This document shows, piece by piece, positions 1-64,000 of a stretch of DNA of 64,000 nt (position 1 is its first letter; the number at the start of each line of letters is the position of its first letter). Location: assembly GCA_963281155.1 (NCBI GenBank), contig CAUJLY010000002.1:5704001-5768000 (forward strand), in the 5' to 3' direction. Both the position numbers and the translations under genes were made by a program. The DNA comes from Rhabditophanes sp. KR3021 (Eukaryota; Nematoda; Chromadorea; Rhabditida; Alloionematidae). Under the pieces are notes generated by a model that was given only the letters and a program-made list of their open reading frames with translations, was not told the DNA's origin and searched no databases.

Positions 1-1
1 T

Positions 2-1417
2 GATGTTGACGAAGCTAGTCAAGATGGTACTAAGAAAAAATTGGGAGTCTACAACTTTGAAGGGGAAGACTACAAAGAGAAGCAAAAGATGAAGTCTAAT
101 TTACCCTCGTTTTGGATTGAACCCCCAAAGAGAGAAAGGAAGCAGTTTTACGAATACAACAAATTCAATGAAGCTAAAACATCCAAGAAAAGCAATCGCC
201 CCCCAAGACCAAAAAACCAGCCTGATGTCAAGGAATTTCAATTCTACCCTAAACGTTGTTACCAATTGGTGGAAAAGGAAAATCTTTATTACCGTAAATC
301 CATCAATTGGACTGTTCCTTTGAACACAACTATCACAAATGAAAAAGCTGCTCTAAAGAAGCAATCTACGGAGCAGAAGAAAATTGACAGTGCCAAAGCT
401 TTGACAAAAGCCGAAATTCAAGAGAAAGAACGTCTGTTGACTGAAGGTTTTCCAGGTTGGAATAAAGGTGAATATGTTGCTTTCGTTAAAGCTTGTGAGA
501 AGCATGGAAGAAAAGATATCCAGTCTATTGCTGCGGAAATACCCACTAAATCCTTTAAAGAAGTTGATGCCTATTCTAAGATCTTCTGGATTAAGATTCA
601 TACTTTGAAGGAAAAAGACAAGATTTTGAATAATGTTAAGAAGGGTGAAAACAGACTTCGCAAAACTAAGAGTGTTCAAAAGGCCATTGACAAGGGTATT
701 AATGAATGCATTAGTCCACTTGATCAATTGAATTTGTTTAGCCATGCTGGGGCAAAACAAAAGCTTTTTACCCCAGAAGATGACCGTTTTCTATTAATTC
801 AAATGTCTGAAATTGGGTGGCAAAATGAAGCAAGCCCAGAAATAATTGCCGAACGTATTCGTTCTCACACAAAGTACCGTTGGGACTTTAGAATGATTTC
901 AAGAACTCCGGATGACATCAGAAATAGAGTCAATCAACTTCTTGCCATCATAGAACGCAATATGAAGAAGACTGAGTGGGTCTTGCATCAAGATGTTGCT
1001 AGAATCAACGATCAGTCAGATGATGAAGAAAATGTTGATAGTAGCAAGGATGGAAAGAAACCAAAGAAAAGGAAACATGAAGATAGTGTTGCCGAAGAAG
1101 TTGAAGATGGCGAAGAAGACAATGATGGGCAGTCTGTCGCTGGCAGTGAAATAGCTGCAATTGGAGCCGATTATTCCTCTGACGACGAGCAAGAAACAAC
1201 GGACGAAGAAGTTGAACATGACGAAAGTGATGCTGAAGTTCAAATTGCTCTTCCAGTCAAAAAAGCTAAAGCAGCTCCAACTCCCAAAAAAGTGGCTACA
1301 CCTAAAGTACCCAAGCAAGTGACCAAGAAACCCCCTAAGGTAACTCCTGCAAGACCTATTACACCTGATGATGGCTCGCGCAGAAGAAGTACTCGTATTA
1401 GAGCTACGAGAAATTAA
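2..1417 (+). CDS. ISWI: ISWI-family chromatin remodelling ATPase, C-terminal part (5' truncated by window edge)
   Basis: The reading frame is already open at base 2, so the helicase domain lies upstream of the window. Visible are the GVYNFEGEDY motif that follows the ISWI ATPase, the HAND region, a SANT domain (GFPGWNKGEYVAFVKACEKHG, about residues 148-200 of the visible part) and a SLIDE domain with its usual RxxVN run (about residues 250-320). ISWI proteins slide and space nucleosomes, and HAND-SANT-SLIDE binds linker DNA. After SLIDE there is an unusually long tail of about 110 residues: an acidic D/E/S-rich block, then K/P/T-rich sequence and an RRRSTRIR end. This tail is longer than in fly ISWI or human SMARCA5. 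No intron is visible in this part. Convergent with the minus-strand gene 90 nt downstream. Confidence 0.93.
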   Translation, partial: DVDEASQDGTKKKLGVYNFEGEDYKEKQKMKSNLPSFWIEPPKRERKQFYEYNKFNEAKTSKKSNRPPRPKNQPDVKEFQFYPKRCYQLVEKENLYYRKSINWTVPLNTTITNEKAALKKQSTEQKKIDSAKALTKAEIQEKERLLTEGFPGWNKGEYVAFVKACEKHGRKDIQSIAAEIPTKSFKEVDAYSKIFWIKIHTLKEKDKILNNVKKGENRLRKTKSVQKAIDKGINECISPLDQLNLFSHAGAKQKLFTPEDDRFLLIQMSEIGWQNEASPEIIAERIRSHTKYRWDFRMISRTPDDIRNRVNQLLAIIERNMKKTEWVLHQDVARINDQSDDEENVDSSKDGKKPKKRKHEDSVAEEVEDGEEDNDGQSVAGSEIAAIGADYSSDDEQETTDEEVEHDESDAEVQIALPVKKAKAAPTPKKVATPKVPKQVTKKPPKVTPARPITPDDGSRRRSTRIRATRN

Positions 1418-1506
1418 TTATTAAACTATTCCTCTTTTTAATCTAATCTTATTTTTGGCTTCAATTAATTTACACATAATAAAATCATCTTTCAATACAC
1501 AATCTT

Positions 1507-2229
1507 TTATTTATTTTTAATATCCAATGATTCTACACGTTTTGGTGGAATGGGTTTGATTTCGGTCTTATCAGTACCATCACTATGATAAGTGACTTCT
1601 TTTTGGTTTATAACTCCACTCTTATTAACTACTTCTTTCTCATTTATAACTTCATTCTGATCAATTACTCTTTTCGGGATTACAATATCTCTGTTCTTCC
1701 ACATTTGTACAGCTCCATATAACAGCGAAAAAGAATAGCCGTATTTGCAAAAGATTCCCAAATATCCAATTAGTGCAAATATGCTCAAAACAATTAGCGT
1801 GTAATGAAAAGGAACGAGATCGAATACAATCAAGAATCCTCTGATAATAATTTCCAGTATCTTCGAAATATATTCACCAATTAAAGACAACATCACATTG
1901 ATAGGCGATAAATGCCATAAAATATTCTTCCTCATTATATCTTCATGTTTCCTACACTTTCTGAACCCGAGATATTCTAGTATTGAATTTGAACAAGACA
2001 ATGGGATTCCCGTAATAAAAGCATCCATTTTAGAATAATGTAACTGATAAGCTAGTTCCAACATATGAGCAATTAATGAACTAATCGTTACAAAAGGAAT
2101 GATTTGGTAATAGACAGGAAAATAATAAATACAATACTTTCTTGTAAATTTATAGCATAAATAAACAAATATTGTCCATATTAGAATGAATATAGAAAGC
2201 TCTAATGTGAAAAAGAAATAATAATCCAT
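1507..2229 (-). CDS. Multi-pass membrane protein, CLCC1-like
   Basis: Single-exon 240-residue protein with about four hydrophobic segments (residues 5-28, 38-62, about 105-140, 145-180). The middle part (CRKH...LWHLSPINVML...IGEYISKILEII) resembles the pore-side region of the ER chloride-channel family CLCC1, where a Cys-containing stretch is followed by P-x-x-A and two membrane segments. This match is from memory and weak. The C-terminal tail carries three degenerate copies of an N/Q-(E/K)-V-(I/V)-N motif. The ATG directly follows a splice-acceptor-like ctttctag, and the RAD51 stop codon is only 162 nt upstream on the same strand. That suggests a downstream operon gene or a 5'UTR intron. Confidence 0.5.
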   Translation of the reverse strand: MDYYFFFTLELSIFILIWTIFVYLCYKFTRKYCIYYFPVYYQIIPFVTISSLIAHMLELAYQLHYSKMDAFITGIPLSCSNSILEYLGFRKCRKHEDIMRKNILWHLSPINVMLSLIGEYISKILEIIIRGFLIVFDLVPFHYTLIVLSIFALIGYLGIFCKYGYSFSLLYGAVQMWKNRDIVIPKRVIDQNEVINEKEVVNKSGVINQKEVTYHSDGTDKTEIKPIPPKRVESLDIKNK

Positions 2230-2391
2230 CTAGAAAGGTAAATTAATAAAAACATTTGATGATGGAGGATAGGAATGTGTAATAAATACTTATTTTACCA
2301 AGACGATACAAAAAGTACTTTATTACTTAAAATTATACACCAGATATAAATACAATACTAGTAATGGAAATGAATAAAACACCCGATATGG

Positions 2392-3441
2392 TTAATATTT
2401 CTTGGCTGGCTCTTCAAGGCAATCAGTCAACCCCTCATCACAAATGGCAAAGTAGCAATCAGCTTCAGGCAGGTTAGGAGAATCATAAACCTTGACATTT
2501 CTGTTTTCTCCTTTAGATTTCTTCAAGTAGAGTCTTGTTGTAGAGGCATGAGCCAGGATATGCCCTCCAATAGGTTTTTTGTTGTCAGCGAAAGCCATTC
2601 CATCAACATTAGCCATTACGTGATTAGTCATGACTACGGCAACTCCAAATTCATCCGCAAGTCGAAGGAGATGTCTCAAAAAACGGCCCAGATGCATTTG
2701 TCTGTCAGCCAATTCACCACGCCCACTAAAATCAGTTCTGTACAAAGACATGATACTGTCGACAATAATAAGGGCATGTCTCTTGGCAGACATAAGAGCA
2801 GCAGCTTCAATCAAAATATCTTTTTGATGGTCACAGTTAAAGACTCTTGCATGACTTATGTTACTCAATGCGTCAGCAGAATCCAATTTGAATCTTTCGG
2901 CAATTCTGACAATTCTCTCAGGTCTGAATGTACCTTCCGTATCAATCCAGATAACACATCCTTCAGCACCGCCCTTGATAATTGGCAATTGAGCGGTAAC
3001 AGCAAGCATATGGCAAACTTGGGATTTTCCAGATCTAGCCTCTCCAAAAATCTCAGTGAGACTTCCTGTTTCGATACCTCCTTTGAGCAAGGTATTAAAA
3101 TTTTCAGATCCAGTAGTGATCATGACGATGTCTTTTCTTTTGATGTAGACTTCTGAGGCAGTAGTGAACCCCATATCAACATCATTTCTAACCAAATTCA
3201 TAAACTTTGCAAGTTTTTTTTCACTGATCCCGTCGATGTTGTTCAGTTCCTTTCTTGAAGCATAGGCAACTGATTGGGAGGTAAAAAAGCCGAATTTGTT
3301 CATCTTATCGACATCTGCATCCACAATCCCATCTTTTCCCTACAAAATAAGTTACTTAGACAACATAGTTAGCCAACTTACAACAAAACTTCTCAATAGA
3401 AAGACTGTATTAGCCTTAGCTTCTAATTTTGCATCTGACAT
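2392..3441 (-). CDS. RAD51: DNA repair recombinase RAD51
   Basis: Two exons, 3441-3382 and 3339-2392, joined in phase 0 across a 42-nt gt-ag intron, give 335 aa (human 339). It forms nucleoprotein filaments for homologous recombination. The N-terminal helix-hairpin-helix ([13 protein letters not shown]), the polymerisation motif FTTA, Walker A GEARSGKS, Walker B (HALIIVDS) and the RGEL...[10 protein letters not shown] and [15 protein letters not shown] blocks are present. [13 protein letters not shown] and [10 protein letters not shown] favour RAD51 over DMC1. The P-loop differs slightly from the usual GEFRTGKT but keeps GxxxxGKS. The ATG follows a ttttttag acceptor by 4 nt. Confidence 0.96.
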
Positions 3442-4677
3442 CTTTCTAAAAAACTACACAATAATTAAAACGATGAGTCGTCACAACTAACTTATGCAAA
3501 ATGAGCGCTCAATGGAAGTCAATCCATTCAAGATTCCGAAACAAACTTCGTTATTCCAATCATTTGAAAAATTATTGTTGAAAACGACCTATAGTAAGAA
3601 GCTGTTTTTTAGTGGAAATAAATAGTATCAATTACTTATTTGTGTGGAAAATAAGTCGAGTAAAATACTTGACTGCTTATGTTTGATTGTATTTAATATT
3701 ATATTTATTATTAGACTTGTCAACTTAGGGTAAAACAAGCGCGTCGTTTTGGTTTGCTGTTTTCAAATAGGCAGGATTGCAATGGCTCGTTGTAAGGGGT
3801 TTTGTCCTTAATATATGATCTAGGAATTTTACTACATTTCTTAAATCTTTACTGAAATATATTCAATTAGTCAATTAGAGAAATATTTGAATGTTAACTT
3901 ACTTAGTACAAATTGAAAAGTAAAACAAACCAATTGGTGCATGCATCCATTATTCATGGAAAAATAAGCAATGTCATCGTAACAACTTCATGCAAATTGA
4001 AAGTATATCCAGTTATTAGCACAATGTAATAAATGGCTAAAAAAGAGATATTGAAAATCTGTTGGATGATTTAGGTATAAAAAAACCGTGGCTTTCAAAT
4101 TGAATTTAATGGCATATTTATGAAATCAAGGGCTTAAGGAGTTCGTTCTCTAGGACGACTAATAAGGTAGACCGCAAGTGGTAAAAAATATTTTTTTTGT
4201 ACTATGTCTATAAGTGTCAAAATAGGTTTACATTAATCAACGCTCTTATGTAGAAAGTTAAAATCTCATTTGGTTAGGAATAGGCCCCCTGCAAGACAAT
4301 GATAAAGAAAAGAAGTCTCGAAAAAGTGCATTCCGAATCTGGTTCAACAAAATAGTCAAAACAGATTTTTAAAGCACAAATTTAAAATAAAAGATTTTCA
4401 AAAATCATGCATTATAGGGTGTTTCGAGACTTGTGAAAGCGATGTTTTCATTAAATTGTCAAATCGTGATATTTTATTTAAATTGCCAAATCGTGATATT
4501 TTATTTAAATTGCCAAGGCATATTAAGCTACTAAGAGACAACATTTAATAAAATCCTGCTACAACTTCAATACTTAACTACCACAGCTGTATGTATTTAA
4601 AATAACTTAAAAGCGAACGAAATGGACAAACAATTTATTTATTTCTATTTAAAAGGAATATATGAAATATTAAAAAA
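3442..4677. other. Intergenic AT-rich stretch
   Basis: No coding region is supported between the RAD51 start and the coiled-coil gene stop. It holds a short tandem repeat at about 4454-4517: a 27-nt unit (aaattgccaaatcgtgatat plus attttattt-like bases) in two full copies and a partial third. Confidence 0.6.
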
Positions 4678-6837
4678 TTACTTTTTCTTGTCTAACAAGA
4701 TATCAACATGTTTAACAATTGAATAAAATTGATAAGCACTTTGGCCTACTTCCATATTTTTATGATGAAGATTGAAATGATCAATCATACATTTGGATAA
4801 CTTCTTGACAATGCATTTTGCTTTTTTCTCATTTTTCATGACAGTAATTAGTCGCTCATGCATCTCCTTCAATAAATTTTCTTTGGTAGTAACTTCTAAT
4901 TTTATTACTTTAATAGTATCATTAGCTTGTTGAATATCTTTAGTGGCATTAGATTCGTTGATCTTAATCACGTGTTTAAGACCCTTAATATCTCCATCTC
5001 TTGATGATAAGTCAGACATGGCTTGTTCATAAGCTTTCATCATTTTCGTGAATGTCTCGTTACTTAATGATTGTGGTGTTGAAGCTGCAGTCTCGCGAAT
5101 TGGGGATATCATGTCGTTTTTACTAAAGATTCGTCCTTTTGGGCTTGGAAAAACTTCCGTTTCTCTTAGGATTCTAACCTCATTGCTAATTTGAGTCATC
5201 TCTTCTTTAGTTTGATTAATATACTTAGAGATTAAGTTCCAGAACTGCCTTGGATCTGAATCATTGCCAAACCCAATCTTGCAAGCTTCACCAATCTTTA
5301 ACATTTCATCAATGGTCTCTTTCCTGAACTCGATTAATTCGGTATTTTCCAACTTGAGAATGTAAACATCATCTTTTAGGATTTTGCACAGGTTCTTCAT
5401 AATAGTTAAAGCCATCGTAAGCTGTGACATCTTGTTTATCATAACATCGTCATACTTAGCAACAGTATTTTCAATAATTTTCTGCTTTGTTCCACCAAAA
5501 TTAGACTTGAATTTATCTATGCCATGAAGAGCGTTTTTAACTCGTTCCACACTGATCTTGAATTTGTTAACAGTTTCATGATAGTTGTTGAAGATTGAAG
5601 CATCTCCAGAAGTTCCAAAAATACCATTCGTAACATCGCCAGCCGCAGATTGATTTTTCCTGTCAGCCATTTCTTTATCAAGTTTATCTTGAAGAACCTT
5701 TCTTTCCTTGAGTAAACTTCTAATCTGTTTTTCGTCCGCAGCTTGTTTGGCCATGTACCCAGAGATGTCTTTCGATTTCTTCTCAATTGTAGTAAGCTTA
5801 TTTTTAGTATCCGAACACTCTTTTTTCCAAACATCTCCTTCACTTTTCAACTTTTCAATGACAATTTCTTTGTTCTCAAGATTTTTCTTTAAGTCCTGAT
5901 TTTCATCACTAAACATGTTTCTTTCCTCTTCGAGCTTAGAAATAAGCACTTTTGCTTCTTCGAACTTTTTTTGTAAAGCGACCAATTTCTTCTTTGATGG
6001 ATCCTCCATACTATTGTTTCCGGCATCTTTTTGTAGGGAAAGGAGACTATCTTTTAAATCATTAATTTCCTTTTCCTTTTGTTGTTTGAAAGTCTCCATA
6101 CTCTTTAGGCGAGTCTTCAAATTGACAACTTCGTCTTTACTCTGAGCATAATTGTTTCTTATCGTTTTCAACTCTTCCTCGTTAATCGTTGCCTGCCTAC
6201 TGACTTCAGCCAAAGCTGCTTTGTTAGTCTCTAAGACACTAATTTTCATTTCTTGCGCACTTTCATTTTGAAACAACTCCTTGACTTTTTTCTCCAGTCC
6301 TCTCTAAAAAGACAATATTAATTTAATTCATTTGGGACTTACTATTTTGGCTTCAAGATTTTTATTCTCCTTTTGAAGGTCGGCCACTTTTTTGTTGGAT
6401 ATCTGATGATCTTCATTATTTGGTTTAGCAAATAAAGTGTCACTTCTTGCAAAAGAATCTTTTAGATCAGAAGCTTTGATTTCTTTGAGATTTCTGGTAG
6501 TGTTAGTCGCTGTATTTTTAGGTCTCTTCTGAATGTTGTTTTCTTTGGTCGAATCTTGGGAAACAATAGAACCTTCCTTATCAGGTGATAGCTTGCTTTC
6601 GTTCTGAAGTAACCGTTGCGTCATTGAATGCTTATTAGATGAAGCAATGCAGAGGAGGGGAGTTGAGGATGCACCGATATTTTTAGCGTGAAAGGAACCA
6701 ATAAAAGAGTGGCAATCATTATGATTTGAATTCAAGCCAGAGTCCTTGCTCGAAGAGGATGAGTCAGGAGATATTTTCTGGACGTTTTTTATTTCGGATA
6801 ATGTCATCAGCGACGAAGTTATTGAACTATCGGCCAT
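4678..6837 (-). CDS. Long coiled-coil protein, possible centrosomal (CM1-like) scaffold
   Basis: Two exons, 6837-6343 and 6303-4678, join in phase 0 (39-nt intron) into 706 aa. The first 150 residues are Ser/Asn-rich and look disordered. From about residue 150 to 360, and again around 560-640, the protein is strongly heptad-like and rich in K/E/L/N. Near residues 150-185 the segment VADLQKENKNLEAKI followed by GLEKKVKEL recalls the CM1 motif of centrosomin/CDK5RAP2 proteins (LKKEN-x-L-KL-xI-xxLE). That match is incomplete and could be generic coiled coil. The start follows ctattctag by 6 nt. Confidence 0.6.
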
Positions 6838-7506
6838 GATTATCTAGAATAGAAAACAATTATCAACTAAATATCTTCTTTTAATATAACATAACAATAG
6901 CGAATACATTAAATTATACTAATGTTTTTTGATTGAGACAAATAATTACCAATTTTGCGACAATAAAAACAACTTCTCGATCATTTTCCCACTTCTTAAA
7001 TCAAATCGAGATTATTGCAAACATGTACTTCTTTCCAAACCACATCTCAAATAATTTTTGAAGCAACCATCGATGACTTTCATTGAATTCAGCCAACAGT
7101 TCCTTTCTGGCGCTTTAGTTGAGGTCGTGATTGAGGTAGTCGTAATCGAGGTAACCATTTTCCCACATTCCAATACTGGTTATGTATATTTCCTTAACAC
7201 GTGTTACTATGAAGTATATAAATGATATCTTATATTCAACAATACGTCAGGTCTGACGGCTTGAGGAGCCATTTTTAAGGTTTACAAAAAATGTTACATC
7301 ATGGATTTACTAATTTACGGAATTTAAGAATTATATAGTAGGAAATTAATTGAAATTTCTGCAGCAATGCAATGACTCAAAAAGTACATTAAAAACTTAA
7401 TAAAATCAAATTTTCAAAACAACTTACTAAGAACAACTTTATTTAATCCAAAAACGCATTAAAACACAATTATTATATAATTATTATATAAAAAATTAAT
7501 AATTCC
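6838..7506. other. Intergenic stretch with one copy of an inverted dispersed repeat
   Basis: No gene is supported here. It contains the repeat copy listed separately at 7281-7348 and the probable 3'UTR/polyadenylation region of the TMEM131 gene, including a short ttattatata repeat at about 7470-7490. Confidence 0.6.
7281..7348 (-). repeat. Dispersed repeat, copy A (inverted relative to copy B at 21095-21172)
   Basis: The reverse complement of this stretch matches 21095-21172 with an uninterrupted run of about 41 identical bases, an 8-nt insertion in copy B, a slightly diverged block, then 12 identical bases. It lies about 160 nt beyond the TMEM131 stop codon. Too short to classify; a MITE fragment is one option. 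Confidence 0.85.
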
Positions 7507-10500
7507 TTAAAGATCATCATCAAGCATTTTGTCGAAGTTTTGATCTTTCCAAATATCCTTGATAGTTTGTTCGGTACGGGTGATTTCTTCCCTGTTGACA
7601 AGTGGCTCCCAAATGTTTCTTTCAATTTCAGTTAGTGAAAAGGCATTAGGTTGGAGCATTGAAGCTGTAGAAGTAGAAGGTGGTACTATAGGTTCAGTAA
7701 GTAACGGAGGTTGTTGGTCTAATTCAGGGGGATAGTAGGTTGACGCATTATTGAATTGATTCATCAAACTCCATGGATCCGCAGACATTTGTTGATGTTG
7801 AAGCATTGGATTCATCATCATTGGACTCATAAAATTATTTGCCATGCCGTACATGTTACTAGTATGCATCATTTGATTCAAAAATTCATAATTTTGCATT
7901 TGACTATTCATTGAGGCAGGTGTTGGGAAACCCCATGGTAGCAAGTTTTCTTCTGGAATATTATAGTCCAATGTCAACACGTCTCTCGTAACTTTCTTTA
8001 ATTGCTCCTCATCAACGCCTGGCTCTTTGTTAGCGTATGTTTTGTACAAATTCGCAACTTCCTTCTCATAGTTCTTTCTTAATAAGTCAAGTTGATCGGT
8101 AAGAACAGCTGGTTCGCCTGACAAACTAGTTTCCGATACAGGAGATTGAGTCCTTCCTGATGCTCCAAAACTACTGCGATTATCAGCCCAATTATTAACC
8201 TTCTTAATGACTGATTCTTTTGAAACACTGGAAGGAGTTTCACTGTCAGCATTCGAGCAAATATCATCATTTCCAAACAAATTGGCGCTCTGGCTAACCA
8301 TAGCATCATAATCATTATTCTCAAAGGTCGGTTCGGATTCATTAGCCCATTGTGGCAAGGTTGATATTTCACTTTTAATAGAACAACTTTTAGTAATAAT
8401 GGGTTCGTAACAAGCCGTAATTTCTTCATTTCCAATAACTTCAAAATCCCTAGACTCACTCTTCTTATCAACAACTTGATGTTTACCATTTTGGATTGAT
8501 TTAGTGGATGTCTTATTATCACTAACCTTTGCAACAATCACATCTATTTTGTCTGTTATGGGTAAACTTTCCTCTTTTAATGGCTCTTTGTTCTTAAATG
8601 GTGGAAGCGATATATTTTGTGTTGACGCCTGTTGAACTATGTCTGCCTGTCCATTTTGATGGTTCTTTTTGTTCCCCTTTTTCTTTTTGTTTGCAATCTT
8701 TACACCAATATTTTCCTTAATTTCCTCTTTCTTGGCTGCTGGTAATTTGGATAAAATATTATTGCCAGGCTGAAGCATCGACTTTGATTCATTATTTTTA
8801 GAATCTATCAGGCCAGGATTTTTAATACTTAATACTTTGAAGGTATCTTTTGAAATAGCCAAAGTGGTGGCATGCAACAATTTAAACTCTTCTTCCTGAG
8901 CTTTCTTCATTTGTTCTCTTGATTTAATTTTGTTCTTCCCTGAACTGCTACTTTCTCCCAGTCTAGCAGATGTGAAACGAGCCGGCCAAATATATTGACA
9001 AATGTAAAGAATAGCTCCAATAACTCTCTTGATAACTCGAGTTTTGAAAGGTTCGAGAGTCAACATTTCTAGATCGACAGTCATATTTTCACTATTTATA
9101 TCCTTTAGATTGAAGACTTTTTTAGGTGCTGAATATTGCAATCTGATAGAATGAATAATGGTGCGATCTCCTTCTAAGTATGAGCAAGCGATGACACAAA
9201 TAAGGCAGAACCTAAAATAAGAAGATTAATTGAGGTAACGAATAAATAAATATCTATTTTTAAACTAAAAATGGAGCCAGTATTTAAAATCAGTCTCTGA
9301 GGTGTCAAAAACACTTTATAAACATATGCTAACTTACATCAAAGCCGTAATACAGGACCAATACATGAAGCCCTCGAAGGGTGGCCTAGGCAAGGCAGCA
9401 TGGCATTTCCCCAGCAAATTCTGTGGCACTGAAGCAGCAATTGGAAACAGCCATGATGTTCCATTATTAGGCATATACAACTGCAATGCAGCCTCATTAA
9501 AGGTCATCAAAAAGTCAGGTGTATAAGCAATTTCTAGTGTATGTGTTTCATATGGTTTGAGGGTAAAGGGTTCACAATTTAACACCTTAAAACCTCTATT
9601 TTCACAAGGATAATTGTTGATTGAGATATTTGTGACGGTGAAGATGATTTCACCTGTGTTTCGGACCGTAAAGACGCGTTTAACTGTTAAAGTGGTGGTT
9701 AATTTATGAGATTGACGCTTTGGATTGTCACAATCAGTTAGATGGGGGGATTGGATTTCGAAAAGAAGGGGTGCACGTGTGCGCGCTCTTTTGTTTTCGA
9801 TTTGCATGTCTAAAGTTGCTCCACGCCCGTACAAGACAACTGGCTCGATGATTGTTAGGTTGTTTCTAATGATGAGTAAGGAGGATCGTAGTGAACGATC
9901 TATTGGCAAGAAACCTAAACCGACACAAAAAGTCATATAAATATTGAATTAAAATTAAATTTGACACAAAATTGCATCAATCGTCTTATAATGTATGCAT
10001 AATACATTTTTCTTTGTATTTTGTTTAATAAGTTCAGTTTAACTTACCTAAGCGAATCCTGACTTTCATGCCAGGTTGCAAAAGCATTGAAAGGGTGTAC
10101 CTAGGTATAGGCGAATTGATAAGAGTTTCTACCTGTTCTCTTAGTTTTGGCACTGGTGAATCTGGTTTTAGGGTGAATAATTCGGTGTCACGCAATGAAA
10201 ACATAATTGTCTCGTTTGTTTCCACCGAATTAGTTAACGGGGCAGGCAAATCGTTTTTGAATAAATGTAAAAATGACTCAGCGTCAGGGTATAAAACTAA
10301 TGGTAGTAATTGAACCAGTACTGGGTGAATTGAAGGGTTTTGGAATGGTAAGATTGATGATAGAAAAGTTGTTTATAGCTGTTAGAGGAAAGTGGACAGT
10401 TGATCTTGTCAAAAGTCTCGGCCAAACTAATTCAGCTTCAGTAGGAATTTGGAAACTTTTAACATGGTCAGTGTCTACAATAAGTGAATCTTCGACTATG

Positions 10501-13500
10501 TTTTTCTTTTGTTCTACTAGTTGGTCGAATTTGTTTCGTTGGAGTTTGTATAAGTAGACGTCAATTTCTGCTAGATTTTGGGGCAGTTTCATTCCATAAA
10601 CAAACCATTGTCCATTCACGGAATTAATTTCTAAACCTAGGTAGGAAGATTCTCTGAGATCGTGTTGTGGATTATACAAAGCCCTTCCTAAATCAGTAAT
10701 TTTACCAGGCATTAAAATGGTGGAAGTATTTGAGACTAGAGGATTTTCAAAGCGAACACTCTTGTCTCCTGACAACATAGCCATTTTTATGAGATTCATT
10801 CTTTGAGGAAAATGATTGAATAGGAAAATTCGCTTTGATACAACCTAAAAATACAATAAATTACCATTTCTAATTAAATTAAATTTACCATGCCCGGAAA
10901 AACCTTTCCGAAGTTGATTGATTTAGTTGGTGGCATTTTCAACATTCCTCCAGGACTGATTGAAAACTTGATAGGAAATTCAAATGTTTGATACTTCGTT
11001 TTGATTTTCAGCAAATTGGCTTTCATATCCATGTCATTTAATGAAGAGTAGTGAGTTGTATTGAGAGTTATTTTGAAGAAAGTAAACCCATTTGCATTAA
11101 TAGTCATTTCCTTGAATTCAGATTCTAAGGGAGGACTGTGATATTCTGGCAAAACATTATAATGCTTTAAAGTCGAATTTCGACCAGTATAAGAAATCTT
11201 GAGATGAGAATCTAGTGGAAGAGTAAATTCTTCAACCGGCACAGGAACATTTCCTTTGTTTTTAAACCAGAAATGAATAGATCTTTCATCATTAGGGGAT
11301 AACGTACCAAAATCAAATACAGATGGATCCAAGGCATGTACTCCAACGTCAACATGTCCATCGAAAAACTTAATAGGTATCTCAAAGCTAGTCAAGTTGG
11401 TATAGACTAAAACCATAGACTCCGTAATACTTTCAAATTTCTTCAAATACTTCAACTTCACTACTCCTTCTTTGGCACCGGCAGCTAGATGAATTAGTGG
11501 TTTTATCAACTCAGCATGAAAATATTCCTTGTGGTTAACGTAAATTTGTACTTTTCTGATTGAAATTCCAAAGGGTAAGGCATTGATCAAATAAATAAGT
11601 TTTTCCTTTGGGGGCTCATCGGTGTTGTGGAAAGACACTGTTTCTACGCTATGGTAAAGTTCTCTAAAATGATCGAATTAATGTATCTTCAAAAAGACTT
11701 TCTTATTTGTGCTTGAAACATTTGACTACCGAATTTGGCGAATAGTCATTTGTCTGTAAATTATTTTTTGGTAAAGATGTTTCAAAGCTCTAATTTTTAA
11801 CATGCTTGGGTAAAAAAATAGTTGAACAAATTTCTTCTTATATCCAACTAATAAACCCGAATGATGAAGACTAAACTGTTGCTCAAACAAATTAATACAT
11901 CAAATACCTATCATATCGTTTCTATGACATCCTCTTTTTATTATTCGCCATATGACTATTCAAGAAGTACAAAAAAACTTTCAATCTTGACGAATAAAGT
12001 GAAAACATGTTTTTGATTGTTCTCAGGTAAATTACGTATAAAAGAGTATCTGCAACTGGTAAGCGCATCAAACAATGAAAACATATATTATTCTACTAAC
12101 TATCCTAGCCATCTTCTTGATGGTTGGGCAGAGCGAAGCTTGGAGAGGAGGTTATGGTGGTTATGGAGGATGGGGTCGTGGTGGTTATGGAGGATGGGGT
12201 CGTGGTGGCTATGGAGGATGGGGCCGTGGTTATGGTGGCTATGGTGGTTATGGCATGGGCATGTGGCCATACGGTAAGCTAGATATCAATGCTTCATTGA
12301 CTCTAATTAAATCTTTCAGGTGGATATGGTTGGGGCAAATAAATGTGCCACGTTCTATTTTAAACAATAATTCTTTTATAAATACTTAATAAACCATGCA
12401 TGATATGTGTTGTTTTGAACTTTAATTTAAATCTTTTACTTGTTAAATCACATGTTATTTATAAGTCAAAGACCTAATTTATTACATGTATGATATATGT
12501 AATTAGTTTAAATAATGTTCGCTATTTGTCTAAAGGATATATGTACATACAATACCTTTTATATCAGTCAAAAGCTTTGGTATGGAATTTATTTTTTAAT
12601 TAACTTTAAAAATCTATATATACTAAGTATTTATCTTAAAAACATGGTCAAAATCCAATAAAAATGGCCAAACAATGATTTCATTTTCAAGTAACTATGT
12701 ATACATCTGTGTCATGCTTTTGATATAAAGAACACTCAAATCATTAAATGATTCATTACAATTTCAGTAAATTTAAAAAGTGTGATTTTTTGAGAAGTAC
12801 CTAGTTCGCAATAAATGTTAACAATTATTCACAATCACCTAGTATGGTCCCTACTCCATAATTTCTTTCCTAATGAATTTGTGTTATTTAGGCTCTCTAG
12901 TCTTTATTCTACATATAGATACATTTAGAACATAATAAATTTACAAAAAGAACCCTCAATGCGTGCATATTAAAAGTCAAAAACATTCAAATGAACAAAT
13001 TATTATTAATCATTAGTTTACTAACTATATTAGAATATTTATGCCTAATTTACTTCTTGTTTGATAACATCTGAATAAGATGTGTACTTACATATGTTTT
13101 TTCAAAGTGCATATAATTTAAACAACGAAATTGTTAAATATCATGCTAAATAATGATATTCTTCCTTAATTGTTTATTTTGGGGCGTAACTGCTTTATAT
13201 ATTGGGCAACTACACAAAGAAAATGAGCATATGGATCAGTTCTTACAAGAAAATATAGAAAAAGACAGTCAACTTATTTAAATTATCTGTTATATTTTTT
13301 CGTTAGCTTCATGAGCATGGTAACTTGTCTAAACTAATGTACTTATCAAAAGAATCAGTTAACTGTTAAAAGCGTGCCTTCGAATACGGGTCCCAGTTTT
13401 GTTACAATTGTATAATGAATAAATCGAAACATCTCCTGAGAACGCTTTTGTAAATACATACATATTTTCTAGCATTATATGCATTTACATATTAACAACT

Positions 13501-16500
13501 AAGATGTGTTTACATGCCAACATTAATACCAAAATAAATGATACAGGCTTTATGATTATCATTAAAGTAACATAATCATTTGTCTTCTTTTTTAAGATGT
13601 TGCATTGCCTTCTAATCATTAGGAGGTATTAACCTGATCTATAAATTTGTATTTAATTTGAGTGATTTTTATCCATTCTCTAAAGCTATGAAGCCCAACT
13701 TAAAACGGAAAATGAATATTCTCCAAATGTATTGCAAAGTGGAAGGTGGCAGACGATGATTTGGTAAGCATTATTTTGACTGAAAATAACATTTCTCCTC
13801 TAATTAAATCATTCAGGTGGATGGGCAAAATAATTATAAGCTGATTCGAAAATTATCATCTAATTGCATTTAATATGATTAATATCTTTTGTATCTTTTA
13901 TCCATCCTTAAATAAATCCGCTTATAACTTAACATATGTTCTTTAAAAGTCACAAAAAAGTTACCGAAGACAATAACATAAAAAGTATTGAAGGCAATAC
14001 GATAGTGCATTGCTTATATTTCAAATTTCAATAATAAGATGAAAACAATTCAGCATGTGCTTTGAATTGGAAAAAACGTGTGATTCAACTTGCTATTAAT
14101 TAAAAATATTATTTTTGCAAATGATGTACTTTAGTAAACAGTCCAAATTTTTGTTAGCCAAATTGAGTTGGTTTCCGAACATTAGTAGGGTATTTAAATA
14201 AAGCAAAATGAGAATGAAGTCAAAGTATTTAAGTTATGAAACTTTTAGGTGTTTTTTTATGTTCATTGGTTCTTTCTACATTTGCCCAGATTGGTAACTT
14301 TGGAAATGAGCGAGGACGATCTATAGGTAATCGAGGATTTCAAGGAGGAAATATGGGAGTTAGGAGCTTTCAAAGAAGCTCTATGAATTTTAATAATCGA
14401 GGCAGGAATATGGGAGTCAACAGTTTTCAAGGAACTTCTGTAAATTTCAATAATCGCCGAAATATGGGCGTCAACAGATACCGAGGAAGATCAATGAACT
14501 TCAATAATCGTAATATGGGAGTCAACAGATTCCAAGGAAGATCCATGCAATTCAATAATCGCAATATGGGAGTCAACAGATACCGAGGAAGATCCATGAA
14601 TTCTAATAGCTTTGGAGTAAACCGGTTCCAAGGCTCATCCATGGGTGTAAATAGCTTTGGAAGATCGATGAGTGGCAATCAAAGATCTTTCCAAGGTTAA
14701 ATCACATCATTGTATTGTAATTTGTAACCACTTATTAATAAATCGACTTCCTTCAATCTTATTTACCATAAACATAACTGTTTAAAACAAGATTTTAAGT
14801 AAATTTTATTATTTAAAATGGCGTGGAACCTGTAATAAAACATAAATTGTCTCGTTTGAAAAACAATTTTGTTTGTATTTAAACGGCCATGAATTGAGAG
14901 AAATATCATCTTAAAAATGAAAAGCTTTGTTTTATTATTCGTGTTCATTGCCTTATTAATTCATATTGAAGGATGGGGAGAATGGAATAATGATTGCAAT
15001 TGCAATTCGAATAGCGGAGGCTTCAACAACGGCGGTAATAACGGAGGATTCAATAATGGGAACGACGGATGGACTCCAGGAAACAACGGCGGCGACAACA
15101 GACCTTACAGATACAGTTATACCTACAGAAACAACGACAATGGGCCTCCAACTTATAAATACCAATATACTTACACCAATCCCAATAAATAATATTATTT
15201 GTTAATAGCAATCAAATGATATCATCTTTTGTAGCCATTCATTTAATAAAAGCACTTGCGTATTTCTTATTTACTGATCGGAAACAAAAAACTCAACAAA
15301 AGCAGGTAATTAATTTGATTTCAAGCATAAGATAGATGTTTTGAATATCAAAAGGGCCTGTTCACCAAATTTTCTGTTTTTAGAATTGCAATTTTTATAG
15401 TATTTAATCGGTAAAAGTTAACAGAAAGCATCATTTTTTGGAATGAAAGCTTGGCTTTTGATATTTCTCCTGATCGCCTTGCTAGCGTTGACTGAAGCAT
15501 GGTGGGGGAATCAAGGATTTTATGGAGATTGTGGATGTGGAGGATATAATGGGTCAGTTTAGGTTTGAATGATTTACAAATCTTTTTAGTGGCGGATATA
15601 ATTACTACAACGGAGGAGGATTTGATGGCGGTTATGGGGGATATGGAGGTGGTTATGGCGGTGGTTGGAGAAGACCTTGGTGGCGAAGACCTTGGTGGAG
15701 GAGAAGACACCACTGGAGACCATGGGGCTATGGTGGTGATGGATGGTAGAAATCCTGTTACATACTATTTTCAACAACTATAAACTTTTTATACTAAATA
15801 AAGCGTGATATATGTGTTTTGAACTTTAATTAAAATTACTCAACAAATCATTTACTTGTTAAATTATATATTATTTGTAAATAATTTGCAGCATGCGTTG
15901 GTAAAGGCTGCTTATTTGGTAAATAAACTCTAATTTATATGACAGATAGAACTTCTAATGATTGTAAATAATTGTACAAAAGAAGAAGCAATTTTAAAAT
16001 TGTATAAAAGTAGAAACAATTTTAAAGTTGTTTATTGAAGAGCAAAATGAAATTATTTAACCTTCTTCTTATATTTATTTTTCTGTTGTGCATCATGACC
16101 ACTATAATTGAAGCCAGACGAGGAAGAGGTGGTGGTGCAAGAAGAGGTGCTTTTAATATTTATTGCGGATTTTTTAATTTTAAATAATAGGTGGCGGTGG
16201 CGGTAGAGGTAAAACTGGGGTTACTTTTTGAATTAATTAAATTGACTAGGCGGAGGTAAATTCATTGTAATATTTCTTGATTGCGGGACTTTCCAGGTGG
16301 TGGAAGAAGAGGAGGTGGTAAATTCAATTTCAGAATTTATTAATTTTAATTAAGGCGGAGGTAAATTAAATTAAGGCATTTGTTAATTCTTGAACATTCT
16401 AGGTGGAAGAAGAGGTGGAGGCCGAGGCGGTAAATAAATTTCGCTAAATGTCTAAATTCCTAATTTAGGTGGTCGTGGTGGTAAATAAATCTTCTATATA

Positions 16501-19500
16501 TCTATTTTATTTCTCTAGGGGGCGGACGAGGTAGATTTATAAATTTCAGAATTGATTCATTTTAATTAAGGCGGAGGTAAATTGATAAATTTATTAAAAA
16601 ATAATAATTTAATTAATAGGCGGACGAGGTGGTAAATAATTAAATTACAGAATTTACTAATTTTAATTAAGGCGGAGGTAGAATAAATTAGGGTATTTGT
16701 TAATTCTTGAACATTCTAGGTGGAAGAAGAGGTGGTGGCCGAGGTGGAGGTGGAGGCCGAGGTGGAGGTAGAGGCCGAGGTGGAGGTAGAGGCCGAGGTG
16801 GAGGTAGAGGCCGAGGTGGAGGTGGAGGCCGAGGTGGTAAATAAATTTCGTTAAATGTCTAAATTCCTAATTTAGGTGGTCGTGGTGGTAAATAAATCTT
16901 CTGTAGATCTATTTTATTTCTTTAGGGGGCGGACGAGGTAGATTTATCATTAATTATGAGACTAATTACAATTAATATAAGGTTGGGGTAATCAAGGTAA
17001 ATAATTTAATTGAAACCTCTTCAAATATGTTTAACTATAGGTGGATGGAATGGCAAGTAATTAATTTAGACCTCTTTTAATATATTTAAACTCCATTATA
17101 GGCGGATGGAACGGGGGAAACGGTAATAATTAATCGAAATTTTCTCAAATATATTAAAACTATAGGTGGATGGGGTGGCGGCCGTAGAGGAGGTGGTAAA
17201 TTATTTTAGTTTGTTGTCTTATCAGTTTTTTAGGAAATTGGGGCAATCGTGGAGGTAAATTTATACTAAATCATTAACTTACTAATCTCTCAGGCAATTG
17301 GGGCAATCGTGGAGGTAAATTTATACTAAATCATTAACTTACTAATCTTTCAGGCAATTGGGGTAACAATGGAGGTAAATTTAATTAACTTAATTCTTAA
17401 GCTTATTAATCTTTTTTACAGGCTGGGGAAATAACGGAGGTAAATTTTATTATTTTTTTGCTTATAAACCTTTTAAGGCAACTGGGGAAATAATGGTAAA
17501 TTCAAACATTTCCTATTAATTTATGTTTTTAGGTTTATTCGGAGGCTTTCAACCATACCCTGTTTATTGTTATCTGTTCCCATGTAATAACTTTGGTTAA
17601 CTTCCAAAAACATGACTATTCGCTAAACAACTTTGGACACAATGTGCTCCTCATGATCAAAAACTATTCAATGTTGATAATTGTAAATTATTTGGTCATT
17701 TCCAAATATCCTTAATCCATAAACGCAAATAAACTTTTGCACATGAATTTCAACAAATCTTAATTAATGTTACTTTATATCTCGCAAAAATCATAGATCA
17801 TCCAAGTTAATTTATACCGTTTTGGGGAAATGAACTTTTTTGGTTCAAACAACTGCCTTCATAAATGTTTAAATAACAAATATAGTTTTTTAATGATCTC
17901 CAGAAACTCTTACAAATAAGTATAAAAAGAGGCCAAAAAACTTAATCGTCTATTTATGAAAAGATCACGATGAAGTTATTTAGTAAGCTTCTTATCGTTC
18001 TTCTTGTACTATTTATGATTGCTGGCTTTGCTGAAGCAAGAAGGGGTGGAGGTAATTTTGAGTCTTAGTTATTAAATTTAATTAACAGGAGGTCGAGGCG
18101 GTGGAGGTAAATTCATCATTGTAAACCATAAAATTTAATTTTTATCATTAGGTGGTAGAAGAGGTGGCGGCGGAGGTAATTGGATATCAAACAAATTTAT
18201 TAATTCTACTTTAGGAGGCTGGGGCAGACGTGGTGGAGGCGGTGGTTGGGGAAGACGTGGTGGAGGTGGTGGTTGGGGAAGACGTGGTGGAGGTGGTGGT
18301 TGGGGAAGACGTGGTTGGGGAGGACGAGGCGGCGGTGGTTGGGGAAGACGAGGTGGTGGTAAAATATCTTGATAAATTCATTTCTAATTCATTTATGCTT
18401 AGGTTGGGGAGGATGGAATCGGGGCTATGGCGGATGGAACCGGGGCTATGGCGGATGGAACCGGGGTTATGGCGGATGGAATCAGGGCTACGGCGGATGG
18501 AATAATGGATGGGGTATTACAAAACAATAATCATTTCTTAATAATGTTTCATTTTTTTACTAGGTTAGGAGGAGGATATGGCAATTCTATTCCATGTATT
18601 TTTTATTGCTTCAATAATTGGGGTTAACTTTGCAAAATAAGCTTTCTTATTATATGTATTTCAACTTCCGCAAACACAATTATTCGTTAAACAACATTAA
18701 ACAACAATTGACTTATGATCTAAGCCCATCTAATTATATCATTTGCATGATGCCATTTAATATGTTTATTGAAAACTGTATTCCGTTGATTTACAATAAA
18801 GTATCTTATCCAATATTTATTGAATTTTATTTTAAACTTCTCAAAATCCACAGATCATTAAGACAAATTGTTTTCTTAACTAAACTCCTTGTTTTCAAAA
18901 CAACTAAATTAAAAAAACAACAAGTCGGTAAACTATCATATGACGATCTAATGAATCTTTGACATTAAATAAATAACTATAAAAGAAGCGAACAAAACTA
19001 AAACTTAAATTATGAATAGATCAGAATGAATTTGTTGCTAAAGCATCTCATTATATTTATTTTTGTACTATGCATGCTAGCTGCTACTGCTGAAGCAAGG
19101 CATGGCGGAGGTTTGTTTCTGAATTCGTGATCTAATATACGTATTCTCAGGAGGCCGTGGCGGAGGTTTGTTTCTGAATTCGTGATCTAATATATGTATT
19201 CTCAGGAGGCCGTGGCGGAGGTTTGTTTCTGAATTCGTAATCTAATATATGCATTCTTAGGAGGCCGTGGCGGAGGTTTGTTTCTTAATTCGTGATCTAA
19301 TTTTGTTTCATTTTAATAGGAAATTGGGGCGGTGGAGGCATGTTGAAAATTATTTCATAATTTATCATTTATTCTAGGATGGGGCGGAAATCGAGGAGGC
19401 GGCTGGGGTGGGAATCGAGGAGGTGGCTGGGGTGGGAATCGAGGAGGTGGCTGGGGCGGAAATCGAGGTAACACCTTAATTCATAAATTCATACTGATTT

Positions 19501-22317
19501 TCAGGATGGGGTAATTTGTAACTTATGTTATTAAATAATAACTTAATAGGTGGTGGATGGAATAATGGCTATGGTGGAGGATGGAATAATGGCTATGGCG
19601 GAGGATGGAATAATGGCTATGGCGGAGGATGGAATAATGGCTATGGCGGAGGGTGGGGTTGGCCATGCTGGTTCAATTGTTACAATTATTGGGGTTGAAA
19701 TAAACTTTCATAAGCTTATTTATATTTATAACCTTCTTATATTTATAACTTCTTTAAAGTAGTATTCGTTAAACACATGTCACTTCCCGATACATACATT
19801 AGCACAACTTTGACACAAGACATCATCTCTCGTGATTCGAAGGCTATTTGATTAATTAAAAGTGTTTGGCGAAAATATTTTTAGCCTTTTCATGATACCT
19901 ATATAATTTGGAAAAGGTTAAGGTTAGCGTCACTTTACAATTATCATGAAAGTGTTTTGTTTAATATTTGCCTTTGCTCTTTTATTTGCCTTAACTATTG
20001 CTGAAGATGGTGTATATCAGGAAAAGAGTAGATCCGTTGGAAGAGCTAAGAGATGGGGAGGGTATGATGGATATGGGAGTGGAATGTATGGTGGAGGCTA
20101 TCCAGGAATGTACGGCGGGTATGGAGGTTATCCAGGAATGTATGGAGGCGGTGGATATCCAGGCATGTATGGTGGATATTATCCTAGACGTCGTTTCCGT
20201 CACTTCTACGGAGGCTCACCTTATGGTGGATATGGAGGCGGCTACCCATATGGAGGTGGTTATGGCGGTGGTTATCCATATGGAGGTGGATTCGGTGGAG
20301 TTGGAGTCAATGTTGGGCTAAACCTAGGAGTTGGAGTATTCGGATAATTTTTAAATCACTGCCTTAATTTGTATATTGTTTTATGTTTTGTGTTTTATAC
20401 CTTTTTAAATAACGATTTCTCATGTGAGACGCACTAATAAAGATTTTATCAAACAGGTATGTTAATGTGAATTTGAACTTGTCCTTTACAAGATGTTTAG
20501 TATTTTCAAACTTACCCGGTATAGATTCTACCTATATATGGTACACTGACGTTATGCAAACCTCCCTTAGTTAAAAGAATAATCTTCCCACTAACGAAGG
20601 TCTCACCACTATTTGGTTCTTTATAGTTTCCTGTGACATAATCATTGTATGCTACTGAATTCATACTAATAGCAGCAACCGGCACAGTACTCCCAGGTTT
20701 ATTGTCTAGAGATGGTGAAATAGATCTTTGTGAGTTTGATGGATAACCGATGTGCATTGAATGTTTTTTGTCATTCGGTTCATAGTAGACGCTCTAACTC
20801 AATAAGTTATGAAATACAATTTAATCAAATTAAACATACCTCTACATCGACACTTTTGGCTAGTGTACTAAAAACATTCAAAATCTTCTCAATTTTGCTC
20901 TTCAACCCCGCTTTGATGTATCCGAAATCAAAAACATCGGTTGTTGCATAAAGCGCCTTCTTTTCCTGAAAACATATTAACGTTAGTATTAATATAATAA
21001 GTAATTATTAATTTTAATTGTATAATGCTAAATTATTTTTTAACTAAAACAAATAATATTATTATGTCCATGTTTAAAATCAACTAGATACATTTTAATT
21101 TCCTACTATATAATTCTTAAATTCCGTAAATTAGTGTCTTAGTAAATTCCTAATGTAACATTTTTTGTAAAGTTTCCAAATGCCTCGCATGGGCGCAGGA
21201 AAAGATATCAAATATTTTTTTGATGTTCAAGGTGCTACGAAAGAAAAGATGAAGTTGCAAACTAATCTTTCAGGAGTTCTTAGATGCCAATCAAGGAGTT
21301 GATTTGAGAAAACCCCCACAAGTCCCGAATTATTATTTTTAATCTATATTTTGACCCCATTTAATTTAGCAAAATCCACATATAACCTGCCTCGACATTA
21401 ATATTCACCGGTAAAATTAGTCTATTTGGAACGCTTTCGGCGAAGCTTTCGCTAAAGCGATCTTTTAAGACTCCTTTTTTATTTCTTTCAATTAATGTTG
21501 CTTTGAGAGTAATGAATGCTAGAGTATTTTGTTCTTTTGACCCTAGGACCTTAGCCATTAATAATGTTTTTGTTTGTAGCGGTTCAATTTCCCATGAATC
21601 AGGGGCAATGTCCTGAATTATTCTGCCATTTGGTAATTCTAATTGAAGGTCATTTGAACTGGAAATTATTTCTGTTACTTTTAATATTTTGGAATGAGGG
21701 TTGTGGAGATTAATCGGCGCTGTAAAAGTACCATTCATAGGAAGTATGGCCATAATATTAGAACGAAGGCGGTAAGGACTTCGTAGGCCTTCTCCCTTGA
21801 CGCCAAGTTTAATAATTCCTTTATTGGATTTGACTGTAATAATGCCTTCAATTAGTTTTTCTGACCTAGCTAAGAAATATACATCAAATGTGGTTGCCTC
21901 GTTCGGTTTCAATTCGGTCTTCTTGGGGAAGCTGGCGTGGAAATGGGAAGAACTTCCGGCAATCTTTTCGAATTTGAATATTTTTTCTGTAGGATTAAAT
22001 ATGTTGACAGTCATTTTATTAGGAACTCCTATGAAAGACTCCCCGAAATTCAGATCACGTGGATTTATATTCAAACTATATTCTTCGTTTAAATCATTAA
22101 CGGAAGCCCAGACAGCTTCGTCATCCACTAAATAGTAAATTTCGCTGCCTGTTTGGATGAAGGCATGGGAAATGGCATCATCCACGTTTTCACTTAATTC
22201 GGATGGAGATTTTTGTGTAATTTCTTTGGTCAAAACCAAATTTGTGTAGGCACATAATAGTAGTAGCGATGCAATAAATAAGCGCTTCAAGGTATTTAAT
22301 ATAATGTTCCGTAACAT
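7507..22317 (-). CDS. TMEM131: TMEM131 orthologue (seven exons, with a +1 frameshift and an 8.85-kb gene-bearing intron)
   Basis: Exons: 22317-21391, 20965-20840, 20793-20516, 11663-10889, 10844-10048, 9914-9338, 9211-7507, giving about 1,727 aa (human about 1,880). All junctions are frame-consistent. A signal peptide (MLRNII...) is followed by the N-terminal domain with NPRDLNFGESFIGVPN, FHASFPKK, FDVYFLAR and SPYRLRSN, all strongly TMEM131-like. Ig/ASH-like lumenal domains, a membrane segment near ALPRPPFEGFMYW...FCLICVIACSYLEG and a long polar cytosolic tail follow. In other animals TMEM131 recruits secretory cargo such as collagen at the ER. Intron 1 appears to use a GC donor (GAG|GCAGGT). 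Exon 10844-10048 needs one base skipped near 10364. The start lies 13 nt after an acceptor. Confidence 0.93.
12037..12044 (+). promoter_or_regulatory. TATA box of glycine-rich gene 1
   Basis: TATAAAAG, 38 nt before the ATG at 12075. No splice acceptor lies next to the start codon. Confidence 0.75.
12075..12342 (+). CDS. Secreted glycine-rich YGGWGRG peptide (cluster gene 1)
   Basis: Two exons, 12075-12273 and 12320-12342, with a 46-nt phase-1 intron; 73 aa. Signal peptide MKTYIILLTILAIFLMVGQSEA, then tandem WGRGGYGG units and the end GGYGWGK. The composition resembles nematode YGGWG antimicrobial peptides and silk or cuticle glycine-rich proteins; resemblance alone does not decide. A polyadenylation-type aataaa follows at about 12387. 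The 3' flank is related to that of cluster gene 4 (15443-15749). Reading through the intron gives a longer but less family-like tail, so I chose the spliced form. Confidence 0.85.
12343..14190. other. AT-rich spacer inside the intron
   Basis: No intact gene is visible in this 1.8 kb. It contains the relic described at 13640-13833 and otherwise low-complexity AT-rich sequence. Confidence 0.6.
13640..13833 (+). pseudogene. Relic glycine-rich gene (decayed cluster member)
   Basis: A TATAAATT box at 13640 lies 48 nt before an ATG (13688), the same spacing as in the live genes. The reading frame hits TGA after about 23 codons and no longer encodes a signal peptide. A donor at 13764 (ttg|gtaagc) and an acceptor at 13816 bound a 53-nt intron whose end (ctaattaaatcattcag) nearly matches the intron end of cluster gene 1. 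The last exon would read GGWAK-stop, like GGYGWGK-stop of gene 1. Confidence 0.6.
14191..14198 (+). promoter_or_regulatory. TATA-like box of cluster gene 2
   Basis: TATTTAAA, 45 nt before the ATG at 14236. Confidence 0.6.
14236..14700 (+). CDS. Secreted Asn/Gly/Arg-rich repeat protein (cluster gene 2)
   Basis: Intronless, 154 aa. Signal peptide MKLLGVFLCSLVLSTFAQ, then about seven copies of a 14-18-residue repeat, roughly N-M-G-V-N-(R/S)-(F/Y)-(Q/R)-G-(R/S)-S-M-N-F-N-N-R. It is basic and low complexity with no cysteine in the mature part. It lacks the poly-Gly blocks of its neighbours but shares orientation, TATA spacing and secretion. No family recognised; an extracellular matrix, silk-like or antimicrobial role is possible. 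A polyadenylation-type attaataaa is at about 14735. Confidence 0.85.
   Translation: MKLLGVFLCSLVLSTFAQIGNFGNERGRSIGNRGFQGGNMGVRSFQRSSMNFNNRGRNMGVNSFQGTSVNFNNRRNMGVNRYRGRSMNFNNRNMGVNRFQGRSMQFNNRNMGVNRYRGRSMNSNSFGVNRFQGSSMGVNSFGRSMSGNQRSFQG
14876..14883 (+). promoter_or_regulatory. TATA-like box of cluster gene 3
   Basis: TATTTAAA, 41 nt before the ATG at 14917. Confidence 0.6.
14917..15192 (+). CDS. Secreted Asn/Gly/Tyr-rich small protein (cluster gene 3)
   Basis: Intronless, 91 aa. Signal peptide about residues 1-18 (MKSFVLLFVFIALLIHIEG), then WGEWNNDCNCN, GGFNNGGN-type repeats and a Tyr-rich C-terminal third with YRYSYTYR and YKYQYTYT motifs. The mature protein has two cysteines close together (CNC). 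Alternating Tyr/Lys/Arg and Asn/Gly runs are typical of structural secretions. No named family is recognised. Confidence 0.83.
   Translation: MKSFVLLFVFIALLIHIEGWGEWNNDCNCNSNSGGFNNGGNNGGFNNGNDGWTPGNNGGDNRPYRYSYTYRNNDNGPPTYKYQYTYTNPNK
15401..15408 (+). promoter_or_regulatory. TATA-like box of cluster gene 4
   Basis: TATTTAAT, 42 nt before the ATG at 15443. Confidence 0.5.
15443..15749 (+). CDS. Secreted Gly-rich protein with basic Trp-rich block (cluster gene 4)
   Basis: Exons 15443-15552 and 15590-15749 (37-nt phase-2 intron) give 89 aa. Signal peptide MKAWLLIFLLIALLALTEA, then WWGNQGFYGDCGCGGYN, GGY-GGG repeats, and a strikingly basic Trp-rich segment: three W-R-R units, two of them RRPWW, then RRHHWRPWG. 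Dense Arg/Trp with Gly is a common antimicrobial composition, so that function is plausible but unproven. Its second exon read in other frames gives spurious ORFs on both strands. The 3' flank (15794-15885) resembles that of cluster gene 1. Confidence 0.82.
16003..16010 (+). promoter_or_regulatory. TATA box of cluster gene 5
   Basis: TATAAAAG, 44 nt before the ATG at 16047. A near-perfect direct repeat of about 20 nt (core caattttaaaattgt) lies on both sides of it, at about 15987 and 16017. Confidence 0.75.
16047..17600 (+). CDS. Secreted Gly/Arg-rich protein assembled from 24 tiny exons (cluster gene 5)
   Basis: Proposed exons: 16047-16146, 16191-16208, 16250-16255, 16297-16317, 16355-16360, 16403-16429, 16469-16480, 16519-16530, 16571-16576, 16620-16631, 16672-16677, 16720-16836, 16876-16887, 16926-16937, 16982-16996, 17041-17052, 17102-17122, 17166-17195, 17234-17254, 17294-17314, 17354-17374, 17422-17439, 17478-17495, 17533-17600. 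All 23 introns are phase 1 and 37-49 nt; every internal exon is a multiple of 3 and four are only 6 nt (GCGGAG). Sum 612 nt, 203 aa: signal peptide ending IIEA, a GGR/GGG region, an NWGNRGG region, and the end PVYCYLFPCNNFG. One intron (17053) uses a GC donor. Any 6-nt cassette could be skipped without changing frame. Confidence 0.75.
17921..17928 (+). promoter_or_regulatory. TATA box of cluster gene 6
   Basis: TATAAAAA, 49 nt before the ATG at 17970. The spacer 17601-17920 shows no other feature. Confidence 0.7.
17970..18627 (+). CDS. Secreted Gly/Trp/Arg-rich protein, six exons (cluster gene 6)
   Basis: Exons 17970-18051, 18089-18106, 18152-18175, 18215-18358, 18403-18513 and 18569-18627, all phase 1, give 145 aa. 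The signal peptide MKLFSKLLIVLLVLFMIAG with a following FAEARRGGG is clearly homologous to cluster gene 5. Then come GGWGRRGGGG repeats, GGWNRGY repeats and the end GGGYGNSIPCIFYCFNNWG. The last acceptor must be 18568, because using the ag at 18563 would place TAG in frame. Paralogue of genes 5 and 7. Confidence 0.8.
18978..18985 (+). promoter_or_regulatory. TATA box of cluster gene 7
   Basis: TATAAAAG, 48 nt before the ATG at 19026. The spacer 18628-18977 contains an open + frame (to 18962) that looks like AT-rich noncoding sequence. Confidence 0.75.
19026..19698 (+). CDS. Secreted Gly/Asn/Trp-rich protein, eight exons (cluster gene 7)
   Basis: Exons 19026-19110, 19151-19165, 19206-19220, 19261-19275, 19320-19337, 19378-19467, 19505-19510 and 19550-19698; all introns are phase 1 and 37-44 nt; 130 aa. 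Signal peptide followed by EARHGGG, three identical GGRGG exons in a 55-nt exon-plus-intron tandem array, GGNRGGGWG repeats, a 6-nt exon (GATGGG), GGWNNGYG repeats and the end GWPCWFNCYNYWG. The intron at 19338 uses a GC donor (GGAG|GCATGT). The paired cysteines near the C-terminus match genes 5 and 6. Confidence 0.8.
19111..19275 (+). repeat. 55-nt exon-intron tandem repeat, three units
   Basis: Units start at 19111, 19166 and 19221. Each is a 40-nt intron (gtttgtttctgaattcgt...) plus a 15-nt exon (GAGGCCGTGGCGGAG). Exons are identical and introns differ at only a few bases, indicating recent duplication. Confidence 0.9.
19900..19907 (+). promoter_or_regulatory. TATA box of cluster gene 8
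   Basis: TATATAAT, 46 nt before the ATG at 19946. Confidence 0.6.
19946..20347 (+). CDS. Secreted Gly/Tyr-rich prepropeptide (cluster gene 8)
   Basis: Intronless, 133 aa. Signal peptide MKVFCLIFAFALLFALTIA, a short acidic/polar propeptide ending SVGRAKR (a dibasic, furin-like RxKR site), then WGGYDGYG and repeats of GGYPGMYGG, a basic RRRFRHFYGG patch, GGYPYGGGY repeats and a Val/Leu-Gly tail (GVNVGLNLGVGVFG). The predicted cleaved product is Gly/Tyr-rich. It differs from genes 5-7 in having no introns, no C-terminal cysteines and a propeptide. Confidence 0.85.
   Translation: MKVFCLIFAFALLFALTIAEDGVYQEKSRSVGRAKRWGGYDGYGSGMYGGGYPGMYGGYGGYPGMYGGGGYPGMYGGYYPRRRFRHFYGGSPYGGYGGGYPYGGGYGGGYPYGGGFGGVGVNVGLNLGVGVFG
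21095..21172 (+). repeat. Dispersed repeat, copy B (inverted relative to copy A at 7281-7348)
   Basis: Lies inside TMEM131 intron 1 (20966-21390). It shares about 41 consecutive bases with the reverse complement of copy A, then an extra 8 nt (gtcttagt) that partly duplicates the preceding ttagt, then further similarity ending attttttgtaaa. Confidence 0.85.
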
Positions 22318-25761
<3,444 letters not shown>

Positions 25762-26390
25762 ATGCATTTACCCAACCAACTCACGCATCGTCTCTCCATT
25801 TATTACTTTTGTAAATGAATTAAAAATATCAAAATTAATGTAAACAGATTATATAGAGCCTTATTATATTTACCATATTAACATGTCATTTTTATCCATC
25901 TGAATTTTATTTCCACTTGGAATAGCCGGGTCTTTTTGGGTAATCATAGTGAAGTTATTTTGCTTTAAGTTGATGCAAATATAAATGCTCCCACTATTAT
26001 TGTGATTCTTTGTACAGTTTTAAAAATTTTATTTTATTATGTGACTTTTTGTAAATGATTCATAAAATTATTAATCTTAAACTTGTGTATTTTGCATATC
26101 ATCCATAACATTATCTATCTTAAACTTGTTTTTTCGATTCGTTCATAAAAATATTCACTATAACATGCTAATTATATAATAGTTCTGAAAGTCTCAATTA
26201 ATGCTTTTCAATTAGTGTATTTTGATTCCTAATGCATGTTAAGAGTGCAAACTCAATAGTATGAAAGTTGTCCAAAATTGAGCAAACATAATCCTACAGC
26301 GACTCATGTTAGAGCGACGTGTATTTTTGTTTGTCAATATTTTATACCCTACCCATACAGTCCTTATTTATTTATTATATTTTAAACTTT
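25762..26390. other. Intergenic stretch
   Basis: AT-rich; nothing identified apart from a splice-acceptor-like ccatacag at about 26360 shortly before the VPS52 start. Confidence 0.5.
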
Positions 26391-28474
26391 ATGGCTACAT
26401 CAGATTCCACTAAATCATCAGACAGCAATGTCATTGGCTTATTAGAACAAGGTTCTGATCTAGAATTATGTTCGGAAGAAATAAGTGCTAAATTAAAAGA
26501 TATTCATGCTAAGGTTGTTTCTAATTGTATTGAACAAGTGGATTGCTTAGTTGATTTGAATGACCAGATTAGTAAGTGTGATTCTATATTTGATGTGAGT
26601 TCATTCATTGTATTTATTTGATTTTATCAATTATCTAGTCACTCGAAAACACACTGTCTTCGTTTTTGGTGCAATTGGGGACAATTGGGTATGACATGCA
26701 GACTCTCCAATCTCAATCCTCCTCGATAAATAATCAGCTAAGCAATTTGCATTCTGTTCGTTCAAACTTATCTGCATTCGTTGATCGAATGTCTATATCC
26801 TCTAAAATGATTAGTGTGATATCAGAATCAGATTGCAATGAACCAATTTTTATGGAGCATCTCATCTTCCTACAACACCAAATTAACTTCGTCAAATCCC
26901 AAGAATACTTAGAAGCTAAATCCGTAGAAGATGTAAAAATAGTTATTGAAAATTTAAAAATCACTGCTGTTCTGAAGATTCGCGAATGGATTCTACTCAA
27001 AATAAGTTCGATGCGAAAACCACTATCCAACTATCAAATAATCCAGAATGCTTTATTAAAGAATAAATTTTTTTATGAATTTTTGATGGCGAATGACAAG
27101 AGAATTGCCAAGGCTATTAAAGATGAGTACATTGATACTATTTCGAAAATGTTCTTTTCCTATTTTAAGACTTATACTTCAAGACTATTCAAAATTCAAA
27201 CAGAATGTGCCACAAAGGATGATTTACTCGCACACGAAGATATGAAACCTAGCCTTATGTCGTCAGTCTTATCATTAGGAAAAGGCCCAATCGTCAAAAA
27301 CAAAGCCAGTGTCTTCAGTCTAGCCGGCCGTCATTCTCTATTGACGATGGATCTAATAGCACCAATCTTAGTCCCACACGTTGCCCAGCAAATGAATGAA
27401 AGTGTTGAATTTGAAAAAGTATTCAGATCAGTTCAATTTAGTCTCGTCGACCATGCTAGTTACGAATTTTTGTTTTCAACTGATTTCTTCCTCATTACTG
27501 GAGAATCCCTAATCGACCACTTCAGCCAGGTTATGGGCAAGAGTATAGGTTTCTTTAGTCAGTTCTTTACAGATAAAGTTCAATCTAACTTTGATGCTAT
27601 TTCGCTCTATATTTGCATTTGCTTATGTAGAAAATTAAAGCAGTTGTTGATTGAAAGAGAGATTAATAGTTTTGATGGATATTGGCAAAGTTTGGAGAAT
27701 GTTTTTTGGAACAGATTCGAAGGTGTAATGTGTAGACATAACGAGAGTTTAAGAAATTATGACTTTAAAAGTCAAACTAATGTGAAGAAATTAATCAATG
27801 ACAACACAAAGCCTCACCATGTTATTAGAAAGTATGCTGAAATGACTTCTGCCTTATTATACTGCAGCAAACTAGTCGACAACGGTACAGATCCAAGGTT
27901 GCAAACGGCTCTATCGAAACAACAACATGAACTGCAGATGTTTATAAATATCTTTTCAACCCACCTAACTTCGAAAGACAAACTTTTCTTCGCTATCAAC
28001 AACTATGACATGATCACATCTGTTTTGACCGAAGCGCAATGCAGCGATGCTCGGGAAAGAGATAGTTTTGAAAACTTAAGGCAAGAACAAGTAGAGCTGT
28101 ATGTAGAAGCAGTAGTGAAACAGTATTTTAATGAATTAGTTGAATTCATCAAAGAAGTTGAACCTTTATTATCTTTGAACGATTCCGAAGCATTATTAAA
28201 ACACAAGTCAAGCCTAAATTCTACTGTGGGAAACTTTAATTCGACATGGCTCAAAAACATTGAAAGCATCAACAAAGAAATTCTAGACAAATTCAGTAAC
28301 TTCAAAAACGGAACCAATATCCTACAAATAACTTTCAGCCATTTCATCCAATACTACAACAAACTAACCAAAATATACAACCACAAAGTCTTTGACTTCG
28401 AGAGAACCAAAAATGACTTACTAAACATACACCAAATAATGATTGAACTTAAAAAATTCAAGCCAATGTTTTAA
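26391..28474 (+). CDS. VPS52: VPS52, subunit of the GARP/EARP tethering complexes
   Basis: Exons 26391-26594 and 26639-28474 (44-nt phase-0 intron) give 679 aa (human about 720). The N-terminus LLEQGSDLELCSEEISAKLKDIH and the following coiled coil (MQTLQSQSSSINNQLSNL) are characteristic of the Vps52/Sac2 family. The rest is the helical rod typical of CATCHR tethers. GARP tethers endosome-derived vesicles at the trans-Golgi and EARP acts in endocytic recycling. I chose the ATG at 26391 because sequence upstream looks like a leader ending in an acceptor; an upstream in-frame ATG at 26319 is the alternative. Confidence 0.9.
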
Positions 28475-28840
28475 TTAACCACAGAATATATCGCTTATTG
28501 TAAATAAAATTTATTTATTGTATGTACATGAATTGCTGCATTATAATTGTGTACGTTATTGGTTCAAGGCCATACTACTCCACTCGAGTTTATCTTAGAA
28601 CGTTTCTTTACCTTTCAACGCCTTGATCAAGAATTATGCTGTCATTTATGGAATTGTTATTTTTTCGCTTTCCCCTTATCAATTAACTTATCTTTTCACA
28701 AAAACCATTCACTATTAATACAACATACTATCTAGCTATCTTAATTTAACCTTCATTCAAATCGAACCATCTTTTAATCGCGTACTTCATTTTGTATATG
28801 TTCTTGTCATGTCGATATAAATTACTTTTTAATTTCAGAA
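28475..28840. other. Short spacer between VPS52 and the reductase gene
   Basis: 366 nt; ends in aatttcag two bases before the next ATG. An open + frame within it (28547-28735) shows no protein similarity. Confidence 0.5.
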
Positions 28841-29794
28841 ATGGTTCTAGCTGGTTTAGCTTTGTATCTTGGCTATGGCCTCATAACTTATGTAGTTTAT
28901 TCTTTTGTTACTGCCATCTATAGAACCTTTATTGTGTTCAATAGTGGAAATACTGACATGCATCAACATTGTCACGGGGCTAAATTTGCCTTGATCACTG
29001 GAGCTTCAGATGGAATCGGAAAAGCTTATGCTCAAGCACTTGCTTCTAAAGGATTTGATTTGCTATTAGTTGCCAGAAATAAAGCTAAATTAGATGCCGT
29101 CAAAGCTGAAATTGAAGCTGAGCACTCAAAGGTTACCATCAAGTCAATCGTCTTTGATTTCACTCGTGGCACAACCGAAGACTACCAAAAAGACTTATTG
29201 CCCCAGCTTTCAACTCACAAAATCGGAGTACTAGTCAACAACGTTGGTCTATCTTACGAATATCCTGAATTAATGCATGCCATGGATGGTGGGATTGACA
29301 GATTAAGAGATCTCGTTGTTATCAATACACTCCCAACAACTTTGTTAACTTCTTATTGCTGCGAAGGATTTGTGAAAAACGGAGGTGGAATCGTCATTAA
29401 CATTGCATCATTTGCCGGAGTAAGTGTCATGCCATTGTTATCTGCCTATTCAGCTACCAAAAAGTACGTCAATCACTTGAATAATTCGCTAAGAGTTGAA
29501 TACAAAGACACTGATATAGTCTTCCAAACTATCAATCCTTTGATGGTTGCTACAAATATGTCCAAAATAAAGAAACCTTCCTTCTTCGTGCCTTCTCCTA
29601 AATCATTCGTTAAATCTGCTCTAGCTAGTTTTGGCAAAGTTAGAACAACGGCTGGATGTGTATCTCATCAACTTCAATGCGAAATTCTTGGCCTCCTGCC
29701 AGAAGTTGTACTGGAATTTGTTTTCAACAAAGTCAATGGAGGAACTCGTATTGCTGCCTTGAAAAAAAGAGCCAGAGAAGCAAAGAAGGAGTAA
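28841..29794 (+). CDS. HSD17B12: Very-long-chain 3-oxoacyl-CoA reductase (HSD17B12 / LET-767 type)
   Basis: Intronless, 317 aa. An N-terminal membrane segment is followed by a classical short-chain dehydrogenase fold: NADP-binding TGASDGIGKA, VNNVG, the catalytic region INIASFAG and YSATK (Tyr and Lys). The NNVGLSYEYPE stretch is typical of the 17-beta-HSD type 12 branch, the second step of fatty-acid elongation at the ER; some members also reduce steroids. The C-terminus ...REAKKE resembles a lysine-rich ER-retrieval tail. It lies 366 nt downstream of VPS52 on the same strand. Confidence 0.93.
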   Translation: MVLAGLALYLGYGLITYVVYSFVTAIYRTFIVFNSGNTDMHQHCHGAKFALITGASDGIGKAYAQALASKGFDLLLVARNKAKLDAVKAEIEAEHSKVTIKSIVFDFTRGTTEDYQKDLLPQLSTHKIGVLVNNVGLSYEYPELMHAMDGGIDRLRDLVVINTLPTTLLTSYCCEGFVKNGGGIVINIASFAGVSVMPLLSAYSATKKYVNHLNNSLRVEYKDTDIVFQTINPLMVATNMSKIKKPSFFVPSPKSFVKSALASFGKVRTTAGCVSHQLQCEILGLLPEVVLEFVFNKVNGGTRIAALKKRAREAKKE

Positions 29795-30683
29795 CTCCTG
29801 ATAACCAACTTCATTAATGCTTATCTTCTACATTTTCATCTTACTTGTCCATTGTGATCATGATATATTAATATGTAAATTTCATATTCGTAAATTTACA
29901 AATTAGAATTTATATATTTAAATTTAGATTTAATAAATACATTATGATGATCACGCATTTTTATTGTTTCTTTCCGTGCCTGATGAAGCACCGACCAAGT
30001 ATCAAAAAATTGCAATTGCCAACCTTCTACGTACATTTATCATATATGGCTTCCAGAAGCAAAAAATTATTCAAATGAGTGGCATGAACAATCCCATTTA
30101 AATACACCCACATATAACTTACTCATTTTATAAATTGCATCAATAAAATACTATATCTAAACATTCCATTTTTCATATTTTTGTCATTAGTAAAGAAGGT
30201 GCTATCTTTGTAGCAAAAGCTATAAATAGCACAACTTAGTCATAAAAGCTCAGTATAGTCGTTTACTGTGTACCAGTTATTTATCCACTGGACTTATTTA
30301 TTATATCTATTCCTGACTTATCAAAAGTAATTCTTGAATACATAAATATTTAGAACAACAAAAAAGGACGTAAAAAGATCAAGTCCATATATCTTTATTT
30401 ATTTATATAATTTTAACTTCAAAAATAGTTTACAAAATAATGTGAAATAGTAATTTAGTTGATACGAAACAATAAAAAATGAATTTTGGGTGAATGTTAA
30501 AATGATGAATAGCTTTGAATATTAAAATTCAGGCAACTATAATTCCAAATAATTAAGTTTGTTAATTGAAGAAGTGGATAATAATTTGTGGTCAAGAATA
30601 AATTTTTAATTAAGGGATGGAGCTTTTGCAGTTATTTATATTTTCTGTTTCTTCTAGGTTTGTTATGTGGAGAGAATGATTGT
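29795..30683. other. Intergenic stretch with an orphan TATA-like box
   Basis: Contains GCTATAAATAGC at about 30219-30230. No start codon lies at the 38-49-nt spacing seen in the glycine-rich genes and no ORF follows. Otherwise nothing. Confidence 0.4.
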
Positions 30684-32538
30684 TTATTCTTCTTCAGCAA
30701 TTGAAAGGTTGGTTCGTGTAATTTCCGGAATCGTTTCGTTTAATAATCGTACAATTTTGTCGTTGGGAGAAGGTTTAGTCGCGGGGGTGGTTTGAGTTTC
30801 GGAAATCGCCTGCAGTTCGTGACGTGAATAGCGAATTGGGTGTGGATTTGTGGAGGAGGAAGGAATGGCGGATGATTTAAAGGAGGAAGAAAGAGAATTG
30901 TTGATTGAATTTGAGGAATTTCCTCCATGGCTTTAAGGTTGGTGTGTGGTGATTATTTGGATCTACTAAATTTGGAACTGACCCAGCCAAGTTTCTCTTT
31001 TCACGGAAGGAACTATAAATTGGGATTAAACCTTACTCTGAATTACTCTAAAATTACCTTCTTTGATTTGATTGATGGAAGCTGTTTCTATTGTTAGCTA
31101 GCCCATCATTGTTATTACTTCCACCGTTATGATGATTGCCAACACTTAAAGGCATACTCTTTCTTCTCTCTTTTTTGAGTTCTCTTTCTTCGTTAGTAAG
31201 TCTGTTGGTCCGACCTACTCTGTTCAAATACTCGGAGAGTGCCACTTGAGCAGCTTCTAGATATTTAGGATTAGCACAACATAATTTGAGGGTCCCGTCA
31301 CTTCCTGTCTCAATTTTGATTCCCATGTCTTCGTTGTCCTCATCGTCGTAATTGTCACCGCCAAAAGCGTCGTTGAGGGTAGTTGAGTCACGATTGGGAG
31401 AAATGTTCCTTCGGATTGTTTCTTCAATTAACTTCTTCGCAAAGTCAATGGATTCTTGGGTAGTTCCGGTAATTGTAAGAATACGATCTCTAGACTTTGG
31501 GTCAACTTTTTGGAAGGAAACAATTGTTTTGGACAACTCCTCAACAACTGCAATTCTCCTTCCTTTTACACCCATGATCTTTCCAGAATCAGCATTTCTA
31601 ATCACAACTTCCTCTCTAATCTGAGCTGTTTTGTTAGCATTATTTGATTTTTGTCGCATATGAACAATGGGAATGCTCTCTGGGGAATTGTTGGCAAATC
31701 CTTTTTGTTGATTTTGTCCATTTGTAAAAAGCGCAGCCCTAGCATGCCAAGCTCCATTTTCAGCCTCACTTCCATTAATAGTATTGTGAATTTGTTGGAA
31801 GTGGCCTGAAATGGCTTGAGAAGATGCAGGAATAATATAAAATCCTTGCGAAGCTCCTCCGGCCGCTGCAGTCTGGTCACTAGAAACATACATGGGGGTA
31901 TTGGAATTGGTGGGAGCTGAAACAAAATTGAAGGAATTGACAGGCATTGAAGAGTATGGAGGGGCAGACATAGGAGCCCCTACTTTTTCTTTGTTTTCAT
32001 TTGCATTGTGTTGGTTATTGATGTAGTATTGGGTGTAGTTGAGGTTGGGTCTCCATCCCATGGCTTTTAGCTCAACAAGTTCCATGATCTTCAAACGACA
32101 TGGAGTTCCTAATTGGCCGTTGTCTCTACAACAGGCTTGCCTAAGAGAAACAAACACTTTATTCAATTGAATTTTGTGGGTTTGCTCCATATGATTTCCT
32201 TGTATTTTCAGTTGCTGGCAAAGCAGGAAGATATTATTAGCCAGTTGAGCAGTAAATTCACTATTCTTAACAGAATTATTAATATGTTCCATAACAATTA
32301 AAAGCTGGTCCGAAGAAAGAGAAGAGTCAGAGGAGTTCAGATTAAAAGATCCACTCAATCTACTTCCTGGATAATTTGCACCAGAAAAGTTCCCATGACC
32401 ATTATAAATCAAATTCGATGTTCCATTATTTGAAAGATGAATTTGAGTTGAAGAGGGCCCAAATTTGATGGCATTACGATCGTTCGTTTGGTTATTATGA
32501 GAAGAAGAAGAATCAGTATTTGGATAGTGGTGCTTCAT
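30684..32538 (-). CDS. mxt: Mextli-like eIF4E-binding KH-domain protein
   Basis: Exons 32538-31058 and 30930-30684 (127-nt phase-2 intron) give 575 aa. Order: Ser/Asn-rich N-terminus; a helical MIF4G-like region (about 80-190: DQLLIVMEHINNSVKNSEF, LNKVFVSLRQACCRD, RLKIMELVELKAMGW); a disordered middle; a KH domain (about 305-375: NADSGKIMGVKGRRIAVVEE, ending FAKKLIEETIRRN); and a low-complexity tail. The second exon adds HPIRYSRHELQAI, close to the eIF4E-binding Y-x4-L-phi motif but with Gln at the phi position. In flies Mextli binds eIF4E and eIF3 and promotes translation, notably in the germline. Without the splice the motif would be missed. Confidence 0.78.
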
Positions 32539-35500
32539 TTTCTTAAAAAGGATTGCCTTTTAAATTAATAGTATATCTTTGTCGCAGGTTGTGGAGATTA
32601 AGATTCGGCGATACAGCTCAAAAAAGATAAAGACGTTTCGATTTCGTTTTGTTTAAAATAGTTTTTGATTCTCGAAAAATGTATGTCTTATTTAAACACA
32701 AATTTAACGTTGCCAAAAGTAACAGAAAATATAGATTCACTTGCCAAAAACAAATATTCAAAAGACACACTTTCCGGGGAATCAATGTAAACAAAAATAA
32801 TATATATCCAAAAACCAAATATTTATATTTTTGCCAGGTCGTCAAACAGATAAAGGTGACGATGGTGAGCTGTGGTTGGTAGCTAATTCTTTCTTTTACC
32901 TCAAGAAATGTTTATATTTTGATTTAATTGGTTCCAAGAGATTGATCAACAATCGCCTTAGGTGAATATGGAGAGGAAAATGGGTGTCTAAGCAAAAGTT
33001 ATGACGTCGTAAAGTTCAGGTAACAATAGGTAGGAATAATGTAAAATAAGTAAAAGTTAGATACTACAAGTCTAATATATTTTTAGCTATATATTAAAAT
33101 ATTAGGTTGAAAGTTAGGGTTTTGATGAATGATGGCATAAGCAATATAGAGAGATGTCGGTATGAGGTGATAGCCGTTTAAAATTAACGTTTAAAAGAAA
33201 TGTAGTTGTGTCGTAGGCTGCTGCAGGCGAATAATAATTTTTCGTTCAGTTGAATCTGAAATTTAAAACTTATTATATGAGAAACGATTGTATCAAATTT
33301 GACTTGAAGACGGCGTATTAGGACAACGGTTCATATTTACGATAAGACAATACTCCACAATTATAATATGTTTGCAGACAAAGTGACGGCAATTGTCGTT
33401 AATTTGGAATTGATACCTAACTTTTTTCAATCAAATTATTTAATTTATCACACGCCCATAAAGTATTTTCAATCAAAGATCGGCGTGATTCTCTCAAACA
33501 AGACTTATCAACAAAATTTAATAGTTTCATAGAAATTTACTTCTATCAAGCATCAAATATACCGTATAATTCTTTATAGTCGCCATGAAAACCGTCTCCA
33601 AAAAAGCTCCATCTTCTGTCACAAACTTTTCTTTTATGAACCTATTAAAAAGAGTTGGGAGTATAAAGATATCACATATATTTCATTTTGCACCAGGCAA
33701 GATAATAAAACTTTTATGGTTCATTAACATTTATTTGCAAGAGGGCGATTAACTACTACACGACTTAGAAAGCAATTTAATTACAAATAAATATTACATT
33801 CTAATGCAAACAGTTGTAGTTACTAATAGTAAGGTGGAGAAAGAGTTTAAAGTTCAAGTAAGCACAATAAGATAATATTATATTAATTTCAACTGATCTG
33901 CTACGCAACTATCTTATTACTAATTACAAAAAGCTTTACACTAAGTGGCACTAAATATTCCACATACATATTAGTATCCACCACTACTAAGATATTGACT
34001 GGGATATTGATGCAAGAGTGTCTAGTACGTCAAAAATATAAATAATTTATGTGATGAATGAGTAATAATGCAAATCAAAAAGTGATCCTTCATTATTATT
34101 ATCTCATTGCCTTTATTAACAAATATAAATACTGTTTGTGGGTGATTAAAAACAAATTAAACTGTTGTCACTAATTGCTGTTTCTAGCAATTTTGAACAA
34201 ATTTAATTGAAATATAATAGTAAAAAATAATTTTTGATCGAATAATTGTATTTTATGATACAATTTAGATAGTAGACTAATTAAAGCAAAAAATAAATGG
34301 GTTTGAAGATGTCAAAAAAGTGATACCACATAACATTTCATCATCTCTACAAACAAACGGTAACTGATCTCATATGATCCTCACAAATAATGAAAAAGAC
34401 ATGTTATCTCTTTGTCAATAAATAATTAAAGCTAACTTATAAAAGACCACAAAAGTTTTCTTCATTACTCGTTCTCTGAATTGTATACATGTATAATTAG
34501 ATTAGGTAAGATACAAGTTAATTATCATTACTTTTAAAACAGTCAAATAATTATTTTCACAAAAGGTGTAGATTTTAATTACTAAAAAATAGATATTACA
34601 TAATTTAAATAGGTATTGCATAAATTAAATAGATAGTACATAAATTAAATAGATATTACATAAATAAAATACATATTATATGAATAAAATACTTATTATA
34701 TAAATTAATTTGATATTATATAAATTAAATAGATATTACATAAACTTTAAGAACGAAATCACACAATTAAATTCGTACAAATGAGCAATTAGGTAAGGCG
34801 AATATGTGGGTGAATTGATGAAATTTAATTGAATTTTGCTTGGTACTATGAGTAAGTGGGATATATCAATGTCTAAGCTTTTTATAAACTTTAGACAAAA
34901 ATCACATAATTAGATATATGTTAATTAAATTAGGTAAACTTGATATCTTTCTGTACTGTATCATGTCACTTTTAAAACAATTCCAACTACAAAATTATTT
35001 TGACAAGCTTAATCAAGTTTAATCAACAGCTGAAATTAAAAATGAAGAAGATTAGTAGTTAATCAGTGTATAAATATTACATATACTTATGTTTAAGCAT
35101 ATAATCTTTAAGTGTGTTTACGTCCGCGCAGCTTTTATAAAAGCTAATGAAATTAACACATGACGATACCCTAAATATAATGCAATGGAGATGAACACAG
35201 TGTACTTATAAATCTTCAAATTATAATCAAAAATAGGGTTTTCTATAATCTGGTGTTGTATCAGCGAAGAATTAAGGCTAAAATCACGATGATGCAAATT
35301 ATACGTGTTAAATTGCATAAATTTAAATTAAATTAATGTTCAAGCAAATAAACAATATTAATTCGATTCTATTTTTTAGTTTTTCGATAGGGTCAGTAAG
35401 ATGTACACTTAGATAATGTGATATTGGACATATATTTCTGACATCGAAAGTAACGACTAAAAATTGAAAGGTGCGCAAAAGAACAATTAAAATAAATCAT

Positions 35501-37330
35501 TTCATTTGTTTTTTACATTGAATGAGTCAGATCGTTGTCTTCAATAATAACATATTTAATCAATCAGGTAGCTATATTATATTTATATACTTATTGCATT
35601 TATAATACTTAACTGAGAAATGGTACGTCCAAATTGTATAAATCAGAAGTGTACATTGCTTCGACATCACTTTTCGAGTAATAATAGAAACCACTGAAAT
35701 TTGAGGCTTTGACATTATACCGAGATGATTGTGTATAATTCCTAAACCAAGTTTATATACAGCTTAGTACTTGATTAAAATGTGCTATTTTTTACAGAAC
35801 AAGTGGTATCGACATAATTTGTTTGTAAATTTGACTCTAAAAATGAACGTTCCTCATAATTTAGTTTTATGTAAGTATATCTAAATGTTTTGTGTTTAGA
35901 AAAAGTAATTATATATACCAAACAACAAATGGTTCTTCAATTTGCCCAACTAAAAAATGATACATATCACAGTCGCCTTCTACCCAACACATATTTGGAA
36001 GAAAATTAATTAATCTTCGTTAACATAACAAAACCAACAAAATGTCTTCAGATGACATATATGCTACATTATACTATCCATCACCTTTTATTTACTTTAA
36101 AGATGTATATCTTTTCATACAATAATATAATAATGTATTTACAACAACTTGCTGCTCCCCAACCGTCCCGGCTAAGAAGCCTCCCTTTCTAAAGGGGTAG
36201 TAATGATTGAGCATGTTGATGATGATGGTTATATTTATACACCTATACAATACATATTTAGTATCATTGATATCAAAAAATTGACATGTCACTTAATTGA
36301 AATGTGAAGTTAATAGTATATATAATATTGGCAATCTTCTACATGAACAGTGTAATTAGACAATAAAAAAGTCACCCCAGATAGTATAAAAGTAATTTGA
36401 ATCTGATCTAATTATTACACATATAAATGACATGAAGCAAACTGAATTTTGATGCAAAATATAAGGAATCAAATGGCGACAATAATGGGCATCATTTTTT
36501 CAAACACAAAGGGGCAATGAATAATATTGAAATGAAGTTGTTTGAGAGGTGTGGTGGTGCGGTTTGCAATGTATTTTTGATACTTTAAATGATATCAATT
36601 GAAGCAATAAATTTAATTAAGAAAGGTTATAATATGATATTTTTAAAGACATTCATAGAATGATTGTGTCGAATGAGTGGTTGATTTCTTTAGTATGAAC
36701 GGACATATAAATTACCCTTAATGTGCCTTGTTAACTAGATGAAGTAATTCATTTTATGATAAATGGCCTGAGAGATTCGGCCAAAAATGATTTATTGTGA
36801 AGTACATAATTAATGGCGTTTTTAGACGCCAATTTGATATGGTTTGGTGTTAGGTGTGATTAATGAGGTTCACAGCATTTTATTTATTAAAAAGGTTTTT
36901 TGATTTGTTGTTTAGAGAAAGATATCAAAAGCTGCTACAATGTCGCAATACGATTGACTAGAACTGTAGTGTTCAAGGCTAATGTTTCGCATTTCTTGTA
37001 AACTTTTATTCAAATTCAATTTGAGTAGAAGGATAAGTTAATGCTAGAGCAAACGGGCTTCAATTACCATCTTCAATTGGGTTCAATCAATTGATGATCA
37101 TTTACTGAGGCAACATTTTTTGAATAATTATATTAGTATTTTGATTGTATACAAACTACATATCATATTAAGTATAGATTTATTTTTGAAACATAACACA
37201 ATTATCATAATTTATTACTCTTTCAAACAAGGAAGTAATTTAATTTAAAAAACTTGACATGACGGAAGTTAAAATGTAGACAGTTTATACTCCGTGATGA
37301 TATGTGCACTAATTCGAGAAGATTGATGCC
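32539..37330. other. Long AT-rich gene-poor region
   Basis: About 4.8 kb without a supported gene. It contains the tandem repeat at 34590-34745. Short open frames (for example 35118-35318 and 36092-36292, minus) have AT-rich composition and no recognisable domain. A GC-richer patch at about 36150-36200 is unexplained. Confidence 0.6.
34590..34745. repeat. AT-rich minisatellite, about seven units
   Basis: Imperfect tandem units of about 21-23 nt with consensus close to ataaattaaatagatattac, drifting along the array (aggtatt, agatagt, acatatt, acttatt, tgatatt variants). Confidence 0.85.
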
Positions 37331-37339
37331 TTCTTTTGC

Positions 37340-38180
37340 TTACAGAGATCAACCCAAAAGTCTGATTATTTTCAAAGAATGTGTCACTAATCTTCGGGAT
37401 AAGGTTAATTTTCAAACAGACACTCCAATCATATTGAGCCTTTCGCCCGTTGGGATGACTTTATGCAGTAAATGTTTCGTGTGGGGAGATAATTCCAGCT
37501 ATTCGACAGCGTAACCCCCTGAACATTTGATTAATAGAAAAATAATAAATGAAATTAACTTACCAGCCGATTGTTCAAAAATAGTAACATTTCCAGAGTT
37601 TCCCCAAACTTCTCCATATTATCTTTGACCCATTCTAGAACCGATTTCATATCCCATAGCCCATTATTTCCAGGGCAAATCTCGTCATATGTACTCAAGA
37701 ATCCTAAGTAAGCAAGTCGATACTCAATTGTCACGACAACTACTCTTTTTCCAATCAAATGCGTTGAGATTCCAATGCTCCAAAATTAATTTAATAAGCT
37801 AGTCTTAATTCTTTAAAACATGCATCATATTTAATTGAAGAATCGGATACAAAGCCTTCGTTGTGAATGTAAACTCAGATGGAAACCTTCTGAGAATTCT
37901 TGCTTATTCTTGTTGAGAGGAGCAAAAACATTGAGATAAAGACAATCTTCACTGGATTCATTTGTCGTAAACTTCATCCAAAAGAATACATCTTTGAACA
38001 CAGACCGTGGCCCAAACTTGTAACATTTCCAAGGTGTACTCCATTTCTATGCTGGTATCGGTTTCTGCAATGAATTTAATAATTAATTCAATTTTTCTAA
38101 CATAGCTTAAACCTTAAATCTCCTGTCATCGGTGTAGCAAAAGGAATCCCTAAATAAGCATCAACTTCTTTTCCCTTAAA
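37340..38180 (-). pseudogene. Broken carboxylesterase / cholinesterase-family gene
   Basis: On the minus strand, fragments in order match type-B carboxylesterases: VDAYLGIPFATPMTGDLRF (about 38150), a segment with an in-frame TAG after PIPA (about 38060), TTNESSEDCLYLNVFAPLN (the EDCLYLNV signature, about 37940), VVVVTIEYRLAYLGFLSTYD and GNNGLWDMKSVLEWVKDN (37755-37610), then a one-base frameshift before NVTIFEQSAG, and a last piece SPHTKHLLHKVI after another in-frame stop. The nucleophile elbow reads EQSAG, not GESAG. With two stops and a frameshift it cannot make an enzyme as it stands. Exon-intron borders are still partly visible. Confidence 0.82.
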
Positions 38181-38220
38181 CAAATGGTCTAAAAAATGTC
38201 CTATTTTTAGGTTGTTTGTT

Positions 38221-39135
38221 AAATAATAGCAGAAAGTTTTTGGCAATCAAATTAATCTAAAAATCAGTTTTGATTAAAAAGACTGTTGATTCAAAATATG
38301 TTTTGTCTGATGATAAAAGGTTAGCGGCAATAAAAATTGCCTAGTTCTCTTTGATAATCGGACCATTTATTTGTTTATAAGGAAATTAACAAAATGAAGT
38401 GCAACATCATGCACGAAAAGGCAAAAATTGGGTGGATAATCTTAAGAAGATATAAACATTAATCGAATTTTCAATAAGTTCAAAAGACACCGATTAGTTT
38501 TGGTTTCACTACTTGACGATAAAATCAAAATATGCTAATAAATAAACATAGTTAAAATAAGAAATTGAGTCGGGAGGAAATGACTACATAATAAAAGTGC
38601 TGAAAGGCTCGTCGTGTCGAGCATCTTTTTGTCTTCCTTATTGAAATGCCTTATCCTGGCAGCAAATCTCCCTAAACATTCATACATAATATTGTATGTA
38701 TATTTACATTCATATGCAAATAAATAGTTGAATATAAACCATCTTTTCCGCACCAACGTAAATCAATGTACATAGGTGTTAACAAGAGGATAATAACCAG
38801 TCTACTAGTTTAAAGTTTATCACTAATTAAACCAACACAAGTATGCGTATTATTGTAGTCAAATTTAAAATTATGAAATTAGTGTAAAAATGTTTCTATC
38901 TTGTGTTTATAGTTTAAAAAGACGTGATTAGTAATTTGTATATATAAAAACAAAACAATATGTTTTGCTTATTAGATTATTCACAGGATCAGGCCATGCA
39001 TGGTAGTGAATTCGAATCTATTTTTGTGATGTTAGCAAATGGCTTTTTTCTTCATACATAATAACTTTTATTGACAATTACTTGGTGAATAAAGAAATTA
39101 TTTAAATAGCTTTTAGAGCGGATGAATCATTGAAT
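38221..39135. other. Intergenic stretch
   Basis: AT-rich; a small hairpin (gctcgtcgtgtcgagc, about 38607-38622) followed by ttttt is the only structure noticed. An open minus frame at 38535-38756 has no support. Confidence 0.5.
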
Positions 39136-39752
39136 TTAGGCACCTAATTGTTTGTAGAGAATAGGTACGTAATCATCGTACTCAGCTTGGTAGAAGTTCC
39201 CTGCAATTGGTGATTGGAGATTATGTTTCTTGGCAAAATCTTCAGTTCTGAAGCCTCCTCTGTTGTCTCCACTTCTGTTTGTAAGATGTCCGTGTTCTGG
39301 GTCAGAAATTGGGCCCTGTTGTTTGTAGACGAGGTAAACGTAGCGATGGAGACCAGTACCTGGTGGTGGGCCACTGGAAATGAATTCAGAAAGGACATCT
39401 CCCTTGGAAACGTCTTCTCCTGGGATGTTAACAACTAGCCAATGGTGCCATTCACGGTATTCATGAGTCTTGCGGCTGGGAGCGTCCGGGTCTAAAAACA
39501 AAGAATTAGTTTTGATTTAAATAGTTACTTTTAATTTAGTTGCATCAATTTACCTGTCATGATAAGTGTGTAAAGAGACTTTTTGTCAGCATCGAAATGA
39601 ATAGATGGTTGCTTCTGTACTTGAGTAGGAGTCAGGATATTTCCGAGTGAGGCAACTAATCCACCACCAAATGACACTTTGACTACGTTTTCAGGAGCAA
39701 CAGATACAACATCTGGAACGATGTGTTCTTTTTTAAAAGCTTCGGAAGCCAT
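39136..39752 (-). CDS. Phosphatidylethanolamine-binding protein (PEBP / RKIP family)
   Basis: Exons 39752-39554 and 39491-39136 (62-nt phase-1 intron) give 184 aa, the normal family length (human PEBP1 187). Key blocks are the ligand-pocket signature [24 protein letters not shown], the [19 protein letters not shown] motif and [13 protein letters not shown]. Such proteins bind phospholipid headgroups, and animal members modulate Raf/MAPK signalling. The ATG at 39752 is chosen over an open upstream frame because tttatttcag lies 13 nt before it. Upstream sequence with a minus-strand TATAAATA (about 39912-39919) looks like a 5'UTR exon. Confidence 0.95.
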
Positions 39753-39764
39753 TGTTGCAAAAGT

Positions 39765-40295
39765 TCTGAAATAAAGTGAATTAGATGAGTGAAAGATAAC
39801 TGAGAATTGTAGCATACATTGATGTACAGTAAAATAGAAGTAGAAAAGAATAAAACGGCATAAACATATTTTCAAGAGATGAAATGACTGAAGCAAAAAC
39901 AATAGCTACCTATTTATACCTTAACTTTGTTTATATTGATCACAATTTTTAAATAGCGAAACTACATGTTGAACTATGCACTTTATTTATTACCTCGCTT
40001 GTGGATGAAATTTGCAAAAAGAGGTGAAATTGATGAAACCAAACTTTAAAGCCATATTATTTGAACTGGAAAGCGATTTTGCAAAAAATGGAAAACTGTT
40101 TCATAAAGATATTTAGAGTGATCAAACATTAATTAACAAAAAGAACCATCAACACAAAAACATCCTTTTCATTCTTTATCAATTGGATTAATAAAATAAC
40201 AAAACAATCTATCAAAAATATTAAACTACGATCATAGTGTAAAAATATATGTAGCGTCCCCTACTTATTGAACATATGGATATTTGTTTTCCCAT
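39765..40295. other. PEBP 5' region and spacer to prohibitin
   Basis: Includes the probable PEBP 5'UTR exon and intron (39765 to about 39900). The rest is AT-rich with nothing identified. Confidence 0.5.
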
Positions 40296-42051
40296 TTAAC
40301 GTCTTTTGGCGTTGATATCCATGGAAGAGATATAATCTTCTTCGGCAATGTTAAGCATAAGTCCATCAGAAGGAAGGTAAACTTTATTGTTTGAGGCAGC
40401 GACGATACCAGCAATCTTCTGAGCAGCACGGATCTTTCTCAGCTTGAGGAAACCTGAAAATATTTAGACAGATGTTATATTAATCGTTTAAATGCAAATT
40501 TGAAGTAACCATATACAAGAGGTTTCTTTTTAAAACTACATTTTTTGAATTTTCAATATTAGGTGCTTTTTAATTTGCTGTCGTTTTAATGTATTTATTT
40601 ATTACATATTTGTGATTAGTAGAATAAAGTAGACTATTTTTGGTTTTGTTGTTATGTCGGTGGATGCTTTTAATGAACTAAGTGTCTCTTTCCGAGAGAT
40701 ACGAGACATTGATAATTTGAAGCAACGCCAAGCTAAGAAAATAGGTCAACATGTGAGAGATGTCATTAATGCCGAAGAAATTGGCTATAAAATGTCAAGA
40801 CCTGCTGTACGTCAGTTTCAAAAATCGAAGTTTGAATGCAAAAAGTGACATCTAACATTTTCAAAACAAACATGGTTCGAATCTCATACTGAGGTGACTT
40901 TCCGACAGAAAGGAGTTGCGAATGGACAGGATCAAGAACCATTCGACCGAAACTCTCCATCTTAAGCTTCCAGTACTTATTAAAGAAACAGCCAAAAACG
41001 TGGAGTTTATCTTAAAGGAGAAATCCAAGCATCAGATCACAAACTGTGATCACGGTAAATGTAGTATGCCTGACGTTTACCTTCTCAATTCCGTGAATGC
41101 ATGTGCAGTCGCTGACATCTTGATCGAAAAGATGCTTAAACTCAAGATGACTACTGATGAATAATAAGATAATATTTTGATCCCCCCGTTTAAATAGTTT
41201 TGCCTTAATAAATATTTGTATATTACCAGAATTGTTTTTCATTGACTCTCCGAGCTAAATAAGAGGGATAATTAAATGACAAAAACCTTTTCACCTACCA
41301 AGCGAGCAGACTCCATTTCTCCCTCAGCTTGTACAATCTTTTCTTGTTTTGCCTGAATGGCTTTTTCAACGTAGAAAGTTGCTCTTTGAGCTTCCTGAGC
41401 AGCAACTTGTTTAGCTTCAACGGCAGCAGAATATTGGGGTGAGAAAGCTAATTCGGTGATAGCAACATCGTCGAGGATGATGTCGAAATCCAAAGCTCTT
41501 TCAACTAATCCCTTACGAACCATCATTGATACTTGAGAACGTTGAGTAATCAATTGAGAGGCATTGAATTTGGCAACGACTCCCTTAAGGACCTCATTAC
41601 AGATTGAAGGCAAGACACGTTCTTCCCAATTTTGTCCCAAAGTTCTGTACATTTTCTGGAGTTTATTTGGGTCAGGTCTAGACAGAACACGGAGACCGAT
41701 ATTTACCATCTGCAAGTCCTTGGATCCAGTTGGAGATTTAATTTGGTTGGGACGGGCACGGATATCATAAATAACTGGATATTGAAACCATGGAACGCGG
41801 AAGTGAAGACCTTCCTTGACGACTTCATTTCCAAGTCCACCAATTCTATTAAACATAATTGCGCGATGTCCAGCCTCAACTAAATTACATTAAATAAAAG
41901 CAGGATAATTTCAAAACGAACCCGTATAAATAGAATTCATACCAACGTATGCGATTCCTCCAGCAACAGCTAAGGCGACTCCTCCAGCCCCGGCTCCTTT
42001 GCCCATATTGGCAATCTTAGCCATAAATCCAGTAGCCTTTTGTGCAGACAT
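40296..42051 (-). CDS. PHB2: Prohibitin-2
   Basis: Exons 42051-41922, 41879-41295 and 40453-40296 give 290 aa (human 299). An N-terminal membrane anchor ([14 protein letters not shown]) is followed by the band-7/SPFH domain: [54 protein letters not shown]. The C-terminal coiled coil has [16 protein letters not shown], then [14 protein letters not shown]. It forms the inner-membrane ring complex with PHB1. At the last junction (LVG|FLKL) about six residues present in human PHB2 (the EALSKNP region) are absent: either a real shortening or a missed microexon. The last intron (40454-41294) contains a + strand gene. Confidence 0.94.
40654..41164 (+). CDS. Unknown small protein nested in a prohibitin-2 intron, opposite strand
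   Basis: Exons 40654-40844 and 40909-41164 (64-nt intron, phase 2, gtgaca...ttccgacag) give 148 aa. Basic and helical, with a short CDHGKC motif (about residue 107) but no recognised domain. Support for coding: two long frames become continuous through one normal-sized intron, and the composition is protein-like. A polyadenylation-type aataaa follows (about 41209). The second frame alone has an in-frame ATG at 40922, so a shorter product is possible. Confidence 0.65.
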
Positions 42052-42941
42052 TATTGTTTATTGTTTCCTATAAATTGCGAAATAAAATATCTCAAAAGTC
42101 AAGCTAAAAAATGGGTATACATCGATGGGTGTCGAAACGAAGATTGGAAGATCGACGCCTCTACATTTATTTAAAATTGATAAGTACGGTATTGTTTGAT
42201 TTTTTGTTGAAGAAAAGTCAATATTTTGATGTAAGTGAAAGTGTGATTAAATAAATGGTGGATTAAATATATTTGCCTTTATATTAATTAATGGATAATG
42301 TTTCCAATATTTAAAAATACATATTTTTTGTTCAATTATCAGATACCAAGTTTTTGATGATGCCCGTGAAAGATAAATAATAATTTAAGTCATCATAAAA
42401 GAGAATTTGAATCAACATAAAAGAGAATTAAAATCAATGTTCAAGATCAACCCGCAATTGCCCTCAAAATGTTTTTCTTTATGGATGAATATTTAATTGG
42501 ATTTAAAACCAGTAATAGGACGTTGAAAGTGATTCAGGTATCGCCCACATATTCCAACCTTTTTAACAAATGTTTCCATTAACACTTTGTCAAAATGTAC
42601 ATTAAATATTATGGCGATTTCATATGTTCTACTATCACTCTCATGCCAAGTGGAATCTTTAATATCCTATCACAATAATAGTTCAAAATAAATAAACGTT
42701 TGACGAATTACAATATTAATGGATAGAGGGGAATAATCAAAGGGTGATCTTACTACACTATCATATAATATTTGCGTGTTCCAATTTCGACACATCTTCT
42801 TTTCGTTTTGCCTGTGGATGGTTATTGTAAATAGTTCATGATTATATTTCTTTCCTACGTACACTTCCAAAACCTTTTTCCTTTTATTATTATCTATTTG
42901 ATCAATATAAAATGTATTTTAAATTGTTTATTCTTTAGATC
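42052..42941. other. Spacer between divergent PHB2 and PGAP2
   Basis: No gene supported. The sequence just before PHB2 ends in an acceptor (aatttatag, minus strand) and that before PGAP2 in tattctttag. Confidence 0.5.
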
Positions 42942-43962
42942 ATGAAGAGTGTCATTGAACTTCCCGATGAAAATGAAATGAAAATGACGTTGAGGAAAAG
43001 TTCTAATAAATTAGCAAAAGATGTTACTTCATTCGAAGCTAATAGATTCAAAAGCTTGCATCTGAGAAGAATGGCACCGCAATATGAAGTCAAAGAACTA
43101 TACAACATCAATCCTACTTTATTTGTGGCTCTCGGTTTCTTCCCTCCATTCCTCGGAGCCGTATCAGCAATTGCAATGGCTTTAATTTTTCATTACGATC
43201 AAATTAGTAATTACAATTGGCAGTGTGGGGTAAGTTCATTTGTTGGGTGCCTAATTGTTAATTCATTTAAGAGAGCACGATTTCCTTCTATTTCGAGAAT
43301 TACCAATCTTCCGTTGGAAAGAATTCCATGGCAGTTGTTTATTTTATTTCATGTACCATTAAGAGTTGTTGAGTTGTGTGTGGGGCGTAAGTAATATCAT
43401 TTGTTAGTTAAATATGATTTTTAGATGTCAGATACAACCGATTAATGTCAATTCATTGCACATGGCCAAGATTTTACAATTTTAGTAGATGGTGTTATAC
43501 CATTTTTGGATTTGCTGAGGCCATCTTTTTGGTTATTGTTTCAGTTATTGGGGAAAGAGAAGATATCAGTGCGCACGTCATCTTCTTTTATGGAATGGGT
43601 TTGTGTGGATTTATCTTCTACATAGCCAACATCATCTGTCATTCCCAATCTCTGTGGTACCTTAATCCATACGGCAGAATAAGTTACTGGGTAAAAATAG
43701 TCTCCACCGCTATGTACTTTTTATCTATGCCGATATTATTCACAGCCTTCTTCTTGTACTGGAAAAAATGTATCACAGTCAGTAAGTTTAAATACATATG
43801 TAGTCATTTATTATATATTGTTTAGTGTATGATGTGTTTGCCTTAACAGAATATTGCGACTTTTTGTTAAATATTACTTATCATTGTTGCGCATTTTTTG
43901 ACATTAGACATAAGGTAGTGTTTAGTGTCAAAAACGTGAAACCAATCTCGAAACACATGTGA
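42942..43962 (+). CDS. PGAP2: PGAP2-like (Frag1/DRAM/Sfk1) GPI-anchor remodelling protein
   Basis: Exons 42942-43386, 43425-43781 and 43826-43962 give 312 aa with about five to six membrane segments. Recognisable are the first TM region after LYNINPTLFVALGFFPP, the conserved PRFYNFSRWCYTIFGFAE loop-helix, EDISAHVIFF and the last segment YDVFALTEYCDFLLNITYHCCAF, matching the PGAP2 C-terminal YTIFAxxEY region. PGAP2 works in the Golgi in fatty-acid remodelling of GPI anchors. Compared with human PGAP2 (about 250 aa in the main isoform) it has a longer cytosolic N-terminus. The ATG is 3 nt after an acceptor. Confidence 0.85.
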
Positions 43963-44730
43963 ATCTCAGTGGGGTGTTAAAGAAATATTTAGATGAACTG
44001 CATTTAATTTGTACTAATGTTATTATTATCGTGTGATCTTTTTGTCAACTATAATTAAAGTCGTATGCTTCATAATATTATAATATACGTGTTTGTATGT
44101 ATTTGTAAAAGAAAATATAAATCCCAAAAAACAATATCGAACTGATCAATCTTCATAACAACAAATAAACTTTCCATTTCACTATTGTTTATGATGTAGG
44201 CAAACCCATGTGGATATAATTGTAAATAAACGTTTAATTATTGTTAGTTAAAAACAAGTATATTTCACAAAATAATCTATTTAAAGTTTCCGGTATCGGA
44301 AAAATAAGTGTTTACAGATGGTTGTTAGAATGATTAATCGAAAAATTGTTTCTAAAATAATAAATTCGTCATTATATCCTCTTTATACTTTTAATTATAG
44401 TTCGATGTGATCGGATAAAGTTGATTTAATGCACAAAACCCATGAATTTGGAACCTTTAATTGGTTTAATTCGTCATTAATTATTGAATAAAGACTGTTT
44501 TTTATAAAACATTCGAATCCCGTTTGTTAGTTACCAACGAGAATGTTAAATTAACTCTGAATCAGCAGTGGAAATCTAGTTTGTGTACCAATCACAGAAC
44601 GTATCAATCCATGTTATGGAAGACATTATATTAGCACAATTATTCTTAACTGATTAATAAGTAGTAGTTAACAATTTTATTAATACATAATTTTATTAGC
44701 AAGGAATTTGATAGCAATCATTTAAATACA
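43963..44730. other. Intergenic stretch
   Basis: AT-rich between convergent genes; nothing identified beyond probable 3'UTRs. Confidence 0.5.
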
Positions 44731-46655
44731 CTAATAATATAACAATGCAAAATTAGAATTAGCAAAGGGTAGTTGAAGCTTGTATTTTGACCAAATTTCG
44801 GTCTTTTTATCAAAACTATAAATATCTTTTTGGTTCTTATCATTTGAATAACCTCCGAAAGCTAAAATTTCTTTTGCAAATTCAAATGTTTTATTGCCTC
44901 TATGGGCAACAGGCAATTCCAAAGTTGACCTCCATTTATTTGCCCTAACATCGTAAATATCACAGAAATTCTTGTCTAACCATTTTTTGTTGGAATGATA
45001 AATTCCTCCAGTATACAAGATATTGTTATCCAGCAAGCTAACGGCTGCATTTTGTCTTTTAATGGCAATTTCAGCTAAGGTCTCCCATGTTTTTACTCTT
45101 GCATCACATCTAATTAATTTATTATTAGTTAATTGAATTCTTATTACCTGTGAACGTTGCCATTATTAACAGAACCGGGTGTTATATACACCACATTATC
45201 AATCATTACTGATGAATGGCCGCACGAATTGACAGGTAATGGCTTCTTGGTAAACCAAGTCATTTTTTCAAAATCGTAGCTAGAACATTTATTAAGGAAG
45301 TAATAGAATGAATTAAGTTACCTTTGGACAATATTCGTACCTTCTTTGTCATTAATCCATCCACCAAAACTCCAAATTTGTTCATTTAATTTGATAGTTG
45401 AAAACCATGTTTTTATTTCGTCAATTTCGCTGTCCAATACCTCACTCTTTTTTGTCACCAAATCAAATCTTTAAAAAATTAAGTCAATAAATTAAATAGT
45501 AGCTTACGTTTCCATCTTTTTGCTCTGATACCCTCCAAAAACAATCAACTTATTGTCAAACAACTCAGCTGCCGCAGAATTTCTTTCAAACTTTAAATTG
45601 CCGAATTCCTCAATTTTCTTATCCTGAATATCGTAATTTAAGATGCAAGTTCCACCTTTGCAACTTCCGCCGACTATGTCATATAATAATCATTAATGAT
45701 GATAATGTAACATACCTAAGAAAATATTTTCAATGTCGTTGATCGATTTAACTGTCTTCTTAAGGTAGGTTGATTCGAGGAGATAGAAGGGAATTTCGGG
45801 AACAGCTTTAAGTTGTGGGTTTTCAATCAATTCGCTTTTTACAAACATCTTTGAAAGTCTAGTGAAGTCGAGTTTATGGAGAAGTTCCTTCCAGAAAACT
45901 TTTCTTTCAGTAAAGTCGTATTCTACCCACCTATAAATTTATATGTCAAAGTTCAATACTCGATTTTTACCTGTTAAAGACACGACAAATCTGTTTCTGA
46001 TTATTCTGCTTGATAAAATCAACATCAAATATCTCCAACAAAGTATTATAATCAGCAGCCTCAAAGGCCCTAGCATCATATAGTTTCTAACAAAAAATAG
46101 TCAGCTTCTCAATAAAGAAAGGACTTACAGTAAAATTAACTTTAATCAACGCTTTTAATTGAGGATGAAAGTCAGAAAAATTCTGCTTATCACATTTTTC
46201 AAGGAACTTTACATGATGATTTACAGATTCCTCTTTATTAAGCCATTTAATGATCAATTGCTGTAGTGATAAAATGATTAGCACGGAACGACCAATAGCA
46301 ACTACAAACTTACTTTCATATCTTCGCACTTAAATTCATGATAAGAGTTCAATAGTTGGTAAAGGTTGTTTTCTTCAATTTTGAAGCTCTCGTAGTTGAA
46401 GACGTAGCCGAGGTAGGTGTTGACGTCCTCCAAGGTTAGCTTTGGACATTGGTATGATTCTAAAAATAGAGTAATACCCATCAAACATATATTAAATTTA
46501 CCTGAAGTTGGATCTTTCAAAAAGTAGTCCCGAAAATAATCATTGTGTCCAAACAAGACAACTTTCGAAGTCTCAACGACCCCATCCTTGCATTTGATTT
46601 TAAAATCGGAAAACATATTATTTGGAAATAGCAATGGAAAATTGTTGAAGATCAT
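44731..46655 (-). CDS. BTB-BACK-Kelch protein (Kelch-like family, divergent)
   Basis: Nine exons: 46655-46502, 46459-46314, 46260-46129, 46086-45971, 45930-45716, 45673-45508, 45468-45322, 45279-45148, 45109-44731. All phases match; 528 aa. An N-terminal BTB fold (MFSDFKIKCKDGVVETSKVVL) is followed by a BACK-like helical region (about 100-240) and Kelch-type repeats to the end (VGGSCKGGTCILNYD, VFGGYQSKK, SFGGWINDKEG, YTGGIYHSNKKW, AFGGYSNDKNQ) with the usual GG and spaced Trp/Tyr. Kelch-like proteins usually present substrates to CUL3 ligases. The sequence is divergent and I cannot assign a specific orthologue. Confidence 0.85.
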
Positions 46656-47534
46656 TATTAAAAGTGAAGTTGACTACAATCCTAATAATATGAAAAGCAT
46701 TTCTTTAAATAAGGCCTTTACAATAGTTTTATGATATATTTAACAACTATTATGTTTAAATTTAATGTACATTGATAAGTGAAGTCATAAATTTCTTGAT
46801 TTCTGATTGCGTTATATTTAGACTATGGGTCTTTTATTAAATGGGCTATGATAAGTTGTCAAAAAATCAAAATATGGTTAAATAAATTTTTAAGACCATT
46901 CATAATTGTTGATGTGAATGGACGGTGATAATGATAACATTATTTTATGACTTCATTGAATTGTTTTGACGTGTAATGGTTACATGTTGAATATTGCAAC
47001 ATTCTATTAACTACCATTTGCATTCTCTTAGGATGGTGTCATGAATTTTATGACTTTAATTGGGTACATTCTTTGATAAGTATTGTACTTATTTTTGTGG
47101 AAGAATCAAAGAAAGTTATTCAGCAGTTTTTTATAAAAGAAATCCGTATAAAGTATTGGATAGTTCCATGTATAATAACAATATAGTATTATTGCTCAAA
47201 CAGACTATTTGTATGTAGGATTATTGTATTGTACTTGTTTAGCCAATCTTACACAAATTTATGAGACTACGAAAATAATATATGCAGTTATTCTACTTTG
47301 TATGACTTTTGAAGAAGCCCAAGGGTTTATAGAAAAAATATTGCAAGCAGTGTTTTTCAATCAACAACACCTAGAAGCTGTCATTTCCTTCAAACTCACA
47401 TGAACAATTTCCAACTTCCATTCATTTTAATTGCCAATAATCTTATAGAGAAACTTTTGGTAGACCGCACCTTCAATCATCATTATCAATTTCACGAAAA
47501 AGTAATCACATTTTTGTCCTTTAAACCCTAAAAA
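46656..47534. other. Intergenic stretch
   Basis: AT-rich between the divergent BTB-Kelch and mL64 genes; an open + frame at 47209-47403 has no recognisable features. Confidence 0.5.
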
Positions 47535-48221
47535 ATGGTATTGACACTGAAGTTATCTAAACAACTTATTTCAAATAAACTATTCACCAGATTAAGCTCA
47601 AGTGCCGTTAAATGTGACACAGATAGACCAGCAAAAACTACCATACGCACAAGGTACTTGTCAAATTATATTTACCATCATTCTTATTTTAGTTTAAATG
47701 AACGTCACCAAAATATAGCTGAGGGAAAAATCAATCCTATATCTTATGACTGGGAAAAGAGTGTTTCACAGCAAAGAGAACGATTTGGCATTTATGGCTT
47801 GAAGTCAGGAGTTGATATGGGAAAATTATGGCCTACCATTGAAGAAATTGATGACTTGGTTGGTTGCCGTTTATATACCCCATTTGACGAAGCTATGAAA
47901 TTAGCGAAAGAGGAAAGTGAGGCTAATCAGAAGGCTAGGGAATCCAAGTTGAAAAAGTTCAGTGACGCAGAAGCTAAATATGCTCATACTTTAGCTAAAT
48001 TTGAGCAATCTCAAATAAAGGAGGTAGCTGAAAAGGATGAGAAGGACAAAGGCATGGAGAAACGAATTAGAGAAATTCAAGAATATTTCGGATACTGGAT
48101 TGATCCTAAAGATCCTCGATTCGAAGTTATGTTAAAGCAAAAAGAAGCTGAGGAAAAGAAGGCTGAAAAGATGGCTAAACGAGAAGCAACTCAAAAAAGA
48201 AAAGTTGCTAGTGCCCTTTAG
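47535..48221 (+). CDS. GADD45GIP1: Mitochondrial large-subunit ribosomal protein mL64 (GADD45GIP1/CRIF1)
   Basis: Intronless, 228 aa. The N-terminus is basic and Ser/Leu-rich, as expected for mitochondrial import (MVLTLKLSKQLISNKLFTRL). The family blocks RERFGIYGLKSGVDMGKLWPTIEEIDDL and GYWIDPKDPRFEVMLKQKEAEEKKA are present, joined by the long charged helix of this family. In the mitoribosome mL64 lies near the polypeptide exit tunnel. The ATE1 start is 139 nt downstream on the same strand, an operon-like spacing. Confidence 0.85.
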   Translation: MVLTLKLSKQLISNKLFTRLSSSAVKCDTDRPAKTTIRTRYLSNYIYHHSYFSLNERHQNIAEGKINPISYDWEKSVSQQRERFGIYGLKSGVDMGKLWPTIEEIDDLVGCRLYTPFDEAMKLAKEESEANQKARESKLKKFSDAEAKYAHTLAKFEQSQIKEVAEKDEKDKGMEKRIREIQEYFGYWIDPKDPRFEVMLKQKEAEEKKAEKMAKREATQKRKVASAL

Positions 48222-48360
48222 AAGTTATATAGTTGTTTAAAAGTGTTGTTGTAGATTTAATTAAATCGTTAATAATTCGGCTCTTATTCATTGCGAGGTT
48301 TTTACCTTCATTATCTGCTATACATTTGTTTAACTAATAACCAATACTCTAGATTGCCAA

Positions 48361-51189
48361 ATGAATTCCGTTTTGCTTTCCTACAGTTACTCCGAGCAAG
48401 ACCATGATAGATGCGGATATTGCAAAACAACTCGAGTTCGGAAACGTCAAATAGGCAAGTTATTACTTTTCTTTTTTCTTTTTTTTCTTTTTTAGCAGTC
48501 CAGTTATCATGTCGCTTATTACTAAATTTTTACAGGTGTAAATTGTGCCAAATGTTTTCCACTTGCGTTTGAAAAGTTTCTTGAACGAGGTTGGGGCAGG
48601 TATCTTAAAAAAAATATTTCTTAAAGATTATACAAATAAGTTTAGAAATACATATGAGGCATACAGTTAAAAGGGAATAGATTTAGAAGATTCGTGTAAT
48701 TGTTTAAGAGCTATTTAACTAATTTGGTTGACTATTCAAAGATTCTTATGATACATCATTGTGTTTGACTGGCCTGAAGCATCAACATAGTCGACGACTT
48801 CTGCAGCTTAAGAACAGTAGCATATTCAATTCCCAGTGCTTTACTGATCTGCAGATAATCGAGATAAACAGCTATAATCTTCCCATTATTTTGCCAAATT
48901 ACATTTACTTTCCTTAGGATTTAAAGTGAGTCCTTTTAACAATTTCGCAGTATATTGAGTGCGATAGTTACATAATCTGTCTTTCGATTGACCTAAAACA
49001 CCAACGTAGAAAATTAGGTTGAGAACGTCTTTAAAAGTCAAGTCCTTATAATTTACACCTTCTGCAATCTTCTTCTTGTTCATCAGATTTGATTTGCATC
49101 TCGTTGCAAGTCCTTTTTCCGCAGATAGGACAAATGTGTGTATAATTAATGTTAGCCATAACGTTTTGCCTTCTGTGATCCAAAATAGTAGTGACCATGT
49201 CAGAGAAATCTTTGTTAGTTACTAGCTCATGAAGAAGTTTGGCTTTTAATTTAACACCACTTTTCATGGTTTTGTACGTTCGTGTTGAACCCTTTTCTGA
49301 TACTTAGTACCCTCAGTAACCCAGTGAGATTCTAATATTTATTGTATTTCTCAATTGTAATCTTGAACTCCTCTTCAGCACAGGCATTTCTTTTTGCTTC
49401 ACCATTTGAGAGTTTGGAAATTTGTGGCCTCAATAAAGTTACTCACTTAAACATTTTGATACTATTAAATTGATTATAAACTACCTTGATTCTGTTCTTG
49501 ATGGGTCTCTTCATAGGCTTCCTTCAATCAGCCAATCTTTTTTGAACGATCGTACGAATCCTCTCTAGCACGCTTGATTTTAAGTTAGCAATCAAATTAT
49601 CAGGATGTAATTAAAATGCCTCTACACTTTTTAACTAGACGCTTCTTTCTAAATATTCTTCGAGACATTACGCAAAATTATAAAAGATTTTTAAAAAATA
49701 AATAAAATATTCAATTTTATCTAATCATTTATTCAATATTATGTATCCAGGTAAGAAAAGTCACAATTTAAAAAGTATTAATTAGTAGTTAAAGCGATGT
49801 GGTAATTATTCCATATTTTACCTAATAACTTATCTTTGCTATTTTAGTGGGGGCCTCCGCATACAATTTTACTCCACAAGTATACAATGTATTTTTGGAT
49901 CACGGATGGCGTCGGTAAAAAATTGATACGGGAAGGGAAAAGAGTTTAATTTTTTGGTTTTTAGTTCGGGGAGATATCTGTATAAGCCACTTATGAGTGC
50001 TACATGTTGCCCGCAATATACTATTAGATTGAATGTGGATGATTTTAAGATTTCTAAAAGCCAGAAGAAGGTTCTTTCTAACTTTTTACGGTATTTGCAA
50101 ACTGGACAAAAGCCTAATAGGTTTAGTAATCTGGAGAATGTTGAAGCATCTCAGGAACCTAATAATCCTATCAATAAACATGTATATAAAGTCCAAAAAG
50201 AAATAACCAAGAAAGGTGATAACTCTCAAAAGAAAAAACAGATACGCAAACAAAGAAAATTGGATAAGCTAACTAACCAAGGAATTAACATCTATGAATA
50301 CCAACAGCAAAGAATCCAAAAAGAAAAGAACCGCGAAAAGACATTTGAAAGTTTACTGAATGATATACTTACTCATACTAAAATTAATGAAAATGGACAT
50401 AATCTAAGAATGCAAATTGTCAAAAAGAACACCGACGAATTTAATCAGTCTAAGGAGGAGAGCTACAAGCTTTTTGAATCTTACCAAAGAACTATTCATA
50501 ACGACAAAGTCCTTGATGTGTCCGGCTGGAATAATTTTCTTGTTGACTCCCCAATACAACACGACAAGATTCATACAAATGTTCCATCCTTTGCGGAGAT
50601 TACTGAATACGGAGCTTATCATCAGCAATATTACTTGGATGAGAAACTTGTTGCTGTTGGAGTAATAGATATATTACCCAATTTATTCTCTGCCAAATAT
50701 TTCTACTACGACACTAGCCATGCCTTCCTCAATATGGGTGTATTTAGTGCATTAAATGAAATTTACACCGTTCAGAAATTTCACAAAGTACTTCCTAATC
50801 TTAAATATTACTACATGGGATATTATATCTACACTTGCCCAAAGATGAGATACAAGGAAAAATACGCTCCTTCAGAGCTTCTTTGTGACGAAACCCTAAA
50901 ATGGATGCACTGCAGTGAAGCCATACCAAAGATAGAAGCCAACCAAGGAAAATACACAGCCTTTTACGAAAGAACAGAAGAACGGCCCCACATTGACCTT
51001 AATCAGCTATCATTCAACTACCTTTCAAATTATCACCTGTCATCTATTACCTGGGAATATCTTCCACAACATCCTAATTATTACAGAATTAACTCAGATG
51101 AATTCAAAGAAGCCCTGCAAGAGTTTGTAAACCTCATAGGAGAAATCGCCTACACCATCAAAATTCATCTTGCTCAATTGTCTGATTAA
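48361..51189 (+). CDS. ATE1: Arginyl-tRNA--protein transferase ATE1, with two alternative second exons
   Basis: Exon 1 is 48361-48454 (CGYCK metal-binding Cys pair, GC donor ATAG|GCAAGT). Exon 2 is either 48536-48599 (2a) or 49848-49914 (2b). Exon 3 is 49965-51189. Both choices keep frame; with 2b the protein is 461 aa and reads VYNVFLDHGWRRSGRYLYKPLM, the conserved ATE1 sequence. Further family marks are TCCPQYTIR (second Cys pair), SKSQKKVLSNFL, SFAEITEYGAYHQQYYLDEKL and the ATE_C region YYMGYYIYTCPKMRYKEKYAPSELL. ATE1 adds Arg to acidic or oxidised-Cys N-termini in the N-degron pathway. Exon 2a encodes GVNCAKCFP...FLERGWG, adding a CxxC and lacking the RR. The start is 9 nt after an acceptor (ctctag). 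Confidence 0.9.
48600..49847 (-). pseudogene. Degenerate minus-strand ORFs between ATE1 exons 2a and 2b
   Basis: On the minus strand, 49267-49046 encodes 73 aa with a possible zinc ribbon (THICPICGK ... CRRC), and the overlapping frame 49083-48886 encodes 65 aa (YRTQYTAKLLKGLTLNPKE). Further upstream, 49670-49490 reads SRRIFRKKRLVKKC and then, past several stops, KRAREDSYDRSKKIG. The fragments look protein-like but are interrupted, and I found no splice scheme joining them. Possibly an eroded gene or retrocopy; the family is not recognised. Confidence 0.35.
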
Positions 51190-51618
51190 TTACATTCTTT
51201 TAAATTATTAAGGTGAACAATAAATTTGATTATTTTCTTCACTTGATTATTCCAAACTAGATACGTGTTCAAATTAATTTGACACATTTTAAAGCAACCA
51301 TTGCAAACGCAATTAAATTTGCATTAGCTTTTTTTGGTCGTAATAATAAGTATGTTTGTGTTGTATACTAGTGTTATCGTCCTTTTATCGTCAAACTAGA
51401 GATATATACCACCCTCGAACTAGTTTCCACATCCAACAAATTTAGTTTCCACTCAAGATGATGTTGTCTTCGAAGTTTGCAGAGGCGAGCTGACGTGTAT
51501 TAATTTACCTGTCCAACCTTATCAGTGGTCTATTTGTAGTATTAATTTTTATATTCCGATTATTAATCTATCGTTTTCTTTGTTTTAAATTATTAAATAA
51601 TAGATGTCTTTTTTAGAT
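51190..51618. other. Spacer between ATE1 and LMAN1
   Basis: Nothing identified until the acceptor-like tcttttttag directly before the LMAN1 start. Confidence 0.5.
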
Positions 51619-54290
51619 ATGAAGTGTCTCTTACTAATCACTATTTTACTTCCGGCTTTACTAGCTCAAGCACCTAATTTAAAAAAATTCGAATATAAAC
51701 ATTCCTTTAGGGCTCCAAATTTGGCTCAACGTAAGTTTAAAACATTATAACCAAAAATTGGGTTTCACGTACAATCAACACTGATCTTTAAAAAACTAAT
51801 AATTAATTAAAGTATTTAACTCATATCCATAAACCTCATCAAAAGATGTTGCACAAAAAACACAATAGTAGGCACGAGGATTTTATTCAACAAAAGTATT
51901 AATCAAAAAAAATGTAGGCATAACTTTAAATCGCGAAGTTAATCCAAAAATGTCATTCATTTCTTAAGTGTGATTAGAGCTAAATTACTTTACTTTCAAC
52001 TATAGTGACAATATTGAATGATGTCATCCTTGTATTCTGGCATAGTCTGGAAATATAAGTGATATCAACGTTAATTAACTGATAGAAATACAAAAATTTT
52101 ATAGAAACATAATGTTGACCCAACAAAAATATTTAATAATCATTATTTTTTCTATATAATTAAGAAGGTTAATTGTAATGATCAATGGAATGAGGTAACA
52201 ATAAAATAACGGGTGCAAATAAATGAAGTAAAAATGATTAAATAATCATACACTGCTTTGTTAAGAGCACAGCAAAAATTAGATTTCGTAAAAGGAAAGA
52301 TTGGTGCGTAGATTCACATCTTTTGTTTTTGTGTGAAATTGTAATTGAAAATTGGTATCTTAGTATTTTCCGAGAGTATTGAGTCATAGAACAAATTTTT
52401 ACACTAGGTAATAATAATTTATTAAGATTACAATTACCAATTTCCTCCTTACACGGAAACAAAAGTCCCGCGTTTCCGCAATTACCTACAAACGTGCTAA
52501 AATAATTGTGCATTGAGCTATGCAGAACATTAAAATTTATCAGGACCTCATTTGAAGTGACAGTAACATCACTCATGATTACTATCAACTAAGATTTTAA
52601 AAAATGATAATGATCACATTTAAAATTTAGAAAATAAAAGGTCATGAAATTTTATGAATGCTTTATTTTTTTTACTTTTAAGACTGTTCTTTTGTACGGC
52701 AATTCTAATCTAAGTTATGGTGTCAACAAATGCTTGGTCAATAATCATTTAGGTGGTGGTGTTTGTTAAATTACAAATATTTGAGCCCGCCACAGCGCTA
52801 TAAAAATGTGCACTAGAGTACATCAAACATTTGAGTCTACAACAAATTAACTGTCATATATTTAGAATCACACGATGGAAACACACCGGCACGAATCCCT
52901 TTCTGGGAAATTACTGGAGATGCCATAGCCTCTAGTGATCAACTAAGACTAGCCCCTTCCATCAAATCCAGAAGAGGAATTGCCTGGAACAAGAAACCCT
53001 TTAGTTCTTCTGAATTCTTTGAAGTCGAAATTGCTTTGAAAGTTACTGGACAGAGAGTTGGTGCTGATGGGTTAGCTATCTGGTATACTACTCAACAAGG
53101 AACTCTTGGGCCAGTTTATGGAGCTAATGACCAATGGAATGGACTGGGAATTTTCCTCGATTCGTATGAAAATAAAGTCAACACAGGGAATGGTAAGTTA
53201 AACACAAAAAGGATTATGAGATAATTAACTTTCAGCCAAATCCGGTCATCCTTACATTTCTGCCATGATCAACGATGGAACCAGAATATACGACCACGCC
53301 ACTGATGGAGCTGCCCAAATTCTAGCTGGTTGCCAAAGAGACTACAGAAATAAGCCTTATCCAGTAAAACTTAAGATTGAATACTACAACAACTTGCTGA
53401 CAGTTCATGTTTCTGACGGAAATTCACAACAGCCTCGTTACGAGCCTTGCATCCGTGTCGAACATGTCTTCTTACCTAAGAATGGTTTCTTCGGAATATC
53501 TGCCACAACTGGAGGCCTTGCTGATGATCATGACGTTATGGAATTCTCCACTTTCTCACTTCACACTAATGCTCCCCACGTTACTCACGACATCCCGCAA
53601 GTTGAAAAAGACAAGTACGATGATGAATTCGAAAAGCAGCGCAAACAATTCGAGGAAGAAAGATCTAAATTCAAGGTTGAACATCCTGAAAGAGCCAAAA
53701 CTGACGAGGAAGACGACATGGCCAAATATTACGAAGACCCCAATACCAAAGAATTAAGATTAATCTTCGAATCTCAAAATGATATTTACAAAATCATGCA
53801 AACTATCGAGGGCAAGCTGAAGGAGATTCAAAATACTCAAGGAGTCCACAGCAATATGTTCCAACAAGTCAGTGCAGGCGGGCATGCTCAACCTGTAGCA
53901 GGAAATGCTCCAATCAGTGCTGGAAGTTTCCAACAGCATGAAAAGACTGAAGTGATGCAAAATGTCAGAGACCTAGTCAATTCTATCAGAGACATGAAGA
54001 CTTATGTCAATGAAATTTACACCAAGACATTCAATTTGGATAATGCTCTAAAGAACACAAATAGCGGTGCCGCAAATGCCAATCTCCAACAATCTCTGAA
54101 TACACTTCAAACGGAAATCGCTGCCATTCGTCAAAATCAAATAAATTCAGCTCATGCTCAAACAGACCCATCTTCATGCCCAACTTGTCTAGGAGCTACT
54201 TTCTTCCTCATAATCATCACCGTCCAATCAGCCGGAATTTTTGTGTTTGTTTTTGTTAGATCGCGGGAAACAAAAGCTAAATTTTATTAA
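51619..54290 (+). CDS. LMAN1: L-type lectin cargo receptor LMAN1 / ERGIC-53
   Basis: Exons 51619-51730, 52866-53192 and 53236-54290 give 497 aa (human 510). Signal peptide MKCLLLITILLPALLAQA, leguminous-lectin domain (residues about 30-260: HSFRAPNL, FWEITGDAIAS, VGADGLAIWYT, GLGIFLDSYEN, FGISATTGGLADDHDV), coiled-coil stalk, one membrane span near the C-terminus and a short tail ending RSRETKAKFY. That ending is comparable to the KKFF trafficking signal but without the dilysine. It carries glycoproteins from ER to ERGIC. An in-frame ATG at 51604 is possible, but an acceptor between the two favours 51619. Intron 1 is long (1,135 nt) with a TATA-like box at 52799. Confidence 0.93.
52799..52806 (+). 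promoter_or_regulatory. Orphan TATA-like box in LMAN1 intron 1
   Basis: TATAAAAA, 60 nt before LMAN1 exon 2. It could be an internal promoter giving a transcript without the signal peptide exon, or chance in AT-rich DNA. Confidence 0.25.
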
Positions 54291-54560
54291 TTAAATTTCA
54301 TATTTTTTATTAAAGTTATCCATGAAGTGTTTATGTCTTTCTTGAAGGTTAAAAGTTGTTTATCAAACTTTGACTGACAAGAAAGTTAATGTTGATGTAT
54401 ATGTATTGAAATAAAAGATAAAATTTAAAATTGTTTATTTCGATCGAGCTTTAAAAATATAATACTAAATTAGATGTAAATGCTTTTATTTTATAAACAT
54501 TGCATGATAGATATTTTAAAAATAATTAATGAGAAAAGCAAATATCTATAAATAGCCCTT

Positions 54561-55106
54561 TTATTTGTCCTTTTTGGCGGAGATGGATTGCTTTTTCTGG
54601 TTTCCTCGTATTCGGGAACGAGACCGACGTTTTCTGAGTAGTTTCAAACGGTGTTCTTCGGCATCTCTGGTAGCAGGGTCCATCTCTCTTTTGCTGAGGG
54701 CAATATCACTGTCGAAGACGGATGTTGCACTTTCGCTTTCAGGTGTATTTTGAAGAGAAAAGGCCTTTACCAACTTGGCTACCTTAGTTGGAGTTAACGA
54801 AGCATGCTTGTTTGAAGTTGAATTGGCTGTCTCTGCACTATTCGAAGTCATTTGGCGAGAAACCGATGGCGTCTGTGAAACAGTATTCTTTCCACTTCTC
54901 TTCTTAAGCCTAAGAGTATTAGCAATAGTTACCGATGTCGTTGAATCTACCCCATTTCCAACCGTCTTGTATTGTGCAGACGAAGGAATTGAAACTCCAG
55001 ATTTCTTCTTCGATGCTTCTCCTTCAATTATAGCTTCTTTGTGGAAAATTTGTATATACAAGAATACGAAAATCATAGTCATGACAACAACAAAAATAAT
55101 CATCAT
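54561..55106 (-). CDS. Small single-pass membrane protein, unknown
   Basis: Intronless, 181 aa. A hydrophobic N-terminal anchor (MMIIFVVVMTMIFVFLYIQIF) is followed by a hydrophilic Ser/Thr/Lys-rich region, an acidic-basic stretch and the highly basic tail RLKLLRKRRSRSRIRG, with K-rich end. Predicted type III/II membrane protein with a basic cytosolic or nucleoplasmic tail. No family recognised. The ATG lies 9 nt after gtaattag, so it behaves like the other acceptor-fronted genes. 3' end about 270 nt from LMAN1, convergent. Confidence 0.65.
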   Translation of the reverse strand: MMIIFVVVMTMIFVFLYIQIFHKEAIIEGEASKKKSGVSIPSSAQYKTVGNGVDSTTSVTIANTLRLKKRSGKNTVSQTPSVSRQMTSNSAETANSTSNKHASLTPTKVAKLVKAFSLQNTPESESATSVFDSDIALSKREMDPATRDAEEHRLKLLRKRRSRSRIRGNQKKQSISAKKDK

Positions 55107-55333
55107 AATAAAAGTCTAATTACATAAAGTAATTCCTATCATTTAAATCCGTTCTATTTAATCAACAAAGATTTGAATGTTTTAAATTCAAAATAACAAA
55201 GTAAACATTCGTAGCAAGAATACACAGTTTATTATATTAAGCAATATACATGGTTACAGTCAGATAGGGTTAGGTTAATTTTTGTATGCAATTAGATGGA
55301 TTAATAAATGTATGGAGCTATTTAGGGGTAAGA

Positions 55334-56284
55334 TTAATGTTTGGATGCAATTTGTTTAATCAAGAAATTTGATACAAGGCGGTATGGCCTTAATTCAAAT
55401 TCGTGGTACATGCTTTTGTCGATCACGACTTGGTCACCGTCCAATCTATTTAAAAGAGCAACACATACAATGGCTGCCTTGATATTTGCTCTTCTGGTCA
55501 TAGCTGCAAAACATGTGGATTCCATCTCGAAGTTCTTGCAACCCATTGTTACCAATTGCTTTAGGAAGGAAAATTTATCTTCAGATGTGTATTCGCAGAA
55601 AGCTCCATCGAGTCTACCTTGACCCTCGTAGAAATCATCGGCGCAGAGCGTGAGACCGATAGCATATGGGATTTTCAAATCCTCCGAAGTTTCCTTTAGT
55701 TTTCCCATTAATACGGGGTCTAACTTAGCTTCCCTAACGACTTTCTGACCCATTACATATTGAATGTGTTCTTCCTTGAGTTCTCCGTTGAGGGCTCCTG
55801 AGCTGATTACTACGGTTCCTAAGAATAAAATAAATTCTGAATATTATTTAATTTAATTACCTGGCAAAACTCCGATTCCACCTGAAGTCCCAAGTCTGAT
55901 GAAGGAAACATCTGTGCAATTCGCATAATGCAAAAGCTTGATAATTTCAACCAACATAATTGACAAAGATGGTCCTCCCATTCCATGGTTAACCCACAAG
56001 ACGGTTCCAGTCTTGTAAAGACAGAATCTGTCCGATTTAGACAAATTTTCTGATTCTTCGTAACCAGCATCCTCAGCAAACAATTTAGCATACAAGCCCA
56101 GTCTCGAAGCAGATCCTCCACAACAAACGAACTTGACGTCAGCAAAACGAACCGTCAACTGATCAGCTTCCTTATCTAAACCGAAGTGATAAAGAAAATC
56201 AGGAGAAGCATGCGTCATGTGTGGATTAGATACGACGACATCTCTTGGAGAACAGACGTAAGATGCTGGAGTAGCCATCTTCAT
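55334..56284 (-). CDS. Uridine phosphorylase
   Basis: Exons 56284-55861 and 55818-55334 (42-nt phase-1 intron) give 302 aa (human UPP1 310). It splits uridine into uracil and ribose-1-phosphate in pyrimidine salvage. Seen: VKFVCCGGSASRLGLYA (phosphate loop), VLWVNHGMGGPSLSIML, FIRLGTSGGIGVLPGTVVIS, MGCKNFEMESTCFAA (substrate-binding Met-Glu) and the C-terminal region. I chose the ATG at 56284 because a cgttttcag acceptor lies between it and the open upstream frame. Confidence 0.94.
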
Positions 56285-58113
56285 TTTGTATACTTTTTTA
56301 TCTGAAAACGAATAAAATAAATGCAATAATGAAATCAGTAAAATGCAAGTTGAAACCGAAATTGTAGTCTTTTAAACAGTAAAATTAAAAGAGCAAATCT
56401 TGACTCCTTTAACCTTCATACTTTCCTTACATTTATGTCGAAAATATAACATACGCCCTTAAATTATCAAATTAGATAAAAATGTATGCAGCACTGGGAA
56501 TACAAAAAAAAGTTATTCTACTTAATTACACAACGGCCTTATAAATATAGAAATGATGGTAGAGTTGATTGATGGGACAATTCACTGAACCAACCTCCGT
56601 TCCGGCTAATTTGCAACAAGTCACATGAACTACTGTGAGATGATCTTAGTGATTACTAACCACGTCAGAATTGTTTTTGTGAGCAAACAAAAAGAAAGGA
56701 ATCTTTTTTTAATCCATCAAAAGTTTTTATTTCTTTTTGAATTTATCTTGATTAAAGAAATGGCTGGACTGTGATCGGTAGAAGCTTGGTACCGTTTAAG
56801 AGATTTTTGATCTGTGCGATTGGGGAATAATAAATCAAAAATTACACAAACTTCATCTTAACAAACCTATTTTAGGTTGAAAATAAAGTTAAAGGAAATG
56901 ACACCATCCACTTTTCACGTTTAGTCATTACCTATTAGACATTATGTCTTGTCGACCGACACCACATTAATCTTCTTGCAAGATTAATTAACAAAAACCA
57001 AGAGACTAAATTTAAATTAAAATTCATACTCTTGATCATCAACAAAAACTCTCTTTGATCGTCAAGCAAATATTCTCTTTGATCGTTAAGAAAATTATAT
57101 TAGGTTAAATACACAGTTGTCAGGTAAAGCTAATTGCAAAAGATCGTCATGTGAAGATGATTAAGTTTAGGAAGAAGATTAAGCGAAATAAGATCATAAT
57201 CTTCAAGATTAAATCAACCGTTGTATAAATGAATTAAACAAATGCTTATACCACACTTTTTTGTTATTTTGAAATTCAGACACACAATTCACTAAATATA
57301 AATATGAATTCATCAAGTAATAAAAATAACTATAAAAATAACAAAATAGTATAATTTAAGACCATCTTTCCCACATGATTTTTAATTAAGCAGCCTCATG
57401 ATAATCCAGAAGTTAAATATTTGATTCGCCATTACCTAATTAATCATCCTTAAATAGCCTGAATTTTTGCTTCAACTTCTATCTAAGGAACCAAAGGATT
57501 TTTGTTTTAACTTTGATTTAGGGGAAAGATAAGGAGCTACAACAATGTGTGACGTTTAAATCTTTTACAACAATCTGAATGTCACCTTATCACCGGATGC
57601 TACTAATTACTTTCCACTATATCATCCTTACCCACTGAAGACATTGTTAACTGGAGAGAGATGATGATGATATATTTTGGGTTTAAGACAACATCATTTT
57701 GTGCTTCTTATCATTTAATACTTGTTTCAATCAACTACCAAAATACCATTCTTACGTGGAAAGATATTATTTGAGAACCATGTGACTTGTCCAAATAATT
57801 ATGGCGGGCTGTGAAAGATAAGCAATATAAATACAGTCACACATTCAATTATTATTTAATGATTCTTTTATTAATCTCCAATCAACACATCACTAACCAT
57901 AAATACCATTGTTTTATCTTTAAAGGTGGTAACTTTATTACTTGACACTAGATGTTGCATTAGAATGATTCAATCCTAGCCATAAATGAATACGATTATG
58001 TCAATCTACAATTTCGATCAAAACATATTATGATCTTCCAATAAATTTGGAGAAGTAATCTTCAATCTTATGGAAAGAACTTTATTGATACACAAGTGAA
58101 ACAAATGATATAA
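56285..58113. other. Intergenic stretch with an orphan TATA-like box
   Basis: 1.8 kb of AT-rich DNA with short direct repeats around 57030-57090 (ctttgatcgt repeats). TATAAATA at 57825-57832 is followed 34 nt later by an ATG opening a 28-codon hydrophobic-start frame (MILLLISN...). That is too weak to call a gene. Confidence 0.4.
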
Positions 58114-59233
58114 TTATTTAGAGATATGGTTAACAGTTCCTTCATTAGTAGCGAAAAAGACCTCATCAGCAACGTTTAAGAATAAGCCAGTTTCGACGAC
58201 TCCAGGAATATTGATAAGAATGTCATTTGTCTTCTTCCAGTCATGCTCTTTATTGCAATAAGATTGTGGAAAGTGCCAGTCTACGATGTATCCATTGTTA
58301 TCAGTGATGACAGGTCCGCATTTTTTATGAGCCATACGAAGTTCACATCTTCCACCTAAACATAAAAAGATTAGACAAGAGAATATTTATACTACCTAAT
58401 TCTTTGTGAATTCTATTAATAGCAGGAACGTAACCGAATGGAACCATTTCGAGTGGAATTGTTGTCCACCTTTCTCCTAAAAAGTTGGCTTGCTTGGTTG
58501 AGTCTGCGATAATGTAAAATTTAACAGCACTGGCTTGGACAATCTTTTCTTGTGTAAGGCATCCTCCGCCGCCTTTGATACAGTTTAGAGATGAATCTAC
58601 TTCATCGGCACCATCAACGCATACATCTAAAGATGAGAGAGTATCTGGAGTTTTGGTTGGTAGATTTGCATCGAGTAACCATTTACGTGTCTAAACAAAT
58701 CAATTGATAAAGAACACAGAATAATTACTTACCAAAAAACTAGTAGGAACACACTCAATATCCTTCAATTCACCAGCCTCGACTTTCTCTTTTAAGTAAT
58801 TGACGAAATACTTAACGGTACTACCACTTCCAACCCCAATACGACTCCCATTTTTGATATGCTTCAAAGCACAAGCTCTAGCAGCAGCGTCTTTCCCAGC
58901 TTCCATTCCGAATGTCGATGAAGAGAGCGATGAATTAGAAGATGAATGATTTGAATGTGTTTGAATGGAGGAGTCGTCGTCAACTGAAGACAGTGGTGTA
59001 CATTTGCGTACTGCCTGTATACTCTTACTGTTTGATAATAACAAGGGAGACAGGCAGTTTGTTGTGTCACCTTTACTTTCTTTATCTCCGAACCTTTTCT
59101 CCGCACCATCAACAATTTTATGTTTTTTGTTCTTATCAGACATCATCTCCCTAATTTGGCCAATAAAAGCTATTTTTGATAAGTTTTGTGTAGATAAATT
59201 GGTAATAAATTGCTTTGTTGATACTACGAACAT
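58114..59233 (-). CDS. RPIA: Ribose-5-phosphate isomerase A
   Basis: Exons 59233-58733, 58690-58396 and 58355-58114 give 345 aa. From about residue 105 it is a full RpiA: GSRIGVGSGSTVKYFV, the catalytic VDGADEVD and KGGGGCLTQEKIV loops, and ADSTK. It interconverts ribose-5-phosphate and ribulose-5-phosphate in the pentose-phosphate pathway. The N-terminal 100 residues are a Ser/Lys-rich extension not needed for catalysis; the first 40 could be a targeting segment, or translation may begin at the Met pair at 59146/59143. BUD23 lies 231 nt upstream on the same strand. Confidence 0.94.
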
Positions 59234-59463
59234 TTGATAGTCCCTAGTTAGTTGTTTAAAATGCAAAACTCTTGGAAAGAAAATGAGTCTTAAGATTGGA
59301 AAGTTATTTGAACAAGAGATAATTGTTTGTTATTAACTATTTGAAATACACAAGATTCAAAAAATATAATTTATTATTAAAACACAACAACTGACAAGTT
59401 CGATTGTCAAAAATTTAAAAAACGTGGAGCTCAAACACTCGATTCGATCGTGTTTTGATTTCC

Positions 59464-60439
59464 TCAGAATTTAACCTTTCTTCTTTTCCGCCCACTATAC
59501 TTACTATCCTCCCGAACTTCCTTGCCCTGCCGTCTCATTCTTTCCTTTTTGGCTTGAATGTAGTCTTTGGAACCTTTGACGATTTTTCTCTTTCTATTTC
59601 CAATTTCAAAAGTACGACTTCCAATGAAATCACATTGGTCAACATCTTCGTCCTGCTCGTCGCCTTCATTCAAGGCTCTAGGTAGCGATTGAGTTCCACC
59701 CGTATTCAAGACAAGATAAAATTTCTTTTTCCTGGGGCTGTCTGGAAAATCGACTACAGTCCCCCCCGCAAAGCCAGCTTTCAAGGCAGCTCCTTTGATT
59801 AAATCAGCCTGAGCATCACTTTCGGGATAATACTGGAAGACGGCTTTAGATCCACGCGTCATTGATCCATACAGAGATTGGAAGAAGCGAACTAATCTTT
59901 TTCTAGGCTTTTCGTTTGTAGCATTAGCATGACAAAGCCACTGAATGGCCGAGATTGAAATGGCTCCATCGAAGACACCCGCTCTGAATGGCATCCCATG
60001 CCCAGCGTCTCTGTGAATTAGGTCTCCTTCAACTTGTCTGTCCGTGACAGCTAACCTTAGCATGGATTCTGCAACGTCTATTCCAATCCAATCGTGCTCT
60101 CTTTCAGTCAGGACTTCGCCTGAGATACCACTGCCACATCCAATATCTAAAGAGAAAAGACAGATTAATTATTGTCGCTAATACATATAATCCTCCTCAC
60201 TACTTGGACCGTAAGAATCAAAATTTAATGAACGTACCAAGAATATACCCTCTAAAACCATCTGGCAGTTCAAGTAGGTCAATTGCCCTGTCCGTCATCT
60301 CCGATTGGATCTCAAGAATATGGGTATTCTTGTTGTATTTGCCCGCTTCAGTCTCATTGTAGAACTAAAAATTAATAAATATTTTTTAACATTCAAAACA
60401 TACCAATTCCGGAGGCCCACTATGTTCAGGCCTTGACAT
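59464..60439 (-). CDS. BUD23: BUD23, 18S rRNA (guanine-N7)-methyltransferase
   Basis: Exons 60439-60404, 60364-60238 and 60146-59464 give 281 aa, the same length as human BUD23. The conserved start SRPEHSGPPELFYNETEA, the SAM-binding DIGCGSGISGE loop, DGAISISAIQWLCHAN and the C-terminal basic block KKERMRRQGKEVREDSKYSG then RKRRK are present. It methylates a guanine in 18S rRNA with TRMT112 as partner and is needed for 40S maturation. Divergent from NOC4L (another 40S factor), 343 nt away. Confidence 0.97.
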
Positions 60440-60782
60440 TCTCGCTCCTATTTCAGAAAGGCTTTAATTCCAAGTCAACTGATTTGGTTTCTTTTTGTGT
60501 AATAAACTACCTTCCAATCTCTTTTTAAATTGTCATTCCTGCCACGATTTTAGTAAACTAGTTTTAACTTGCTGTTTTTGATTTCAACTTAAACAACCAT
60601 TATGACAATCCTTGCTGGTGTGGATTAATTGTTATGGTTATTAGTATGTTTATTCGTGTTGTTATTGCCAATAAATTATTCCTTCTGTTTACGCCTTGAT
60701 TGGAAAGACCGGCGGTCTTGTAATGCTTATTATCTTTTTTAATTTTGAAATATTCTCTTACTAAGACTTTTATTTATTTTAG

Positions 60783-62155
60783 ATGGTTCTGAAAGTACCA
60801 AAGAAAACAAAGGTCGCGCAAGCTGGCCCCGACTTTGCTAAATCCAAAGAACTTCTCCTAAAGATCAATATTGCCTCGATTAATCCCGAGACAGGCTCAG
60901 CAACCAAATCAACTGAATTCAATGCCTTCTTTGAACAGTTCATTCAACAAGTTTTGGCACCCACATCTCAGAAGGATGTTCTTTATGTCAAAAAGATGAC
61001 AAAGAAAGTCTTTTGCCATAAAGATATGTTCTTGAATCTTTTGGAGAAGGTTCAAGTATTGGCTGGAAAGCAATTGTCTAAGGTGCAACTATCAAATTAC
61101 TTTCAATTTTTGAAGAATTTGACTTTGCCCAGCAAATTGGAGAAGTCTTTGGTTAAAGATGAGTTTAAAGTGGTTGGAGACTTGAGTAAGGAAAATCTTG
61201 AACTTCTGTTCCAAACTTCTTGGATGATTTTAATTAAAAAGCAACTTTCAAGACCATTGGCCAGAGAGGTTCTACCATTCATTACTGATCACCGTCTCGA
61301 TGAATTCCTGAATCCTGAACTCTGGGGCGACTTCTACTTCGCTTACTACAACCAAGGCGGCGTCTATTCCGTCTTAGCCCTGAACGGCCTTCTCAAACTC
61401 GTAGTAAAATACAACTTGTAAGTTACCATTTGATCGGACAATAATTATAATTAATACCATCTAGTGAATATCCCGATTTTTATGTCTCCGTCTACAAGCT
61501 GACGTCGTCGTTTATTCTATATGCAAAATATGCGGAAGAATACATATCTGTTTTGAACATATTTTTAAGTTCCACCCACGTCCCTCTTTATATTATCGCG
61601 GCGTTTGTTAAAAAATTGGCTAGAGTTTGTTTGTTGGCTCCTGTTAGTGCCTTGAGACCTATTTTGACTATATTGCAAAATTTGTTGACTAGATTTAGTG
61701 GGTTGAGGAAGATGATTCATAATGACACCTGTGATTCAATCGAAAATGACCCTTATATTGAGGATTGTTATGATTTGAAGAAATGTAAGGCTCTTGAGTC
61801 TTGTCTATGGGAAATTAAGCCACTTCAATCTCACTGGCTGCCCCTGATTTGCAAGAAAGCTGGCTTCATTGATCGAAACATCGGAACTCACGAAACTCCC
61901 TACCAATGGAAGCCTAATGACGAATTGTTCCAAATCCTACTCAACAAAAAGACTGGAACCAAAGCCGTAGATGACGACGACTACACTTTGAAAAACGTCA
62001 ACAAATTCGAAAAACAAAAGTTTGTTCCAGTCAAAAGGAAGATGCTTATTGAGGAGGAGGGTAATGCGAAGAAACTGATGAAGCTTTCACCTCCATCTGA
62101 CGGCTTATTTAATGAAATGCTAAATTATTGCATCTCAGATTTATACGTCCTATAA
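60783..62155 (+). CDS. NOC4L: Nucleolar complex protein 4 (NOC4L)
   Basis: Exons 60783-61417 and 61465-62155 (47-nt phase-2 intron) give 441 aa. The C-terminal CBF/Mak21 (Noc) domain shows EYPDFYVSVYKLTSSFILYAKY, FLSSTHVPLYIIAAFVKKLAR, ENDPYIEDC and ALESCLWEIKPLQSHW, the NOC4 hallmark series. It acts with NOP14 in nucleolar maturation of the small ribosomal subunit. The ATG abuts the acceptor tttattttag exactly, so the mature 5'UTR after (trans-)splicing would be only the leader. TBP starts 184 nt downstream. Confidence 0.93.
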
Positions 62156-62338
62156 TTAATTTCGTTATACATTTTGTTGTTATGTTGTTGAATGTTCTTT
62201 TTAATTTTATGTTTAAAGGTAACCTTTTCTCTATTCAGTATGACATAGAATACAGCGTAACATTTTCGCTTTGATATCTAATAATTTATTGGTTAATGAA
62301 CTAAACAACCTTTGTGGTTAATTTAGATACAGGACATA

Positions 62339-63313
62339 ATGGATCAGTACGGAAACAGTCCCCTGCCTCCTCCATCTATTTTAAATCCCAACTCCAATAT
62401 GAATACGGCTGCACAGACTCCCGCATCCTCTCATAATCCTTACTCACACTTCCACGAGCCTTCTTCAGTCTTAAATCCAGGATCGCTGATTAACGGCCTC
62501 GGCTCGATGGGCCCTCATTCGATGATGGGTTCAATGGGCCATTCTAACTCATTCTTATTCCAAGGTCCCCAATCAGTGCTAGGCCGCTCCAACTATGACG
62601 ACAAAGACCCCTCTTCGATCGCTGCACCAATGTCCGTCAGTAGTATGCGCCTCGATCTCCCAAAAACTCCAATGGTGCCTTCTATCAATGACATCCACAA
62701 TTATGACCAAAAAACACCAATGCCTCAATCTAATCTTGCCACCATGATCCCAATGACTCCAGCCAAAGATTACGACATTCCTCTACCACAGCTTCAAAAT
62801 ATCGTCTCAACGGTTAATCTGGGCGTCGCTCTGGAGCTAAAGAAAATAGCTCTCCAAGCCAGAAATGCAGAATATAATCCTAAGAGATTTGCTGCTGTAA
62901 TCATGAGAATCAGAGAACCACGTACAACCGCTCTGATCTTTTCATCAGGAAAGATGGTTTGTACTGGAGCTAAAAGTGAAGAAGCCTCGAAATTGGCTGC
63001 ACGCAAGTATGCTCGAATCATTCAGAAACTAGGGTTTGAGGCTAAGTTCACTGAATTTAAAGTACAAAACATGGTCGGCAGTTGTGATGTCCGCTTCCCA
63101 ATTCGTTTAGAAGGTCTGTGTATCTCGCATGGTCAATTTTCAACCTATGAACCAGAATTGTTTCCTGGTCTAATTTACAGAATGGTCAAACCAAGAGTCG
63201 TCTTGCTGATTTTCGTAAGTGGCAAAGTTGTCATCACTGGAGCTAAGTTCAAGAAAGATATCGACGAAGCCTTCAACTTGATCTATCCAATCCTCAAGAC
63301 ATTCAAAAAGTAA
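62339..63313 (+). CDS. TBP: TATA-box-binding protein
   Basis: Intronless, 324 aa. A disordered N-terminus rich in N/P/S/M/G (no polyQ run) is followed by the two-fold saddle from about residue 146: [92 protein letters not shown]. The four DNA-inserting Phe/Leu-type positions appear conserved. General factor for Pol I, II and III promoters; here, notably, TATA boxes are visible mainly at the glycine-rich genes. It lies 12 nt after an atttag acceptor. Confidence 0.97.
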
Positions 63314-63712
63314 ATCAGTATATAAATATCTAGAGAAAGTATAATTTTATTCGTATTTGTTTGTGTCTTACTGTGGTTAGAAAAATGTATATATGGTTTG
63401 GAAACGATTCTATTTGCAGGTAAGCTAAGCTTATTTGAATTAAATTTAATAATATTACAGGTTATAACACAAACTACATCACTTCTTTTACATAATGTAG
63501 AGAAAATATTTTTTATATAAATTTGGCATCATTCTTTAATTGCAGCAGTAATCTGTTAATAAATGTACACACATTTGATTGCTTGCTTGTACGTTCTTTT
63601 TTCGGAAATAAAATTATTATTTTGTAATTTAATTTGCTGTTGTTAAATGGTTAATGGCCTTTTTATATTTCACTAATATTATTGCAAATTTATTTAATTA
63701 GAGCATTTAGGT
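63314..63712. other. Spacer between TBP and the last gene
   Basis: AT-rich, probable TBP 3'UTR; ends in acceptor-like tttaattag and catttag before the next ATG. Confidence 0.5.
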
Positions 63713-64000
63713 ATGCTAGCAATTGATAGTCTCAAAAATTTATTCGATAACATCGGTAAAGTCGAATCACTGGATCAATTTAAGGAAGATCTTCTTAAGA
63801 ATGAGGAGGTCATTCGTATTGAGGGCGCCAAATGCCTATTGAATTCCTTCATAGCTCTCAATTACGGGGGGTATGTCAGTCTCATTGAAGACTTGCAAAC
63901 GAAATATCATATGCCTTCCATTTTATTGGATGAACAAACCACAAATGAAGCCGAAATTGCCGTTTCTTTCGGCTACAATAAAGTCTACCATAATTGCCGT
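63713..64000 (+). CDS. Unknown protein, N-terminal 96 residues (runs off the window)
   Basis: Open frame from the ATG at 63713 to the window end without a stop, with balanced, protein-like composition (MLAIDSLKNLFDNIGKVESL, then KNEEVIRIEGAKCLLNSF and IALNYGGYVSLIEDL). No domain recognised. Third gene of the + strand series after NOC4L and TBP, with an acceptor 2 nt before the ATG. Confidence 0.7.
   Translation, partial: MLAIDSLKNLFDNIGKVESLDQFKEDLLKNEEVIRIEGAKCLLNSFIALNYGGYVSLIEDLQTKYHMPSILLDEQTTNEAEIAVSFGYNKVYHNCR

Follow-up and report, generated by a model that had tools for sequence, protein, structure and literature searches.

Can a gene be divided into 24 exons within 1.55 kb, four of them only 6 nt long, and still be spliced into one message? 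The question arises in a 64,000-nt stretch of contig CAUJLY010000002.1 of the nematode Rhabditophanes sp. KR3021 (the window), where a first-pass annotation described such a gene. An exon/intron parse yields 24 exons in one continuous reading frame, and the micro-exon structure is thus confirmed (Table 1). Exons 1-12 measure 100, 18, 6, 21, 6, 27, 12, 12, 6, 12, 6 and 117 nt, and exons 13-24 measure 12, 12, 15, 12, 21, 30, 21, 21, 21, 18, 18 and 68 nt. The parse reproduces the annotated span and exon count with all four 6-nt exons, the 37-49-nt introns in constant phase 1 (23/23), the divisibility of every internal exon by 3 (22/22) and the 612-nt sum that gives a clean frame with a Cys-pair C-terminus; the product is 203 aa long. 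The annotated signal peptide corresponds to a hydrophobic N-terminus, as judged by eye. All internal exons except exon 12 (21/22) are 30 nt or shorter, and the four 6-nt exons are identical in sequence. The internal exons have a GC content of 64% versus 20% in the introns, and retention of an intron introduces an in-frame stop in 19 of 23 cases. The intron density reaches ~38 per kb of coding sequence.

Table 1. Positions in the window of the 24-exon gene, its parts and its likely paralogs
Feature	Position	Strand	Description
24-exon gene	16047..17600	+	23 introns, 612-nt CDS, 203 aa
Exon 1	16047..16146	+	hydrophobic signal-peptide-like start (by eye), ends ...EARRGRGGGARR(G)
Exon 3	16250..16255	+	6 nt, GCGGAG; include-vs-skip log-odds +2.1; upstream acceptor weak
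Exon 5	16355..16360	+	6 nt, GCGGAG; include-vs-skip log-odds +3.6
Exon 9	16571..16576	+	6 nt, GCGGAG; include-vs-skip log-odds +3.3
Exon 11	16672..16677	+	6 nt, GCGGAG; donor GTAGAA weak; include-vs-skip log-odds +1.0
Exon 12	16720..16836	+	117 nt, sole long internal exon; enlarged by 18-nt tandem repeats
Exon 24	17533..17600	+	C-terminus with Cys pair, CYLFPCNNFG-stop
Duplicated module A	16318..16530	+	introns 4-7 with exons 5-8
Duplicated module B	16632..16937	+	introns 10-13 with exons 11-14; exon 12 expanded inside
Intron 16	17053..17101	+	49 nt, GC-AG, donor ATG/GCAAGT
Exons 19-21 and introns 19-20	17234..17374	+	60-bp exon+intron tandem units (NWGNRGG)
g17970, likely paralog	17970..18627	+	145 aa from 6 exons; every intron in phase 1; C-terminus CIFYCFNNWG-stop
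g19026, likely paralog	19026..19698	+	8 exons, phase 1, 130 aa, ends CWFNCYNYWG-stop

How strongly do the splice sites specify this structure? The parse was evaluated with a splice model trained on ab initio predicted introns of the same genome rather than on cDNA. Using splice scores only, with GT-AG introns and stops forbidden (the frame of these scoring parses was not checked), the locus reaches a score of 82 (22 introns) when introns are limited to 34-52 nt and of 82.6 (23 introns) when 34-130 nt is allowed. Dinucleotide shuffles of the gene interior gave a stop-free parse in 0 of 300 cases. A second null, in which shuffling within exons and within introns leaves the GC/AT mosaic as well as the two terminal exons intact, likewise gave 0/300 with introns of 34-52 nt, and 7/300 with a best score of 12 when introns of up to 130 nt were allowed. 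Because three Gly-rich neighbouring genes returned 1, 0 and 0 introns in the scoring parse, and none with a fuller parser, the model does not invent introns in any Gly-rich DNA. AG-6nt-GT sites that score at least 7.5 occur three times in 1650 nt at the gene (plus strand) versus 10 times in 224,892 nt of background (both strands), although the copies in the gene are related by duplication and thus are not independent.

The annotation's statement that every segment lies between consensus sites is too strong because intron 16 must be of the GC-AG type and about a third of the introns have a weak site. Exon 16 (17041-17052) can be included only with GC-AG intron 16; otherwise, it must be skipped to retain the Gly frame. 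A composition-weighted parse restricted to GT-AG introns of any phase leaves the frame where exon 12 begins and regains it at exon 16, losing the Gly reading in between. Relative to 53 predicted introns of the genome, the donors of introns 1, 11 and 17 and the acceptors of introns 1, 2, 3, 14, 15 and 16 rank at roughly the 6th percentile or lower, so that 8 of 23 introns carry at least one weak site.

What accounts for the perfect phase symmetry? A Gly codon is split after its first base at all 23 junctions, 13 of which read AG/G and the remaining 10 TG/G or CG/G. AG/G sites away from junctions are also in phase 1, in 28 of 28 cases within the gene and in 29 of 32 cases within three intronless Gly-rich neighbour genes. 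Exon divisibility by 3 follows from the constant intron phase, and AG/G in Gly codons falls in phase 1; the symmetry is therefore explained without combinatorial splicing. Gly codons suffice where the annotation had taken symmetry as the basis for combinatorial splicing, and symmetry as a sign of designed modularity is rejected. The case cautions against reading phase symmetry alone as evidence for alternative splicing when the gene is Gly-rich.

The best reading of the repetitive architecture is that internal duplication multiplied exon-intron modules. Paired introns of modules A and B are 0.85 (4/10), 0.90 (5/11), 0.97 (6/12) and 0.92 (7/13) identical, above the 99.9% shuffle null of 0.744. 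Counted over the whole gene, 13 introns out of 23 resemble a sibling more closely than this null, and most pairs have diverged to null level. AGGCGGAGGTA is unchanged across four module copies; of the 70 intron columns that can be compared, 27 are invariant. The chance that all six exon columns are invariant is about 0.003 if shared ancestry is ignored. Recent duplicate pairs carry no signal of purifying selection from exon/intron divergence: exons (6/99 substitutions) are not slower than introns (12/195; Fisher p = 1), nor are they when exon pair 20/21 is set aside (2/78 versus 12/195; p = 0.36). By hand reading of the alignments, 4 of 6 exon substitutions in the compared pairs are synonymous. 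Since a whole-gene DNA search of the genome, with common words skipped, returned only the gene itself and one 100-bp match of 72% identity on C3, the introns show no sign of being a dispersed element.

We propose that the locus is probably a real protein-coding gene for a secreted, basic, Gly-rich product, in which duplicated modules have accumulated and most micro-exons are routinely included. Transcription of the locus is presumed from its sequence. Transcriptomes of Rhabditophanes diutinus cover adults, J2/J3, J2A and dauer (PMC7738172), and gene prediction has drawn on RNA-seq (PMC10676810). An ancestral Gly-repeat coding region with a few phase-1 introns would have expanded to 24 exons through duplication of units that each comprise an exon and an intron. 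Each 37-49-nt intron, near the standard size of the genome, would then be recognized separately by intron definition, and exon length would be of little importance because introns are recognized singly. Most exons, including those of 6 nt, would be present in most transcripts, consistent with the splice-site model, in which inclusion beats skipping for 20 of the 22 internal exons. Only 6-30 nt separate most neighbouring introns, and simultaneous assembly on them is therefore probably impossible; neighbouring introns would be removed successively. For a C. elegans unc-13 microexon, a very short upstream intron removes the need for PRP-40, and a very short downstream intron disrupted splicing even in the wild type, so that the downstream side is uninformative on PRP-40 (PMC8378409). 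The experiments described there suggest that very short introns favour routine inclusion via intron definition (PMC8378409).

Could the smallest exons instead be remnants that are never used? The message would then contain ~16-20 exons, with introns of ~85-105 nt spanning the exons of 6 nt along with some weak ones of 12-15 nt. We consider this unlikely: all four GCGGAG copies retain their six bases and the flanking AG and GT despite diverged intron flanks, and the splice model favours inclusion of all four. It would nonetheless account for the weak sites at introns 1, 2, 3, 11, 14, 15, 16 and 17; the frame survives skipping, the GC-AG intron is not needed if exon 16 is skipped, and exons shorter than 51 nt are reported to be frequently skipped in vivo (PMC8378409).

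A combinatorial gene, in which variable exon subsets produce many repeat-length variants of the secreted protein, is a doubtful alternative. All internal exons are symmetric, a property for which Gly codons account. Skipping of single exons would create composite introns of 85-113 nt (198 nt for exon 12), inside the predicted range of 36-443 nt, and include-vs-skip scores are near or below zero for exons 2 (-0.1), 17 (-0.5), 16 (+0.1) and 15 (+0.7) and weak for exons 11 (+1.0) and 4 (+1.3). One family of schistosome micro-exon genes is reported to produce isoforms by alternative splicing (PMC10399815). Short introns next to an exon speak for its constitutive inclusion (PMC8378409). Similarly tentative is the idea that crowded symmetric exons force ordered splicing, whose local failures would drop Gly-Gly in frame and generate graded length and charge variants of a secreted defence protein. 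An unexpressed, degenerating Gly-rich copy with leftover structure would explain the similar exon and intron substitution rates of recent duplicates, but it is very improbable given 612 stop-free nt over 23 junctions, the preservation of the ATG, the stop codon, the signal-like start and the Cys pair, and the predominantly synonymous exon substitutions.

Is such a gene ordinary in its genome? In ab initio models, the median intron length is 44 nt, 64% of introns are 36-50 nt long and genes carry about one intron each; thus, the size of the gene's introns is ordinary and their number is not. TAG is the commonest acceptor (39 of 53 predicted introns). A GGTAAAT chained micro-exon pattern matches the genome 14 times, 10 of them inside the gene (reversed-pattern control, 17, positions unlisted), and a GGTAAGT chain matches five times (control, 12), never on the contig of the gene. 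The 6-nt Gly-exon pattern WAGGNGGNGGTAA is not a marker by itself because it has 26 genome matches, only three in the gene, versus 70 for the reversed control. These patterns are narrow and could miss other micro-exon genes elsewhere. A simple scan of 67 loci, of which the 42 outside the window comprise pattern matches, weak matches at the protein level and five stretches taken as samples, found a longest micro-exon chain of eight introns in the gene versus one or two in each outside locus. This supports the view that a multi-micro-exon gene in one frame is unusual in this genome. Two candidates were rejected: another chain match (L043) has no Gly-rich frame by eye, and a weak protein match (L061) is an unrelated Gly/Pro/Gln-rich ORF.

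Several known systems resemble parts of this architecture. The vertebrate elastin gene shares Gly-rich repeats and symmetric phase-1 cassette exons with the gene; it has exons of tens of nt, long introns and documented alternative splicing. In silk genes, both the exons and the gene as a whole greatly exceed the size seen in the 24-exon gene. Spider MaSp2 and flagelliform silk genes, as described, are clustered repeat genes with recurrent exon-intron units and similar introns, as here, but their repetitive introns are on average 97.6% similar within a gene, whereas most pairs here are at null level; their authors name alternative splicing only as a possible influence on length (PMC9779670). 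The annotation called exons this small and dense rare in animals, which is fair, but schistosome micro-exon genes reach 6 bp according to the text of one source or 3 bp according to its abstract (PMC10526429). Those genes encode secreted proteins, as predicted here, and contain many tiny exons of no more than 81 bp, most of them divisible by 3; all 22 internal exons here are multiples of 3, though exon 12 (117 nt) exceeds 81 bp (PMC10526429). By description, they differ in phylum and in introns of up to about 5 kb versus 37-49 nt (PMC10526429). Aphid bicycle genes contain many micro-exons, with ~17 exons on average, and almost all of their internal exons begin with the second base of a codon (PMC9168663); the gene likewise has many micro-exons and internal exons that begin in this way. 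Bicycle genes encode insect gall-effector proteins, which are of a different sort from the product here (PMC9168663). Among the literature matches listed, with subscription journals mostly outside, none treats this gene or nematode micro-exons of such density. In form, the gene is akin to micro-exon genes and to repeat genes with iterated introns. It offers a natural test of the limits of exon size and crowding near minimal intron size, and one short transcript could show how introns are defined, in which order they are removed and how far micro-exons are included. It would also exemplify intron multiplication as a by-product of repeat expansion.

What does the gene encode? The mature protein would contain 57.8% Gly and 31 Arg plus Lys residues, with no acidic residues. 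It is best read as a secreted protein, rich in glycine and strongly basic, of antimicrobial or epidermal type, its antimicrobial role being presumptive. Neither the gene nor the window has a Pfam, PDB, Rfam or tRNA match as queried. The SL1 RNA family has none in the window, a search that is uninformative because 14 controls also gave nothing. Nematode GRSPs such as NLP-31 and the C. elegans nlp-29 cluster are described as secreted, Gly-rich products of clustered small genes, in passages that mention no micro-exon structure (PMC10506718, PMC2453101); the Gly-rich, putatively secreted product of this locus resembles them. The Gly content lies well above the GRSP threshold of 17% of the mature protein; the GRSP limit of 200 aa is exceeded by the 203-aa product of all 24 exons and not by the likely paralogs (145 and 130 aa) (PMC10506718).

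The two neighbouring genes are likely paralogous to the 24-exon gene, a relationship less firmly supported than the anatomy of the gene. Whole-protein searches gave no match that joins g17970 to the gene, and intron-by-intron homology is not established because 0 of 115 and 0 of 161 intron pairs with the likely paralogs exceed the null. The 3' flank of g17970 is 77% identical to that of the gene over 44 nt, and the N-terminus of g19026 matches at 55% identity (E = 0.018). In six frames, the C-terminal Cys motif occurs three times in the window, once in each of the three genes. g19026 also contains a 55-bp exon+intron array and a candidate 6-nt exon of its own, GATGGG (19505-19510).

The gene at 16047, which encodes a predicted secreted glycine-rich protein of 203 residues, extends from its ATG to a TAA at 17600 and comprises 24 exons totalling 612 nt in a phase-1 parse. 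A second parser, which left phase free and used splice scores from the same genome with hand-set composition weights, returned the identical exons and thereby reproduced the structure proposed in the first-pass annotation. That structural observation stands with corrections. Its claim that every splice site is consensus does not hold, since intron 16 is GC-AG by necessity and introns 1, 2, 3, 11, 14, 15, 16 and 17 each contain at least one weak site, scoring no higher than roughly the 6th percentile of the training introns. Training used 53 introns from ab initio predictions across 105.5 kb beyond the cluster (acceptors: 39 TAG, 10 CAG and 4 AAG; phases 18/19/16). Because the introns predicted in that sequence (55 in 51 genes) have a median length of 44 nt, introns of 37-49 nt are normal for the genome; the abnormality is the presence of 23 introns per 612 coding nt.

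Chance does not readily generate such a structure. Dinucleotide shuffling of the gene interior gave a stop-free parse in 0/300 trials, as did shuffling inside each internal exon and intron when introns were limited to 34-52 nt. With introns of up to 130 nt, 7/300 within-segment shuffles were parsed, with a best score of 12 versus the real 82.6. The same scoring called 1, 0 and 0 introns in three intronless Gly-rich neighbours, and a fuller parser placed one intron apiece in the genes at 12075 and 15443. The searched genome, with the window on contig C2, contains 44,845,725 bases in six contigs; the R. diutinus KR3021 v2 assembly is described as six scaffolds (11.2, 9.3, 7.8, 7.5, 6.5 and 2.3 Mb; 44.8 Mb; 32.16% GC; PMC10676810). 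Pfam matches among neighbouring genes (Rad51, TMEM131L Ig-like, MATH and BTB, Vps52, TBP) are consistent with an animal genome. A GGTAAAT-intron-AGG-exon-GGTAAAT pattern has 14 matches genome-wide, 10 of them inside this gene, and the reversed-pattern control has 17, whose positions were not given. The unusual feature is the clustering of matches in one gene, not their total. Chained micro-introns number eight consecutively here and at most two in each of 42 other loci scanned.

Intron pairs 4/10, 5/11, 6/12, 7/13 and 19/20 are 85-97% identical, and pairs 4/8, 8/10 and 15/17 are 78-82% identical. These values exceed the 99.9% shuffle null of 74.4% (253 pairs compared; ~0.25 expected by chance) and show that exon-plus-intron units have undergone duplication. 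An exon-plus-intron array (55-bp unit, 3.6 copies) also occurs in the downstream gene at 19026, and the gene at 17970 and exon 12 grew via repeats within an exon. The constant phase requires no additional cause, since all 23 junctions fall after the first base of a Gly codon and AG|G is in phase 1 throughout the coding sequence (41/41 sites: 13 junctions and 28 non-junctions); the figure across eight neighbouring coding sequences is 115/122.

All four 6-nt exons (3, 5, 9 and 11) read GCGGAG. AG-GCGGAG-GTA is unchanged across an alignment of the four surrounding units, in which 27/70 ungapped intron columns are invariant. Six invariant exon columns at that rate have a probability of 0.003, but the copies share ancestry, and the invariance is therefore a lead, short of proof. 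Substitutions in recent duplicate pairs count against a selection reading, with 6/99 in exons versus 12/195 in introns (Fisher p = 1; exon 6 set against the exon 12 ends over 27 nt, entered by hand; pairs 8/14 and 20/21 contributing exons, not introns). Without exon pair 20/21, the counts are 2/78 versus 12/195 (p = 0.36).

In C. elegans, microexons are proposed to be too small for exon definition, and PRP-40 to aid their inclusion via intron definition (PMC8378409). Very short flanking introns are proposed to abolish the PRP-40 requirement. That study demonstrated this by swapping the upstream intron; when the downstream intron was swapped, splicing was disrupted even in wild-type animals. 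Given this model and the uniformly short introns, the exons would mostly be included constitutively, and the introns would be removed sequentially. A splice-site model favours inclusion of the 6-nt exons (+2.1, +3.6, +3.3 and +1.0 include-versus-skip log units). Among the 22 internal exons, values are negative for exons 2 (-0.1) and 17 (-0.5) and near zero for exons 15 (+0.7) and 16 (+0.1). The alternative splicing put forward earlier from the structure is possible.

The genes at 17970 and 19026 are likely paralogs of the 16047 gene, judging from sequence similarity. A C-terminal C-x(3,4)-C-x(2,3)-[FW]-G-stop motif has three matches in six frames of the window, one apiece in the 16047, 17970 and 19026 genes. 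The 16047 and 17970 genes share 77% identity over 44 nt of 3' flank, and the 19026 N-terminus matches the 16047 protein (E = 0.018). Against this, when the genome was searched with E cutoffs of 1 and 10, neither the 17970 nor the 16047 protein retrieved the other.

Gly makes up 57.8% of the predicted mature product, which has 31 basic residues and no acidic ones. The 12075 protein ends in GGYGWGK, resembling C. elegans NLP peptides. The run of small same-strand genes for Gly- or Asn-rich products is similar to nlp-29-type defence clusters of C. elegans. In that species, fungal infection induces the nlp-29 cluster, and additional copies increase resistance (PMC2453101). Composition, cluster, NLP-like ending and this precedent make a defence or epidermal role likely by analogy. 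A structural cuticle component is a possible alternative.

Features of the gene neighbourhood (window coordinates)
Feature	Position	Strand	Remarks
Run of eight Gly- or Asn-rich genes	12075-20347; starts 12075, 14236, 14917, 15443, 16047, 17970, 19026, 19946	same strand	small secreted-looking products
Micro-exon gene	16047-17600	+	24 exons
Exon 12	16720-16836	+	117 nt
Intron 16	17053-17101	+	GC-AG
Downstream gene 17970	17970-18627	
Downstream gene 19026	19026-19698	
Array in 19026	19103-19301		15-nt exon plus 40-nt intron; unusual GTTTGT donor
Possible second GC-AG intron in 19026	19338-19377		donor GCATGT; same-phase alternative GT donor six bases upstream
Coding repeats	14407-14608		about 51 bp, in an intronless Asn/Gly-rich secreted-looking gene
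Tandem repeat	34587-34744		AT-rich; 20-bp unit, 7.9 copies
Possible decayed relative of the 12075 3' end	13688-13833		by eye, weak; local alignment shares only 25 nt (24/25 identical) around the intron acceptor
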